Shown here: positions 1 through 64,000 of the stretch, in pieces | How the letters are laid out: each line of letters begins with the position of its first letter | Position numbering within the stretch: the first letter of the stretch is position 1 | Assembly (NCBI GenBank): GCA_022826485.1 | Contig: JAJDUU010000035.1 | Span: 62,001 to 126,000 of the forward strand | Direction of reading: 5' to 3' | Length of the DNA stretch: 64,000 bases | DNA from: Chloroflexota bacterium | Lineage (GTDB): Bacteria; Chloroflexota; UBA11872 | Notes under the pieces: model-generated | Told to the model about the DNA's origin: nothing | The model's database searches: none | Seen by the model: the letters and a program-made list of their open reading frames with translations, nothing else | Program-made: the position numbers and the translations under genes

Positions 1-213
1 ATCGAGGCCGGCCAGATCCACGCCGCGTCCTTCCAGCAACCGCCGATGGGATTCCGGAAAGTCCGTGCCGACCACGCTCACCAACGCCGTTGGCGCGAAG
101 AGCCGCGCCGCCAGGGCGGCATAGGTGCCCGATCCACCCAGGACCCGCGTGACTTGTCCCGACGGCGTCGCGATGTCGTCGATGCCGACGGTGCCGACGA
201 TGACGACGCTCAC
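1..213 (-). CDS. PfkB/ribokinase-family carbohydrate kinase, N-terminal part (runs off window start)
   Basis: Reverse-strand GTG at 213 opens VSVVIVGTVGIDDIATPSGQVTRVLGGSGTYAALAARLFAPTALVSVVGTDFP, typical PfkB N-terminus; overlaps the mtnP stop by GTGA. Confidence 0.75.
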   Translation of the reverse strand, partial: MSVVIVGTVGIDDIATPSGQVTRVLGGSGTYAALAARLFAPTALVSVVGTDFPESHRRLLEGRGVDLAGLD

Positions 214-1114
214 GACGCGTTCGGCTCGTCCAAATGACGGTCCACCAGCAGCGCCACCCGCTTCCGCGCCTGGGGGTCGATGGCCTCCGGCGCGGTGATG
301 ATGCCGGTGGCGAGCGCCGCGCCGCACTCGCAGCCCCGCGGCTGCCGCACCACCGCCGGAATCGCCGCCCGCACCGCGCGCAGCGCCAGCTCGGCGTTGG
401 CCATTAGATTGCGCACCACCATGGCGGCCGTCACCGGCTCCTCGCTCTCGTGCCAGACGTCGTAGTCGGTGACCATGGCCATGACCGCGTAGCAAAGCTC
501 GGCCTCGCGGGCCAACCGCGCCTCGGGCAGCGCGGTCATGCCGATCACGTCCACGCCCCACGAGCGGTAGAGCTCGGACTCCGCGCGGGTCGAGAACTGC
601 GGCCCTTCGATGCACACGTAGGCGCCCCCGCGATGGACGTTGCCGCCGGCGCCCGCCACCGCCTCGGCCAGGACGCTCCGGACCTGCGCACACATAGGGT
701 CGGCCAGGCCCACGTGCACGACCAGTCCCGGCTCGTCGAAGAAGGTGGAGGGCCGGTCGCGGGTGCGGTCGATGAGCTGATCGGGGATCACGACGTCAAG
801 CGGCGGGATGCGCTCGCGCATGCTGCCCACGGCGCTCACGGCCAGCACCCACTCCACGCCCAAGGACTTCAGCGCCCAAATGTTGGCGCGCACGTTGAGG
901 GCGGTGGGCGAGATGCGGTGACCGCGGCCATGGCGTGGTAGAAACGCGACCTCGACGCCGTCCAGCACGCCCACGACCAGGCTGTCGCTGGGATCGCCGA
1001 ACGGCGTCTCGATCGCAACCTCGCGGCGCTGCTCCAACCCCGGCATCTGATAGAAACCACTGCCGCCAATAACCCCGACGCGGGCGCGCGCGTCGGCAGC
1101 GCTCGGACCGGCCA

Positions 1115-1115
<1 letters not shown>
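210..1115 (-). CDS. mtnP: S-methyl-5'-thioadenosine phosphorylase
   Basis: VGVIGGSGFYQMPGL, FLPRHGRGHRISPTALNVRANIWALKSLGV, YVCIEGPQFSTRAESELYRSWGVDVIGMTALPEARLAREAELCYA. Confidence 0.93.
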
Positions 1116-2173
<1,058 letters not shown>

Positions 2174-2254
2174 GGGGCGGGCAACTCTGGCAACGGCCCG
2201 AGAGTATAGCCATCGTGCACCTCCCTCCCCGTAGCAGGTGACCTTTGCGTAACC

Positions 2255-2395
2255 CCTCCGTCATTCCCGCGAAGGGAGACCTTTGCGAATCCGCTCCGTC
2301 ATTCCCGCGAATGCGGGAATCTACCGGCCGCTGAACCTGTTGACCCATGCGTAGGGGCGACGCATGCGTCGCCCCTACCGCTCTTTTCAAAGGTC
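2255..2395. repeat. Palindromic repeat island, incl. 28-bp perfect palindrome GTAGGGGCGACGCATGCGTCGCCCCTAC at 2352-2379
   Basis: TCCGTCATTCCCGCGAATGCGGGAATC and perfect palindrome read directly. Confidence 0.85.
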
Positions 2396-2460
2396 TTTAG
2401 CGGGGGAGGGTGAGGGCAGGAGTCCGACCCGCCGCCCCGTCCCCCGCGGGTCCCCCGAAC

Positions 2461-2991
2461 CTAGTCCAACCCGCGCCGCTTCCGGGCGGCCTCGTAGGCG
2501 TCCAGGCCGATCTCGCCGCGGGCGAACCGGGCTTCGATGGACTGGAAAGCGTCCGCCGGCGCGGCCATGGCGGGCGCCAGGTCGGGGCTGGGCTCGGCGG
2601 CGCGGGCTTCGGCCAGCTGCTGCCGCGCCGCGGCCTGCGACGGGGCGTCCGCCGGCCCCTCGACGTACTCGTCGCCCTGCGAGGCGTCAGCCGCCGGCGC
2701 CGGCGCGTCGCCGGCCGACCCCGCGAGCTTGTCCTTGAGCCACCGGCCTACCTCATCGGGGTCGGCGTCGGCCACCCAGGCAGTGACGTCGTCGTCCAGG
2801 GACGCGGCGGCCGTCTGCGAGCGCAGCCGCTCGCGGTGGACCTCGCGATCCTTCTTCGACTGCCAGCGGCGCTCGATCGCGCCGACGCGGGCGGCGACCT
2901 CGCGGTCGACCGCGGCCTCGAAGTCCGGCGGCGTCTCCGCGACGGTCTCCGGGGCGGTTGCGGTGGTTGACTCGGATGGTTGATCGGTCAT
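2461..2991 (-). CDS. Uncharacterised protein, charged/Ala-rich, SHOCT-like C-terminal helix pair
   Basis: 176-aa ORF 11 bp downstream of the next gene; C-term FQSIEARFARGEIGLDAYEAARKRRGL resembles SHOCT-type motif. Confidence 0.55.
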   Translation of the reverse strand: MTDQPSESTTATAPETVAETPPDFEAAVDREVAARVGAIERRWQSKKDREVHRERLRSQTAAASLDDDVTAWVADADPDEVGRWLKDKLAGSAGDAPAPAADASQGDEYVEGPADAPSQAAARQQLAEARAAEPSPDLAPAMAAPADAFQSIEARFARGEIGLDAYEAARKRRGLD

Positions 2992-3001
2992 GGATGCTCC
3001 T

Positions 3002-3724
3002 TTAGGCGGCGACTTCGGCGCGGACGGCGTAGCCCGCGGTGGACAGGGCGGATTCGAGTTGACGCTCCGGGTCGAGCTCGGCGGCCAGGGTGACGGCGTG
3101 GCCCAGCCGCGCGGCGAACATCAACGCATCGGTGGTGCGCGCGGCGTAGGCGTCGTGCAGACGCGTCGCCCAGCGGGACAGCTCGGCGGCCAGCCCCGGC
3201 GGCGCGCCCCGCAGCAGGGTCTGCCACTCCGCGTCCAGGACCTTGACGTCGCCGCCCGACGCCAACGGCCCGGCGCGCTGGTAGCCCTCGCTGACCATCA
3301 GCGTGAGCAGGTCGTCGCGCGTGGCGACGCGGCAATGGTCCCACTGCGCGTCGCCGGTCGGCCCGGGATGCGGACACGCCGCAGACAGACAGCCGGCGGA
3401 CCATTGGCTGCCCGGCGATCCGCAGCGCGGACAGTGCCAGTGCCCCCGCAGCAACAGCCCGCGCGCCACCGCCTCGTCGTCGAACGCTTGGCTGATGTAG
3501 CGGCGGACGCCCGGCGCCGCGCGCGCATCGGTGACGGCGCCCATGACCTGGCTCACCCAGGCATGCTCGAAGCGCTCGAACTCCTTCAGACCCAGCCCTC
3601 GGCGGGTCTGCTCCATCGCCGCGCGAAGCGCCTTCGTCGGCACGGCGTAACGGGCCTTGTCGGCATGCCCGTCCGACTGGGCGGTGATGACGGCCGCGGC
3701 GCCGTCGATCTGCACATCGAGCAT
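3002..3724 (-). CDS. Uncharacterised protein with zinc-ribbon-like CPRCG...C...CPHP cluster
   Basis: Start MLDVQIDGAAAVIT at 3724; HWHCPRCGSPGSQWSAGCLSAACPHPGP; preceded by TTGACA-N17-TACTCT promoter on minus strand. Confidence 0.6.
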   Translation of the reverse strand: MLDVQIDGAAAVITAQSDGHADKARYAVPTKALRAAMEQTRRGLGLKEFERFEHAWVSQVMGAVTDARAAPGVRRYISQAFDDEAVARGLLLRGHWHCPRCGSPGSQWSAGCLSAACPHPGPTGDAQWDHCRVATRDDLLTLMVSEGYQRAGPLASGGDVKVLDAEWQTLLRGAPPGLAAELSRWATRLHDAYAARTTDALMFAARLGHAVTLAAELDPERQLESALSTAGYAVRAEVAA

Positions 3725-3803
3725 GCGTCCTCCTTTGCGAGTGGCGCCGGGAGCCTCGGGGCCTTGGGTCGACCCATGACCACATCCGGCGTTGTATACG
3801 GTA

Positions 3804-3847
3804 AGAGTACGCCGCGCATGGCCGGGTGTCAACCATTCGCGTACAAT
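3804..3847. promoter_or_regulatory. Divergent promoter/operator region between XRE regulator and two-gene operon
   Basis: Minus strand TTGACA (3827-3832) N17 TACTCT (3804-3809); plus strand TACAAT (3842-3847); inverted repeat GTACGC (3807-3812)/GCGTAC (3839-3844) overlaps both -10 elements. Confidence 0.6.
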
Positions 3848-3854
3848 GCGGCCC

Positions 3855-4376
3855 ATGGCAGGCGCAGAGGCTGGGCTGCGGTTCCCCGAGGCATTGCGCC
3901 GCGCCCGCCTGGCGCGCGGGCTCTCCTATCGGGCGCTGGCGGATCGCTGCGGCCTGTCCCATTCGTTCCTGAGCCATATCGAGAAGGGCGAGCGCCGCCC
4001 GCCGCGCATGGCGCACGTGATGGCCATCGCCGCGGCCCTCGACGCCGTGACTCCGTCCTTCCTGCTCGCCGCGCTGGCCGACCGCGTGGGAACCGAGGCG
4101 GCGCAGCTGGTCATGCACCTGGCGCAGGCCGCGTCCGACGCCGACCCGCTGCCGGGCGCGCTGCCGGAGATCGGTTCCGCAGACGCGATCGAGGCGCTGG
4201 CCGCCGCCGCCTCCCAACCGGACGCTGAGCCCCAGCTGCGCCGGGCGCTGTCCTTCGTGGACCTGCAGTTCGACGCCGACGTGCTGCGCGTGGGCTTCGG
4301 CGACGCGGCGAACCCCGTCGTCCTGAGCGTGGTGGGTCCGGCGGATCCCCCAGCCGGCCCCGAGCGCGTCGAATAG
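3855..4376 (+). CDS. XRE-family HTH transcriptional regulator
   Basis: FPEALRRARLARGLSYRALADRCGLSHSFLSHIEKGERRPPRMAHVMAIAAAL. Confidence 0.85.
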   Translation: MAGAEAGLRFPEALRRARLARGLSYRALADRCGLSHSFLSHIEKGERRPPRMAHVMAIAAALDAVTPSFLLAALADRVGTEAAQLVMHLAQAASDADPLPGALPEIGSADAIEALAAAASQPDAEPQLRRALSFVDLQFDADVLRVGFGDAANPVVLSVVGPADPPAGPERVE

Positions 4377-4425
4377 GCTGCACGCTGGCTTCGGTGGACG
4401 CGCGGCGCCGGCGTAGGTCGATTCA

Positions 4426-5541
4426 GTGACCAGCGACCGGCCCTCGGCACGGACCCCCTGCTGCGCCCCGCGGCCCACCGGACCGGACCCTCACCCTATC
4501 CCTCTCCCTCCAAGGGAGAGGGAACTGGACTCAGCCGAACCGCCACCCCTCCGTCATTCCGGCGATAGCCGGAATCCAGGTCCGGCCGACCCCGCCGCCC
4601 CGCTCGAGGACGACCCAAGAGCACCTCCGGCCCCTTCTCCCCTGGGGGGAGAAGGCAGGGATGAGGGGGATTCCGGCGCCGCGCCGATCTCCGACACAGT
4701 CCGCCTGCCCGGCGGGTCGTTCCTGATGGGCTCCAACGACCCCACCGGCTTTCCTGAGGACGGCGAAGGCCCCGTGCGGCGAGTGTCGGTCGGCGCCTTC
4801 CGCGTGGGCGTCCACGCCGTCACCAACGCGCAGTTCGCCGCCTTCGTCGACGCGACGCGCTACACCACCGACGCCGAGCGCTTTGGCTGGTCCTTCGTAT
4901 TCCACCTGCTCGTGTCGGAGGATGTCCGGCAGCGTCATCCTCAGCGCCCCGAGGCCACGCCCTGGTGGGTGCCCGTCACCGGCGCCACGTGGCGGCAGCC
5001 CGAAGGTCCGGGAAGCACGCTGGAGGGGCGCGGCGACCACCCGGTGGTCCACGTGTCGTGGCCCGACGCCGCGGCCTTTGCCGACTGGGCCGGCGCGCGC
5101 CTTCCCACCGAGGCCGAGTGGGAGTACGCGGCGCGCGGCGGCCTGGAGCAGCGGCGCTATCCCTGGGGCGATTCCTTGACACCGCGCCGGCAGCACCGCT
5201 GCAACATCTGGCAGGGCAGGTTTCCCGAGCGCAACACGCTGGACGACGGCTATCTCGCCACCGCGCCGGTGGATGCCTACGCGCCGAACCGCTTCGGCCT
5301 GTTCAACACGGCGGGCAACGTGTGGGAGTGGTGCGGCGACTGGTTCCACCCGACGTTCCACGTTCAAGGCCCGCGCGAGAATCCCGCAGGCCCGCCCGGC
5401 GGCACGGCGCGGGTGCTGCGCGGCGGCTCCTATCTGTGCCACCGCTCCTACTGCAACCGCTATCGCGTCGCCGCGCGCAGCGCCAACACCCCCGATAGCT
5501 CGGCGGGCAACGTCGGCTTCCGCTGCGTCTGGCCCGCGTGA
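4426..5541 (+). CDS. Formylglycine-generating enzyme (FGE/SUMF1) family; N-terminal ~95 codons repeat-derived
   Basis: LPGGSFLMGSND, RLPTEAEWEYAARGG, RVLRGGSYLCHRSYCNRYRVAARSANTPDSSAGNVGFRC with both catalytic-type cysteines; start site uncertain. Confidence 0.9.
   Translation: MTSDRPSARTPCCAPRPTGPDPHPIPLPPRERELDSAEPPPLRHSGDSRNPGPADPAAPLEDDPRAPPAPSPLGGEGRDEGDSGAAPISDTVRLPGGSFLMGSNDPTGFPEDGEGPVRRVSVGAFRVGVHAVTNAQFAAFVDATRYTTDAERFGWSFVFHLLVSEDVRQRHPQRPEATPWWVPVTGATWRQPEGPGSTLEGRGDHPVVHVSWPDAAAFADWAGARLPTEAEWEYAARGGLEQRRYPWGDSLTPRRQHRCNIWQGRFPERNTLDDGYLATAPVDAYAPNRFGLFNTAGNVWEWCGDWFHPTFHVQGPRENPAGPPGGTARVLRGGSYLCHRSYCNRYRVAARSANTPDSSAGNVGFRCVWPA
4480..4660. repeat. Palindromic repeat units inside the 5' part of the FGE reading frame
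   Basis: CCCTCACCCTATCCCTCTCCCTCCAAGGGAGAGGG and CCGTCATTCCGGCGATAGCCGGAATCCAGGTCCGGCCGAC. Confidence 0.8.
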
Positions 5542-5574
5542 CGCTCTTATTCCTCTTCCATTGAGAGGCCTCGG

Positions 5575-5675
5575 CGCCCTCCCGTCACCCCCGGCGAACG
5601 CCGGGGTCCAGGTCCGGCCGGCACGCTTCGGCCCCCGGACTGGATTCCGGCCTCCGCCGGAATGACGGACGGGGC
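5575..5675. repeat. Paired inverted repeat unit (GTCACCCCCGGCG...GGTCC / GGACTGGATTCCGGCCTCCGCCGGAATGACGG)
   Basis: Sequence matches copies at 27.5, 27.7, 27.9, 51.8, 52.2 and 52.4 kb. Confidence 0.8.
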
Positions 5676-5720
5676 AGACTCGTCGTCGGATTGAAGGCGG
5701 TCCGCCAAGGCTCACGCCGA

Positions 5721-5736
5721 TGTTTCACGTGAAACA
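5721..5736. promoter_or_regulatory. parS: parS centromere-like site
   Basis: Exact TGTTTCACGTGAAACA. Confidence 0.93.
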
Positions 5737-5771
5737 TTGCCGCCGTGCTGGGCGCCTGAGTAGGAGGGCGC

Positions 5772-5933
5772 ATGCCTGACCCACCTGCCCTGGGCCGGAT
5801 CGTCATCCTCAACGGCGCCCCGCGGTCGGGGAAGTCCAGCATCGCTGCGGCGATCCAGGCTGGCTGCCGCGGACGGTGCGATGCTGGTGGTGCGTTTGAG
5901 AACCGCGGCGAATCAGGGGGAACGCAGCTATGA
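5772..5933 (+). pseudogene. Truncated P-loop protein N-terminus (chloramphenicol phosphotransferase-like)
   Basis: MPDPPALGRIVILNGAPRSGKSSIAAAIQ then unrelated tail; 53 codons, overlaps next start by ATGA. Confidence 0.5.
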
Positions 5934-6676
5934 CGGCTGAGGCAAACGGCGTGCTCGAAGGCCAGACGGCGATCGTTACAGGAGGAAACCGCGGCATCGG
6001 TAAAGGCATCGCGCGGGCGTTCGCCATGGCCGGGGCCGACGTGCTGATTACGGCGCGCGACGCGGAGCTGCTGGCGGCGGCCGTGACCGAGTTGGAGGCC
6101 TACGGCGGCGTGGTCGTTGGGGTGCCCGCCGACGTCCAGGTGGAATCCGACGTCGACCGGGTCTTCGCCGAGGCCGCGGCTCGGTTCGAGCGGTTGGACG
6201 TCCTGGTCAACAACGCGGGCCTCTCGCTGCCGTCGCCGCTGCACGAGCACGCGCTCGCCACCTGGGAAACGGTCGTTGGGACCAACCTCACCGGCGCCTT
6301 CCTCTGCACGCGGGCGGCCATGCGCCTGATGCGACCCCAGGGCCGCGGTCGCATCATCAACATCGCCAGCATCTCGGCGCAGCGGGTGCGACCCGAGTCA
6401 TCCGCCTACAGCGCGAGCAAATTCGGCCTGTGGGGGCTCACCCAGGTCACGTCGCTCGAAGGGCGCGACCACGGCATCTCCGCCTGCTGCATCAACCCCG
6501 GCAACACGCGCGTGGAGCGGCGTGAGGAAATCGACACCGAGGAGAACCGTGAGCCGATGATGGGCGTCGAGTCGGTGGCCGAGGTCGCGGTGACCATGGC
6601 GGCGCTGCCGCCGCACGTGCAACTGCTCGAAGCCACGGTGCTGCCGCTGCAGCAGCCGTTCATCGGCCGGGGGTAG
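5930..6676 (+). CDS. SDR-family oxidoreductase
   Basis: AIVTGGNRGIGKGIARAFA, VNNAGLS, YSASKFGLWGLTQ. Confidence 0.92.
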   Translation: MTAEANGVLEGQTAIVTGGNRGIGKGIARAFAMAGADVLITARDAELLAAAVTELEAYGGVVVGVPADVQVESDVDRVFAEAAARFERLDVLVNNAGLSLPSPLHEHALATWETVVGTNLTGAFLCTRAAMRLMRPQGRGRIINIASISAQRVRPESSAYSASKFGLWGLTQVTSLEGRDHGISACCINPGNTRVERREEIDTEENREPMMGVESVAEVAVTMAALPPHVQLLEATVLPLQQPFIGRG

Positions 6677-6679
6677 GGG

Positions 6680-6800
6680 CGGGCGTCCAGGTCCGACCGA
6701 GGCGCCTCGGCCCTCGGACTGGATTCCGGCCTCCGCCGGAATGACGGAAGGGGGGCAGGCTCGTCGCGGGAATGACGGACGGGTTACGCGAAGGTCTCCG
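6680..6800. repeat. Palindromic repeat island
   Basis: GGATTCCGGCCTCCGCCGGAATGACGGA and partial copies. Confidence 0.8.
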
Positions 6801-6880
6801 TTCGCGGGGACAGGCTCCGGCGGTATGACGGAGCGGGTTGCCAGTAGCCCTTCGAGGCAAAGGGCTCGCTCAGCGATTGG

Positions 6881-7118
6881 CTAGATCACCAACGACGTGA
6901 CGACCAGTCCCAGGATCAGCACGGCCAATATCGTCATACCGGTTGCCAGGTCCCGGCGCAGGAACGGCAGTCCGGGCAGCTCCGTCTGCTCGCCGCGCGG
7001 CGGTCGCCCGACGACCTCGGGCGGCGCGTCTTCGGCTGTCGCCGGGATCACGGTCGCGGGAATTCGGCGCACGGGATCGCGGCGGCGGCGGCGCGTGGAT
7101 CGTCGTTTTGGTGGCATG
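6881..7118 (-). CDS. Small basic protein with C-terminal transmembrane helix
   Basis: MPPKRRSTRRRRRDPVRR...LPGLPFLRRDLATGMTILAVLILGLVVTSLVI. Confidence 0.5.
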
Positions 7119-7234
7119 GCTACCAGCGATTCTCGCGCTCGGCGCCGCGGGGGCACTGCGGGTCTCTGCTAACGGCGGCGGGTTTCGGATGGATTCCGGC
7201 TTTCGGAGGGCTGTGGATAAAGGGGCGATATCCC

Positions 7235-7295
7235 ACGCCCCGGAGGGCCCTCACCCTACCCTCTCCCTGAGGGAGAGGGGACCGGACGGAGGGCG
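7235..7295. repeat. P-type hairpin repeat CCCTCACCCTACCCTCTCCCTGAGGGAGAGGG
   Basis: Inverted repeat CTCTCCCTGAGGGAGAG at 7261-7277. Confidence 0.8.
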
Positions 7296-7324
7296 CCTCG
7301 GATTGGCGGAGGGTGTGCGCGGAG

Positions 7325-7340
7325 TGTTTCACGTGAAACA
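7325..7340. promoter_or_regulatory. parS: parS centromere-like site
   Basis: Exact TGTTTCACGTGAAACA, immediately 3' of parB stop. Confidence 0.95.
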
Positions 7341-7342
7341 TC

Positions 7343-8210
7343 CTACGCCGCCGTCAACCGATCGATGAGCTGCGCCAGCTCTTCTTCGCTGTAGTACTCG
7401 AGCTCGATTCGACCGCGCGCTTCGCCGCCGCGGAGCCGCACCCGCGTGCCCAGGTTGCCCTGGATCCGTTCCAGGACATGCCCGACCTCGCGGTCCCAGT
7501 CGCTGTCGGTCGCTGGTTGCGTGCTTGATTTGCGGCGCTTCGCTCCGACACCGGCGTTCTGGTCCGATTCCCACTGCTCGGCTTCCCGCACCGACAGCCC
7601 CTGCCGCATGATCGCCACCAACAGCTGCGTGCGGCTGCGCCTGTCGGTCACGCTGAGCAAGGCGCGCGCATGGCCCTCCGTAATTCGCCCCTCGCGCAAC
7701 GCAGCCAGCGACGCCTCATCGAGGCTGAGCAGCCGCAACGCGTTGGCCACGGACGGGCGGCTGACGCCCAACGCTCCCGCAACCCCTTCTTGCGTCAGCT
7801 CGAAGTCCTCCATGAGCACTCGATACGCCTGGGCGCGATCCAGAGCGCTCAGGTCCGTCCGTTGCAGGTTCTCGACGAGCGCCAATTCCAGTTGCTGCCG
7901 ATCGTCCACCGTCACGATCGAGGCTGGTACTTCCGTGAGCCCGGCCAGCCGCGCGGCCCGCCAGCGTCGTTCGCCGGCCACAAGGTGGTAGCGGCCGGGA
8001 TGGTCGCCGCGAGCGCTGACCAAGATCGGCTGCAGCACGCCGTGTCGTCGGATCGACGCCGCCAGCCCCTCAAGTTCAGCGTCGCTGATCGCCTGGCGCG
8101 GCTGGCGGGGATTCGGCTCGATGCCGGTCAGCGGCAGCGACCGCCGGGCGCCGAGCGTGTCGGCAAAGACGTTGTCCAGCCCTCGGCCCAGCGCCCGTCT
8201 AGGCGCCATG
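7343..8210 (-). CDS. parB: Chromosome partitioning protein ParB
   Basis: RRALGRGLDNVF, PNPRQPRQAI, HLVAGERRWRAARLAGLTEVPA, LVENLQRTDLSALDRAQAY. Confidence 0.96.
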
Positions 8211-8939
8211 CCGCTCAACCTCGACCGCGAAGGCCATATAGGCAGCCGCCGCGACCCCCTTCGCGTCATGCTCGAAGATCGTTCGCCGGAATCCCGGCGA
8301 CTCGGCCAAACGCACGCTCCGCGGGATCACCGTCTGCGCCACCTGCTCGCCGAAATGCCCCTGCACCTCCTCGACCACCTCCCACGCCAGATTATTGCGA
8401 CGGTCGAACATTGTCAGCAGGTATCGCATCCGCGGTCCCTCGGTCCGCATCCGCCGCACGCCGGCCAGGGCCTCCATCAGACTGGCCAGGCCCTCCAGCG
8501 CCAGGTATTCGCACTGCACCGGCACGATCACCTCGTCGCACGTCAGCAGCGCCAGGAGCGTGGCTCCCTCGAGGGACGGCGGGCAGTCGATCACCACGTA
8601 GGCGTACTCGGCAATCACCGGGCCCAGGGCGCGACGCAACGCGGTCGCGTCGCCAAGCGCATAGTCCACCATGCCTCTGTCGCCCGGCATCAGCATCAGG
8701 CCGCGGCGACCGGTCGCCACCGTCGCGCTCTCCACGCTCGCCCCGCCGGCGAGCACATCCAATACCGTGCCGGCGGCAGGCTCCTTCGCCAGCAGGCGAC
8801 TCGTGCTGCCCTGGGCGTCGAAGTCGATCAGCAACACCCGGTGGTCACGCTCGGCGAGCGCCGCGGCGAGGTTCACCGCCGTCGTGGTCTTGCCGACGCC
8901 GCCCTTCTGGTTGGCGATCGCATGGATGGTGGTTGTCAA
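8199..8939 (-). CDS. parA: Chromosome partitioning ATPase ParA
   Basis: IHAIANQKGGVGKTTTAVNLAAAL deviant Walker A; VIDCPPSLEGATLLALL. Confidence 0.96.
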   Translation of the reverse strand: MTTTIHAIANQKGGVGKTTTAVNLAAALAERDHRVLLIDFDAQGSTSRLLAKEPAAGTVLDVLAGGASVESATVATGRRGLMLMPGDRGMVDYALGDATALRRALGPVIAEYAYVVIDCPPSLEGATLLALLTCDEVIVPVQCEYLALEGLASLMEALAGVRRMRTEGPRMRYLLTMFDRRNNLAWEVVEEVQGHFGEQVAQTVIPRSVRLAESPGFRRTIFEHDAKGVAAAAYMAFAVEVERHGA

Positions 8940-9331
8940 TCCACAATCGTCTTCCGCTATCGGATTCCTGATCTATACCAAGTCTCGGAGTGGTAGTCGT
9001 CGTCTAGGGGAAACCGTGGATAGACGCCGATAGGCGCTGGTGGACTCGAAGCGACCGGCGTGTGGCCCGCGCGGAGGCGCGGGTGAACGAAATGTGGGAC
9101 GCCGTGGATAGGCGCGGGAAAAGACCTCGAAAGTGGAAGCAGACGGCGATGTATCAACAAGCCGGGCAAGATATCCACAAGGAGCGCCAGGTTATCCACA
9201 CAGAAGGTGGTGAGAAGCAAGGCAAAGCTCCCCACCTGCCGTCATGCCGCGCGGAAGGCGGAAACCGGGGAGAATCGGGGGTGGGGAGTTTTCGACGAAG
9301 AGCCCCACGGGTGCGGCAGGCGCCAGATCGG
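8938..9331. other. oriC: Putative oriC: clustered DnaA-box-like sequences between parA and dnaA
   Basis: TTATCCACA 9192-9200, ATATCCACA 9171-9179, CGTGGATAG 9015-9023 and 9103-9111, CAATCCACA 8938-8946. Confidence 0.6.
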
Positions 9332-10690
9332 CTAGGCGATGTCGGCGAGTTGGGCGCGGATGGTCTCGATGTGGTTTTTGAGATTGTCGTCGAGCTGTAT
9401 CAGGCGCTCGATCTTGCGGCAGCCGTGGAGCGCGGTCGTGTGGTCGCGGCCGCCGAGGGTGCGGCCGATCTCCGGGAGCGACAGCGAGGAGTCGTTGCGC
9501 AGGAGATACATCGCCACCTGCCGCGCGTAGGCGGTGGGTGCGTCGCGGCGCGAGCCGGTGAGGTCGTCCAGCGACACGCTGAAATGGGCGGACGTACGGT
9601 CGAGCACATGGCGCGGCGCGACGGGACGCGGGTGCGAGGCGGCGCCCAGGCCGTCAAGGGCGCGAGCCGCCGTGTCGGGCGTGAGCGGCAGCCCGCTCAG
9701 CTCGGCATAGATCAACGTGCGGCGAAGCGCGCCTTCGAGCTCACGCATGTTGCGGCGCACCCGGTGCGCCAGAAAGTCGGCCACGTCGGTCGGCAGCCGG
9801 GCGCCTTCGCTGGCGGCGATGGTTTCAAGGATCGCCCGCCGCAGATCCAGGTCCGGCGCTTGAAGGTCGGCGACCAGGCCCGACTCGAAGCGGCTGCGGA
9901 GGCGCGCGAACAACCGCGGGATCTCGGACGGCGGCTGGTCGCTGCTGAGCACGATCTGGCGGCCCTGGGAGTAAAGGGCGTTGAACGTGTGAAAGACCTC
10001 TTCTTGCGAGGTCTCCGTCCGTGAGAGGAACTCCACGTCGTCGATGAGCAGGACGTCCACCGAGCGATAGCGCTCGCGGAAGCGGCGCGCGCGGGCGCCG
10101 CGGTCCTCGGTGCGGATCGAGTGCAGCAAGTCGTTGGTGAAGGTCTCGCAGGGGACGTAGAGCACGCGGGCGTCGGGATCGCGCGCCGCGATGGCGTGGC
10201 CGATGGCGTGCAGGAGATGGGTCTTGCCCAGGCCGACGCCGCTGTAGATGAAGAGCGGGTTGTAGGCGTGGCCGGGCGCCTCGCAGACGCGCAGGGCGGC
10301 GGCGTGGGCGAGCCGGTTGGAGGTGCCGACGACAAAGCGCTCGAAAGTGAGCCGCGGATGCAGGCCAACCGCGGGGCCTGGCGCGGGCGCCTTGGGCGCG
10401 GGGTCGGCAAGCGCAGGCGGCGTGACGGGAGTCGCGCCGGGGCTGACAACAATAGTAACGGCCATGTCACGACCGGAAGCTTTTGATGCCGCCCGGGTGA
10501 CGACGTCGCGGTAGCGGCGGTCGACGATCTCCTTGGCGAAGACGGTGGGAACGCCCACCACGAACTCGCCATCGCTCGCCTGCACCAGGCGGGCGCCCTG
10601 AAACCAAGCGAGATACTCGGCCTTGGGAACCTCGAGCTGCAGCACGCCGAGGGCGGCTTCCCACGTTCGATTCGGGAGGGCTTCGGCCAA
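9332..10690 (-). CDS. dnaA: Chromosomal replication initiator DnaA
   Basis: FVVGTSNRLAHAAALRV, YNPLFIYSGVGLGKTHLLHAIGH, LLIDDVEFLS, GGRDHTTALHGCRKIE. Confidence 0.97.
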   Translation of the reverse strand: MAEALPNRTWEAALGVLQLEVPKAEYLAWFQGARLVQASDGEFVVGVPTVFAKEIVDRRYRDVVTRAASKASGRDMAVTIVVSPGATPVTPPALADPAPKAPAPGPAVGLHPRLTFERFVVGTSNRLAHAAALRVCEAPGHAYNPLFIYSGVGLGKTHLLHAIGHAIAARDPDARVLYVPCETFTNDLLHSIRTEDRGARARRFRERYRSVDVLLIDDVEFLSRTETSQEEVFHTFNALYSQGRQIVLSSDQPPSEIPRLFARLRSRFESGLVADLQAPDLDLRRAILETIAASEGARLPTDVADFLAHRVRRNMRELEGALRRTLIYAELSGLPLTPDTAARALDGLGAASHPRPVAPRHVLDRTSAHFSVSLDDLTGSRRDAPTAYARQVAMYLLRNDSSLSLPEIGRTLGGRDHTTALHGCRKIERLIQLDDNLKNHIETIRAQLADIA

Positions 10691-11318
10691 CGGCGCGCTG
10701 GCTCCTGGGGTGCGACGGGAGGCTATAGAGTAACGGTCAACGCAGGCGGTCGCAACAGCCCTCCAAACCGGTTAGCGCCGAAAATTCCGAATGTTACGGG
10801 GAGGATTCTTAAGGCACGCCGCGACGGTGACGCCGAGCGGTACAAGCGTACTTCACGCTGGGATTCGTCCGCACCCCGCGCAACGGCCAGCGAACTCGCC
10901 GGGCGGCCACGCCACGGTCGAGAGACATCCGCGAGAGTGCATGGAAGAACGGAAGTGGAGCAGGCGCGAGGGCCGACGGTGCTTGGCGGCAGGAGAGACG
11001 GCGCCGGCGCCGACGCGGCCTCACCAAAGGCAACAGGCGCGTTACAGATGTATGGTGCCTGCGAGTAAGTATGTGAAGACTGCGGGATTGCGGGCGGTGG
11101 CGCGGGGCCGCAATGGCCGCTCACGGTCCGGAAGGCGGCCCGCACGCAACGCCGCCTGTGGCGGACCTGGCGACCCGACCGTAGCTCACGCGATCAGGCC
11201 CTCCGGCGACGGTCCGCACCCGGTGGCGAAATCGATGCGGACGCGGCGTAACGGTTGAACCGACAAGCGGCGATATACTAGAGACAACGCGATCCGCGGC
11301 GAGGAGAGATGGTCGACC

Positions 11319-11480
11319 ATGCGACTGATCACGGGTTTGCTGGCCGGCATTGGCTTTCTGGTGGTGCTGCTGTTCCTGGCGGCCATCGGCCTCTTCGCGT
11401 ATGACGAGCTGAAACGCCGCGTAGCCGCCGACGGCGACGACGGCGAGGCGGGAGCCGCGGCGGAGGCGCCCGGAGGCTGA
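11319..11480 (+). CDS. Small single-pass membrane protein (53 aa)
   Basis: MRLITGLLAGIGFLVVLLFLAAIGLFAYDELKRRVAADGDDGEAGAAAEAPGG; below ORF-track length cutoff. Confidence 0.5.
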   Translation: MRLITGLLAGIGFLVVLLFLAAIGLFAYDELKRRVAADGDDGEAGAAAEAPGG

Positions 11481-11487
11481 GCCGCGC

Positions 11488-12057
11488 CTAGGCCCCGAAG
11501 ACGCCCAGGAGCTCGACGCCCAGGGCCCCGGCGAAGGCGAAGCCGGTGTTCTTGATGGCGCGACCGGGCCACGAGGCGGCGATGAACTTGACCACGCCGA
11601 AGCGGCTGGCGCCCGCAATCATGCCGGCGACGTCGAACACAGGGTTGGGGATCATCGCCAGCACGAAGAGGGTCGCCATTCCGTGCCGGTCCATCCAGCG
11701 TTTGATGGCCGCGTAGCCGCGCACGTTCTGCACCACCCCGCGCCCGCTCCACCCGATGTAGTAGCCCGAGAGCTCGCCGATGGTCTGGCCGGTGGCGGCC
11801 ACCAGCCCCACCAGCCACGGATTGAGGACGGCGCCGAATGCGGCCACGCTCACCGCGCCGGGCGCCGGCAGGATGACGGTGGCCGCGGCGACGATGGTGA
11901 TGACGAAGACCGCCAGGTACCCCAGCCCGGCGAAGCGCTCCTGCACCTGCTCGCTGAAGACGACGGCCAGCACCGCGATGGCGAAGACCGCCGCCAGGCC
12001 AAGCCCTTGCGCCGCGCGGCGCAGGTGCCGACGGGTACGCGGCGTGACAGAGGTCAC
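11488..12057 (-). CDS. VTT (DedA/TVP38-like) domain membrane protein
   Basis: GYLAVFVITIVAAATVILPAPGAVSVAAFGAVLNPWLVGLVAATGQTIGELSGYYIG. Confidence 0.82.
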   Translation of the reverse strand: MTSVTPRTRRHLRRAAQGLGLAAVFAIAVLAVVFSEQVQERFAGLGYLAVFVITIVAAATVILPAPGAVSVAAFGAVLNPWLVGLVAATGQTIGELSGYYIGWSGRGVVQNVRGYAAIKRWMDRHGMATLFVLAMIPNPVFDVAGMIAGASRFGVVKFIAASWPGRAIKNTGFAFAGALGVELLGVFGA

Positions 12058-12164
12058 GTGGCCCAGGCCGGCCGGCCGAGAGCGGGGGCGCTGCCGCCCG
12101 TAACGCGGTGGTGAGTGGCGGTCTTGACGGGCCCTGGCGTCGTTCGCGCGAAGGGAGGCCTTTG

Positions 12165-12300
12165 CGTGAATGGTGGGCGTCCCACGCTCACGCCCCGGAG
12201 GGCCCTCACCCCCGTATCAAGTACGGGGCAGGCTCTAACCGGCTCCCGGAGGGCCCTCACCCTAACCCTCTCCCTGAGGGAGAGGGAACCGGACGGAGGG
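12165..12300. repeat. Palindromic repeat island with nested CCCCGTATCAAGTACGGGG element
   Basis: CCCTCACCCCCGTATCAAGTACGGGGCAGGCTCT and CCCTCTCCCTGAGGGAGAGGG. Confidence 0.8.
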
Positions 12301-12446
12301 CGAGGGGCTGGATCCGCTGGCTGGTGCCTGGTGGTGGGGTTTGCAGAGGTATTCGAGGGTGGGAATCGAGGGTCCACTCATCGGGAAACACTGCGGGGTC
12401 GGTGGGCCAGGCTCGGTGCAGACGGGGAGTCCGCCAAGGGGCAGCG

Positions 12447-14054
12447 TCATGGCGAGACCGGATCGAGGCGGTATTCGATCAGCGTGGGGCCTGATCGCCC
12501 GAGGGCGCGGGTGACCGCCTGGGCCAGGTCGTTGGGCCGGTCCACGGCCTCGGCGTCGGCGCCGTAGGCGCGTCCCAGAGCCGCGAAGTCGGGGTTGTGC
12601 AGCCGCACGTCCACGCTGCGGCCGCCGAAGATGTTGCGAAAGTGGCCGTCGATGGCGCCATAGGACTGGTCGTTGAACACCACCGCCACCACCGGCACGG
12701 ACTCGCGCATGGCGGTGTTCAGCTCTTCCGAGGTGAACAGGAACCCGCCGTCGCCGCTGAGCGAGACGATCGGGCGGTCGGGACAGGCGATCTGGGCGCC
12801 GATCGCGGCGGGCAGGCTGAACCCGAGCGTGCCGAAGTAGATGGGAAACATATAGGCGCGGGGCACTTCCACCGGGAACAGCGTCGCCGCGTGATAGCTG
12901 GTCAGGGTCATGTCGTTGACGAGCACCGCGTCGGCGGGCAGCACCTCCCGCAGCGCGCCGAGGATGGCCGCGGAGCGGGGGTCGTCCAGCGCGTCCTGCG
13001 GCAGGTGGCGCAGCTCGTCCACCTGGGCCTCGAGACCGTCGTCGTCCGGCGCCGGCTGGTCGGGCAGCGCCTCCAGCAGCTCGGTGAGCGCCGTGGCGGC
13101 GTCCGCGTGCAGCGCCACGGTGACAGGGTGTGCGTGACCCAGCGCGCCGGCGTCGCGGTCGATTTGGATCACCGAGTGCGCCAGGGGCATGCGGCCGTCC
13201 TCGGTCATGCGCGCCCCAAGGCGGCACCCGACGACGAGGATGACGTCCCGCGTGCGCAGGAACTCGTAGAGACTCTCGTCGCGGCGGTTCTTGCAGCCGA
13301 GGGCGAGCGGATGCGACTCGGGGATCGCGCCCTTGCCGGTTTGCGCGGTCAGGACCGGGGCGTGAAGGCGTTCGGCGAGGGCGGCGGCCTCGGAGCCGGC
13401 GTCCATGGCGCCGCTGCCCAGGAAGAGCAACGGCGCGTCGGCGTCGGCCAGCAACGCGGCGGCCCGGTCCACGTCCTCCGGCGACGGCGCGCGCGGCATG
13501 CTCTGCAGCGGCTCCGGCAGCGCCACGTCGTCGGTGGCCGTGAGCAGGTCCAGCGGAATCTCGATGCTCACCGGGCCGGGCCGCGCGTCGCCCATGGCCC
13601 GCAGGCCCCGGTGAATGGCGTGCGGGATGTCGGCCACGGTCTGGACGAGCTGGTGATGCGCCACCAGCGCCCGCAGCAGCCCCGACTGGTCGCGCAGCTC
13701 GTGCAGCTCACCGGTGTCCGCCGGCTCCGACCGGACGCCCAGCGCGGTGGCGATGTGCAGCACCGGCGACGATTCGCCGTAGGCCTCGGCCAGCCCGGTG
13801 GAGGCGTTGGTGATGCCCGGCCCCGTGATCGTGACCACGCAGGCGGTGCGGCCCGACGCGCGCGCGTAGCCGTCGGCCATGAACGCCGCGCCCTGCTCAT
13901 GCCGCGTAATCACCAGCCGCAGGTCGGGCGCGTCCAGCAGCGCGTCGTACAGCCCGCCGTTGTGCACGCCCGGAATGCCGAAGAGGGTGGAGATTCCGGC
14001 GCGGCGCAACCCCTCGACCACGGCCTGCCCGCCGGTGAGCTGCGGCATGGACAT
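12447..14054 (-). CDS. Thiamine-pyrophosphate-dependent enzyme, acetolactate synthase large-subunit-like
   Basis: LFGIPGVHNGGLYDAL, ITRHEQGAAFMADGYARASGR, SLSGDGGFLFTSEELNTAMRESVPVVAVVFND. Confidence 0.9.
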   Translation of the reverse strand: MSMPQLTGGQAVVEGLRRAGISTLFGIPGVHNGGLYDALLDAPDLRLVITRHEQGAAFMADGYARASGRTACVVTITGPGITNASTGLAEAYGESSPVLHIATALGVRSEPADTGELHELRDQSGLLRALVAHHQLVQTVADIPHAIHRGLRAMGDARPGPVSIEIPLDLLTATDDVALPEPLQSMPRAPSPEDVDRAAALLADADAPLLFLGSGAMDAGSEAAALAERLHAPVLTAQTGKGAIPESHPLALGCKNRRDESLYEFLRTRDVILVVGCRLGARMTEDGRMPLAHSVIQIDRDAGALGHAHPVTVALHADAATALTELLEALPDQPAPDDDGLEAQVDELRHLPQDALDDPRSAAILGALREVLPADAVLVNDMTLTSYHAATLFPVEVPRAYMFPIYFGTLGFSLPAAIGAQIACPDRPIVSLSGDGGFLFTSEELNTAMRESVPVVAVVFNDQSYGAIDGHFRNIFGGRSVDVRLHNPDFAALGRAYGADAEAVDRPNDLAQAVTRALGRSGPTLIEYRLDPVSP

Positions 14055-14159
14055 GCGCTCCGGGTCTGTGCGGGTGGGCCCGCGAGGGTCGCCGGGTCTA
14101 GCGTAGCGCCTGGCGGGCAGGCCGAGGCGCCCGGATGCTCCGTGCCGCCGCGTGTTTTC

Positions 14160-14475
14160 CCTCATCCCCGTAGTGCAGTACGGGGCAGGCTCTCACCTTC
14201 TCCGACCAGAGACCTTTGCAGAAGGCTGTAGAGGCGGGTCTGAGACCCGCCTGACGCCAAGCATCCGGCGCGCTTCCGGGTTCGGCCGGACTGGATTCCG
14301 GCCTCCGCCGGAATGACGGAGGGGTGGATTCCCGCCTGCGGAGACCATTGCAAAATCCACCCGGGCCTGGGGATGACCGGGCGCATCCCGTCCGCCCCCA
14401 GGTTCAATGAGGGGTGGATTCCCGCCTTCGCGGGAATGACGGAGGGTTACGCGAAGGTCTCTACCAGGGGAGAGG
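14160..14475. repeat. Composite palindromic repeat island (several families)
   Basis: CCCCGTAGTGCAGTACGGGG; GGCGGGTCTGAGACCCGCC 14233-14251; ATTCCGGCCTCCGCCGGAAT; ATTCCCGCCTTCGCGGGAAT. Confidence 0.85.
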
Positions 14476-14570
14476 GTCGCTCCGGTTGTGATTTGCCCGC
14501 GCATGAGCGCCTTCGCACAATGACCGCGACCCCGTCCACCTGAAATCCAAAGGCTGCGAAAGGAAGACCC

Positions 14571-15017
14571 ATGGCTGACATCACTCGCCGCGCGGACGCG
14601 GTATGGACCGGCAATCTCGTCGAGGGCAACGGCGAGTTTTCGGTTGGCAGCGGCGCCTTCGCGACCCAGGGCGTCACCTGGGCCGCGCGCACCGAGGAGC
14701 CGGAGGGCAAGACCAGCCCCGAGGAGCTGATCGCCGCTGCGCACGCCAGTTGCTACGCCATGGCGCTGTCGCACACGCTCACCGAAGCCGGCCACCCGCC
14801 CACGCGGCTGGAGGTTTCGGCGGTGGTGACGTTCGCCCCGAAGCCCGGCGGCGGCATGATGGTGGCCTCGAGCGCGCTCAGCGTTCGGGGTACGGTGGAC
14901 GGCCTCGACGCGGACGGCTTCGCCGACCTGGCCGGCCAGGGCGAGCAGGGCTGTCCCATCTCCAACGCGCTGCGCGGCAACATCGAGATCAGCCTCGACG
15001 CGTCGCTCGCGGGCTAG
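14571..15017 (+). CDS. OsmC-family peroxiredoxin
   Basis: TSPEELIAAAHASCYAMALSHTLTEAGHPPTRLEVSAVVTF, GCPISNALRGNIEISLDA. Confidence 0.92.
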   Translation: MADITRRADAVWTGNLVEGNGEFSVGSGAFATQGVTWAARTEEPEGKTSPEELIAAAHASCYAMALSHTLTEAGHPPTRLEVSAVVTFAPKPGGGMMVASSALSVRGTVDGLDADGFADLAGQGEQGCPISNALRGNIEISLDASLAG

Positions 15018-15054
15018 GACGCGGTTGCCAGTGCCGACTGCGTTCCGGGCCAGT

Positions 15055-15245
15055 TCGTCATTCCGGCGGACGCCGGAATCCAGGCCCGGCTGACACCGGC
15101 TTGCGCACGGCGCCTCACTGCGACATGTCTGTCACGCCGAACGAAGTGAGGGATCTAAAATGCGAGACTCCGGTGCGGCCGTGATCGGGGGTCTTAGATT
15201 CCTCGTTGCACTCGGAGTGACAGGCAGGTGGCGGGCGGCGCTCCG
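15055..15245. repeat. Palindromic repeat island
   Basis: TCATTCCGGCGGACGCCGGAATCCAGG; AGATTCCTCGTTGCACTCGGAGTGACAG. Confidence 0.75.
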
Positions 15246-15275
15246 TGACCGAAGCCTGAGCCGGGAGGCCGCCGC

Positions 15276-15518
15276 ATGAGCACCAACGACTGGCCCGGCG
15301 CGGCCGAGCTGGAGTCGGCGCTCGAACGTCTCATGGACGCCATCGACCAGGGTCGCGGCCCCGAGGTCGCCGCCGCCCTGGCCGAGGTGGACCGCCTCGC
15401 CGCCGGAATGGACCGCACGTCGCCGGCGCGACTGCGCCACTTCCTGTCCCAGCGCGCTTACCAGAAGGCCCTGGCCGCGCTGCGGGGCGAAGCAACCGAG
15501 GGGCACCGGCCGGGGTAG
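15276..15518 (+). CDS. Small helical hypothetical protein
   Basis: 80-aa ORF MSTNDWPGAAELESALERLMDAIDQG. Confidence 0.5.
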   Translation: MSTNDWPGAAELESALERLMDAIDQGRGPEVAAALAEVDRLAAGMDRTSPARLRHFLSQRAYQKALAALRGEATEGHRPG

Positions 15519-15606
15519 GCCAGGCCGACAAGTCATGGTGAGGGGCCGTTGACAGCAGAGTGGCAATGGCACAGCATTCGATAAGACTCGGTAACAAGGG
15601 GGTGCC

Positions 15607-15864
15607 ATGCCGCGTACAACCACGACCATCACATTCTCCCTGCCGCCCGAGATGGCGCATCGAGTGGATGAGGTGATGCGGCAGCAGGGACAGTCTCGCA
15701 GCGAGTTTGTGCGGGAAGCCCTCGTCCGCTACATGGAAGAGTGTGAGTGGCGCCGGCTGCTCCAATATGGCGAGCGGCGAGCGCGAGAGCAGGGCATCGG
15801 CCCAGAGGACGTTGCGTCCCTGGTCCAGGAGTATCGGGCCGAGGTTAGCTCTCCGCGCACGTGA
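15607..15864 (+). CDS. CopG/ribbon-helix-helix antitoxin
   Basis: TTTITFSLPPEMAHRVDEVMRQQGQSRSEFVREALVRYME; overlaps PIN gene. Confidence 0.85.
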   Translation: MPRTTTTITFSLPPEMAHRVDEVMRQQGQSRSEFVREALVRYMEECEWRRLLQYGERRAREQGIGPEDVASLVQEYRAEVSSPRT

Positions 15865-16268
15865 GAGTCGTCCTCGACACCAACGTCATCGTCTCGGGCC
15901 TCAACTTTCCGGGCAACGAGCGCCTTCTGCTCGACCTAGCGCGGAGGGGCCGATTCGAGTGGTACCTGTCGCCGTTCATTCTGGATGAAGTTGCCGGGGT
16001 GCTCGCGCGTAAATTCGGCTGGACGGAGGATCGCGTGGAAGAGGTGCTGGAACGGTTTCGCCAAGCCGCCACCGCCATTGACCCCCCGCGGCGCCCCGAG
16101 GTCATCGAGGGAGGTCATGCGGACAATCGGATCTTGGAATGTGCGGTGGCAGCCTCGGCCGGCTATGTGGTCACCGGCGACCGTCGCCACCTGCTGCCGA
16201 TCGGTGAGCACCGAGGCGTCCAGATCCTTAGTCCGCCACGGTTCATTTCTGCTCTCGGCGACGGATAG
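15861..16268 (+). CDS. PIN-domain toxin (putative ribonuclease)
   Basis: VVLDTNVIVSGL, ILDEVAGVL, HADNRILECAVAASAGYVVTGDRRHLLPI. Confidence 0.88.
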   Translation: MRVVLDTNVIVSGLNFPGNERLLLDLARRGRFEWYLSPFILDEVAGVLARKFGWTEDRVEEVLERFRQAATAIDPPRRPEVIEGGHADNRILECAVAASAGYVVTGDRRHLLPIGEHRGVQILSPPRFISALGDG

Positions 16269-16344
16269 GTTTCCGGTCGCATTCAGATGAGGCGTAGAAC
16301 CATTCGGGCATGGCCCGCCGGTCCATGCGCGCTACGATGACCCC

Positions 16345-17346
16345 ATGATCAAGCTCGGTCTGCGCTATGCGTCCACGTCCCGCGAGCACCTGCAGCGGGT
16401 GCGGCAGCTCGGTGTCGAAGGCGGCACGTTGCGCTGGTCTTGGTTTCCCGGGGCGGAGGCCGGCGGCGGCCACGTTGATCGCGAGGGCTTTCGGGCACTG
16501 CTGGCGCGCTTGGCCGAGTTCGACCTGGCGCTCGGGGGCATGGAGCTCAGCCGTCCGCTGATCCAGGGCGTCCTGCAGGGCGACGCGGAGCGCGCCGTGG
16601 GTGAGCTCGAGGCTCTCTGCGAGACCATCCGCCTGCTGGGCGATCACGGCATCGACCTGCTCACCTGCGGCTTCGCCATCGCCCACGCGGACGAGGCGCA
16701 GCACGACTGGCGCGGCTATCGCGATGAGCCGCTGGGCCGCGCGGGGTCCGTGCTGCGCACCTTCGACGCCGCCCGCCTCGACGCCGGCGACCTCGTCACC
16801 TGGGGCGGCAACGGCGCCGACGGTCCGCGTGTGGACGAGCCGGAGGTCTGGCGCCGACTCGATCGCTTCATGGACGCCGTCCTACCCGTGGCCCGCTCCG
16901 CCGGCGTGCGCCTGGGCTTTCACCCCAACGATCCGCCGCTGCCGGTCTACCGCGGCGTGGCCCAGCCGTTCGCGACTCCCGAGGGGCTCGGGGTCCTGCT
17001 CGACCGCTACGCCGATCCGGGCGTCGGCCTCCTCTTCTGCCTGGGCACCCTGCAGGAGTCCGGGGGCGACATGACGGGTGCGCTGCGCCGCTTCGGCGCG
17101 CAGGGCAAGCTCTTCGCCATCCACTTCCGGAATGTGCGTGGAACGGTGCCGAGATTCCACGAAGTGTTCCCCGACGAGGGCGATTTCGACGCCGCCGCGC
17201 ACATGCGCCTGCTGCACGAGGCCGGCTTCGACGGCTACGTGATGCCCGACCACTACCCCGGCGTCCTGGGCGACACGCCCGAGAACGACCTGGCGCGCGC
17301 CTGGTGCCTGGGGTACCTGCGGGCGTTGATCCAGTCGACGGGCTGA
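16345..17346 (+). CDS. Mannonate dehydratase (UxuA)-like TIM-barrel protein
   Basis: RLGFHPNDPPLPVYRGVAQPFATPEGLGVLLD, GLLFCLGTLQE, GKLFAIHFRNVRGTVPRFHEVFPDEGDFD. Confidence 0.85.
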   Translation: MIKLGLRYASTSREHLQRVRQLGVEGGTLRWSWFPGAEAGGGHVDREGFRALLARLAEFDLALGGMELSRPLIQGVLQGDAERAVGELEALCETIRLLGDHGIDLLTCGFAIAHADEAQHDWRGYRDEPLGRAGSVLRTFDAARLDAGDLVTWGGNGADGPRVDEPEVWRRLDRFMDAVLPVARSAGVRLGFHPNDPPLPVYRGVAQPFATPEGLGVLLDRYADPGVGLLFCLGTLQESGGDMTGALRRFGAQGKLFAIHFRNVRGTVPRFHEVFPDEGDFDAAAHMRLLHEAGFDGYVMPDHYPGVLGDTPENDLARAWCLGYLRALIQSTG

Positions 17347-17389
17347 TCGGGAACCGGGGACCCCGCCCCGAGGGACTCCCGCCCCAGCC

Positions 17390-17900
17390 CTCCCCCTGCT
17401 GGGAGACCCTTGCACAGGTCTGTAAGGGTGGGTCTCAGACTCGCCCGACGCCAAGCTTCTGGCGCGCTTCGAGGTTCGACCGGACTGGATTCCGGCCTCC
17501 GCCGGAATGACGGAGGGGGGCAGGCTCCGCCGGAATGACGGACGGGCGGCAGGCGCTTCATCGGAGCATCTGTGTTGCATGTCAAGGCTGTTCAAGCCGC
17601 TGCGGCGGGCCACTCGATCCGGGACGACCCCTCGTCACCCCGGCGAAGAGCCTGCCCCGTACTCGATACGGGGCCGGGGTCCAGGTCCGCCCGACGCGCC
17701 GGTGACCCGGGCTGGATTCCGATTCCCCTCCTTCGGAGACCTTTGAATCTAGAGGCACGGGCGACGCATGCGTCGCCCCTACGCGTGGGCTCACAGGTTC
17801 AGTGTCCGGTAGATTCCCGCCTTCGCGGGAATGACGGAGGGATTACGCAAGGGTCTCCCTTCGCGGGAACAGGCTCCGCCGGAATGACGGACGGGCGGCA
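17390..17900. repeat. Composite palindromic repeat island
   Basis: GGGTCTCAGACTCGCCC; paired inverted unit with nested CCCCGTACTCGATACGGGG; GCGACGCATGCGTCGC; ATTCCCGCCTTCGCGGGAAT. Confidence 0.85.
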
Positions 17901-18017
17901 GGGCTTGGCAAGGGTCTCCCGGAAGCGCGGAGGGAGCAATCGGGGCTCCGCCGGTTGCCGCGCTGCTCGCGTCGGGGCATGCTCGCGGGCGGGGCGCGGC
18001 GTATGGGGGCGAGGCTG

Positions 18018-18860
18018 ATGGCGGCGGAGTTTCGGGGGCCGGTGGAGCTGTGGGTCGACCGACTGCTCTCGGCGGAAGGGCCGGCGATGGATGCCGAGGG
18101 GCGGCTCTATGTGGCGGACAGCCGCGAGCACACGTTGTGGCGGGTGTCGAGCCACGGCGGCTGCGAGCCGTTCGTGCGGCTGGCGGCGCCCAATGGGACG
18201 GCGGTGCACTGGAACGGCGACTGCTATGTCACCGACCTGTTTGGCGGCCGCATCGCGCGCGTCACGCCGTCGGCGCAGGTGTTCACCGTGGTGGACGAGT
18301 TCGAGGGCGGCCCGCTGGGCGGGCCCAACGATCTGACCTTCCATCCCTCCGGCGCGCTCTATTTCACCGCGCCCAAGGGCCACTACGCGCAGGACCCGCC
18401 GCCCGGCCGCGTCTACCGGCTGGGTCCGGGCGGCGACTTGCTGCTGGCGGCGGACGTGGCGTGGCCCAACGGCGTCAACGTGAATGCGGACGGCTCCGTG
18501 GCCTATGTGGCCGATTCGCACACCGGGGAGGCGCTGACCTACGACATCCGCGCGGACGGCACGCTGGCCAATCGCGGCGTGCTGGCGGATCTGCGCGAGG
18601 GCCAGGACAACTGGTGGGCGCCGGACGGCATGTGCCTGGACGTCGAGGGGAATCTCTACGTCGCGGTGTATGGCGCCTACCGCGTGCGGCGGGTGACGCC
18701 GGAGGGCGAGATCGACCTGGACATTCCCGTGGGCCACGAGAAGCCGGCGAACTGCTGCTTCGGCGGACCGGACAACGACGAGCTGTTCATCACCTGCCGC
18801 GAAGGCGCGCTCTACCGCGTCAAGATTGGGATTCCGGGGCTGCCGCTGTTCGGGCCGTAG
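18018..18860 (+). CDS. SMP-30/gluconolactonase/LRE family beta-propeller
   Basis: AEGPAMDAEGRLYVADSREHTLWRVS, GGPNDLTFHPSGALYFTAPKG, WPNGVNVNADGSVAYVADS. Confidence 0.87.
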   Translation: MAAEFRGPVELWVDRLLSAEGPAMDAEGRLYVADSREHTLWRVSSHGGCEPFVRLAAPNGTAVHWNGDCYVTDLFGGRIARVTPSAQVFTVVDEFEGGPLGGPNDLTFHPSGALYFTAPKGHYAQDPPPGRVYRLGPGGDLLLAADVAWPNGVNVNADGSVAYVADSHTGEALTYDIRADGTLANRGVLADLREGQDNWWAPDGMCLDVEGNLYVAVYGAYRVRRVTPEGEIDLDIPVGHEKPANCCFGGPDNDELFITCREGALYRVKIGIPGLPLFGP

Positions 18861-18944
18861 GTTTCGGTGGCGCGGGCTGCGCGCGGCGCGGGATGGGGGT
18901 GTTCTGGCGGCGCAGTTCAGGCCATACTCCGGGTAAGTCCGATG

Positions 18945-19220
18945 AAGCGCCTTCCACCCGTCCGTCATTCCGGCGGAGGCCGGAATCCAGTCCGGGTCTC
19001 GAGCGTGGCGGGCGGACCTGGACCCCGGCCCCGTATCGAGTACGGGGCAGGCTCTTCGCCGGGGTGACGAGGGAGCGTCCCGGATCGAGTGGCCCGCCGC
19101 GACGGCTTGAACACCGTTGACTTGCAACACAGATGCTCAAGACGTGGTGAGGAATGTAAGGGCGTTGCGGCTTCTTGCCGGCGCCTTAGATTTCTCGCTT
19201 CGCTCGAAATGACAGGGGTG
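18945..19220. repeat. Composite palindromic repeat island
   Basis: GACCCCGG-[CCCCGTATCGAGTACGGGGCAGGCTCTTCG]-CCGGGGTGAC nested structure; TTAGATTTCTCGCTTCGCTCGAAATGACAG. Confidence 0.85.
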
Positions 19221-19265
19221 AGGCGTCAGCACTGTCATTCCGCGGCGACGGCGCGATAGCGTCAT

Positions 19266-19294
19266 TTGACAAGACCGTCAAGTGAGCATACGAT
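19266..19294 (+). promoter_or_regulatory. Promoter and putative MarR operator
   Basis: TTGACA (19266-19271) N17 TACGAT (19289-19294); inverted repeat TTGAC-N6-GTCAA 19266-19281 over -35. Confidence 0.6.
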
Positions 19295-19302
19295 CTGCCG
19301 CC

Positions 19303-19860
19303 ATGACGGTCCGTGAGATAGACGAACAGGTCGAGGCAGCGGCCGACGGCGGCATCGAGGCGACCGAGGCCCTGAGGGAGACGGCGCGCCAACTCATGGT
19401 GCTCGGCCGGCGCACGGGGCGGATTGCGATGCGATTCGCCGCCGCGTATGCGGACGAGCTGGAGCTCACCATGCCGCAGCACCAGGCGCTGCGCGCGCTG
19501 CGTCACCGCAGCTGCCGCATGACCGATCTGGGCGGACGGCTGATGGTGAGCAAGCAGTGGGCCTCGCAGAGTGTGGACTCGTTGGTCCGCGCGGGCCTGG
19601 CGACGCGGGCGGAGGATCCCGACGACCGCCGGCACGCGGTGGTGAGCGCCACGCCGCAGGGCCTGGAGGCGCTGGAGTCCCACGAGCAGGCCCTCGCCAC
19701 GTTCCTGGCGGGGGCGCTGGACGGCATGCCCGCCGAGGCGCTCGAGCGCCTCGATGAGGCGTTGACCGAGTTGAACGCGCACATGGCCCGGCGCCGCGAC
19801 GAAGGCTATTTCCGCTCGCTGCGGGAGGCGGGCGCGCGTGAATCTGGAGACAAGACATGA
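19303..19860 (+). CDS. MarR-family transcriptional regulator
   Basis: LTMPQHQALRALRHRSCRMTDLGGRLMVSKQWASQSVDSLVRAGLATRAEDPDDRRHAVVSATPQG; first ATG after promoter at 19303 (track start 19282 lies inside promoter). Confidence 0.88.
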   Translation: MTVREIDEQVEAAADGGIEATEALRETARQLMVLGRRTGRIAMRFAAAYADELELTMPQHQALRALRHRSCRMTDLGGRLMVSKQWASQSVDSLVRAGLATRAEDPDDRRHAVVSATPQGLEALESHEQALATFLAGALDGMPAEALERLDEALTELNAHMARRRDEGYFRSLREAGARESGDKT

Positions 19861-21881
19861 CTGACGGAGCACCCGGACCATCCGAGGGCCGACGTCGCGG
19901 CTCTCGCGGTAGGCGACGTGGCGGACCTGATGGCCGCGGGCGACGCGGCCGCCGTGGCCGAGACGGCCCGCCCGGATTCTCCCCCGGGGATGGGCCGAGC
20001 CGTGCGAGAGGCGGCGGTCCCCCGGGGCCGCCGGACGGGCAGCCGCCCATGGGCGGACCGGGCGGGATGCAGCGTGAGCCGCGCATGGCGCTGGGGTCGA
20101 GCAAGCAAGTCTTGCGACGTCTGGCCGCCTACGCGCTGCCGCATTGGCGGCTGGCGGCGGGGACGTTCGTCGTCACCCTGGTGGCCACGGCGGCGGACCT
20201 GGCGATCCCGTGGGTGCTGAAGGAGGTGATCGACACCGGGCTCAAGGAGAGAGTGATCGCCACGCTGATCGTGCTGGCGGCGGTAGTCGTGGCGCTGACG
20301 GCCGTGAAGGGCACGGCGCAGTTCGGGCGCCAGTTCGCGTCCGAGTGGCTGGGCCAGCGAGTGGTGTTCACCATGCGCAATCAGCTCTATCGGCACGTGC
20401 AGAGCCTGTCGTTCGGCTATCACGACCGCGCGCGCACGGGCGAGCTGATGGCCCGCACGACCAGCGACGTCGAGCGGGTGCGCCGCTTCGTGTCCATGGG
20501 GGCGTTCCAGCTCGTGCAAATCGCGCTGCTGATCCCGGGCATCGCCGTGGTGATGCTGGTCATCGACTGGCAACTGGCGCTGCTGGCGCTGGTGACGGTG
20601 CCGGTGATGGCGTGGATGGCGACGGGATTTGCGCGGCGCATTCGCCCGCTGTTCCAGGCGGTGCAAGAGGCGTGGGCCGACTTGAACGCGACGGTGCAGG
20701 AAAACCTGGCGGGCGCGCGCGTGGTGCGGGCCTTCGCGCAGGAGGGAATGCAGCGGGCGAAATTCGAGCCGGTGAACAAGGAGGTCACCGACCGCAACGT
20801 GGAGGTCATGCGGCTGTTCGCCATGCGAATGCCGCTGTTCACGGCCGTGCTGGGGCTGGGGCAGGTGGCGGTGCTGTGGTACGGCGGCTGGAAGGTGATC
20901 GAGGGCCAGGCGACGATCGGTGCGCTGGTGGCCTTCAACACCTATCTGCTGTTGCTGATGATGCCGGTGCGGATGCTGGGCATGACCGTCAACAGCTTTG
21001 CCCGCGCCGTGGCGTCCGGCACGCGCATCTTCGAGGTGCTGGACGAGCACTCGGAGGTGCAGGAGACCGCGGACGCCGTGGCGATCGACGACGTGCGCGG
21101 CGAGCTGCAATTCGACGGCGTGTCGTTCGAGTACGAGGGCCAGCAGGTCTTGAACGACCTGTCGTTCCGGGTGCGGCCCGGTGAGGCGCTCGGCATCGTG
21201 GGCGGCACCGGCTCGGGCAAGAGCACCATCATCAATCTGTTGCCGCGGTTCTACGACCCGTCGTCCGGCCGCGTGCTGGTGGACGACGTGGACGTGCGGC
21301 AGGCGCGGCTCGCCTCGCTGCGCGGGCAGATCGGCATCGTGCATCAGGAGCCCTTCGTCTTCGCGACCAGCATTCGCGAGAACATTGCCTACGGACGACC
21401 CGGGGCGACCGACGAGCAGGTCGAGGCCGCGGCCCGCGCCGCGCAGATTCACGAATTCATCGCGGGCCTGCCCCAGGGATACGAGACCTCCGTGGGCGAG
21501 CGCGGCGTGACGCTTTCGGGCGGACAGAAGCAACGGATCGCGATTGCCCGCGCGCTGCTGCTCGACCCGCGCATCCTGGTGCTCGACGAGTCGACTTCGA
21601 GCGTCGACACGTGGACGGAGCGAGCCATCCAGGAGGCCCTCACGGAGGCGCAGCGGGGACGCACCACGCTGATCATCAGCCAACGCATCAGAAGCGTGCG
21701 CGACGCCGCCGAGATCATCGTGCTGGAACAGGGACGCATCGTGCAGCGCGGGCGGCATGAGGAGCTGATCGAGCAGGAAGGGCTCTACCGCGACATGTGG
21801 CTCACGCAGGAGGCCGAGGCCGAGGAGCTGCGTGAGGCCCAAGCGGCGCCCGCCGGCCCGACACAGGGAGGGGCGGTCTAA
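19857..21881 (+). CDS. ABC exporter half-transporter (TMD-NBD) with R/G-rich N-terminal extension
   Basis: GIVGGTGSGKSTIINLLPRFYDP, LSGGQKQRIAIARALLLDPRILVLDESTSSVD; N-term RRRGSRGRRRGGPDGRGRRGRRG. Confidence 0.93.
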   Translation: MTDGAPGPSEGRRRGSRGRRRGGPDGRGRRGRRGRDGPPGFSPGDGPSRARGGGPPGPPDGQPPMGGPGGMQREPRMALGSSKQVLRRLAAYALPHWRLAAGTFVVTLVATAADLAIPWVLKEVIDTGLKERVIATLIVLAAVVVALTAVKGTAQFGRQFASEWLGQRVVFTMRNQLYRHVQSLSFGYHDRARTGELMARTTSDVERVRRFVSMGAFQLVQIALLIPGIAVVMLVIDWQLALLALVTVPVMAWMATGFARRIRPLFQAVQEAWADLNATVQENLAGARVVRAFAQEGMQRAKFEPVNKEVTDRNVEVMRLFAMRMPLFTAVLGLGQVAVLWYGGWKVIEGQATIGALVAFNTYLLLLMMPVRMLGMTVNSFARAVASGTRIFEVLDEHSEVQETADAVAIDDVRGELQFDGVSFEYEGQQVLNDLSFRVRPGEALGIVGGTGSGKSTIINLLPRFYDPSSGRVLVDDVDVRQARLASLRGQIGIVHQEPFVFATSIRENIAYGRPGATDEQVEAAARAAQIHEFIAGLPQGYETSVGERGVTLSGGQKQRIAIARALLLDPRILVLDESTSSVDTWTERAIQEALTEAQRGRTTLIISQRIRSVRDAAEIIVLEQGRIVQRGRHEELIEQEGLYRDMWLTQEAEAEELREAQAAPAGPTQGGAV

Positions 21882-23809
21882 TGGGCATGGCGGGACGCAT
21901 GATGCTGGGGGGCATGGGCGACGACGCCAGGGCCTACGACCACCGGATCGCGCGGCGGCTGCTGGCGTATCTGGCGCCGCACCGGCGGCAGCTGGCGGTG
22001 GTGCTGGTGCTGGTGGTGCTGGCGGCGGGGGCGGCGAACGCGGGTCCGCTGCTGCTGAAGATCGGCATCGACGACGCAATCTGCGGCGGGGTGCAGGAAG
22101 AGGCGCGGCAGCCGGCGCAACAGCAGACGGAGCCGCAGGCGGGGCCGGCGGAGCCGATATGCGATACGACCCAGAGCAACGGCGGCCTGCTGGCGATCGT
22201 CGGGATCGTCTACATCGGGACGCTGGGCCTGATGTGGGCGCTCAACTACTTCCAGGTGCTGCTGACGGCGGCCATTGGGCAGGCGAGCCTGCGGCAGCTG
22301 CGCAACGACATGTTCGCCAAGCTGCAGCGGCTGTCGCTCTCCTATTTCAGCCGGCACCCGCTGGGCGCAGTGATGTCGCGCATCACCAACGACGTGGACG
22401 TGATCAGCGAGTTCGTGACGCTGGGCGTGACGTCGCTGGTGGGCGACGTGGTGATGCTGGTGATCATCGTGGGGATGATGTTCGGGCTGGACTGGCGGCT
22501 GGCGCTCGTGTCCCTGTCGGTGATGCCGCTGATGTGGCTGGCGAGCCGGGTGTTCAGCAACTGGGCGCGAAACGCGTTCCGGCAGGTGCGCTCGACCGTG
22601 GGCAACGTCTACGGCAACTTGCAGGAGAGCATCGACGGCGTGCGCACGGCGCAATCGTTTGTGCGCGAGGACCGCAACGCCGCGGCGTTCGAGCAGACCA
22701 ACCGGCAGAACGTGGACGCCAGCGTGCGCGCCGGCGCGATCGTGTCGGCGTTCATTCCCGTGGTGGACACGATCTCGGCGTTGGCGACGGCGCTGGTGAT
22801 CGTGGTGGGCGGGATGTTCGTGATTGACGGCGAGATGGGCATCGGAACGCTGGTGGCGTTCATTGCGCTGATCGCGCGCTTCTTCACGCCCATCCAGCAA
22901 CTGACGCGGTTCTACAACCAGCTCCAGTCCACCATGGCGGCCGGAGAGAAGATTTTCGAGCTGATGGACGAGCCGCTGGATGTCGAAGATGAGTCCGATG
23001 CGCGCGCGCTGCCGCAGATCCAGGGGCGCGTGGAGTTCGACAACGTGACCTTTGGCTACAACGGCACGAACGTGCTGCACGACATCTCGTTCGACGTGGC
23101 GCCCGGGCAGCGCGTGGCCCTGGTGGGGCCGACCGGCGCCGGCAAGACGACGACGGTGAACCTGCTGGCCCGCTTCTACGAGGCGCGCCGCGGCCAGGTC
23201 CGCATCGACGGCGTGCCGCTGGACTCGGTGACCCAGGACTCGCTGCGTGGACAGATGGGCATCGTGCCGCAGGACAGCTATCTGTTCTCGGGCACGATCC
23301 GCGAGAACATCGCCTTCGCGCGGCCCTACGCCACCGATGAAGAGGTCGCGCAAGCGGCGGAGGCGGTGGGAGCGCATGAGTTCATCCAGCGGCTGCCGGA
23401 GGGCTATGACACCGACGTGCGCGAGCGCGGGGCGCGGCTCTCGGTGGGACAGCGACAGCTCATCTGCTTCGCGCGGGCGCTGCTGGCGGACCCGCGGCTG
23501 CTGATTCTGGACGAGGCCACGTCAAGCGTGGACGCCCACACCGAGCAGATCATCCAGCGCGGCCTCGACCGGCTGATGGACGGGCGCACGTCGTTCGTCA
23601 TCGCGCACCGGCTGGCCACGGTGCGGGGCGCGGACCTGATCCTGGTGTTCCAGGATGGGCAGATCGTGGAGCGCGGCGGGCACGACGAGTTGCTGGAAGC
23701 CGGCGGGCTCTACTACCAGCTCTACACCACCGGCTTCCCCGGCGACGAGACGCCGGAGCAAACGACGGCCACGGAGAGCATGGTCCTCAACCGCCGGATG
23801 TGGATGTAG
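21881..23809 (+). CDS. ABC exporter half-transporter (TMD-NBD)
   Basis: ALVGPTGAGKTTTVNLLARFYEA, LSVGQRQLICFARALLADPRLLILDEATSSVD. Confidence 0.94.
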   Translation: MGMAGRMMLGGMGDDARAYDHRIARRLLAYLAPHRRQLAVVLVLVVLAAGAANAGPLLLKIGIDDAICGGVQEEARQPAQQQTEPQAGPAEPICDTTQSNGGLLAIVGIVYIGTLGLMWALNYFQVLLTAAIGQASLRQLRNDMFAKLQRLSLSYFSRHPLGAVMSRITNDVDVISEFVTLGVTSLVGDVVMLVIIVGMMFGLDWRLALVSLSVMPLMWLASRVFSNWARNAFRQVRSTVGNVYGNLQESIDGVRTAQSFVREDRNAAAFEQTNRQNVDASVRAGAIVSAFIPVVDTISALATALVIVVGGMFVIDGEMGIGTLVAFIALIARFFTPIQQLTRFYNQLQSTMAAGEKIFELMDEPLDVEDESDARALPQIQGRVEFDNVTFGYNGTNVLHDISFDVAPGQRVALVGPTGAGKTTTVNLLARFYEARRGQVRIDGVPLDSVTQDSLRGQMGIVPQDSYLFSGTIRENIAFARPYATDEEVAQAAEAVGAHEFIQRLPEGYDTDVRERGARLSVGQRQLICFARALLADPRLLILDEATSSVDAHTEQIIQRGLDRLMDGRTSFVIAHRLATVRGADLILVFQDGQIVERGGHDELLEAGGLYYQLYTTGFPGDETPEQTTATESMVLNRRMWM

Positions 23810-24363
23810 GCAGCGCGGTGCGGCTGCGTCCGGCCACGGTGGCGGACGCCGCGGGCATCGCCGAAGTCCACGTGCGCGCGTGGCAGACCGCGTTTCGCGG
23901 GATCGTCTCGGACGATCGGCTGGACGCGATGCGGATCGAGCGGGGAGTCAACCGCTTTCGCCAGAAACTGGCGCCGGCGCAGTCCGCCAACCAACGATTT
24001 GTCGTCGCGGAGTCGGGTGACACGGTGCTCGGATTCGTGGGCTTCGGGACCACGCGCGACGAGGACGTGGACCCGACGCGAACGGCCGAGGTGCGGGGGC
24101 TCTACGTGCACCCCGAGCACTGGCGGCGCGGCGTGGGCCGACGGTTGCTGCACGCCGCCGTCGCCGAGCTGGCCACCGACGGCTTCGAGACCGTGACGCT
24201 CTGGACGCTGGCCGACAGCGAGGCGTCGCGGGCGTTCTACGAGGCGCAGGGATGGCGCACCGACGGGGCAGTCAGGGCGTGGGAGGACTGGGACGGCGTG
24301 CCGCGCGTGCGCTATCGAATGACGTTGCCGACGGCTGGTTCGGGATCAGACCCAGGTTCGTAA
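23800..24363 (+). CDS. GNAT-family N-acetyltransferase
   Basis: VRLRPATVADAAGIAEVHVRAWQTAFRGIV, VRGLYVHPEHWRRGVGRRLLHAAV. Confidence 0.9.
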   Translation: MDVGSAVRLRPATVADAAGIAEVHVRAWQTAFRGIVSDDRLDAMRIERGVNRFRQKLAPAQSANQRFVVAESGDTVLGFVGFGTTRDEDVDPTRTAEVRGLYVHPEHWRRGVGRRLLHAAVAELATDGFETVTLWTLADSEASRAFYEAQGWRTDGAVRAWEDWDGVPRVRYRMTLPTAGSGSDPGS

Positions 24364-24418
24364 CGGCCGCAGGGCGACGATTCTCGGTGCGGGACGGGCG
24401 CCGCCAAGCGGCTGCGCG

Positions 24419-24700
24419 TTAGGCTGCCGGCTCTTTGTCGCGCGGGTCGCGGCGGCCGTTCATGCCCGCGAACAGGCCTTCGATGACGCCTTCAATTCGC
24501 GCCACGCGCTCGCTGAGTTCGGCAATTCGGACTTCAAGGGCCTTGAAGCGAGTCTCAAAGCGGTTTTCCAGGGATTCGAAGCGAGCTTCGAACCGGTCTT
24601 CCAGCCGGTCGATGCGGGCATTGATACGGGCCGTGACGGCCAAGGTGAGGCCGCCAAGCGCCGCGCCGACGCTCAGAATCCCAATCAACTCCGGGGTCAT
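24419..24700 (-). CDS. Small TM plus coiled-coil protein with 11-residue repeats
   Basis: MTPELIGILSVGAALGGLTLAVTARINARIDRLEDRFEARFESLENRFETRFKALEVRIAELSERVARIEGV. Confidence 0.65.
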   Translation of the reverse strand: MTPELIGILSVGAALGGLTLAVTARINARIDRLEDRFEARFESLENRFETRFKALEVRIAELSERVARIEGVIEGLFAGMNGRRDPRDKEPAA

Positions 24701-24774
24701 GCGCGGGTCCTTCGGCAGGCCGCAGACGGCGGCCTGTGGCGAACAACTATAGCGCCAGCGGCGGGGCGCACTCG

Positions 24775-25236
24775 CTATTCGGCCGCCACCGGCGCGCGGA
24801 GGTCGAGCTCGACCGTGATGCCGTCGGGATCGCGCAGGTAGAGCGTGCCGGTGCCTTCGAACTCGCCGGCCGTCTGCCAGACGGGCGCTTCGCGGTGGAA
24901 CGACGCCCCGAGGTCCTTCAGCCGCGCGACGGCCGCGTCCCAGTCGTCCACGCTCAGGCACAGGTGCGCGTTGCCGGCGTTGTAGGTCTCGAGATCGACG
25001 CGGCCCGGCGGCGGCTCGTAGTAGCGCAGCAGCTCCAGCTCGACCTCGGTGCCCGGCAGCCGGAACAGCGCGATCTCCAGGCTGCAGTCGGGGTAGCCGA
25101 TGATGTCGCTGATATAGGGCTCGTCGTAGCGGCGGCGGAAATGGGGGCCCTCGCCGAGCAGCGCACTGTAGAACGCGACGGATCGGTCCAGGTCCGCCAC
25201 GGTGAATCCCACGTGAACCACCTTCGTCACACCCAT
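24775..25236 (-). CDS. VOC/glyoxalase-family protein
   Basis: VVHVGFTVADLDRSVAFYSALLGEGPHFRR, LYLRDPDGITVELDL. Confidence 0.9.
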   Translation of the reverse strand: MGVTKVVHVGFTVADLDRSVAFYSALLGEGPHFRRRYDEPYISDIIGYPDCSLEIALFRLPGTEVELELLRYYEPPPGRVDLETYNAGNAHLCLSVDDWDAAVARLKDLGASFHREAPVWQTAGEFEGTGTLYLRDPDGITVELDLRAPVAAE

Positions 25237-25249
25237 GCGAACTGCCTCC

Positions 25250-26902
25250 TTAGTTTCGGTAGCGCACGTGCGCTTCGAGCTTCTCGATCTGGACGGGCTG
25301 CGGGCCGGGCGTGCCGCGGGCGAGCCGCACGCCGACCAGATTCTCCCCCACCGCGAACTGATTCGGCTGGGCCGGATAGACCAGCCAGCCGTCTTCGATG
25401 GTGGGCGGTCCCAGCCGGAGATTGTTGAGCCGGACCTCGACGCGGTTGGCGATGGCGCGGGCCGGGGGATCGTTCATCAGGCTGCGATCGGGGTGGCCGA
25501 TCTGGGCGATCTCCACGGGATCGAGGCGCTCGTCGGCGGGGAGCGCGTCGGCGGCCGGGTCGGAGAGCAGCACGCGCACGTCCACGCTTGAGAGGTGCTC
25601 GGCGTCGCGCCCCAGGTCGTCCGCCACGTAGAGCGTCAGCAGCGTGTCGGCGGCACCGTCCCAGGCCAGCGGGGCGGGCAGCGGCGCGAACATGTTGGAG
25701 TTGAAATACATGTTGCGCGGCGTGTACCAGCCTTCCGGGTTGGGGATGACGATGGGGCCGTGGCCGCCGCCGCGCCGCTGGACGACGAAGGTCTTGTCCT
25801 TGCGATGGAAGCCGCTGGGATCCGCCAGCTCGACGTAGGCCCGGTATTGCGCCTCAGCCGCCGGCCAGTTCAGCGCTTTCAGTCCGATGCGCTCGGCCGA
25901 CTCCAGCGAGCTGTGCTCCCAGTTGAAGGTCTGCACGCCGTCCGCGCCCTGGTGGAACCAATTGGCGAACACGCCGCGGAACACCTCGATCGGGGGCCAC
26001 ATGTAGCCGTCGGACGAGTGGTGGTCGTCGATGGCCGGGTAGAGCTTGATCGGCGTGCCGGCCGTGATGCGCCGAAACGCGGCGACATCCACGTCGAACG
26101 AGCGGCAGCCGATGACCATCAGGTCCACGAGCAGTTCGCGCGCCCAGGTCTCGATGTCGATGCCGTCGAAGTGGCAGCCCATCAGGTTCTCGGGCACCCG
26201 CACCGCCAGCAGCAGGGGCCGGCCGCGGGCCTCGGCGACGTCCAGCGTCATGCGGCGCACCTTGCGCATGAACGTCGTGAGCCGGTCCCGCAGCTCCCAC
26301 TGCCGCCCCCACGGCAGCACCAGCGGGATGCGCGCGAAGTCGAGCGTGATGCCGTCGTAGTCGTAGTCCTCGGCGACCTCGCGCAGGATGCCGAGCTTGT
26401 AGTCGTGGACCTCGTCGAGGGCGAAGTTCCAATAGCCGTTGGCGTTCCAGGCGGTCATGAGCAGCTCCGGGTGCTGCTCCTTCATGGGAATCGGGCTGAC
26501 GGGGCCGAGGTCGTTGTCGGAGCCGTTGATGCGGTAGAGGTAGAAGTTTTCGAGGCCGCGCTGCCGGGACGCCTCCAGGAAGATCTGCATGATGTTGACG
26601 CCGTCGTCGGCCCAGCGGCGGAAGCCGGGCGCGTCGATCAGGACCTGGGTGCGGCTGGGAAAGGGCGCCTGATGCCCCTCGTTCCAGTCCCACCACATGC
26701 TGTCGAGGCGCACGGCAGGGTCGTCGGCCCACTCGAACTTGAACGCGAGCAGGTCGTCGATGTCCTTGATCGGGAAGTTGGCCCCGTCGCCCATGATCAC
26801 GTCGAAGTGGACCACGATGCGCCGCCGCCGCTCGATGGCGGCCAGGTGGTCGGCGGACAGCTCGATGCGCGCCGAGTCGGGCGACGTGAGCGGCTCAGCC
26901 AT
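25250..26902 (-). CDS. Glycoside-hydrolase-like TIM-barrel protein
   Basis: YDGITLDFARIPLVLPWGR, LLLAVRVPENLMGCHFDGIDIETWARELLVDLMVIGCRS, GADGVQTFNWEH. Confidence 0.6.
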   Translation of the reverse strand: MAEPLTSPDSARIELSADHLAAIERRRRIVVHFDVIMGDGANFPIKDIDDLLAFKFEWADDPAVRLDSMWWDWNEGHQAPFPSRTQVLIDAPGFRRWADDGVNIMQIFLEASRQRGLENFYLYRINGSDNDLGPVSPIPMKEQHPELLMTAWNANGYWNFALDEVHDYKLGILREVAEDYDYDGITLDFARIPLVLPWGRQWELRDRLTTFMRKVRRMTLDVAEARGRPLLLAVRVPENLMGCHFDGIDIETWARELLVDLMVIGCRSFDVDVAAFRRITAGTPIKLYPAIDDHHSSDGYMWPPIEVFRGVFANWFHQGADGVQTFNWEHSSLESAERIGLKALNWPAAEAQYRAYVELADPSGFHRKDKTFVVQRRGGGHGPIVIPNPEGWYTPRNMYFNSNMFAPLPAPLAWDGAADTLLTLYVADDLGRDAEHLSSVDVRVLLSDPAADALPADERLDPVEIAQIGHPDRSLMNDPPARAIANRVEVRLNNLRLGPPTIEDGWLVYPAQPNQFAVGENLVGVRLARGTPGPQPVQIEKLEAHVRYRN

Positions 26903-26981
26903 GCGGCCCTCCGACGCGGCGCGAAGCCCCCTCACGGTGCGCCGCTACGGGCCAGGCGTCAACTAGGACGTGGTGGGGGCC

Positions 26982-27392
26982 TCACTCCGGATCGCAGTAC
27001 TTGATGGGACCGCCGCGGCTCAGGGGGAGGTCGTCCGGCACCTGCCTCCCGACGTAGTAGTCCCAGACTGGGAGCTCGGCCTCTCGGCCATAGAACCCCC
27101 AGCGACCAGTGTGCGGCTCTCTGCTGGGGAAGGCCTCGCGCGAGGCCTCCAGCCATTCGTACGGGCGGTAGGCGCCGACGACCGTTTTGCCTACACGCGC
27201 CAGCACGAGCCCGTAGCGCCGCGCGCGCTCGACATTGACCTTCCAGGCGTACTGCACGGCGTGGTAGGGGTCTTCGTCCTCTTGGAATGTCCGGGCGATC
27301 GAGATGAGCAGTAGCGGCTCGCGCACCTGGAATGGTTCGGCGGGGGTCATCAGTCGCTGCTCTCGGGTGATTGCGGTGAAGTCGTAGGGCAC
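26982..27392 (-). CDS. Uncharacterised protein, possibly PUA/EVE-like fold
   Basis: 136 aa; YAWKVNVERARRYGLVLARVGKTVVGAYRPYEWLEA...GRWGFYGREAELPVWDYYVGRQVPDDL...PIKYCDPE. Confidence 0.5.
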   Translation of the reverse strand: MPYDFTAITREQRLMTPAEPFQVREPLLLISIARTFQEDEDPYHAVQYAWKVNVERARRYGLVLARVGKTVVGAYRPYEWLEASREAFPSREPHTGRWGFYGREAELPVWDYYVGRQVPDDLPLSRGGPIKYCDPE

Positions 27393-27454
27393 GCTCCGTC
27401 GTGCGCGGTCGCCAGCGTACTCGTCAACGGCCAGCCCAGGTGTTCCGCCGTCGC

Positions 27455-28045
27455 TCTCCCGTCACCCCGGCGAAGAGCCGGCCCCGTACGCGATACGGGG
27501 CCGGGGTCCAGGTTCGCACGACGCGCCGGTGACCCGGACTGGATTCCGGCCTTCGCCGGAATGACGGACGAGGGGCAGGCTTTCTTGGTCGTATCTGTGT
27601 TGCAAGTCCAGGGTGTTCAAGCCGCTGCGGCGGGCCACTCGATCCAGGACGATCCCTGGTCACCCCGGCGAAAGCCGGGGTCCAGGTCCGTACGGCGCGC
27701 CGGTGACCCGGACTGGATTCCGGCCTCCGCCGGAATGACGGACGGGCGGCAGGCGCTTCTTCGGAGGATCTGGGTTGCAAGTCGAGGGTGTTCAAGTCGC
27801 TGCGGCGGGCCACTCGACCCAAGGCAATCCCACGTCGCACCGGCGCTCCGTCGTCACCCCGCTCGTCACCCCGGCGAAGGCCGGGGTCCAGATCCGCACG
27901 ACGCGCCGGTGACCCGGACTGGATTCCGGCCTTCGCCGGAATGACGGACGAGGGGCAGGCTCTTCATAGGAATGACGGGCGCGGGGCAGGCTCTTCGCCG
28001 GAATGACGAACTGGGGCAGGCGCTTCATAGGAATGACAGTGGGGT
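27455..28045. repeat. Tandem composite repeat array (three paired inverted units plus fragments)
   Basis: GTCACCCCGGCG..CCGGGGTCCAGGTCC..CGCGCCGGTGACCCGGACTGGATTCCGGCC..GCCGGAATGACGG repeated near 27.46, 27.66 and 27.86 kb. Confidence 0.9.
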
Positions 28046-28195
28046 ATGCGAGCCCGTGGCGGCGGAATGGCGCGTGCGGCTTGGGCCGTTCGCGCTATCG
28101 GATATCCTGGCAGTCAGGCGGGAGGCGTGACTCGCGCGGCGACACGCCTGGAACCTTCCCGTGCGCCGAGCGGGACTGATCGGCGGGAGGCGACG

Positions 28196-29248
28196 ATGCG
28201 AGAGGACTATTTCCACCGCGTCCAGCGGGAGACGGCGACGCGGGTGTGGGTGAACAATCCAACCGAGTTCGATCTGCACGCGTCGGTCGACGCGGGGGCG
28301 GTCTCGGGGACCACCAATCCGACCTATGGCTCCGTGCTGCTCAGGCGCGAGCCCGAGTACGTCGAGCCGATCATCGACGAGGTGGCCGCCATCGAGTCCA
28401 ACCCCTACAAGGCGGCCGACGAGGTGTACCAGCGCATCACGCGCCGGTTCATGGAGGGTTTCCTGCCGCAGTGGGAGTCGAGCGGCGGCCAGTGGGGCTT
28501 CGTGACCATGCAGGACGACCCCCGCCTCGACGAGGACCCCGACCTGATCGTGGACGCCGCGCTGCGGCACCGCGAGGTGGCGCCGAACTATCTGGCCAAG
28601 ATCCCGGTCATCGAGACGGGCATGGAGGCCATGCGGCGGCTGGTCGGCCTCAACATCCCCATGTGCGCCACGGAGAGCTTCGCCGTGTCGCAGGCCGTGG
28701 CCATGTGCGAGGTCTACGAAAAGGCCGCCGACGCCACCGGCAACACGCCGCCGTTCTTCATCACGCACATCACCGGCGTCCTCGACGACGACCTGAGCGA
28801 GTGGGTGGCGGAGAACGAGGTCGACATTGCGCCGGAGCTGCTGCGCATGGCCGGCTCGATCATCGCGCGCAAGCAGTACCGGGTGCTCAAGGAGCGCGGC
28901 TTCCGCACGATTATGCTGGGCGGCGGCGTGCGCGGGACGCACCACTACACCGAGTTCGTGGGCGGCGACGCGCACATCACGATGAACTGGTCGACCTTCG
29001 ACGAGTTGATCAAGGAGGACGGGCCGGTCGTCGACCGCATCCACGTGACCGATGACCCGGCCGACATCGCCGAGCTGCGGGCGAAGATTCCGCGCTTCGC
29101 CACGGCCTACGACGACGACGGCCTGACCACGGCGGAGTTCACGGAATACCCGGCGCTGGTGCGGTTCCGCAACTACTTCATCGACGGCTGCGAGCACCTG
29201 GACGGCGAAATCGCCAAGCGTCACGCCGCCGCGGCGGCGGTGGCGTAG
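28196..29248 (+). CDS. Transaldolase-family protein
   Basis: MREDYFHRVQRETATRVWVNNPTEFDLHASVDAGAVSGTTNPTYG, NYLAKIPVIETGMEAM, NIPMCATESFAVSQAVAMCEVYE. Confidence 0.75.
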   Translation: MREDYFHRVQRETATRVWVNNPTEFDLHASVDAGAVSGTTNPTYGSVLLRREPEYVEPIIDEVAAIESNPYKAADEVYQRITRRFMEGFLPQWESSGGQWGFVTMQDDPRLDEDPDLIVDAALRHREVAPNYLAKIPVIETGMEAMRRLVGLNIPMCATESFAVSQAVAMCEVYEKAADATGNTPPFFITHITGVLDDDLSEWVAENEVDIAPELLRMAGSIIARKQYRVLKERGFRTIMLGGGVRGTHHYTEFVGGDAHITMNWSTFDELIKEDGPVVDRIHVTDDPADIAELRAKIPRFATAYDDDGLTTAEFTEYPALVRFRNYFIDGCEHLDGEIAKRHAAAAAVA

Positions 29249-29310
29249 GGGCGGCCCCAACCTCGATTCGGGCGCCCGTTCACGGACGGGGAGTTAGGGA
29301 CGGGTGAGGG

Positions 29311-30834
29311 TCAGCCGGCGGCGGCTCCGAGGATGCGCAGGGTAACCGCGAGCGCGTCGTCCAGCCATGATTCGAGATCGCGGTGCAACTGGTCACCGTC
29401 GTCGGCTTCATTGAATGTGAACTCCGAATCTATGCAGTCCACGAGCTCTCGATTCACGTGATGCTGGTCCGCGTCGTCGTCGTCCGCCGAGGCCCGATGC
29501 AGAATCTCGGCGAATGCGGATACGGCCATGATTCCGGAAACGGGCAGACCGTAGTGATGCACTGAGACGACCAGTCGCAGCCGATCTTCATCTAGCGTGA
29601 GGTATGACCTAATCCAGTACTTGTTCTCTTGTTGGTTGGCCCAATAGTCGAGCCTACGCGCGGTTTGCACAATTTGGTGCTGCCAGTAGTAACCGCGATC
29701 TGGAACATCGTGGGAGCCGCCAGAGTCGACGCTCCAAGTGAAGGGCACGCGCAGCGCATCGAATTCAGCTTTCGCCTCGCCGAGCCGGGCCTCGACGGCG
29801 TCGGCCATTTGCGGGAGCAGTGCTTCGGCGACCTGGTTGACCTGGCGGCGCTGCTCGAGAATCTCGGCGCGGTGGCGTTGCCGCTGCGCGGCGATGAGGG
29901 CCGCGACATCGCGGGTACGGCTGTCGGCGCCGGCGGCGGGCATCTGCTCGGCGGCTGCCTTGGCAGCGTCTGAGACGGCACTTAGGAGGTCCTGGCGCAA
30001 TCGATGGCTGAGCAGGTTTATGAACGGTTCGAGTTGCCCGGCATCGGCTTGCTCAAGAGCGTCCAGATAGGCCGCGCGGTCATCCCGGCGGATGTGCAGC
30101 GGGAAGTAGCCTTCCTTTACCAGCACCAGGGACGCCAGGAGACGAGCGACCCGGCCGTTGCCATCCTGGAAGGGATGGATTTGGACGAAACGGTGGTGGA
30201 GCCAAGCGGCGCGGGTCACCGGATGGACGTCTTCGCCCATCTCGTGGAACAGGCGGACCAACTCGTCCATCTGCGCGGAGACCTGCTCGACGGGCGCATA
30301 CTCATGTATGCCGCCGCCCGGCAGGCGCGGATTGTTCGGCTGGGTCTTGTATTCACCGTGCTGAAGCGGTATGTCGATACGTCTACCGAACTGATCTACG
30401 GCGTCCGAAGACTCCTGCGAAGCTGTTACGAGCGCGTGAAGCTCGCGGATATAGGCAGTAGTAAGATCGCGTTGGGTTTCACCAATGTAGTCCATAACGA
30501 AGTCGAGGCCTTCAAGGTGATCCCGCAGCATGTTGAGTGTTAAGTCCGGGACCGATTCACCGACACGGTCGACGGTGTCCCGTGCAAACCCGTGCGTTAC
30601 CAGGGTCTGCGTGAGACCGCGGTCGAGTTCATAAAGGCCCTCGATGATGCCGGTTTCCACGGCGATCGACCGTTTCAGGCGCTCAGCGAATCTTTCCTGG
30701 ACGTCTGCGGTTAGTTCGATCTTTGTGTGATCCCAAATGCTGCGAATGGTGTCAAGCCGTGCAAGAACTACACGAATATCTTGATCTGCGAGAGCGCCCA
30801 AGGACGTGATGGGACGCCAGGAAGACTCTTTCAT
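29311..30834 (-). CDS. Fic-domain protein (putative AMPylase)
   Basis: HHRFVQIHPFQDGNGRVARLLASLVLVKEGYFPL Fic motif; upstream SIAVETGIIEGLYEL fits (S/T)xxxE(G/N) inhibitory motif. Confidence 0.93.
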   Translation of the reverse strand: MKESSWRPITSLGALADQDIRVVLARLDTIRSIWDHTKIELTADVQERFAERLKRSIAVETGIIEGLYELDRGLTQTLVTHGFARDTVDRVGESVPDLTLNMLRDHLEGLDFVMDYIGETQRDLTTAYIRELHALVTASQESSDAVDQFGRRIDIPLQHGEYKTQPNNPRLPGGGIHEYAPVEQVSAQMDELVRLFHEMGEDVHPVTRAAWLHHRFVQIHPFQDGNGRVARLLASLVLVKEGYFPLHIRRDDRAAYLDALEQADAGQLEPFINLLSHRLRQDLLSAVSDAAKAAAEQMPAAGADSRTRDVAALIAAQRQRHRAEILEQRRQVNQVAEALLPQMADAVEARLGEAKAEFDALRVPFTWSVDSGGSHDVPDRGYYWQHQIVQTARRLDYWANQQENKYWIRSYLTLDEDRLRLVVSVHHYGLPVSGIMAVSAFAEILHRASADDDDADQHHVNRELVDCIDSEFTFNEADDGDQLHRDLESWLDDALAVTLRILGAAAG

Positions 30835-30914
30835 GGCTGGGAACTGGACGTTGACGCGGAGGGCGTGTGGGCCAATAGTGTAGCGATTGATACGCGACGA
30901 ACAAGGCATGAGGC

Positions 30915-31820
30915 ATGATCACTGACGAGCACGCGGGCGATCCCTTCGCGGTCGAGGGCTGCTGGTATCGGGGCAACCTGCACACGCACTCCACCAACTC
31001 CGACGGGCGGAAGTCTCCCGAAGACGCGGTGAACTGGTACCGCGACAACGGCTACGACTTCATGGCGCTGACCGACCACAACGTGGTGAGCGACACCTCG
31101 GCGCTGGCGACCGACGACTTCATCACCATTCCCGGCATGGAGATGCACGGGCCGGACCCGTGGCTGGGCACGCGGTACCACATCGTGGGACTGGGCATGC
31201 ACAGCTTCGACCGTGGAGACGAGTCTCTGGGCCCGCAGGAGGCCATCGACCGCGTCAACGCCGACGGGGGCCTGGCGATCCTGGGACATCCCTACTGGCT
31301 CGGGCAGACCGCCGCCGACATGAGCGAGCTGGAAGGCTTCGTGGGGATGGAGGTCTTCAACTCCATCTGCGACCGCAACCGGGCCAAGGGGTTCTCGTCG
31401 GTCCATTGGGACGACTTCGGCGACACGCTGGGCATTACCTGGGGCTTCGCCACCGACGACACGCACTGGCTTCTCAACGAGGAAGGCCGCGGCTGGGTGA
31501 TGGTGCGCACCACCGACTTCAGCCAGCGCGGCCTGATCGAGGCCCTGCGCGCGGGGCATTTCTACTCCTCGATGGGTCCTGAGCTTCACGACGTGCAGAT
31601 CAGCGCCACCGACGTGCGGGTGCGCTGCTCGCCGGCGCGGCGCGTGACCCTGATTACCGCCCGGGCAGGCGGATTCAGCCTCGACGCGGACGGCGGCGAC
31701 CTGCTCACCGACGTGACCCTCGAGCGACGCCAGTCGCCCGCCTACCCCGAGCGCTACATTCGCGTGGAGGTCGAGGACGCCGAGGGACGCGTCGCCTGGT
31801 CCAACCCGCGCCCGGCCTGA
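30915..31820 (+). CDS. PHP-domain metallohydrolase (CehA/McbA-like)
   Basis: WYRGNLHTHSTNSDGRKSPEDAVNWYRDNGYDFMALTDHNVVSD, GLAILGHPYW. Confidence 0.87.
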   Translation: MITDEHAGDPFAVEGCWYRGNLHTHSTNSDGRKSPEDAVNWYRDNGYDFMALTDHNVVSDTSALATDDFITIPGMEMHGPDPWLGTRYHIVGLGMHSFDRGDESLGPQEAIDRVNADGGLAILGHPYWLGQTAADMSELEGFVGMEVFNSICDRNRAKGFSSVHWDDFGDTLGITWGFATDDTHWLLNEEGRGWVMVRTTDFSQRGLIEALRAGHFYSSMGPELHDVQISATDVRVRCSPARRVTLITARAGGFSLDADGGDLLTDVTLERRQSPAYPERYIRVEVEDAEGRVAWSNPRPA

Positions 31821-31874
31821 GGCGCGGCGGACTTCGCGATCCAGGGCGTCTCCCCGTGGCTCCGGCGCGCAGTC

Positions 31875-32135
31875 GTCATCCCGGCGTCCCTCGTCACCCC
31901 GGCGAAGGCCGGGGTCCAGGTCCGGCGACACGCGTGAGACTCCGTCTGGATTCCGGTCCCGTGTCGAGTACGAGGCAGGCTCTTGCCCTCTCCCTGAGGG
32001 AGAGGGAACCGGACCCTCACCCTGCCCTCTCCCTGAGGGAGAGGGGGCCGGACCCGCTCCCCGGTTCCTGTTGGTGGGGTTTTGCAAGGGTCTCCCTTCG
32101 CGGGGACAGGCTCCGCCGGAATGACGGAGGGGGCT
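31875..32135. repeat. Composite palindromic repeat island
   Basis: GTCACCCCGGCGAAGGCCGGGGTCCAGGTCC; two CCCTCTCCCTGAGGGAGAGGG hairpins; nested CCCGTGTCGAGTACGAGG. Confidence 0.85.
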
Positions 32136-32143
32136 AGAGCCGC

Positions 32144-32611
32144 GTGAAGCTGTTTCTGAAGGTTGCGCTGTTCACGCTGGTGGTGCCGGGTGGGGTTGCG
32201 GTGGTCGTGCCGTTCCTGCTCGGCGGTGATCGAGTGGTGGCCGGCGGGGCGTGGCTGGGGCTGGCCGTGTGCCTCTTTGCGCTGGGGATCGCCATCTATC
32301 TGCGCTCGGTGTGGGACTTCGCCAAGATTGGCAGGGGAACACCCGCCCCCATCGACGCGCCCAAGCGGCTGGTGGTGCGGGGGATTTACCGCTACTCGCG
32401 CAATCCGCTCTACGTCGCGATGTTGCTGGTGGTCGCCGGGTGGGCCGCGCTCTTTGGAACGGTCGTGCCGCTGGCCTATGCGGCGGGCCTGTTCGTGATG
32501 TACTCGTTGATCATCCGCTTCCACGAGGAGCCGCACCTGGCGCGCGAGTTCGGCGAGGACTACGAGGTCTATCAGCGACAGGTGGGTCGTTGGCTGCCGC
32601 GGCTGCGGTAG
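32144..32611 (+). CDS. Isoprenylcysteine carboxylmethyltransferase/phospholipid methyltransferase-like membrane protein
   Basis: RLVVRGIYRYSRNPLYVAMLLVVAGWAALFG, RFHEEPHLAREFGEDYEVYQRQVGRWLPR. Confidence 0.9.
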   Translation: MKLFLKVALFTLVVPGGVAVVVPFLLGGDRVVAGGAWLGLAVCLFALGIAIYLRSVWDFAKIGRGTPAPIDAPKRLVVRGIYRYSRNPLYVAMLLVVAGWAALFGTVVPLAYAAGLFVMYSLIIRFHEEPHLAREFGEDYEVYQRQVGRWLPRLR

Positions 32612-32669
32612 GCCGGCTGATGAGGCGGCTGGGTGGCCGACCAGCTATTCGCAGGCCCTCGGACGTCTG

Positions 32670-33070
32670 CCCCCCTTCCCCGTATTGAGTACGGGGCAGG
32701 CTCTGCGCGGGAATGACGGAGGGGGTGGGAGTGGCAGACGTGTCATGCCGGACCGCAGATGGGTCATTCCGACCGTAGTGAGGAATCTACGGACGTTGGT
32801 GCGGGCTGCCCGCTGCTGAGATTCCTCGCTGCGCTCGGAGTGACAGGTTGGGGGCGCGGGAGGTGGCGGCGGACTGGATTCCGGCCTTCGCCGGAATGAC
32901 GAAGGGGGCGCGTGGGTTGGTGGGTGCGCGGGAGGTGATGGAGGGGTGGATTCCCGCCCCGTATCGAGTACGGGGCAGGCTCTGCGCGGGAATGACGGAG
33001 GTGGTGCGTAAAGGCCCCCCTTCGCCGGAATGACGGAGGGGGTACGTAAGGGTCTCCTGCTTGGGGAGAG
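32670..33070. repeat. Composite palindromic repeat island
   Basis: GGATTCCCG-[CCCCGTATCGAGTACGGGGCAGGCTCTGCG]-CGGGAATGACGG and sibling units. Confidence 0.85.
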
Positions 33071-33074
33071 GGGC

Positions 33075-33860
33075 TTAGGCGGAGGTTTGCTTGGGAACGG
33101 CGCTGCGGGCGATGGCGATGAAGTCCGCCGCCTTGAGGCTGGCGCCGCCCACCAGTGCGCCGTCGACGCCGTCCTGCGCTAGGAGCTCGCGGGCGTTGGC
33201 CGGGGAGACGCTGCCGCCGTAGAGAATTCGGGTGCGCTGGGCCGCCGGGGCGTCCAGCGTGTGGCTCAGCGCCTCGCGCGCCCAGCCGATGGCCTCGGCG
33301 GCCTGCTCGGGGGTGGCCGTGCGGCCCGTGCCGATGGCCCACACCGGCTCATAGGCCAGCACCAGCGGCTCGGCGTCCGTGGAATCGATCCCTGCGAGCG
33401 CCGCCTCGACTTGCGCGGTGATCAGCGCCCGCGCCCCGCCGGCGTCGCGCACGGACTCGGTCTCGCCCACGCAGACAATTGGCATGAGTCCGGCGGCGAG
33501 GGCCGCCCGCAGCTTGCGGTTCACCATTTCGTCGGTCTCGCCGAAGTCGGCGCGGCGTTCCGAGTGGCCCACGATCACCACCTCCGCCACGCCGGCCAGC
33601 ATCGGGGCGGAAATCTCCCCGGTGAACGCCCCACTATCGAGCCAGTGCATGTTCTGCGCGCCCACCTGCACCGACGTGCCCACCACCGCGCGCGCCACGT
33701 CGGTCACGGCGATCGCGGGCGGGCAGAGCACCAGGCCGACGCCATCCGGCGGCTCGGCGCGGACGATGGCGCGGGCCAGCTCGACGGCCGACTGCGGCGT
33801 CGTGTGCATCTTCCAGTTGCCGGCCACGAGGGGTCGGCGCTCTGGGCCTATTTCCCTCAC
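33075..33860 (-). CDS. tpiA: Triosephosphate isomerase
   Basis: LVAGNWKMHTTPQSAVELA, VIVGHSERRADFGETDEMVNRKL, LAYEPVWAIGTGRTATPEQA, ILYGGSVSPANA. Confidence 0.96.
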   Translation of the reverse strand: MREIGPERRPLVAGNWKMHTTPQSAVELARAIVRAEPPDGVGLVLCPPAIAVTDVARAVVGTSVQVGAQNMHWLDSGAFTGEISAPMLAGVAEVVIVGHSERRADFGETDEMVNRKLRAALAAGLMPIVCVGETESVRDAGGARALITAQVEAALAGIDSTDAEPLVLAYEPVWAIGTGRTATPEQAAEAIGWAREALSHTLDAPAAQRTRILYGGSVSPANARELLAQDGVDGALVGGASLKAADFIAIARSAVPKQTSA

Positions 33861-34175
33861 CCCGGCCCTCTGCCATCAAGGGACCTTCGGATAAGACTGT
33901 AGGGGCGGGTCTTAGACCCGCCCGACGCCAAGCATCCGGCGCGCCTCCAGGTTCGACCGGACTGGATTCCGGCCTCCGCCGGAATGACGGAAGGGGCGCG
34001 GGAGGTGATGGCGGGGTGGATTCCCGCCTGCGCGGGAATGACGGAGGGGGCGCGGGGGTTGGTGGGTGCGCGGGAGGTGGCGGTGGACTGGATTCCGGCC
34101 CCGTATCGAGTCCGGGGCAGGCTCTCCGCCGGAATGACGGAGGGGTTACGCAAAGGTCTCATCAAGGGAGAGGGG
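33850..34175. repeat. Composite palindromic repeat island overlapping tpiA start
   Basis: GGGCGGGTCTTAGACCCGCCC; ATTCCGGCCTCCGCCGGAAT; ATTCCCGCCTGCGCGGGAAT; nested CCCCGTATCGAGTCCGGGG. Confidence 0.85.
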
Positions 34176-34222
34176 GCTGGACCCAACCGGGATGTGGCCG
34201 GGTCGGCGGTGGTCGGGCGTCA

Positions 34223-34960
34223 CTACCGGTCGATCCGGTTGGCGCCTTGCTCGGCTACTAGGTTGCAGGCTTGTAGGTAGTGGTCGATGGACTCGCCGCA
34301 GTCGGCCCAGTAGCCCTGCAGCAGGTCGTGAGTCATCTCGCCGCGCGCCAGGTAGGCATTGTTGAGGTCCGTGACCTCCAGCTCACCGCGCGCCGACCGG
34401 TCGAGTTGGCGCACCAGGTCGAAGGCGTTCTCGTCGTAGAAGTAGATGCCCGTCACCGCCAGATTCGAGGGCGGGTTCTCGGGCTTCTCGATGAACTGCA
34501 CGATGCGGTCGCCGTCAAGCTCCGCCACGCCGTAGGCCTGGGGATTCTCGACCTCGGTGAGCAGCACCTTGGCCCCGGACGGCTGGGCCTCGAACCGGCG
34601 CGCGGCCTCGATGATGTTGCCGCCGATGATGTTGTCGCCCAGGATCACCAGCATGCGGTCGCGGCCCACGAACGGCTCGGCCAGGCCGATGGCTTCGGCG
34701 ATCCCGCCCGCGCCGTCCTGATAGGTGTAGCCCAGGTGGTCGATGCCGAACTCGCGCCCGTTGCCCAGCAGCTGCAGGAAGTCGCCCGCGCTCGAGCCGC
34801 TGGTCACGATCAGGATCTCGGTGACGCCCGCGTTCACCAGCGTTTCGATGGGGTAGTAGATCATCGGCTTGTCGAAGACGGGCAGCAGCTGCTTGTTCGT
34901 CACGCGCGTCAGGGGATCGAGGCGCGAGCCGGTGCCGCCGGCCAGGATGACGCCTTTCAC
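34223..34960 (-). CDS. Glucose-1-phosphate thymidylyltransferase-like sugar nucleotidyltransferase
   Basis: MKGVILAGGTGSRLDPLTRVTNKQLLPVFDKPMIYYPIETLVNAGVTEILIV. Confidence 0.94.
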   Translation of the reverse strand: MKGVILAGGTGSRLDPLTRVTNKQLLPVFDKPMIYYPIETLVNAGVTEILIVTSGSSAGDFLQLLGNGREFGIDHLGYTYQDGAGGIAEAIGLAEPFVGRDRMLVILGDNIIGGNIIEAARRFEAQPSGAKVLLTEVENPQAYGVAELDGDRIVQFIEKPENPPSNLAVTGIYFYDENAFDLVRQLDRSARGELEVTDLNNAYLARGEMTHDLLQGYWADCGESIDHYLQACNLVAEQGANRIDR

Positions 34961-35910
34961 GAGCCGGGCTCCGCGGCCTCGTCGCTCGCCAGCACCGCGG
35001 CGGCAAACTCCTGCGGGTCGAACACGGCAAAATCCTCCGTCCGCTCGCCGGTACCCACGAACTTGATCGGCACGCCGAGCGCGCGCGTGACGGCGAACGC
35101 CACGCCGCCCTTGGCCGAGCTGTCGAGCTTGGAGACGATCACGCCGGTCACGTCCACCGCGTCGCGAAACGCCTGAGCTTGGCGCAGGCCGTTTTGCCCG
35201 GTCAAGGCATCGAGCACCAGCAGCACCTCATGCGGCGCGCCCGGCACCTGACGCTCGGCCACGCGGCGCACCTTGGCCAGCTCGTTCATGAGGTTCAGGT
35301 TGGTGTGCTGTCGCCCCGCGGTGTCGGCGATGACGTAGTCCACGCCCCGCGCCTTGGCCGCGTCGAGGGCGTCGTAGACCACCGCCCCCGGATCGCTGCC
35401 CGGCTGATGGGCCACCACCGGCGCCTCGATGCGGTCGCCCCAGATGCGGAGCTGGTCGATGGCCCCGGCGCGGTAGGTGTCGCCCGCGGCGAGCAGCACG
35501 GAATAGCCGTGGCTCTGGAGCAGCGACGCCAGCTTGGCGATGGAGGTGGTCTTGCCCGCGCCGTTGACGCCGACCACCAGCACCACCTGCGGCGGGTCGC
35601 CCGCCGCGAAGGCGCGCTCGCCGCTGCCCAGTTCCGCCGTGAGGCGTTCGCTAAGGAGCGCCCGGACGGCTTCGGGGTCCTTGATGCCGGAATCTCGCGC
35701 CGCCTCGCGCAGTCCGTCGACGAGCTCCAGCGACAGCTCGGGGCCGAGGTCGGCTTGGATCAGGAGCTCTTCGAGCTCTTCCCAGTCGGCGTCGCCGAGG
35801 CCGCCGCGGTCGAACCAGCGCCGCAGGCCCCCGCCGAAGCGGCGGCGCGTGGGCGCCGCGCCGGCGTCCACGGACGCGTCCGTGGGCCGGCGTAGGCGTC
35901 TTAGGCGCAT
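34957..35910 (-). CDS. ftsY: Signal recognition particle receptor FtsY
   Basis: VVLVVGVNGAGKTTSIAKLASLL, LLAAGDTYRAGAIDQL, DYVIADTAGRQHTNLNLMNEL, SKLDSSAKGGVAFAVTRALGVPIKFVGTGE. Confidence 0.95.
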   Translation of the reverse strand: MRLRRLRRPTDASVDAGAAPTRRRFGGGLRRWFDRGGLGDADWEELEELLIQADLGPELSLELVDGLREAARDSGIKDPEAVRALLSERLTAELGSGERAFAAGDPPQVVLVVGVNGAGKTTSIAKLASLLQSHGYSVLLAAGDTYRAGAIDQLRIWGDRIEAPVVAHQPGSDPGAVVYDALDAAKARGVDYVIADTAGRQHTNLNLMNELAKVRRVAERQVPGAPHEVLLVLDALTGQNGLRQAQAFRDAVDVTGVIVSKLDSSAKGGVAFAVTRALGVPIKFVGTGERTEDFAVFDPQEFAAAVLASDEAAEPGS

Positions 35911-35964
35911 GGTGATTGGGGCGCGGCCCGTTCGTGGTGGGCTGGTTGAGCGGTGAACGGACGA

Positions 35965-36430
35965 GGTCGGATGTCTGAGATTCCTCGCTGCGCTCGGAAT
36001 GACAGGTTGGGGGCGCGCGGGTTTGTGTTGCGTGTGGGAGGTGATGGCGGGGTGGATTCCCGCCTCCGCGGGAATGACGGAGGGGGTGCGGGAGGTGGTG
36101 GGGGCGTGGGAGGTGGCGGCGGACTGGATTCCGGCCTCCGCCGGAATGACGAAGGGGGTGGGTGGGTTGGTGGTGGCGTGGGAGTGATGGAGGGGTGGAT
36201 TCCCGCCTTCGGAGACCTTTGTATATGGGGGCGATATCCCACGCCCCGGACCCTCACCCTGCCCTCTCCCTGGGGGAGAGGGAACCGGATCGCCCTCACC
36301 CCCGTATCGAGTACGGGGCAGGCTCTCGCCCTCTCCCTCTTCAAGGGAGAGGGAACCGGACCCGCTCCCCGGTCCCTGGTGGCGGGGCTTTTGCAAGGGT
36401 CTCCCTGCGCGGGAATGACGGAGGGGGTGG
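35965..36430. repeat. Composite palindromic repeat island
   Basis: AGATTCCTCGCTGCGCTCGGAATGACAG; ATTCCCGCCTCCGCGGGAAT; ATTCCGGCCTCCGCCGGAAT; CCCTCTCCCTGGGGGAGAGGG; nested CCCCGTATCGAGTACGGGG. Confidence 0.85.
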
Positions 36431-36543
36431 GAATGATGGGAGGTTTCGCATCGGTTTCAGGTTCCGACGTGCGCGTGGGTTGGGTGGCGTGCGACGATGG
36501 AATGGCACGCAGGAATCTTGAGCCGCATCACGGGGAGCGCAAC

Positions 36544-36801
36544 ATGTCGCATGGCGCCCGAGTCTCCATCGAATACTGCAGTCAATGAAACTATCTCCCT
36601 AGAGCCGTCCGTGCGACGGAGGAGATTCTGACCGAGTTTGCAAAGGACATCGCGGAGTGGACGCTGATTCCCTCCGGCGGCGGCGTGTTCGAGGTGAAGG
36701 TTAACGACGAGCTGGTGTTCTCCAAGCGGGAACTGAAGCGGCACGCCAAGCCCGGCGAGATCTATCCGCTGGTCAGCGAGGCGCTCGGCGGCTCAGGCTA
36801 A
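36544..36801 (+). CDS. SelW/SelT/Rdx-family selenoprotein with in-frame UGA (Sec) at 36586-36588
   Basis: MSHGARVSIEYCSQ[U]NYLPRAVRATEEILTEFAKDIAEWTLIPSGGGVFEVKVNDELVFSKRELKRHAKPGEIYPLVSEALGGSG*; CxxU motif; GGGGAG RBS-like upstream; SelB gene in window. Confidence 0.85.
36593..36626 (+). promoter_or_regulatory. Candidate bacterial SECIS hairpin
   Basis: ATCTCC-CTAGAG-CCGTC-CGTGC-GACGG-A-GGAGAT: 6-bp lower stem, internal loop, 5-bp upper stem, 5-nt loop with G at position 2, loop begins 21 nt after the UGA. Confidence 0.65.
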
Positions 36802-36804
36802 CCG

Positions 36805-36875
36805 GAACCCTCACACCCGTGTCGAGAACGGGGCAGGCTCCAGCCCTCTCCCATCGGGGGAGAGGGGACCGGAGC
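36805..36875. repeat. Repeat unit overlapping the 3' end of glcF
   Basis: CCCTCACACCCGTGTCGAGAACGGGGCAGGCTCCAGCCCTCTCCCATCGGGGGAGAGGGGACCGGA. Confidence 0.8.
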
Positions 36876-38181
36876 CTGCGGCGTACGCCGAGTCCAGGAA
36901 CTCGGCGAGGTGTAGCACTTCGAGATCGAGGCCCCTGCGCCGCGCGCCGGTGCGTAGGTGCAGGATGCAGCCGGGATTGCCGGAGACGATGGTGCGGGCG
37001 CCGGTGGCTTGGATCGCGTCGAGCTTCTCGTCGAGGATTTGGAGGGAAACCTCCGTATCGGTGGCGCTGTAGAGGCCCGCGGCGCCGCAGCAGACCGTGG
37101 GGTTGGCCGTCTCGACCAGCGTGACGCCGGGAATCGCACCGATGAGGTCGCGCGGCTGCTGCGAAATTCCCTGCGCGTGCACCAGGTGGCAGGCGTCCTG
37201 GTAGATCACCTCGCGCTCGACCTCGGCTGAACCACCGCCGGGCGCCTCGATCTCCGCGAGGAACTCGGAGAAGTCCCGCACCTTGGCGACGAACGCGCGC
37301 GCCCGCTCGCCGTAGGCGGGGTCGTCCGCCAGCAGGTGGCCGTACTCCTTCAGGGTTGAGCCGCAGCCGGCGGAGTTCACGACGATGGCGTCATAGGCGT
37401 CGGCCTCGAAGGCGTCGATGTTGCGCCGGGCCAGGTCGCGAGCCGTCTCGCGCGCGCCGCCGTGCACGTGCAGCGCGCCGCAGCACTGCTGGTGCTCGGG
37501 GATGTGGACCTCGCAGCCGGCGCGGGCCAGCACTCGTAGCGAGGCCCGGTGCGCATCGGCGAGCGACAGCGACATGATGCAGCCGGTCAGGAAGGCCACG
37601 CGCCGGCGACGCTCGCCCTCGGCGGGCACGAGGCGCAGGTCGGCGGCCTGGAGGAACTGCGCCGACATCGGCGGCGACATGGCGTCGAGCCGCGCCAGGG
37701 GCGGCGCCAGCGCGTGCAGCACCCGGCTGCGGCGCACCAGCCATTGCAAGCCGCTGCGCTGATACAGCCGCAGGCCTTGCCCCAGCAGCCGCAGCGCCCG
37801 CGGTCGGGTGAAGACGTGCCGCAACACCAGATCGGCGATGCGCCGCGCCCGCGGCAGCAGCCCGGCCTGCACCGTCTGCGCCCGCACGTCCTCGATGATC
37901 TCGCCGTACTTGACACCCGAGGGACAGGCGGTCTCGCAGGCGCGGCAGTCCAGGCAGCGGAAGGTGTGCTTAAGAAACGTCGGGCTGGTGAGCGACATGT
38001 GCCCGTCGGACACGGCCTTGGTGAGCTGAATGCGTCCCCGCGGCGAGTCCATCTCCAGACGCAGCACGCGGTAGGTGGGGCACTCGTTGAGGCACAGGCC
38101 GCAGTGCACGCAGGTGGCGATGGTGGCGGGATCGGGGGCGTCGCGCTCGCTGAAGCCGACGCGCGGTGCGGCGACGCTCAT
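36811..38181 (-). CDS. glcF: Glycolate oxidase iron-sulfur subunit (GlcF)-like
   Basis: CVHCGLCLNECPTYRVLRLEMDSPRGRIQL, CLDCRACETACPSGVKYGEI, QQCCGALHVHGG, TVCCGAAGLYS. Confidence 0.93.
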   Translation of the reverse strand: MSVAAPRVGFSERDAPDPATIATCVHCGLCLNECPTYRVLRLEMDSPRGRIQLTKAVSDGHMSLTSPTFLKHTFRCLDCRACETACPSGVKYGEIIEDVRAQTVQAGLLPRARRIADLVLRHVFTRPRALRLLGQGLRLYQRSGLQWLVRRSRVLHALAPPLARLDAMSPPMSAQFLQAADLRLVPAEGERRRRVAFLTGCIMSLSLADAHRASLRVLARAGCEVHIPEHQQCCGALHVHGGARETARDLARRNIDAFEADAYDAIVVNSAGCGSTLKEYGHLLADDPAYGERARAFVAKVRDFSEFLAEIEAPGGGSAEVEREVIYQDACHLVHAQGISQQPRDLIGAIPGVTLVETANPTVCCGAAGLYSATDTEVSLQILDEKLDAIQATGARTIVSGNPGCILHLRTGARRRGLDLEVLHLAEFLDSAYAAGSGPLSPDGRGLEPAPFSTRV

Positions 38182-39536
38182 GCGGCATCCGCCAGGAAGC
38201 GTCCCGGATTGAGCGTGCGGTTGGGATCGAACGCCGCCCGCAGCGAATCCGCGAGCGCATGCGCGGCGTTCGATGGATCGGCGCCCCAGACTTCGAGGCG
38301 GCGCTTGACCGCCGCCGGCGCCGCCTCGACGACGACCGGCGCATCGAACAATTCCGCGGCGCGCCGCAAATCGCCGACCGCACGGCAAACCGCGTCGCTG
38401 TCCCCGCCCGTCCAGCGCACCCGCCCGACGCCGCTCACGGCGTGAGCCTCCGCGCGCCACTCCAAGCCATGCTCCGCGGCGACGTCCGCCGCGGACCCGA
38501 GCAGCGATGGAATCTGCGACGAGAGGGCGCTCATGCGGCACACCGTATACGGCTCACCGGATGGGGGCGGTTCCGCCACGCTCACCGCATCGCGCCAGAA
38601 GTCGCGTTGGGCATTGCGCTCCAGGATGTTCGGCGCGGCCCCATTGGACGCGAGCGCCTCGTGGACCATCGCGAGCTGGGCGGCGACTCCAGCTTCGGTT
38701 CCGGCGAAGCGCGCCGCCAGCAACCAGGGCCGGTCCGGCACGTCGGCTGTCGCGACCAGACGCCGGTCGATGAGGTCAACCGCCGTGGGCGAGACCGGCA
38801 AACTCACGATCGACCCAACCGCGCCCCCGGCGTCGAGCGCCGACGCGAAGCCATAGACCGCCGTGCGCTCGTTGGTCGGCAGCGGCGCCACCTTGAGATT
38901 CACTCGGGTAATCAAGCCGAGCGTGCCCAGCGCCCCGATGTGACCCTTGTGCAGGTCATAGCCGGTCACGTTCTTGACCACCATGCCGCCGGATTTGGTG
39001 ATGACGCCGTCCGGCCCCGCCGCCTCCGCGCCGATTACCAGGTCGCGCAACGAGCCCGAGGCCACCCGGCGCGGACCCGAGGTATTGGTGGCCATCAGGC
39101 CGCCCAGCGTGGCGGATGCCGCGAACGGCGGGTCCAGCGGCAAGTGCTGGCCTTCCTCAGCCAGGCGCGCCTGCAGCGCCGCCAGGGTGATGCCGGCCTG
39201 GACGCCAAGCGTCAGGTCCGCGGGCGTGTAGGTGACGATGGCGTCGAGCGCGGTCATGTCGAGCACCACGTCCACGCGCTCGGGGATGTTGCCCAGGGCC
39301 ATCTGGCTGCCGCCGCCGCGCGGCGTCACCGCCGCGCCGATCTGGTCGCACCGCGCCACGACGGCCGCCGCTTCGTCCGGGTGCGCGGGACGGACGACGA
39401 CCGACGGCTCAACCCCGTCCACGGCCAACTCCTCCAGACCACCGGTGCGGATGCGGCTGGACGGCACATCGCGCGCCAACTCGGCGGCGATTTCCGTGGC
39501 CGTGAGGGCGGTCGGCGCCTCGGCTTCAAGTGCCAT
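38178..39536 (-). CDS. FAD-binding glycolate oxidase subunit (GlcD/GlcE)-like
   Basis: TPRGGGSQMALGNIPERVDVVLDM, GGLMATNTSGPRRVASGSLRDLVIGAEAAGPDGVITKSGGMVVKNVTGYDLHKG. Confidence 0.92.
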   Translation of the reverse strand: MALEAEAPTALTATEIAAELARDVPSSRIRTGGLEELAVDGVEPSVVVRPAHPDEAAAVVARCDQIGAAVTPRGGGSQMALGNIPERVDVVLDMTALDAIVTYTPADLTLGVQAGITLAALQARLAEEGQHLPLDPPFAASATLGGLMATNTSGPRRVASGSLRDLVIGAEAAGPDGVITKSGGMVVKNVTGYDLHKGHIGALGTLGLITRVNLKVAPLPTNERTAVYGFASALDAGGAVGSIVSLPVSPTAVDLIDRRLVATADVPDRPWLLAARFAGTEAGVAAQLAMVHEALASNGAAPNILERNAQRDFWRDAVSVAEPPPSGEPYTVCRMSALSSQIPSLLGSAADVAAEHGLEWRAEAHAVSGVGRVRWTGGDSDAVCRAVGDLRRAAELFDAPVVVEAAPAAVKRRLEVWGADPSNAAHALADSLRAAFDPNRTLNPGRFLADAA

Positions 39537-39587
39537 GATTGGCAGTATGGAGCGCGGCCAGGACCGGAACAACCGCCGGGGCGCGGC

Positions 39588-40496
39588 ATGATCGTGGCGC
39601 GCACGCGGGCCGAGCTGGCGGCGGCGCGCGCCCGGCTCGCTGATCCCGTTGGCGCCGTGCTCACCATGGGCGGCTTGCACGACGGCCACACCGCCCTGCT
39701 GCGGGCGGCGCGCCGCGAATGCGCCTCGGTCGTGGCCACGCGGTTCGTGAATCCCACCCAATTCGAGAACGAGCAGGACGCCGCGTCCTATCCGGGAGAC
39801 GAAGTCGCCGATCTGGACCGGTTCGCCGCCGAGGCCGTGGACGTGGCGTTCGTTCCGCCGGCCCACGAGGTCTATGCGCCGGGGGTCGCCGCCGAGGTTG
39901 GCGCGGGACGCCTCGGCACCGTGCTCGAAGGCGCCAGCCGTCCGGGGCACTTCGACGGCGTCGCCACGGTGGTCGCGCTGCTGCTCGATCTCACACGCCC
40001 CGCGCGCTCCTACTTCGGGCAGAAGGATTGGCAGCAGACGCGCGTGGTGCGGCAGGTCGTGGAGGACCTGGCGCTCGGCGTGACGGTGCGCGTGGTCCGC
40101 ACCGTGCGCGACGACACGGGCCTGGCGCTGGGCACTCGCAACGAGCGGCTGTCGGACGAAGGGCGCCGGGCGGCGCGTGTGATTCATCGCGGGCTGCGGG
40201 CTGCGGCCGATGCCTGGCAGCACGGTGAGCGCCAGGCTGATCGACTGGAGCGGGCCATGCGGCGGGAGTTGGAAAGCGAACCCGGCGTCAGCGTCGACTA
40301 CGCCGTGGCGCGGGAGCCGCTCGCGCTCGACGCCCTCGACCCGGAGGCGTCCGCCGTCGCGCTGCTCGTGGCCGCCTGGGTGGAAGGGGTGCGCCTGATC
40401 GACAACCTCGTAATCGGCGACGGGCTCATCGACATCGACCCCGCACCGCTGCTGGCCGCGCCTGCACCGAGTGGCGGTCCGTCGGCCTCGGCGTGA
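39588..40496 (+). CDS. panC: Pantothenate synthetase
   Basis: GAVLTMGGLHDGHTALLRAARREC, TRFVNPTQFENEQD, GASRPGHFDGVATVVALLLDLTRPARSYFGQKDWQQTRVVRQV. Confidence 0.94.
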   Translation: MIVARTRAELAAARARLADPVGAVLTMGGLHDGHTALLRAARRECASVVATRFVNPTQFENEQDAASYPGDEVADLDRFAAEAVDVAFVPPAHEVYAPGVAAEVGAGRLGTVLEGASRPGHFDGVATVVALLLDLTRPARSYFGQKDWQQTRVVRQVVEDLALGVTVRVVRTVRDDTGLALGTRNERLSDEGRRAARVIHRGLRAAADAWQHGERQADRLERAMRRELESEPGVSVDYAVAREPLALDALDPEASAVALLVAAWVEGVRLIDNLVIGDGLIDIDPAPLLAAPAPSGGPSASA

Positions 40497-42382
40497 CCGC
40501 CAAGTCCGAGCCGCCGCAGGCCGCGACCGTTGGCACGGCGGGACACGTCGATCACGGCAAATCGACCCTGGTCCACGCGCTGACCGGCATCGATCCGGAT
40601 CGCCTGGCCGAAGAGAAGGCGCGGGGCATGACCATCGACCTGGGGTTCGCCTGGCTCACGCTGCCCAGCGGGCGCTCGGTGAGCCTGGTGGACGTTCCGG
40701 GACACGAGCGATTCATTCACAACATGCTGGCCGGCGTGGGCGGCATCGACGCCTGTCTCTTCGTCGTGGCCGCCGACGAAGGCGTGATGCCGCAGACGCG
40801 CGAGCACCTCGACATCGTGACGCTGCTCGGCATCGACCGGGGCGTGGTCGCGCTGGCCAAGACGGACCTGGTGGACGAGGAGTGGCTCGATCTGGTCGAG
40901 CACGAGGTGCGGGAGGCGCTGGCGGACAGCTCGCTGGCCCGCGCGCCCATCGTTCCGGTCTCCGCGCGCGAGGGCGCCGGCCTGGAGATGCTCCTGGACA
41001 CGCTGGAGGAAGTCTTGTCGCAGCCGCAGACGCGGCCGCAGACCGGCGGGCCGCGGCTTCCCGTCGACCGCGCCTTCACCCAACCCGGCTTCGGCACCGT
41101 GGTGACCGGCACGCTGGCCGGCGAGCCGCTCGACGTGGGCGATATGGTCCACCTGTATCCGGGTGGTGCGCGGGCTCGCGTGCGGGGGTTGCAGACCCAT
41201 CGCGCGTCGGAGGACCGCGCCTGGCCGGGACGGCGCGTGGCGGTGAACCTGGGCGGCGTCGCGCCGTCCGACGTGCCGCGCGGCACGGTGGTGGCGGCGC
41301 CCGGCGCCGTCACCGAGACGCGGCGCGTGGACGCCACGCTGCAACTGCTGCCGTCGGCGCCGCGGGCGTTGAAGCCGGGGGAGCGGGTGTCGTGGCACTC
41401 GGGGACCGCCGAAGTGGTCGCGGCCCTGCGCTACCTGGAGGCCGACCCGATCCCGCCAGGCGCCGCCGGCTGGGTCCAGTGGCGGCTTGGCGAGTCCGTC
41501 GCCGTCCGCAAGGGCGATCCCTATGTGATCCGGCGGCTGTCGCCGCCCATGACCATTGGCGGCGGCGAGATCGTGCGCGCGCAGGCCCGCCATGTGCCGC
41601 GCGGCGACGCCGGCGCGCTCCAGGCCCTCGAACGCGCCCGCCGCGCCGCGCCGGCCGAGCTGGTGACGGCTGCGGTGGAGGCCTCGGGCGCGCTCACGCC
41701 GGCCGAGATCGCGCGGCGCACCGAGGTGAGCCTGGACGAGGTGACGGCAATCGTGGACCAGGTGGAGCGGCAGGGCGGGCTGTGTGTGGTCGGCGGCTAC
41801 GTGGCGACGGCCGCCGCCGTCGACGCTCTGAGCCGGCGCATTGGCGCCCTGCTAGCGGCGGGCGCCGCCGGCGGTGTGGCGCGGGCCGCGCTGCCCCGGC
41901 AACTCGGGGCGCCGGCGGCTCTCGTCGCGGCGCTGCTGGAGAGGCTGGCGGCCGAGGGGGACGTTGTCCTCGAGGGCGGGCGGATCCTGCCACCGGGACG
42001 GGCTCCGGCGCCGCATGGTCCGGAGGCCGACCGCCTGCTGGCCGCGCTCGACCAGGGCGGCTTTGCGCCGCCGGACTTGCCCACGCTGGCTCGCGCTCAC
42101 GGCGCGCCGCCGGGTCTCCTGGACGCCCTGACCGCCGCGGGAGACCTGGTGCGCATCACGCCGACGTTTGGCCTCAGCCGGGCGGGCTATGCGCGCTGGC
42201 GGCGGGCCGTTGGCGAGGCTTTCGCCGCCAACGAGCAGCTGACGGTGCGACAGCTCCGCGACCGGCTGGGCACGAGCCGCAAATACGTCCTGGCGTTCCT
42301 GGAGCACCTGGACGCCCGCGCCGTCACGCGGCGGGTGGGCGAAGTGCGCGTGCTGCTGGATCGGAGTTGGCTGCCGGAGTAG
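40493..42382 (+). CDS. selB: Selenocysteine-specific translation elongation factor SelB
   Basis: VGTAGHVDHGKSTLVHALTGIDPDRLAEEKARGMTIDLGFAWL, VDVPGHERFIHNMLAGVGGIDACLFVVAADEGVMPQTREHL; long C-terminal winged-helix region. Confidence 0.93.
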   Translation: MTAKSEPPQAATVGTAGHVDHGKSTLVHALTGIDPDRLAEEKARGMTIDLGFAWLTLPSGRSVSLVDVPGHERFIHNMLAGVGGIDACLFVVAADEGVMPQTREHLDIVTLLGIDRGVVALAKTDLVDEEWLDLVEHEVREALADSSLARAPIVPVSAREGAGLEMLLDTLEEVLSQPQTRPQTGGPRLPVDRAFTQPGFGTVVTGTLAGEPLDVGDMVHLYPGGARARVRGLQTHRASEDRAWPGRRVAVNLGGVAPSDVPRGTVVAAPGAVTETRRVDATLQLLPSAPRALKPGERVSWHSGTAEVVAALRYLEADPIPPGAAGWVQWRLGESVAVRKGDPYVIRRLSPPMTIGGGEIVRAQARHVPRGDAGALQALERARRAAPAELVTAAVEASGALTPAEIARRTEVSLDEVTAIVDQVERQGGLCVVGGYVATAAAVDALSRRIGALLAAGAAGGVARAALPRQLGAPAALVAALLERLAAEGDVVLEGGRILPPGRAPAPHGPEADRLLAALDQGGFAPPDLPTLARAHGAPPGLLDALTAAGDLVRITPTFGLSRAGYARWRRAVGEAFAANEQLTVRQLRDRLGTSRKYVLAFLEHLDARAVTRRVGEVRVLLDRSWLPE

Positions 42383-42419
42383 GTCTTGCGGCGGCTTCGT
42401 CACCGGCATGCCGAGCCGC

Positions 42420-42665
42420 CTTCCTTCGTCATTCCGGCGGAGGCCGGGGTCCAGGTCCATGCGACGCGCCGGTGACCCGGACTGGATTCCGGCCTCCGCC
42501 GGAATGACGGACGGGTTGTGCAATGGGCTCGCTTTGCGGGGACAGGCTCCGCCGGAATGAGGGAGGGGGCGGGACCGTTAGGAGTTGACGGGCGTTGTGC
42601 CTCCTCGCCAGCGCCTTAGATTCCTCACTGCGTTCGGAATGACAGAGGGGGTGTTCGGAATGACA
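42420..42665. repeat. Composite palindromic repeat island
   Basis: GTTGACGGGCGTTGTGCCTCCTCGCCAGCGCCTTAGATTCCTCACTGCGTTCGGAATGACAG shared with 52.03 and 52.30 kb. Confidence 0.85.
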
Positions 42666-42753
42666 AGGTGGTAAGGCAAGACCGATGGCGCTGTCGGTGG
42701 GCCGTCCTGCGCGCAGACCGGGAGAGCGGCCCAGGGGCAATTCCGCCCCCGCC

Positions 42754-43929
42754 TCAGCCCTCCGGCAGGGCGGCTACGCCGGGGAGGTCGCGGCCCTCGA
42801 TGAGCTCTAGGGTGGCGCCGCCGCCGGTGCTGAGATGGGCAAAGGCGTCGGCGCGACCCGAGGCTTGAGCGGCCGCCACGGCGTCGCCGCCCGCCACCAC
42901 CACTTCGGCGGGCACGTCGGCCAGCAGCCGCGCCAGGCCGAGCGTGCCGGCTGCGAACGGGGCCAACTCGTAGACGCCGACCGGCCCGTTCCACAGCACG
43001 GTTCGCACGCCCGCGAGCGCTGCGGCATAGGTTGTCAGCGACGCGGGCCCGACATCCAAGATCATGGCCTCCGACGGCACCGCGTCCAGCGCCACGGTGC
43101 TCGGCGCTGCGTCGGCCACGGCTTCGGGGGCCACCACCGCGTCCACCGGCAGCACCAGGCGGCAGCCCGACGCGGCGGCGGCCGCGCGAATGGCGGCGAC
43201 GGCATCCGCGGCGCTTTCCGCCCGCGATCGGCCGATGCCGACACCGCCGGCCGCCAGAAACGTGTTGGCCATCGCGCCGCCCAGGATCAGCAGGTCGGCG
43301 GTTGTCGCCAGCCGCTCGAGGAGCGCGATCTTGTCGCTGATCTTGGCCCCGCCCACGATGGCCGCGAATGGCCGCGGCGGTCCCTGCACGATGGGGTCCA
43401 AGGCCCGCAGTTCGGCCAGCAGGAGGTGTCCGGCGGCGGCGGGCAGCACGTGCGCCAGCCCGGTGGTGCTGGCGTGCGCCCGGTGGGCGGAACCGAACGC
43501 GTCGTTGACGTAGCGGTCGGCCAGGCGCGCCAGCGCGCGCACGTGGTCCGGGTCGTTGGACTCCTCGCCGGGATGGAAGCGCAGGTTTTCGAGCAGCAGC
43601 ACCTCTCCGTCGGCGAGGTCGCGCGTCAGCCGCTCGACCTCGGGGCCCACGCTGTCGGGCGCCAGGAGCACCCACGCGTCCAGCGTGCGCGCGAGGCGCT
43701 CCGCGACCGGCTCCAGCGACAGCTCAGGGCTGGCGGTTCCCTTCGGTCGGCCAAGGTGCGACGCCAGCACCACCCGCGCGCCGCGGTCCCGCAGGTCACG
43801 GATGGTCGGCAGCGACGCGGTGATGCGGGAGTCGTCGCGGATGGCGCTCCCGTCGAGCGGTACGTTGAGGTCGGCGCGGACGAACACGCGACGGCCGTCG
43901 ACGTCGAGGTCCGCCAGGCCGCGCTTCAT
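42754..43929 (-). CDS. pgk: Phosphoglycerate kinase
   Basis: VFVRADLNVPLDGSAIRDDSRI, VVLASHLGRPKG, LLENLRFHPGEESND, YVNDAFGSAHRAHAST, LWNGPVGVYE, STGGGATLELIEGRDLPGVAAL. Confidence 0.96.
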   Translation of the reverse strand: MKRGLADLDVDGRRVFVRADLNVPLDGSAIRDDSRITASLPTIRDLRDRGARVVLASHLGRPKGTASPELSLEPVAERLARTLDAWVLLAPDSVGPEVERLTRDLADGEVLLLENLRFHPGEESNDPDHVRALARLADRYVNDAFGSAHRAHASTTGLAHVLPAAAGHLLLAELRALDPIVQGPPRPFAAIVGGAKISDKIALLERLATTADLLILGGAMANTFLAAGGVGIGRSRAESAADAVAAIRAAAAASGCRLVLPVDAVVAPEAVADAAPSTVALDAVPSEAMILDVGPASLTTYAAALAGVRTVLWNGPVGVYELAPFAAGTLGLARLLADVPAEVVVAGGDAVAAAQASGRADAFAHLSTGGGATLELIEGRDLPGVAALPEG

Positions 43930-44014
43930 GCGGTGGAGACGGTGGACTCAAGCCGACGGGCCCGGGCCATACGGCGCGCATTGCGCGTGGCGCCTGGTTG
44001 GACCCGGTATGGAT

Positions 44015-44235
44015 TCCCGCCTTGGGAGACGTTTGCATGAGTCTGGAGGGGCGGGTCCGAGACCCGCCCGACGCCGAGCATCCGGCGCGCTTCCAGGTTC
44101 GACCGGAGTGGATTCCCGCCCCGTATCGAGTACGGGGCAGGCTCTTCGCGGGAATGACGGAAGGGGGGCAGGCTCTTCGCCGGAATGGCGGAGGCGTTGC
44201 GCAAGGGTCTCCCTTTGCGGGAGTGACGGGCTGGG
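44015..44235. repeat. Composite palindromic repeat island
   Basis: GGGGCGGGTCCGAGACCCGCCC; ATTCCCG-[CCCCGTATCGAGTACGGGGCAGGCTCTTCG]-CGGGAATGACGG. Confidence 0.85.
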
Positions 44236-44274
44236 CTGGATGAATCGGCGGGGCGCGTCACCGGCCGAGGGAGG

Positions 44275-45273
44275 CTATGCGCCGGCGACGAGCGCCGCGG
44301 CGTCGGCCACGCGGCAGGCGTAGCCCCACTCGTTGTCGTACCAGGCGGCGACTTTGACCAGATCGTCGCCGATGGCCATGGTGCTCTCGGCCTCGACGAT
44401 CGAGGAGTGCGGATCGCCGCGCAGGTCCACCGACACCAGCGGCTCGTCGTTGATCGCCATGATCCCTTGCAGCCGTCCGGCGGACGCCTCGCGCAGCGCG
44501 TCGTTGACCTCCGCCTCGCTCGCCGAACGCTCCAGGTGCGCCACGAACTCCACGATCGACACCGTGGGCACGGGCACGCGGTAGGCCGCGCCGTGCATGC
44601 GGCCTTCGAGCTCGGGAATCACCAGTCCGATGGCCTTGGCGGCGCCGGTTGACGTGGGGACGATGCTCATCGCCGCGGAGCGGGCCTCGCGGATGTCGCC
44701 CGCCGGGCCGTCCACCAGCGCCTGCGAGGCGGTGTAGGCGTGCACCGTAGACATCAGGCCCTTGCGCACCCCGAAGGCGCGGTGCAGCGTGTCCAGCGGC
44801 GGCGCCAGGCCGTTGGTGGTGCACGAGGCGTTGCTCACGACGTGATGAGCGGCGGGATCGTAGCGGTCGTGGTTGACCCCCATCACCATGGTCAGGTCGG
44901 CGCCTTTGCCGGGCGCCGTGATCAGCACCCGCTCGGCCCCGGCGTCCAGGTGCAGCGCGGCGCGTTCGCGCTGGGTGCCGACGCCGGTGGCCTCGATGAC
45001 CAACTGCGCTCCCAGGTCGCCCCACGGCAGCCGATCCCACTCCCGTTGCGCGGTGGTCGGAATGCGGCGTCCGTTGACGACCAGGTCCGTGCCGTCCACG
45101 GCCACCTCTCCCGGAAAGCGGCCGTAGTTGCTGTCGTAGCGCAGCAGGTGGGCCAGCGTTTCGAGGTCCACCAGCTCGTTGACGCCCACGACCTCGATCT
45201 GCGGCTGACGTTCCAGCAGCGCGCGAAACGCCTGCCGGCCGATCCGCCCGAACCCATTGATGGCAATGCGCAC
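44275..45273 (-). CDS. gap: Glyceraldehyde-3-phosphate dehydrogenase
   Basis: RIAINGFGRIGRQAFRALL, SNASCTTNGLAPPLDTLHRAFGVRKGLMSTVHAYTASQ, WYDNEWGYACRV. Confidence 0.95.
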   Translation of the reverse strand: MRIAINGFGRIGRQAFRALLERQPQIEVVGVNELVDLETLAHLLRYDSNYGRFPGEVAVDGTDLVVNGRRIPTTAQREWDRLPWGDLGAQLVIEATGVGTQRERAALHLDAGAERVLITAPGKGADLTMVMGVNHDRYDPAAHHVVSNASCTTNGLAPPLDTLHRAFGVRKGLMSTVHAYTASQALVDGPAGDIREARSAAMSIVPTSTGAAKAIGLVIPELEGRMHGAAYRVPVPTVSIVEFVAHLERSASEAEVNDALREASAGRLQGIMAINDEPLVSVDLRGDPHSSIVEAESTMAIGDDLVKVAAWYDNEWGYACRVADAAALVAGA

Positions 45274-45451
45274 GTCGTGCCCTCCCGCGCAGCGCCCGAT
45301 CGCGTGTCGAGTATAGGTCCGGCGGCGCGGTCGTCGCCTGGGCCGGATCACTCGCCCCTGACGCGATTCGTCCCCGCGTAGAATTGCGCCCCGGGCATCC
45401 TTCAGCATCCAGGCCGCGCCGCACCTGCCGGGCGCGGCGGGCGGAGCCGCC

Positions 45452-46336
45452 ATGTCAACTGTCAATGCCGCGCCCCCGCCGGCGTCCGCGATCCCGGACG
45501 GCGTGCCGCGGCGCGACGCGGTGATGGCGCGCGCCTCAGGCGAGAACTTCCCCGTCGCCCTGCACGTGCTGCCACAGGACGTGCGGCGTCACTTGCTCGC
45601 CATCTACGGCTTCGCCCGGCTGGTGGACGAGCTGGGGGACGCGGCCGAGGGCGATCGACTGGCCCTGCTGGATTGGCTGGACGACGAGGTGTCGGCCATC
45701 TACGCCGAGCGGGCGCCGGCGCATCCGATCATGCGCCGGCTGGTCGCCACCGTCCGGGCGGCGGACATTCCCGACGAGCCGTTCCGCCGTCTCATCCAGG
45801 CCAACCGCCAGGATCAGACGGTCCATGCCTACGAGACGTTCGAGGAGCTCGTGGGCTACTGCGAGCTTTCGGCCAATCCGGTGGGGCGCATGGTGCTGCA
45901 CGTCTTCGACGCGGCCACGCCGGAGCGCGTGTGGCTGTCGGACCAGATTTGCACCGGCTTGCAGCTGGTCGAGCACTGGCAGGACATCGCCGAGGACTAC
46001 GACAGCGGGCGCGTCTACGTGCCGCGCGAGGACCTGGAGCGCTTCGACTGCCGGCCCGAAGACTTCGGGCTGCGCGTGGCCACGTCCGAGTTTCGCGAGC
46101 TCATGGCCTTCGAGGTCGATCGCGCGGAGGCCCACCTTGACCGCGGCGCTCCCTTGAGCCGCCTGCTGCCCGGCACGCACGGGATGGCCGTCGCGGCCTT
46201 TACCGAAGGCGGGCGGGCCGCGCTGGAGGCGATTCGCGACGCCGACTACGACGTGCTCGGGCGCGCCCCTCGCCCGACGCTGCGGCACAAGGCGCGGGCG
46301 GTGGGCGCCGTGGCGCGCCTCTGGATGAGCTGGTAA
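45452..46336 (+). CDS. hpnC: Squalene synthase HpnC (hydroxysqualene-pathway)
   Basis: ENFPVALHVLPQDVRRHLLAIYGFARLVDELGD, EHWQDIAEDYDSGRVYVPREDLERF. Confidence 0.9.
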   Translation: MSTVNAAPPPASAIPDGVPRRDAVMARASGENFPVALHVLPQDVRRHLLAIYGFARLVDELGDAAEGDRLALLDWLDDEVSAIYAERAPAHPIMRRLVATVRAADIPDEPFRRLIQANRQDQTVHAYETFEELVGYCELSANPVGRMVLHVFDAATPERVWLSDQICTGLQLVEHWQDIAEDYDSGRVYVPREDLERFDCRPEDFGLRVATSEFRELMAFEVDRAEAHLDRGAPLSRLLPGTHGMAVAAFTEGGRAALEAIRDADYDVLGRAPRPTLRHKARAVGAVARLWMSW

Positions 46337-46339
46337 GCC

Positions 46340-47176
46340 GTGGAGGTCGCCGCCGCCTACGAGGTCTGCGAGCAAATCACGCGCACGCGCGCGGCGAACT
46401 TTTACTGGGGCATTCGCCTGCTGCCGCCGCCCAAGCGGCGCGCGCTCAGCGCCGTCTACGCCTTCGCGCGGCAGATCGACGACATCGGCGACGGCGGCCT
46501 GCCGCCGCCGGCGAAGGCCGCCGCGCTGGCCGAGGCGCGGCAGCGGCTCGAATCCGCCGGCAACGGCGGCGCGGACCCGGTCATCACGGCGCTGCGCCAC
46601 GCGGCCGACCGCTTCCCGGTGCCGCTGGATGCGTTTGGCGATCTGATCGACGGCGTGGAAATGGACGTGCGCGGCGTCACCTACGAGACCTTCGACGACC
46701 TGGTGATCTACTGCCGCCGCGTCGCGGGCAGCATCGGGCGGCTGTCGCTGGGCGTGTTCGAGTCGCGGGACATGGCGCGCGCCGAGCCGCTGGCCGACGA
46801 ATTGGGCGTGGCGCTCCAGCTGACCAACATCCTGCGCGACGTGCGCGAGGACCTGGCGGAGGGCCGGGTCTACCTGCCGCGCGAGGACCTGGCGGCGTTC
46901 GCCTGCGAGCTGCGCACGCCGCTCACGCCGACGCCGGCGTTCGACGCGCTGATCCGCTTTCAGGCCCAGCGCGCCCAGCGGCAGTTCGACATCGGGTTGC
47001 AGCTGCTGCCGTTGCTGGACTGGCGCAGCACGGCCTGCGCCGCCGCCATGGCCGGCATCTACCGGCAGGTGCTGCGGCGCATCGAGCAGGACCCGGCCGC
47101 CGTGACCCGCGGGCGGGTGTCGCTGTCCACCGGGACCAAGGTGCGCGTGGCGCTGTGGAGCCTGCTTCGCGGATGA
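46340..47176 (+). CDS. hpnD: Presqualene diphosphate synthase HpnD
   Basis: TRTRAANFYWGIRLLPPPKRRALSAVYAFARQIDDIGD, QLTNILRDVREDLAEGRVYLPREDL. Confidence 0.9.
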   Translation: MEVAAAYEVCEQITRTRAANFYWGIRLLPPPKRRALSAVYAFARQIDDIGDGGLPPPAKAAALAEARQRLESAGNGGADPVITALRHAADRFPVPLDAFGDLIDGVEMDVRGVTYETFDDLVIYCRRVAGSIGRLSLGVFESRDMARAEPLADELGVALQLTNILRDVREDLAEGRVYLPREDLAAFACELRTPLTPTPAFDALIRFQAQRAQRQFDIGLQLLPLLDWRSTACAAAMAGIYRQVLRRIEQDPAAVTRGRVSLSTGTKVRVALWSLLRG

Positions 47177-48516
47177 GCCGCCGCGTGGTGGTGGTCGGCG
47201 GCGGGCTGGCGGGATGTGCGGCGGCGCTCACCTGCGCCGACGCCGGAGCGCGCGTGACGCTGCTGGAAGCCCGCCGGCGTCTCGGCGGGGCCACTTACTC
47301 CTTCCAGCGCGACGGCCTGTGGTTCGACAACGGCCAGCACGTGCACCTGCGGTGCTGCACGGCCTACCGCGCCTTCATCGACCGCATCGGCGCCTCCGGC
47401 ATGGTCGCCATGCAGCGCCGCCTGGAGATTCCGGTGATCCGGCCCGGACACGGCGTGGCCTGGATCAAGCGGGCCAATCTGCCGGCCCCGCTGCACCTGG
47501 CTCGCAGCCTGGGAGCCTATCGGCATCTGTCGCTTGTGGAGCGCATGCAGCTGGGGCGCGCGTTGGTTGGGCTGATGCGACTCGATTTGGGCGACGCGTC
47601 GCTGGACGCCCAGACCTTTGGTGACTGGCTGCGCGCCCGCGGCCAGTCGGACCGCTCGCTGGAGGCGCTGTGGGACCTGATCGTGCTGCCCACGGTGAAC
47701 CTGCCGTCGGCGGAGGCCTCGTTGAGCCTCGCCGCCATGGTCTTCAAGGTCGGGCTGCTGCGCGACCGGTCGGCGGCGGACATGGGCTACACCACCACGA
47801 CCCTGGGCCGCGCGCACAGCGACCAGGGCTTGCGCGCGCTGCGAGCCGCGGGCGTGGACGTGCAGCTTGGGGTGGCTGTCTCGCGGATAGAAGTCGAGCC
47901 GGGGGGTGAGCTGCGCGTCCGGCGGCAAGGCGGAGACCTGGCGGCGGATGCCGTCGTGCTGGCGGCGCCGCACCCGCAGGCGGCGCGTCTGGCGCCGGCC
48001 GCCGCCGATCCGGACGCGGCGCGCTTCGCCGACCTGGGGGCCGTGCCGATCGTGAACCTGCACGTGATCTACGACCGGCCCGTGATGCCCTATCCGTTCG
48101 CGGCCGGGGTCGGGACGCCGGTGCAGTGGGTGTTCGACCGCACCGAGGCCGCCGGGCTCTCCGAGGGCCAGGCCTTGGCCGTCTCGCTCTCGGGCGCGGT
48201 CGCCTACGCGCAGGTTCCCACCGAGGACCTGCGCCAGCAGTTCGTCGCCGAGCTGGCGCGTGTGTTCCCTCGCGCGCGTGAGGCGCAGGTTCGGGGGTTT
48301 TACGTCACCCGCGAGCACCAGGCCACCTTCCGCCAGGCCCCGGGCAGCCAGGCGCGGCGGCCCGGACCCCGCACGGCGCTGCCGAATCTGTTCCTGGCCG
48401 GTGCGTGGACCGACACCGGCTGGCCCGCCACCATGGAAGGCGCCGTGCGCAGCGGCAACCGCGCCGGGGAGCACGCGCTGGCGGCGCTGGGCCTTTCGAC
48501 ACCGGTGGAGGCCTGA
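47173..48516 (+). CDS. hpnE: Hydroxysqualene dehydroxylase HpnE (FAD amine-oxidase fold)
   Basis: VVVVGGGLAGCAAALTCADAGARVTLLEARRRLGGATYSF; LFLAGAWTDTGWPATMEGAVRSGNRAGEHAL. Confidence 0.9.
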   Translation: MSRRVVVVGGGLAGCAAALTCADAGARVTLLEARRRLGGATYSFQRDGLWFDNGQHVHLRCCTAYRAFIDRIGASGMVAMQRRLEIPVIRPGHGVAWIKRANLPAPLHLARSLGAYRHLSLVERMQLGRALVGLMRLDLGDASLDAQTFGDWLRARGQSDRSLEALWDLIVLPTVNLPSAEASLSLAAMVFKVGLLRDRSAADMGYTTTTLGRAHSDQGLRALRAAGVDVQLGVAVSRIEVEPGGELRVRRQGGDLAADAVVLAAPHPQAARLAPAAADPDAARFADLGAVPIVNLHVIYDRPVMPYPFAAGVGTPVQWVFDRTEAAGLSEGQALAVSLSGAVAYAQVPTEDLRQQFVAELARVFPRAREAQVRGFYVTREHQATFRQAPGSQARRPGPRTALPNLFLAGAWTDTGWPATMEGAVRSGNRAGEHALAALGLSTPVEA

Positions 48517-48601
48517 CCGGCGCGCACCCTCGGGGAGTCGACGCGCGTTGCTATATTCGCCAAACTGCGGATTCCACAGCGACTAGGAGCGTCTGCGTCC
48601 C

Positions 48602-50572
48602 GTGATTCGACGTGTGCCGGACACCGCGTCCGGAGCCCGCCCCGGACCCATGGGCGCCGCGGCGGCCGGCGATGTCCGCGAACGCGCGCGGGCCGTTTTG
48701 GAGCGGGCGCGCAACCAGCTGCTCGAACAGCAGGACGCCCAGGGTGTCTGGCGCGGCGAGTTGGGCACCAACGTGACCATCGAGGCCGAGGACCTGTTTC
48801 TGCGCGAGTTCCTGGGAATCCTCGATGACGACGTTTTGCAGGCGACGACGACCTGGATCCGGCAGCGGCAGCGGGACGACGGCACCTGGGCCAATTTCCA
48901 TGAGGGTCCCGGCGACCTCTCGACGACGGTGGAGGCCTATGTCGCCCTGCGCCTGGCGGGCGATGCGCCCGACGCCGACCACATGCAGCGGGCCGCCGCC
49001 TGGATCGTGGAGCGGGGCGGACTCGAAGCGACGCGCGTCTTCACCCGCATGTGGCTGGCGCTGCATGGCTGGTGGGACTGGGACGAGCTGCCCGCCATTC
49101 CGCCGGAAATGATCTTCCTGCCCACCTGGGTGCCGCTCAACATCTACGACTTCGGCTGTTGGGCCCGGCAGACGATCGTGGCGCTGAGCATCGTGCGGGC
49201 CTATCGCCCGGTGAGGCCCGCAGCCTTCAGCATCGACGAGCTGCGCGCCGGCGTGACTCCGCCGACCACCGCCTCACTGCGCACGTGGAAGGGGTGGTTC
49301 ACCTGGATCGACCGGGCGCTGCGGCGCTACGAGCGGCGCCCGCTGGGCTGGCTCCGCGCCGCCGCGCTGCACCGCGCCGAGTCGTGGGTCATGCGCCGGC
49401 AGGAAGCCGACGGCTCCTGGGGCGGCATCCAGCCTCCCTGGGTCTACTCCATCATCGCCCTGCGCCTGCGCGGCTACAGCATGTCGCAGCCCGTCATCAA
49501 GCACGCCCTCGAAGGACTGGAGCGGTTCACGATCTGGGACGGGGACGTGCGCCGACTCGAGGCCTGCCAGTCGCCGGTCTGGGACACCGCCCTGGCGCTG
49601 GTGGCGCTGGCCGACGCCGGCATGCCCTCCGACGCCCCGGCGCTGCGGCGCGCCGGCGAGTGGCTGGTGGGCGAGGAGGTGTCGCAGAAGGGCGACTGGG
49701 CCGTGCGCCGTCCCTATCTCCACCCCGGCGGCTGGGCCTTCGAGTTCGAGAACCGCAACTACCCCGACGTGGACGACACCGCCGAGGTCATCCTGGCCCT
49801 GCGCCGGGTTGAGGTGACCAACGCCAAGGGCGCGATCGACCGCGGCGTGGCCTGGACGTTGGGCATGCAGTGCGTCGACGGCGGCTGGGCGGCGTTCGAC
49901 GCCGACAACACCCGCACGCTCTGCCGCGCGCCGGCCTTTTGCGATTTTGGCGAGGTGATCGACCCGCCCAGCGCCGACGTGACCGCGCATGCGATCGAGA
50001 TGCTGGCCCTCGAAGGCAAGACGTACAACGCCCGCGTCCAGCGGGGCATCGCATGGCTGCGGGCGGCGCAGGAGCCCGACGGCTCGTGGTTTGGCCGGTG
50101 GGGCGCCAACTACATCTACGGCACCGGCGCGGCCGTTCCGGCCCTGATTGCGGCCGGCGTCTCGCCCGACGACCCGTCCATCCGGCGCGCCGTGCAGTGG
50201 CTGGCCGCGCGCCAGAACGCCGATGGGGGCTGGGGCGAAGACCTGAGGTCCTATGACGATCCCGAAGGCTGGTCGGGCCGCGGCGCCAGCACCGCCTCGC
50301 AGACGGCCTGGGCGCTGCTGGCGCTGGTGGCGGCCGGCGACGACGGGTCCATGACGCGTCGCGGCGTCGGATTTCTCGTCGACACCCAGCGCGAGGACGG
50401 CTCCTGGGACGAGCCGCTGTACACCGGCACCGGCTTCCCCGGGGCGTTCTACATCAACTATCACCTCTACCGGCTGATCTTCCCCGTCATGGCGCTGGGC
50501 CGCTACGTGAACGGCTGGCACGCCGGGCGGCTCACCCGCTTTGTGCTGGACGGGGCCGATGGAACGTCGTAG
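48602..50572 (+). CDS. shc: Squalene-hopene cyclase
   Basis: Repeated QW-type motifs (QRQRDDGTWANFHEGPGDLSTTVEAYVALRLAG, QNADGGWGED); DVDD catalytic motif in NYPDVDDTAEV. Confidence 0.96.
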   Translation: MIRRVPDTASGARPGPMGAAAAGDVRERARAVLERARNQLLEQQDAQGVWRGELGTNVTIEAEDLFLREFLGILDDDVLQATTTWIRQRQRDDGTWANFHEGPGDLSTTVEAYVALRLAGDAPDADHMQRAAAWIVERGGLEATRVFTRMWLALHGWWDWDELPAIPPEMIFLPTWVPLNIYDFGCWARQTIVALSIVRAYRPVRPAAFSIDELRAGVTPPTTASLRTWKGWFTWIDRALRRYERRPLGWLRAAALHRAESWVMRRQEADGSWGGIQPPWVYSIIALRLRGYSMSQPVIKHALEGLERFTIWDGDVRRLEACQSPVWDTALALVALADAGMPSDAPALRRAGEWLVGEEVSQKGDWAVRRPYLHPGGWAFEFENRNYPDVDDTAEVILALRRVEVTNAKGAIDRGVAWTLGMQCVDGGWAAFDADNTRTLCRAPAFCDFGEVIDPPSADVTAHAIEMLALEGKTYNARVQRGIAWLRAAQEPDGSWFGRWGANYIYGTGAAVPALIAAGVSPDDPSIRRAVQWLAARQNADGGWGEDLRSYDDPEGWSGRGASTASQTAWALLALVAAGDDGSMTRRGVGFLVDTQREDGSWDEPLYTGTGFPGAFYINYHLYRLIFPVMALGRYVNGWHAGRLTRFVLDGADGTS

Positions 50573-50608
50573 CTTTTTCGTGCCGGCTCGGGGACAGGAG
50601 ACCTAAGC

Positions 50609-51619
50609 ATGGGCGTACCCCTGCGACAGACGATCACCGTTGCGCGCTATCTGATGACGCAGCGGCTGCGCGGTCGCGAGAAATTTCCGCTGATCGTCGA
50701 GCTCGAGCCGCTCTACGCCTGCAATCTGGCCTGCGCCGGCTGCGGAAAGATCCAGCACCCGGTCGCGACGCTGCGCAAGCGCATGCCCGTCGAGCAGGCG
50801 GTGGCTGCGGTCGAGGAATGCGGCGCGCCGATGGTGTCCATCGCCGGCGGCGAACCGCTGGTGCATCCGGAGATTCACAAGATCGCCGACGAGCTCGTGC
50901 GGCGCGGCAAGTTCGTCTACCTCTGCACCAACGCGCTGCTGCTCGAACGCAAGCTCTCGCTCTTCACTCCGTCGCCCTACTTCGCCTTCGCCATTCACAT
51001 CGACGGCTTGCGCGAGCGGCACGACGAGTCGGTGTGTCAGGAAGGCGTGTTCGACAAGGCGGTGGAGGCCATCAAGGCGGCCAAGCACGCCGGCTTCCGC
51101 GTGACTACCAACACCACTTTCTTCACCCACGACACCCCGGACAACGTGCGCGCGGTCCTGGACTTCCTCAACGACGAGCTGGAAGTGGACCACATGATGA
51201 TCTCCCCCGGATACGCCTACGAGAAGGCGCCGGACCAGGAGCACTTCCTGCCGGTGGAGCAGACGCGGCGGCTCTTCCGCGAGGCTTTTCGCGGCGGCGG
51301 ACGCAAGCGCTGGCGGCTCAATCACAGCCCGCTCTTCCTCGACTTCCTGGAAGGCAAGGTGGACTACGACTGCACCGCCTGGGGCATTCCCAGCTACTCG
51401 ATCTTCGGCTGGCAGCGGCCCTGCTACCTCATGGCGGACGGTTACGTCGAGACGTACAAGGAGCTGATCGAGACCACGGACTGGGACAGCTACGGTCGCG
51501 GGCGCGATGAGCGCTGCGACAACTGCATGGCGCACTGCGGCTACGAGCCAACCGCCGTGGCCGCCACGGGCAGTTCCCTGCGCGAGTCCCTGCGGGCGTT
51601 TGCCTCGGCGCTGAACTAG
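50609..51619 (+). CDS. hpnH: Radical SAM HpnH, adenosyl-hopene synthase
   Basis: LEPLYACNLACAGCGKIQHP CxxxCxxC; MPVEQAVAAVEECGAPMVSIAGGEPLVHPEI; directly follows shc. Confidence 0.94.
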   Translation: MGVPLRQTITVARYLMTQRLRGREKFPLIVELEPLYACNLACAGCGKIQHPVATLRKRMPVEQAVAAVEECGAPMVSIAGGEPLVHPEIHKIADELVRRGKFVYLCTNALLLERKLSLFTPSPYFAFAIHIDGLRERHDESVCQEGVFDKAVEAIKAAKHAGFRVTTNTTFFTHDTPDNVRAVLDFLNDELEVDHMMISPGYAYEKAPDQEHFLPVEQTRRLFREAFRGGGRKRWRLNHSPLFLDFLEGKVDYDCTAWGIPSYSIFGWQRPCYLMADGYVETYKELIETTDWDSYGRGRDERCDNCMAHCGYEPTAVAATGSSLRESLRAFASALN

Positions 51620-51689
51620 CCCCTGGCGACCGGTCGTCGTTTCGGCCGCGGCCAGGCTGGCGTTTCGAGCAGCGCGGGGAATCCAAGGG

Positions 51690-52625
51690 CGCGGCGGCGT
51701 CTTCCGGCACTTTAGATTTCTCGCTTCGCTCGAAATGACATAGGGGGTGTTCGGAGGATCTGTGATGCAAGTCGAGGGTGTTCAAGCCGTCGCGGCGGGC
51801 CACTCGATCCAAGGCAATCCCACGTCGCACCGGCGCTCCCCCGTCACCCCGGCGAAGGCCGGGGTCCAGGTCGACCCGACGCGCTTGAGACCCGGACTGG
51901 ATTCCGGCCTTCGCCGGAATGACGGACGGGCGGCAGGCGCTTCGCCGAAATGACGGAGGGGTTGCGTAATGGGCTCGCTTTGCGGGGACAGGGTCCGCCG
52001 GAATGAGGGAGGGGGCGGGGCCGTTGGGAGTTGACGGGCGTTGTGCCTCCTCGGCAGCGCCTTAGATTCCTCACTGCGTTCGGAATGACAGAGGGGGTGT
52101 TCCAGCCGCTGCGGCGGGCCACTCGATCCAAGGCAATCCCACGTCGCACCGGCGCTCCCCCGTCACCCCGGCGAAGGCCGGGGTCCAGGTCCGCCCGGCG
52201 CGCCGGAGACTCGGACTGGATTCCGGCCTCCGCCGGAATGACGGACGAGGCAGGCTCTTCGCCGGAATGTGGGCGGGGGCGGGGCTGTTGGGAGTTGACG
52301 GGCGTTGTGCCTCCTCGGCAGCGCCTTAGATTCCTCACTGCGTTCGGAATGACAGAGGGGTGGTTCCAGCCGCTGCGGCGGGCCACTTGATCCAAGGCAA
52401 TCCCACGTCGCACCGGCGCTCCCCCGTCACCCCGGCGAAGGCCGGGGTCCAGGTCCACGCGACGCGCTGGTGACCCGGACTGGATTCCCGCCTACGCCGG
52501 AATGACGGACGGGGCAGGCGCTTCGCCGGGATGACGGAGGGATTACGCAAAGGTCTCCCGGCGCGGGGACAGGCTCCGCCGGAATGACGGACGGGCGGCT
52601 GGCGCTTCTTCGGAATGGCGGGCCG
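51690..52625. repeat. Long tandem composite repeat array
   Basis: GCGGCGGGCCACTCGATCCAAGGCAATCCCACGTCGCACCGGCGCTCCCCCGTCACCCCGGCGAAGGCCGGGGTCCAGGTC recurs near 51787, 52105 and 52373. Confidence 0.92.
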
Positions 52626-52653
52626 GCGGCTTCTCCGGCGACGTGGGGATTTC

Positions 52654-53121
52654 CTAGGGCGCAGGACGGCTCCCGGGTCCTGGCGGCGGCGGCGAGCCAC
52701 CGGCCTGGCCCTGTCCTCGGCGGAACACCAGCCACGACACGCTGGTCGAGATGGCCGCGGTGATGAGGGCTCCCAGCAGGGCCCAGCCGAAGCTCTCGAC
52801 GTAGATCGGTGGAATGATCTGTCCGGCCAGCCAGAACATGAACGCGCCCACGACGAAGTGCCCGAACCCCAGCGTCAGGACCATGAAGCAGCAGGTGAGC
52901 GGCAGCGTGGCCAGGTACATCAGCGGACGCACGTAGACGTTCAGCGCCGCCAGCACCGCCGAGAACGCCGCCGCCGTCGCCCAGTACATCAGGGACCCGG
53001 TCTCCGGCAGCCGGACATACGGGTCCAGCAGCAGCGCGGTGAGCAAGACGCCCAGGAACGCCCCGGCCCAATGCACGGCGAACTGGTGGACCGTGCGCTC
53101 GAAGTTCCAGCGCACCCGCAC
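52654..53121 (-). CDS. Phage-holin-4-like/DUF360 family membrane protein
   Basis: LNVYVRPLMYLATLPLTCCFMVLTLGFGHFVVGAFMFWLAGQIIPPIYVESFGWALLGALITAAIS. Confidence 0.75.
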   Translation of the reverse strand: MRVRWNFERTVHQFAVHWAGAFLGVLLTALLLDPYVRLPETGSLMYWATAAAFSAVLAALNVYVRPLMYLATLPLTCCFMVLTLGFGHFVVGAFMFWLAGQIIPPIYVESFGWALLGALITAAISTSVSWLVFRRGQGQAGGSPPPPGPGSRPAP

Positions 53122-53135
53122 TGGGGGTTGGCCGT

Positions 53136-53258
53136 TTACGACGCGGCCGCCGGCGGGTCAGCGAGCCTCAGGAGCGCCTTGCCCTCGGTCGGCTCGGGGA
53201 TGGGCGCGCCATGGGGCCGGCCGGCGAGTACGAAACGCCGATTCAACGGTTGCGTCAT
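53136..53258 (-). pseudogene. N-terminal remnant of a medium-chain NADP-dependent oxidoreductase-like gene
   Basis: MTQPLNRRFVLAGRPHGAPIPEPTEGKALLRLADPPAAAS, 40 aa only. Confidence 0.4.
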
Positions 53259-53407
53259 GGGCGGCTCCAGGCGGCGCGGGCGAGCCATGGTACCCGCGGC
53301 GCCGCGGCGAATTGCATAGAATCTGCATAAGCGCTGCACCAGCGCTCAATCGGTTCCACATAGCATTCAATGGGCTGGTGCGATTGCCGCACCCAGGGAG
53401 GACCATT

Positions 53408-54106
53408 GTGAGCGGATCGGTGCGCCTGGCGAACGGGCGCCCCGCGGCGGTTCGAGGCGAGCCGTCCCACGCACGGCTGCTGCTGCGCGACGCGCGGCCG
53501 GGCGACCGGGCGCAGGCGGGGACGCTGCTGCGCGAGGCGTTGACGCCGGGGCTCGCGGATGCCGTATTCGGACTGGGCGCGGCCGGCGCCTCGACCTACC
53601 TGGAGCGCCTCTTCGCGCGCCGGGGCACCCTGTGGAGCTATGACATCACCACGCTGGCCGAGCTCGACGGCCAGGTCGTCGGCCTGGTGTCGCACGCGCC
53701 GTGGGCGGTGCTGGCCCAGCGGCGGTGGGCCACCCTGTGGAGCTATCTGCGCGCCTACGGTCCGTTGGCGCTGCTCAAGCTCATCCCGCGGATCCGCGCT
53801 CTGATGCACGCCAGTCCCGCGGTGCCGCCGGACCACTGGTTCATTCCCTGCCTGGCGGTTTCGCCCAAGCATCGCGGCAATGGCGTGGCGCACGCCTTGC
53901 TGCAGACGGTGTACCGGCACGCCGAGACGCACGCCCCGGCGTGCAGCCTCTACGTGCCGACCAGCAACGCGGCGGCCCGCGAGTTCTACGATCGCGCGGG
54001 CTACGTGGAGCGTGACGGCGCGGCTTCGGAGGCGCTCCGGCGGCTCGCCGGCGTGGACGGTCGGGTGCGTTTCGAGCGGACCCTCGCCGGCGGCCGACCC
54101 GAGTAG
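53408..54106 (+). CDS. GNAT-family N-acetyltransferase
   Basis: Start GTG with GGAGG upstream; ARLLLRDARPGDRAQAGTLLREAL, IPCLAVSPKHRGNGVAHALLQTVYRHAE. Confidence 0.85.
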   Translation: MSGSVRLANGRPAAVRGEPSHARLLLRDARPGDRAQAGTLLREALTPGLADAVFGLGAAGASTYLERLFARRGTLWSYDITTLAELDGQVVGLVSHAPWAVLAQRRWATLWSYLRAYGPLALLKLIPRIRALMHASPAVPPDHWFIPCLAVSPKHRGNGVAHALLQTVYRHAETHAPACSLYVPTSNAAAREFYDRAGYVERDGAASEALRRLAGVDGRVRFERTLAGGRPE

Positions 54107-54143
54107 CGACGCTCCGGCGAGCACACCCGGCCGCCGGGCGCGA

Positions 54144-54392
54144 CTAGCGTCCGCGCGACGAGGGCCGCCAGGCCATCTTCATGTAGCGGTCGCCCTGCGC
54201 GAGTTCGTCCAGCATTTGCGCCAAGCGCCGCAGCTTCGTCGGCTCGCGCTTGGCCTGCGTGATCCAGCCCAGGTAGTCGTTGCGCTGATACGGCGGCCGC
54301 TGTCGGTATGCCTCCATGAGGCCGTGGTCCAGCAACGCGCGCTCCACGAACTCGGGCATTGGGTTCAGGGGTCGCTTCAGCGTCACGGTCAC
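54144..54392 (-). CDS. YdeI/OmpD-associated (OmdA)-like short protein
   Basis: PEFVERALLDHGLMEAYRQRPPYQRNDYLGWITQAKREPTKLRRLAQMLDELAQGDR. Confidence 0.75.
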   Translation of the reverse strand: MTVTLKRPLNPMPEFVERALLDHGLMEAYRQRPPYQRNDYLGWITQAKREPTKLRRLAQMLDELAQGDRYMKMAWRPSSRGR

Positions 54393-54676
54393 CGCCGGCG
54401 CGCCGTGGTGCGATTGGAGACGAATGATACGCCGCGCTTTGCCTGGAGGAGGGGCCTCGCCCAGGAGTCTTCGCTCTCGGCCCTGCCCATTCCCTCAGCC
54501 TGAAGGGGCGGGCCAGCGCCTCCCCCTGTCTCAGACCGGGGTGAGGTCAACGCTCAGCGGCGCCTTTGGAAAACCGCCGGAGTCCTGTACCATGCCCGCC
54601 CCTGGCAGCGGGAGGCGCCAGTGTCGACGGCGTCTCTCCGCGCGCGAAAATCCGGCCCCAGCAGCGGGAGGCGCCT

Positions 54677-55920
54677 GTGAGCACGGCTCGTCGTTCCTTG
54701 GCGCCGTTCCCTGTCGACCCGCCGCGGCTCGAGCGACGGCAGATATTTCGCCTGGGCGCGGGGGCCGTGCTCGGCGGCGCGCTGAGCGTGGGGCCGGCCA
54801 GGCTGGTAGCCCAGCAACGCGACCCGTGGTTTGTCTTCGTGTCGGAGCACCGGGCCGACCTCGGGTATATCGTTGAAGACAGCCGCCAGGGCCAATTCGC
54901 CTCGACCTACACGGCGCTTGGCGGCAGCACCGTCGCGGGACCGGCACGGCGGCGGCGAGCCTTGGGGTAAGCGGCGACCTCGCGGACGCCTACCACGCTT
55001 TCGGCAACTGGCCCGTTCTGGGCGCGCCGACGTCGCCGCCGGTGCGCGTGCAGGGCGTGGTTCTGCAACGATTCGACAACGCCGTCATTTCCCTGCCCGA
55101 TTCAGGTGGACCCCAGAACGCCGAGTTGGTCCCGGCGCCGCTCTATCTGCAGGCGGCGGGCTACTTTCCAGAGACTCCGTTCCTGCCCCGCGCGCTGCCG
55201 GTGTATCCCATGGAGGCGCCGCCGGTGATCCGCCACGGGGACCCCACGCAGCCATATGTCTTCATCACGCTCGACGACTGCTGGGACCCGGAACTGACCA
55301 GCCGCGCGCTCGACATTGCGCGCGACGAGCGCATCAAGATCACCTTCTTCCCCGTCGGGGCGGAGCTGCAGAAGACGCCGGCCCTCTGGCGCCGCGCCGT
55401 CGTCGAGGGGCACTCGATCGAAAACCACACGCATTTGCATCTGCCGCTGCCGCAGTTCACGGATGACCGGATCCGCTGGGAGCTGGCCGAGGCCCGCCGT
55501 CAGCTCAATGGCGTGCTCGGCTACGAGTATCCGCAGCGCTTCATGCGGCCGCCGGAGGGCGCGGGGATTCCCGACGCTCGGAGCCGCCTGGTGCGGCTAT
55601 CGCAGGCGGCCGGGCTGCACATCGCCATGTGGACGGCCGACTCCAAGGGGTGGCACTACCCCCGGGATGGCAGCGCCCGCGCGCGGGACTTTGTGCTGGG
55701 CAACCTCTCCGACCATTTCACGCCTGGGGCGATCCTGCTGCTGCACGCCCTGGAGAGCGACCTGGCGGCGCTGCCGCGCCTCGCGCGCGAAATCCACGGC
55801 GCCGGCCTTCAGAGCGTGAACCTGCGCGACCAGCTGCATCTGCCCGGCCAAAAGATTGGCAACGGCGATCCGTTGTCAACGTGTCCCGAGCCCCTCCCCG
55901 ATGCGGTTGAGTGGTGCTGA
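54677..55920 (+). pseudogene. Polysaccharide-deacetylase-family protein, apparently frameshifted near 54935-54960
   Basis: Frame 2 MSTARRSLAPF..GQFASTYTALGGSTVAG then frame 1 TGTAAASLGVSGDLADAYHAFGNWPVLGAPTSPPVRVQGVVLQRFDNAV...FITLDDCWDPELTSRALDIARDERIKITFFPVGAEL. Confidence 0.7.
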
Positions 55921-55982
55921 GGCTCCAACGCGCCCGGACGAAACCGCCGTCTAGCTGACGTCGAGAACGCGCGCTCAGGCGA

Positions 55983-58457
55983 TCAGTGACCGCCCTCGCC
56001 GAACCGTCGCAGCCGCAGCGAGTTGCCGACCACCGACAGCGACTCGAACGCCATGGCCAACGCGGCCAGCATGGGATCGAGCTGCAGGCCCAGCACGGGA
56101 AAGAACACGCCGGCGGCCAGCGGTATGAGCAGGATGTTGTAGCCGAACGCCAGCGCCAGGTTCTCTTTGACAGTGCGCACGGTGCGACGGCTGAGACGGA
56201 CGGCCGTGAGCACACCGCGCAGATCGCTGCGCACCAGCGTGACGTCGCCCGCCGCCATGGCGATGTCGGCGCCGGCCCCCATGGCGATGCCCAGATCGGC
56301 CTGGGCCAAGGCCGGGGCGTCGTTGATGCCGTCGCCCGCCATCACCACCTTCGCGCCTTGCGCTTGCAGCTCGCGCACGATCGCCGCCTTGCCGTCGGGC
56401 CGCACGCGCGCGCGGACCTCGTCGATGCCAACCGCGCGCGCCACCTCCTGGGCCGTTTCCGGTCGGTCTCCGGTGAGCATCAGCACGCGCAGGCCCATGC
56501 GCCGCAGCGCGGCGACGGTGTCGGCCGCCTCGGGTCGCAGGGTGTCCGCCACGGCCAATACCCCGGCAAGCTGCCCGTCGATGGCGGCGTAAAGCGCGGT
56601 GCGTCCCCGCGCCGCCAGCCGCGTGGCATCTTCCTCGTCGGCGTCCAGCGGCACGCCGGCCCGCGCCAGCAGTTCCGCCGTGCCGACGATGACCGGCCGC
56701 CCCTCGACGACGGCCTGGACGCCGCCGCCGGTGACCGAGTGAAACTCCTCGGCTCGTGGAATCGCGGCGCCCCGCGCCATTGCGCCGCGCACGATGGCGC
56801 GGCCGATGGGGTGCTCGGAGTCGGTTTCGGCAGCCGCCGCCAGCCGCAGCAACTCGGACGGTGGGACGCCGTTGCGCGGCAGCACGTCCACCAGCTCGGG
56901 CTCGCCGTGGGTCAGCGTGCCGGTCTTGTCGAGCAGCACGGCGTCGATCTTGCCGGCCGTTTCGAGCGCCTCGCCGCTGCGGATCAGCACCCCATGCTCG
57001 GCGCCCCGGCCCGTCCCCACCATGATGGCGAGGGGCGTGGCCAGCCCGAGCGCGCAGGGACAGGCGACCACCAGGACCGCCACGAAGCTCACCAGCGCGT
57101 GAGCCGCCTTGGGATCGGGTCCGACCGCCGACCACACCGCCAGGGTGGCCAGCGCAATCAGAATCACCGCCGGGACAAACCGCCCGGCCACGCGATCCGC
57201 CAGCCGCTGCAGCGGCGCCTTGGTGGTCTGGGCTTGCTCGACCAGGCGGACGATCTGCGCCAGCACCGATTCCCGATCCACCGCCGTCGCGCGGATTCGC
57301 AGACGCCCGGTGGTGTTGACCGTCGCCCCGACCACGGGGTCGCCGGCGGACTTCTCCACCGGCACGCTCTCACCCGTGATGATTGATTCATCGACCGCTG
57401 AGTCGCCGTCCAGGACCTCGCCGTCGACCGGGATCTTGGCTCCCGGCGACACGTGAACGATGTCGCCGACCCGCACGCTCGCCAGCGGAGTCTCGACGCG
57501 CTCACCATCGCGCTCGACCAGCGCCATCGCCGGCCGCAGGTTCATGAGGCGTTCGATCGCGCCCGACGCCCGACCCTTGGCCCGCGCCTCGATCCAGCGT
57601 CCGAGCAGCACCAGGCCGATGATGATCATGGCCGTGTCGTAGTGGTGCATGGCGGCGCCCTCCGCCAGGAGCGAGGGCCAGAGCGTGAGCACCAGACTGG
57701 AGCCATAGGCCGCGCTGGTGCCCACGGCGATCAGCGTGTTCATGTCGGCGCCGCCGCGGCGCAGGGCCTTCCAGGTTCCCCGGTAGAAGCGCCAGCCGAG
57801 CACGAACTGCACCGGCGTCGCCAGCGCCAATTGCACAGCCGGATTGGCGAAGACCTCGGGCCGCCAGAGACCGGGGATGTAGGTCGCGCCGGCCCACAGC
57901 ACCAGCAGGCCCAGGCTCAAAGCCGCCGCGGCCTGCCAGCCCAGGACACGTTGCTCGCGGCGGCGCGTGGCGCGCCACGCGCCGCGCTCATCCTGCTCGG
58001 CCGTTGACGCCGCCTCCGGATCGTCCACGCGGAATCCCGCCGCCTCGATCGCCGCGCCGAGCTCGGCCCGCGGCGCCAGGCCCCGAATGGCGCTCACTTG
58101 CGCGCGGCCGCTGGCGAAGTTGACCGTGGCTTCGAGGACTCCCGGCACCGCGCGCAGCGCGCGTTCGACGCCGGGCACGCACGAGGCGCAGTCCATCCCC
58201 GCGATCCGGAGCCGGGTCGTACCGGTCGGCACCGCGTAGCCCGCCGCGTCAACCGCCGCTGCCAGCGCGGCGGCGTCCGTCCGCGCCGGATCGAATTCCG
58301 CCGTGGCCGATTCCGCCGCGAGATTGACCGCCGCCGCCGCCACACCATCGACGCCCGACAACACCTCCTCGACGCGTCCGACGCACGCGGCGCAGGACAT
58401 GCCCCTGATCGGGAGCGTCACCGCGGTCGTCTCGTGCGCGAGCGCGGCGGTGGTCAT
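55983..58457 (-). CDS. copA: Copper-translocating P1B-type ATPase with two heavy-metal-associated domains
   Basis: [85 protein letters not shown]. Confidence 0.95.
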
Positions 58458-58825
58458 GCCGAGTCCGCCGCCGCCGGCTGCGGGATCGGTCCGGCGTCGC
58501 CGAGCGCCTCGGCGACGCTCTCCAGGACGTCGCCGGTCGAGGCGACCCGGCGCAGGTGTCCCGTGCCCTTCATGACCTCGAGCAGCTCGCGGATCACGCG
58601 TTCGCGCTCTCCGGGGTCGTCGCTGCGGATGGCGGCGGCGACGCAGGTCTGGAGGTGACGCTCGAGGATGGCGGCGTTGACCTTCTCGATGGCGCCCTGA
58701 ATCGCCAGCGTCTGCTTGAGAATGTCCGTGCAGTAGGCCTCGTCCGCAATCATGCGCTCGACGCCGCGCGCGTGACCCTCGATCGACCTCCAGCGATTGA
58801 CCAGCCGGCGCGTCGCCTCGTCCAT
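58454..58825 (-). CDS. csoR: CsoR/DUF156-family metal-sensing repressor
   Basis: [54 protein letters not shown] with C..H..C ligand pattern. Confidence 0.9.
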
Positions 58826-58845
58826 GGATTCGCTCTTTCTACCCC

Positions 58846-58859
58846 ACCCCACCTGGGGT
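58846..58859. promoter_or_regulatory. Putative CsoR operator
   Basis: ACCCCACCTGGGGT: 6-bp inverted arms ACCCCA/TGGGGT directly upstream of csoR, next to minus-strand TTGACC (58863-58868). Confidence 0.6.
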
Positions 58860-58969
58860 GCAGGTCAATCCTATGGCAATCGAGGTGTCTGGGGCAATGA
58901 GGGGCACGTTGCGGGGCCGGTGGGAGCGGCGGGCGCGGGGCGGGTGGCTGTCAGCTCCTAACGGCCCCG

Positions 58970-59165
58970 CCCCCATCCGTCATTCCGGCGGAGGCCGGAA
59001 TCCAGTCCGGGAATCGAGTGAGGCGGGCGGACCTGGACCCCGGCCTCCGCCGGGGTGACGGAGGGGGTGGCGTGAGGGTCTTTGCGGTGGCTCCCCGCTC
59101 CTTAGATTTCTCGCTCCGCTCGGAATGACAGGAGGGGGTGCTCGGAATGTCAGGAAGGGGGGCTT
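58970..59165. repeat. Palindromic repeat island
   Basis: CCGTCATTCCGGCGGAGGCCGGAATCCAGTCC...GGACCCCGGCCTCCGCCGGGGTGACGG; TTAGATTTCTCGCTCCGCTCGGAATGACAG. Confidence 0.85.
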
Positions 59166-59246
59166 GGAGTGATGGGGGGCGGATCGGGGCGCCGGACGGG
59201 GCCCGGTGGGGGCTGGGCTGCCTGACGGCGGACTGGCGGTGGGCGC

Positions 59247-61496
59247 GTGGCTATCCTTGAGGTGCGGCGCGAGGGGTGCGCCGGTGCACGGAGGGCCGGA
59301 CCGATCGATCAGGCGCTCTGGCTGCTCGCACTGGTCGCGTTCGCCGTGCTGGGGGCGCCCTGGGCGCGCCTGGCGTTTGGCCGCCTGACCAGCCGCGGCC
59401 TCGCGCTCGCCGCCCCCGTCGGGTTCTTCCTGTTTCACTACGTCGCCTGGCTCGGGCTCTTCACGGGCTGGTTCCGCAACGGCCAGGCCTATGCGTGGGC
59501 GGCGCTCGGAGTCTTCGCGGCGGCGACGGCCGTGCTGGCCTGGACGACACGCGCGGACCTGCGCGAGCTCTGGCCGCGGCGACGTCTTTGGGTCTGGGGC
59601 GTGGCGGCGCTCCTGGTCGCGTACGGCGTCGGCGTGGGCATGCGCTGGCTCAATCCCGAGATCGCCGGCACCGAAAAGCCCATGGACCTGGCGCTGCTGA
59701 GCGCCACCATGCGCAGCGCCGAGTTTCCGCCGCTCGATCCGTGGTTCGCGGGCGAGACGATCAACTACTACTACCTGGGCTACTCGATGGGCGGCGCGCT
59801 GGCGCACCTGGCCGGCGCCTCGCCGGCGGTGGCCTACAACACCTACCTCGCCACGCTGCTGGCCCTGCTCGTCGTCGGCGTCGGCTCCGTGGCCTACGAC
59901 CTGGCCGCCATGCTTGGCGCGGGACCGCGGCGCGCGCTGCGGGCGGCGCTGGGATCGGTGATCGTCGGCGTCGTCGCCGGCAATCTGGCCATTGCGCGCG
60001 CCGTGGTGACCGAGGAGTTTCGCGGCCAGACGGGGTTCTGGCAGGGCATCGGGTGGAACGCCTCGCGGGTCATCGAACGGCAGCCGGTCAACGGCGTGGC
60101 CGACAAGACGATCAACGAGTTTCCGGCCTTTTCCTTCATCCTTGGCGACCTCCATCCCCACGTGATGGCGCTGCCCTTCACCGTGGTGGCCGCCGGCCTC
60201 GCGCTGCAGGGCATCGCGGCCTGGTGGCGGCCCGGCGCGGTTCGGGGCTGGGCGCCGTGGGGCGGCTCGTTGCTGGCGGGACTGCTGCTCGGCGGCCTCT
60301 ATGGGCTCAACGCGTGGGATCTGCCGACCTACCTGGTGCTGGTCATCGGCGCGGCGGTGTTGGCGCATTGGGTCGGGCCGGGAGCTCGCGCCTGGCGCCG
60401 GTTGCTGGCCCATATCGGGCTCGTCGTGGCGGCGGCGGCCGTCGCGTGGCTGCCCTACAGCCTGGATGTCACCTTGCTCAGCGAGGGGTTGGGGGTGGTG
60501 CCCACGCGCACGCTGGCGCTGCACTTCCTGCAGATGTTCGGTCTGCTGGGCCTGCTCGCCGTGGGAGGGCTGGCCGCGTTGCTGACGGACGGCACGCGGT
60601 CGACCCGCATCTGGCTGGGCGTGAGCCTGCTCGTGGCGGCGCTGACCGTGGTGGTCACCGGCGGCGAGATCGTGGGGGTTCTCCTGGTCGTGCTGGCCCT
60701 GGCGACGGCGGTGATGAGCCGCCGCCAGGCGGCGCCGGGGCCATTCGCGCTGAGCGTGCTGGCAGCGGCCGCGTTCGGCCTCATGCTCGTCGTCGAGATG
60801 GTGCACGTGGACGACTTCTTCGGACCGCCGTATGTCCGCATGAACACCGTGTTCAAGGTGCATTACCAGGCGTGGGCGCTGCTGGCGATTGCCGCGGGAC
60901 CGGCGCTGCTGGTCACCTGGCGCAAGCTGTCCGACGCCGCCGGCCCGGGGTGGGCGGTGGTTCGCGCCGGGTATGCCAGCGTGGTGGCGGTGCTGCTGGT
61001 GCTGGCGCTGAGCTATTCCGCGGTCGCCCTGCGCGACAAGGCCGCCGACAGTGAGGTCACCGGCACCATCGACGGACTCGCCCAGGCCGAGCAATTGCAC
61101 AGCGACGACTTGGCGGCGGCGCGCTGGCTGGCGCGAAACGCGGAGGACGCGGCAATCGTTCTGGAGGCACCGGGTACTCCGTACAGTGAGATGTCACGCA
61201 TCGCCACGTGGTCGGGTGTGCCGACCGTGATGGGCTGGACGCAACATGAGCAGTTGTGGCGGGGGAGCATTCCCGAAATCGGCATACGGTCGGATGACGT
61301 GGACCGCATCTATTCCACGACGGACGCTGCCGAGGCGCTGCGGCTCATGCGCCGTTACGACGTGACGCACGTCGTCTTCGGCCGCATCGAGCGGGCGCGC
61401 TATGACCCAACCGCGGCGTCTCGCTTGCGGGCCTACCTCGAGCCGGTGGCGCAGTTTGGCGGCACCACGGTCTTTACGGTGCCGGCGGGCCCGTGA
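59247..61496 (+). CDS. DUF2298 (Chlor_Arch_YYY) polytopic membrane protein
   Basis: RWLNPEIAGTEKPMDLALLSATMRSAEFPPLDPWFAGETINYYYLGYSMGGALAHLAG. Confidence 0.92.
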   Translation: MAILEVRREGCAGARRAGPIDQALWLLALVAFAVLGAPWARLAFGRLTSRGLALAAPVGFFLFHYVAWLGLFTGWFRNGQAYAWAALGVFAAATAVLAWTTRADLRELWPRRRLWVWGVAALLVAYGVGVGMRWLNPEIAGTEKPMDLALLSATMRSAEFPPLDPWFAGETINYYYLGYSMGGALAHLAGASPAVAYNTYLATLLALLVVGVGSVAYDLAAMLGAGPRRALRAALGSVIVGVVAGNLAIARAVVTEEFRGQTGFWQGIGWNASRVIERQPVNGVADKTINEFPAFSFILGDLHPHVMALPFTVVAAGLALQGIAAWWRPGAVRGWAPWGGSLLAGLLLGGLYGLNAWDLPTYLVLVIGAAVLAHWVGPGARAWRRLLAHIGLVVAAAAVAWLPYSLDVTLLSEGLGVVPTRTLALHFLQMFGLLGLLAVGGLAALLTDGTRSTRIWLGVSLLVAALTVVVTGGEIVGVLLVVLALATAVMSRRQAAPGPFALSVLAAAAFGLMLVVEMVHVDDFFGPPYVRMNTVFKVHYQAWALLAIAAGPALLVTWRKLSDAAGPGWAVVRAGYASVVAVLLVLALSYSAVALRDKAADSEVTGTIDGLAQAEQLHSDDLAAARWLARNAEDAAIVLEAPGTPYSEMSRIATWSGVPTVMGWTQHEQLWRGSIPEIGIRSDDVDRIYSTTDAAEALRLMRRYDVTHVVFGRIERARYDPTAASRLRAYLEPVAQFGGTTVFTVPAGP

Positions 61497-63220
61497 TCGG
61501 CGAGCAGACCGTCCAGGTCGGTCGATCGGACGAAATCCGCGCCTGGCTGGCGGGTCCGGTGGGCTTCGGTCTGACCCGCGGCGAAGTGCTCCTGTACCTC
61601 GCCATTCTGGCGCTGGCCGCCGGGCTGCGGTTCCACGACCTGGGCACGCGGACCTTCCACCACGACGAGGCCATCCACGCCAAGGAATCCGTGGAGATGA
61701 TCCGCGGCAAGCAGTACCGCTACGACCCGGCCTATCACGGACCGCTGCTGTACTTCACCAACACGCTGTTCTTCATGGTGGTGGGCCACGACGACGTGAC
61801 GGCGCGGGTGATCCCGGCCCTCGTAGGCGTGGCCACGGTGGCGGCGCTGATCCTGCTGCGTCCCGAGCTGGGCCGCGTCGGCACGCCGCTGGCCATGGCC
61901 GCCATGACGCTCTCGACCGCGTTTCTCTATTACTCGCGGTTCGTCCGCAACGACATCTATGTCGCGCTGTTCACGCTCGTCCTCGTCGGCGCGCTGATGC
62001 GCTACATGGCCCGGCCGCGCAGGCGGTGGATCTATATCGCCTGGGTCGCGCTGGGACTCTCGTTCGTGACCAAGGAGAACACCTACATCCACGGCGTGCT
62101 GCTGGTCGGGCTGCTGGCCGGGTTCGTGATCGTGGCGTGGGCCGCGGCGCGGCGTCCGTCGCGGAAGACCTCGCCGGTGGTGGGCGGGATTCACTCGGCC
62201 ATGACCCACCTGCGCCGCGACGCGGAGCACCTCGTCTACGGCTTCCTGATCTTCGTGCTCATCGCTTTCCTGTTCTACACCTCGTTTCTGACCAACCTGA
62301 CGGGGTTTCGCGACGCCTTCGTCGACTCGGTGAACTATTGGGCGGCGGTCCACGAATCCGAGCGCGTCAACCAGCCGTGGTTTTACTACCCGATGTTCCT
62401 GCTGGTCTATGAGCCGTTCGCGTTGCTCGTGGGCGCGTTCGCGCTCACCCGCCTGACCACGGCGCGCACGCCCCTGCCCTGGGTGCTGGCCCTGTGGGGC
62501 GTCGTCGGCATGGGCATCTACTCGACGCTCGGCGAGAAGGCCCCCTGGCTGGTGCTGCACGTCATGTGGCCCTTCCTGGTGCTGGCAAGCTGGTATGCGG
62601 GCCGCCGGCTGGAATCCAGTCAGCCGATCATGCTGCGCGCCGCCATGGCCGTGATGGTCGTCGGTCTACTCGCCTGGACCGTGCGCTTCGGCGTGCCGAC
62701 CACCTACGAACGGGGAGACGTTCCCATCGACTTCGTGATGTACGTGCAAACGGCGCCCGACGCGCTGAAGGGCATCGACGCCATCGAGGCGTCCGGCCAG
62801 GTCACCGGCGACGCCAACTACGTGCGGGCGGTGGTCGAACATGAGTTCGCCTGGCCGCTGGCGTGGTATTTGCGGAACTACCCGAACATCGCCTATGAGA
62901 AAGAAGTGACGCTGGAAGAGGCGCTGAGCTCGCCGGTGGTGCTGTTGAAGAAAGATACGTCGGCGCGGTTGCGCCTGGATACCCACGGCTACTCCTCGGA
63001 GGTCCTGCCGCTGCGGCGCTGGTTCCCCGAGTTCGCCTATCGGGGCTGGACGCTTGGCTTCCTGGGCAAGTTCTTCAACGACCCCAAGGCCCGCGAGACC
63101 TTCTGGGATTGGCTCGTGCTGCGCGAGCGGACGCCCGTGCCCATCGGCAGCTTCGACTACGTGCTGCACGTGCGCGACGACGTGCGTCCCAGCCAGCCCC
63201 TGGGTGAGGTGGTCAAATGA
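61493..63220 (+). CDS. Agl23-like/TIGR03663 flippase-activity-associated glycosyltransferase
   Basis: TFHHDEAIHAKESVEMIRGKQYRYDPAYHGPLLYFTNTLFFMVVGHDDVTARVIPALVG; GTGA overlap with DUF2298 gene. Confidence 0.88.
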   Translation: MIGEQTVQVGRSDEIRAWLAGPVGFGLTRGEVLLYLAILALAAGLRFHDLGTRTFHHDEAIHAKESVEMIRGKQYRYDPAYHGPLLYFTNTLFFMVVGHDDVTARVIPALVGVATVAALILLRPELGRVGTPLAMAAMTLSTAFLYYSRFVRNDIYVALFTLVLVGALMRYMARPRRRWIYIAWVALGLSFVTKENTYIHGVLLVGLLAGFVIVAWAAARRPSRKTSPVVGGIHSAMTHLRRDAEHLVYGFLIFVLIAFLFYTSFLTNLTGFRDAFVDSVNYWAAVHESERVNQPWFYYPMFLLVYEPFALLVGAFALTRLTTARTPLPWVLALWGVVGMGIYSTLGEKAPWLVLHVMWPFLVLASWYAGRRLESSQPIMLRAAMAVMVVGLLAWTVRFGVPTTYERGDVPIDFVMYVQTAPDALKGIDAIEASGQVTGDANYVRAVVEHEFAWPLAWYLRNYPNIAYEKEVTLEEALSSPVVLLKKDTSARLRLDTHGYSSEVLPLRRWFPEFAYRGWTLGFLGKFFNDPKARETFWDWLVLRERTPVPIGSFDYVLHVRDDVRPSQPLGEVVK

Positions 63221-64000
63221 AGGTAGCCATCGTCGGGGCCGGCATCACCGGGCTCACCCTGGCCTACCTGCTCCGGCAGCGCGGCCATGCGGTGGAGGTG
63301 TTCGAGGCCGGCGGCGCGCCCGGCGGCGAGCTGGCGACGGTCGAGGTCGGCGGCGAGCCCATCGAGCGCTTCTATCACCACCTGTTCACCCACGACCGGT
63401 TCATGATTGGGCTCTGCGAGGAGCTCGGCATCGCGGATCGGCTGGACTGGCACGAGCCGTTGATGGGGTTCTACGCCGGCGAACGGGTCTACCCCTTCAC
63501 CTCGCCGCTCGACCTGCTGCGCTTCGGGCACCTGTCGCTGCCGTCCCGCGTGCGGCTGGGACTGGGAACCGTCCTGCTGCAGCGGCGCCGCAGCTACGCG
63601 GCGTTCGAGGATCGGACGGCGGCCGAGGTGATGCCGCGGTACACCGGGCGCGAGGCCTTCGAGAAGATCTTCCGACCGCTCCTCGAGGCCAAGTTCGACC
63701 GCCACTGGGAAGGCGTGTCCATGGCCTGGATGTGGGCCCGGCTCATGTCGCGCGCCCGCACCCGGACGCCCGACAAACGTCGCGAACGCCTGGGCTACTT
63801 CCGCGGCGGATTCCGCGTCGTGGTGGACGCGCTGGCGCGCACGATCACCGAACGCGGGGTGGGGCTGCATCTGCGCTCGCCGGTCCAGGAGGTGTCCATT
63901 GGCTCGCCTGGCGCCCCGGCGCTGCGCGTCGGCGGCCAGCCAATCGATGCCGACGCCGTGGTGGCGACCGTGGGCCTGCCGATCATCCGGCGCATCCTGC
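63217..64000 (+). CDS. FAD-dependent amine-oxidase/protoporphyrinogen-oxidase-like protein (runs off window end)
   Basis: MKVAIVGAGITGLTLAYLLRQRGHAVEVFEAGGAPGGELATVEVGGEPIERFYHHLFTHDRFM; ATGA overlap with upstream gene. Confidence 0.88.
   Translation, partial: MKVAIVGAGITGLTLAYLLRQRGHAVEVFEAGGAPGGELATVEVGGEPIERFYHHLFTHDRFMIGLCEELGIADRLDWHEPLMGFYAGERVYPFTSPLDLLRFGHLSLPSRVRLGLGTVLLQRRRSYAAFEDRTAAEVMPRYTGREAFEKIFRPLLEAKFDRHWEGVSMAWMWARLMSRARTRTPDKRRERLGYFRGGFRVVVDALARTITERGVGLHLRSPVQEVSIGSPGAPALRVGGQPIDADAVVATVGLPIIRRIL

What the first reader, a model, noticed from the sequence alone, without database searches (positions are those of the whole stretch)
36544..36801. Missed selenoprotein: SelW/Rdx-family gene with in-frame UGA in a CxxU motif
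Read through the TGA at 36586-36588, the frame gives MSHGARVSIEYCSQ-U-NYLPRAVRATEEILTEFAKDIAEWTLIPSGGGVFEVKVNDELVFSKRELKRHAKPGEIYPLVSEALGGSG*. This has the thioredoxin-like Rdx pattern IEYCxx(C/U)xYxPRA...LIPSGGGxFEVxVxxELVFSK, with Sec in the position usually held by the second Cys. The ORF track breaks the gene at the TGA and offers an antisense ORF (36457-36744) instead. A selB gene lies at 40493-42382, so decoding machinery is plausible. Chloroflexota SelW-like selenoproteins with a C-S-Q-U motif are, as far as I know, sparsely described.
Basis: partly seen in the sequence, partly recalled or inferred. Interest (0 to 1): 0.9.

Follow-up and report, generated by a model that had tools for sequence, protein, structure and literature searches.

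The report
Selenocysteine SelW-like redox protein gene
A small gene that looks broken by a stop codon is intact: the stop is almost certainly read as the rare amino acid selenocysteine, giving a thioredoxin-like protein of a well-known bacterial selenoprotein family that turns out to be common across the phylum Chloroflexota.

Summary
The finding is right. Read through TGA 36586-36588, window 36544-36801 (+) encodes an 85-aa Rdx/SelW-like protein whose CxxC motif has Sec in place of the second Cys (C-S-Q-U). Four lines of evidence support this. (1) Family and fold: Pfam Rdx E 2.8e-21; an AlphaFold model matches solved SelW-related proteins at TM 0.89. (2) Homologues align across the codon and keep TGA there: 122 of 150 listed matches in 400 Chloroflexota genomes contain an in-frame TGA; all of those fetched have it at the CxxU site, while other subfamilies have Cys. 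(3) A bacterial SECIS hairpin at 36605-36619 fits the published consensus, covaries across relatives, and is absent from Cys homologues. (4) The same genome holds selA, selB (in the window), a UCA tRNA-Sec and selD, itself a UGA selenoprotein.

It is not a new kind of thing: SelW-like CxxU proteins are a listed bacterial selenoprotein family, abundant in marine metagenomes, and read-through of Campylobacter SelW has been shown experimentally. The new part is modest: the gene itself, and evidence that Sec is the usual form in Chloroflexota, with a SECIS in two alternative registers. Sec insertion and the redox partner remain unproven here.

The parts
36532..36537 (+). Shine-Dalgarno-like GGGGAG, 6 nt before the ATG
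   Evidence: sequence read directly; inference, not tested
36544..36801 (+). selW-like (Rdx) selenoprotein gene, 85 aa plus TAA stop
36577..36588 (+). CxxU redox motif, Cys12-Ser-Gln-Sec15
36586..36588 (+). in-frame UGA read as selenocysteine
   Evidence: same codon at the same column in 104 fetched loci (plus L158, cut at a contig edge) and Cys in 27
36605..36619 (+). bacterial SECIS hairpin CCGUC-CGUGC-GACGG; loop begins 21 nt after the UGA, with GU at loop positions 2-3
40493..42382 (+). selB, Sec-specific elongation factor (same genome; 3.7 kb downstream)
   Evidence: TIGR00475 312.4 bits over cut-off 242.25; SelB winged-helix Pfam

Best explanation
The gene encodes a SelW-like (Rdx) selenoprotein. 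SelB carrying Sec-tRNA(UCA) binds the hairpin just after the UGA, and the ribosome inserts selenocysteine at residue 15. The product is a small thioredoxin-fold protein with a Cys-Ser-Gln-Sec active site at the end of the first strand, which most likely works as a thiol/selenol oxidoreductase by forming and breaking a Cys-Sec selenenyl-sulfide bond. Shown here: reading frame, family, fold prediction, conserved UGA, covarying hairpin, complete Sec machinery. Inferred: actual Sec insertion, catalytic role. Unknown: the redox partner and substrate. When selenium is short, the UGA would end translation after 14 residues.
For: Family: Rdx 2.8e-21, NF041051 94.5 bits (cut-off 88), TIGR02174 56.5 bits (cut-off 34.2). 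Fold: AlphaFold pLDDT 89.5, matches 2fa8, 3dex and other bacterial SelW-related structures at TMq 0.81-0.90. Conservation: TGA at the CxxU column in every genus and family relative fetched, and an in-frame TGA in 122 of 150 listed phylum matches. SECIS: hairpin in all 73 distinct Sec genes; synonymous-codon null z about 17 for Sec genes, no excess for 8 Cys genes; 60 of 62 unselected distinct sequences fully pair in one of two registers; 29 double-sided compensatory cells against 7.5 shuffled (on sequences selected for pairing). Machinery: selA 492.7 bits, tRNA-Sec 71.3 bits with anticodon UCA, selD 378.9 bits with SPGAGUACK, selB in the window. Co-occurrence: 121 of 124 genomes with the TGA form have selB over cut-off against 185 of 276 others (counted by hand; test).
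Against: No direct evidence of Sec insertion. For the window gene alone, the hairpin is not exceptional against its own synonymous-codon null (fraction 0.23); the evidence is comparative. Phylum genomes are related, so co-occurrence and covariation counts are not independent events. No promoter-like or terminator-like site was found by consensus scan.
Confidence: 0.96

Rival explanations
1. A Cys-type Rdx gene with a nonsense mutation, pseudogene decay or an assembly error at the TGA.
For: A single in-frame stop in one genome would look like this; the family does have Cys members.
Against: The same TGA is present in independent assemblies of the same genus, family and phylum. Selection on codon positions continues after the TGA (7 of 7 differences at third positions in L018). 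A hairpin specific to the Sec forms is conserved.
Confidence: 0.01
2. UGA is reassigned in this organism (for example to Trp or Gly) rather than read as Sec.
For: UGA is reassigned in some bacterial lineages (general knowledge).
Against: TGA is the normal stop of this very gene in the same-genus relatives L018-L020. The site aligns with Cys in homologues, not Trp or Gly. tRNA-Sec, selA and selD are present.
Confidence: 0.01
3. Translation starts downstream of the TGA, or the true gene is the antisense ORF 36457-36744.
For: Gene callers that treat TGA as stop would propose this; the antisense ORF is open in the window.
Against: The conserved segment starts upstream of the TGA, with VSIEYC kept, and the Rdx match starts at residue 6. 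The antisense frame has stops in L021, L022, L032 and L033. Substitutions fall mostly at third positions of the selW frame in the genus.
Confidence: 0.01
4. The protein is made with Sec but acts as a redox sensor, chaperone or protein-interaction adaptor rather than as an oxidoreductase.
For: The cellular function of bacterial SelW-like proteins is not settled. The gene has no conserved operon partner beyond genus level, which leaves the substrate open.
Against: Strict conservation of both redox residues of CxxU and the thioredoxin-like fold point to redox chemistry.
Confidence: 0.2

Closest known systems
Bacterial SelW-like (SELENOW-like) selenoproteins, PF10262, CxxU (PMC1794560; PMC2398784; PMC9312934)
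   Same: Family, length, CxxU motif, Sec at the second position, downstream bSECIS, Sec-rich family with few Cys members close by
   Different: Only the taxon and motif variant (C-S-Q-U). The 2006 survey listed just 3 selenoproteins in all of Chloroflexi (PMC1794560).
Campylobacter jejuni SelW (about 80 aa; Ribo-seq and proteomics, PMC11955535); NCBIfam NF041051 SelTWH_Campy
   Same: The window protein passes the NF041051 cut-off; UGA read by tRNA-Sec; an unannotated small gene
   Different: Different phylum; read-through there is shown experimentally, here it is inferred
Rdx / SelW-related proteins of known structure (2fa8, 3dex, 2obk, 2oka, 2p0g; mouse SelW 2npb)
   Same: Fold, TMq about 0.8-0.9 to the bacterial ones and 0.68 to mouse SelW
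   Different: Sequence identity 22-44%
Chloroflexota Cys-type Rdx subfamilies (CxECGYEPQ..., CRxCRWL..., CADCGYWPR...)
   Same: Same domain and motif position
   Different: Cys instead of Sec, no SECIS hairpin excess in the 8 checked, mostly distinct subfamilies on the tree

Membership tests
Rdx family (PF10262) | Score above the family gathering threshold over the domain | tested here: met
   76 bits against 22.6, profile 1-72 of 74
Rdx family (PF10262) | Thioredoxin-like fold of SelW-related proteins | tested here: met
   AlphaFold model pLDDT 89.5; best PDB match 2fa8_B TMq 0.89, E 2.5e-10
SelW-like bacterial selenoprotein | CxxU motif with in-frame UGA at the second redox position, aligned with Cys in non-Sec homologues | tested here: met
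SelW-like bacterial selenoprotein | bSECIS: stem, small apical loop with G in its first two positions, loop 16-37 nt after the UGA | tested here: met
   5-bp stem, 5-nt loop CGUGC, 21 nt after the UGA; covariation across relatives (model as described in PMC13188914)
SelW-like bacterial selenoprotein | Sec-decoding trait in the same genome: selA, selB, selC, selD | tested here: met
SelW-like bacterial selenoprotein | Sec is physically inserted at the UGA | not testable with these tools
   needs 75Se labelling, mass spectrometry or a reporter
Thiol/selenol oxidoreductase | Redox activity dependent on Cys12/Sec15 | not testable with these tools
   inferred from fold and motif only

The most novel reading that the evidence does not exclude
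In Chloroflexota the Sec form of SelW is the default and possibly ancestral form. It is found in about a third of sampled genomes, with Cys forms arising a few times. Its SECIS requirement has constrained the protein itself: the residue pair after CxxU covaries (Val with Thr, or Ala with Ala) because the codons must base-pair, and two alternative hairpin registers have been used.
Probability: 0.45. Interest if true: 0.4.

Novelty: new member of a known kind. Interest (0 to 1): 0.3.

Why it matters
It corrects a gene that stop-codon-based callers break, and indicates that this group of Chloroflexota makes selenoproteins. At phylum scale, about 120 sampled genomes carry the same easily overlooked gene, which gives a large natural alignment for studying how the bacterial SECIS and the protein it overlaps constrain each other. 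The biology of the family itself is already known in outline.

Tried and rejected
A covariance model of the SelW SECIS found only this gene in the genome; the next hits were at E above 2, so it is specific to SelW genes and does not reveal other selenoproteins. A scan of the window for other TGA codons in Cys/Sec motifs with bSECIS-like hairpins gave 16 candidates; all but this one looked like low-complexity or antisense frames on inspection, and they were not searched further. 'TAG inside' flags in some search rows (G213, G165, G315 and others) are ordinary stops at or just before the end of the gene, apart from L061, where a TAG lies just before the conserved part; none is a second recoding. 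Phage records have no similar DNA. Conserved gene neighbourhood as a clue to function: the order PHP-ICMT-tpiA-rfbA-ftsY-selW-glcF-glcE-panC-selB is kept within the genus only and not in other members of the family, so it gives no partner.

Full report
Observation. The window has ATG at 36544, an in-frame TGA at 36586-36588 and TAA at 36799-36801. Read through, the product is 85 aa: MSHGARVSIEYCSQ-U-NYLPRAV...SEALGGSG. A purine-rich GGGGAG lies 6 nt before the ATG. The ATG and the sequence after it are conserved in the genus (MSHGAR) and family (MGRGAR).

Family. Pfam Rdx matches at 2.8e-21 over residues 6-77, so the match spans the TGA. NCBIfam NF041051 (SelT/SelW/SelH family (seleno)protein) and TIGR02174 (CXXU_selWTH) both pass their cut-offs. 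The profile of relatives finds eight solved sequences of SelW-related proteins. An AlphaFold model from 11 sequences (pLDDT 89.5) matches Agrobacterium 2fa8 at TMq 0.89 and Streptomyces 3dex at 0.88.

Homologues across the UGA. A scan of species genomes returned 16 loci, 15 of them Chloroflexota and one Salsuginibacillus (Bacillota). All carry TGA at this codon. In 400 Chloroflexota genomes, 186 have a match, and 122 of the 150 listed places contain an in-frame TGA (counted by hand). Of 131 sequences with the whole motif (the window plus fetched loci, some genomes counted twice), 104 have TGA at the CxxU column and 27 have a Cys codon; a further one cut at a contig edge (L158) also has TGA. 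The Cys forms belong mostly to other subfamilies. On a tree built with the trait column blanked, the labels need 6 changes, at least 2 of them forced by well-supported branches, against 24 when shuffled. The tree has few columns and is only rough.

Mode of selection. The same-genus gene L018 differs at 7 bases, all third positions. In L019, L020, L021 and L026 the UGA is unchanged, and the next 39 nt carry 0-3 differences against 14-48 in the last 165 nt. The antisense ORF 36457-36744 contains stops in several relatives.

SECIS. The hairpin CCGUC-CGUGC-GACGG occupies 36605-36619. The loop starts 21 nt after the UGA and has G at its second position followed by U. This meets the bacterial SECIS model (G in one of the first two loop positions, often followed by G or U; loop 16-37 nt from the UGA; PMC13188914). 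All 73 distinct Sec genes have such a hairpin. 52 of the 73 form all five pairs in the window's register, and most of the others use a register shifted by about four bases. Among 62 clearly different sequences, not selected for pairing, 60 fully pair in one register or the other. Against synonymous-codon resampling that keeps the protein, Sec genes have a mean score of 16.3 against 8.7 (z about 17), while 8 Cys genes have 5.4 against 7.7. For the window gene alone the score is not unusual (fraction 0.23), so the case is comparative. In 43 sequences selected for the main register, 4 of 5 pairs show double-sided changes, with 29 such cells against 7.5 in shuffles; selection makes the 100% paired figure there uninformative. 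The commonest covariation, U-A with C-G at the fourth pair, goes with Val...Thr or Ala...Ala in the protein.

Machinery. The same genome (96% complete) has selA (492.7 bits), selD (378.9 bits, with its own in-frame TGA in SPGAGUACK), tRNA-Sec with anticodon UCA at 71.3 bits, and selB in this window. In the phylum, 121 of 124 genomes with the TGA form have selB over cut-off, against 185 of 276 others (counted by hand; Fisher test). The three exceptions are 77-89% complete. Genomes are related, so the p-value overstates the evidence.

Context. In the same genus the gene lies in a kept block PHP-ICMT-tpiA-rfbA-ftsY-selW-glcF-glcE-panC-selB. In the other family members examined the neighbours differ, so the proximity of selW and selB is not a conserved link. 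The gene appears to stand alone; no promoter-like or terminator-like consensus was found.

Known and new. SelW-like CxxU proteins were described in bacteria by 2006 (PMC1794560) and are, with SelD, the most widespread selenoproteins in ocean samples, 427 sequences in the Global Ocean Sampling set (PMC2398784). They are a listed prokaryotic family (PMC9312934, PMC13188914). In Campylobacter jejuni, ribosome profiling and proteomics show translation past the Sec codon of SelW (PMC11955535). Paper searches found no work on SelW in Chloroflexota beyond a count of three selenoproteins in that phylum in 2006. The finding is therefore a new member of a known kind. The phylum-wide picture is an extension worth a short note, not a surprise.

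What remains inferred: physical Sec insertion, redox activity, partner and substrate.

Noticed in passing
22 places in the window, e.g. 36054-36079, 36126-36151, 34018-34043: A palindromic repeat, GGATTCCSGCCTNCGCSGGAATGACG, occurs 22 times in 64 kb with none expected by chance; intergenic at the places looked at, like a REP-type element.
   Followed up: partly
4500-4522, 32025-32047, 36331-36353, 36844-36866 and others: A second palindromic repeat family, CCCTCTCCCTNNNNGGGAGAGGG, with 11 matches on both strands (6 distinct places) against 0.02 expected. One copy lies shortly after the selW stop, at 36844-36866.
   Followed up: no
L013:1501-2427 (own genome contig C17): selD is itself a UGA selenoprotein (SPGAGUACK).
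   Followed up: partly
L070, L073-L077, L085, L092, L094, L097, L103, L120-L122, L126: A subset of Chloroflexota selW genes uses a different SECIS register (CCGGGC-CGUGA-GCCUGG type, loop 17-18 nt after the UGA) instead of the main one.
   Followed up: partly
L033: Salsuginibacillus halophilus (Bacillota) has a related Sec-type SelW with the same SECIS position, CCGUGA-GUU-UCACGG, where compensatory changes keep the stem.
   Followed up: no
window 36811-38406 (-) and 38178-39551 (-): GlcF-like iron-sulfur and GlcE-like FAD subunits of a glycolate-oxidase-type complex, in adjacent overlapping frames; both score below the equivalog cut-offs.
   Followed up: no
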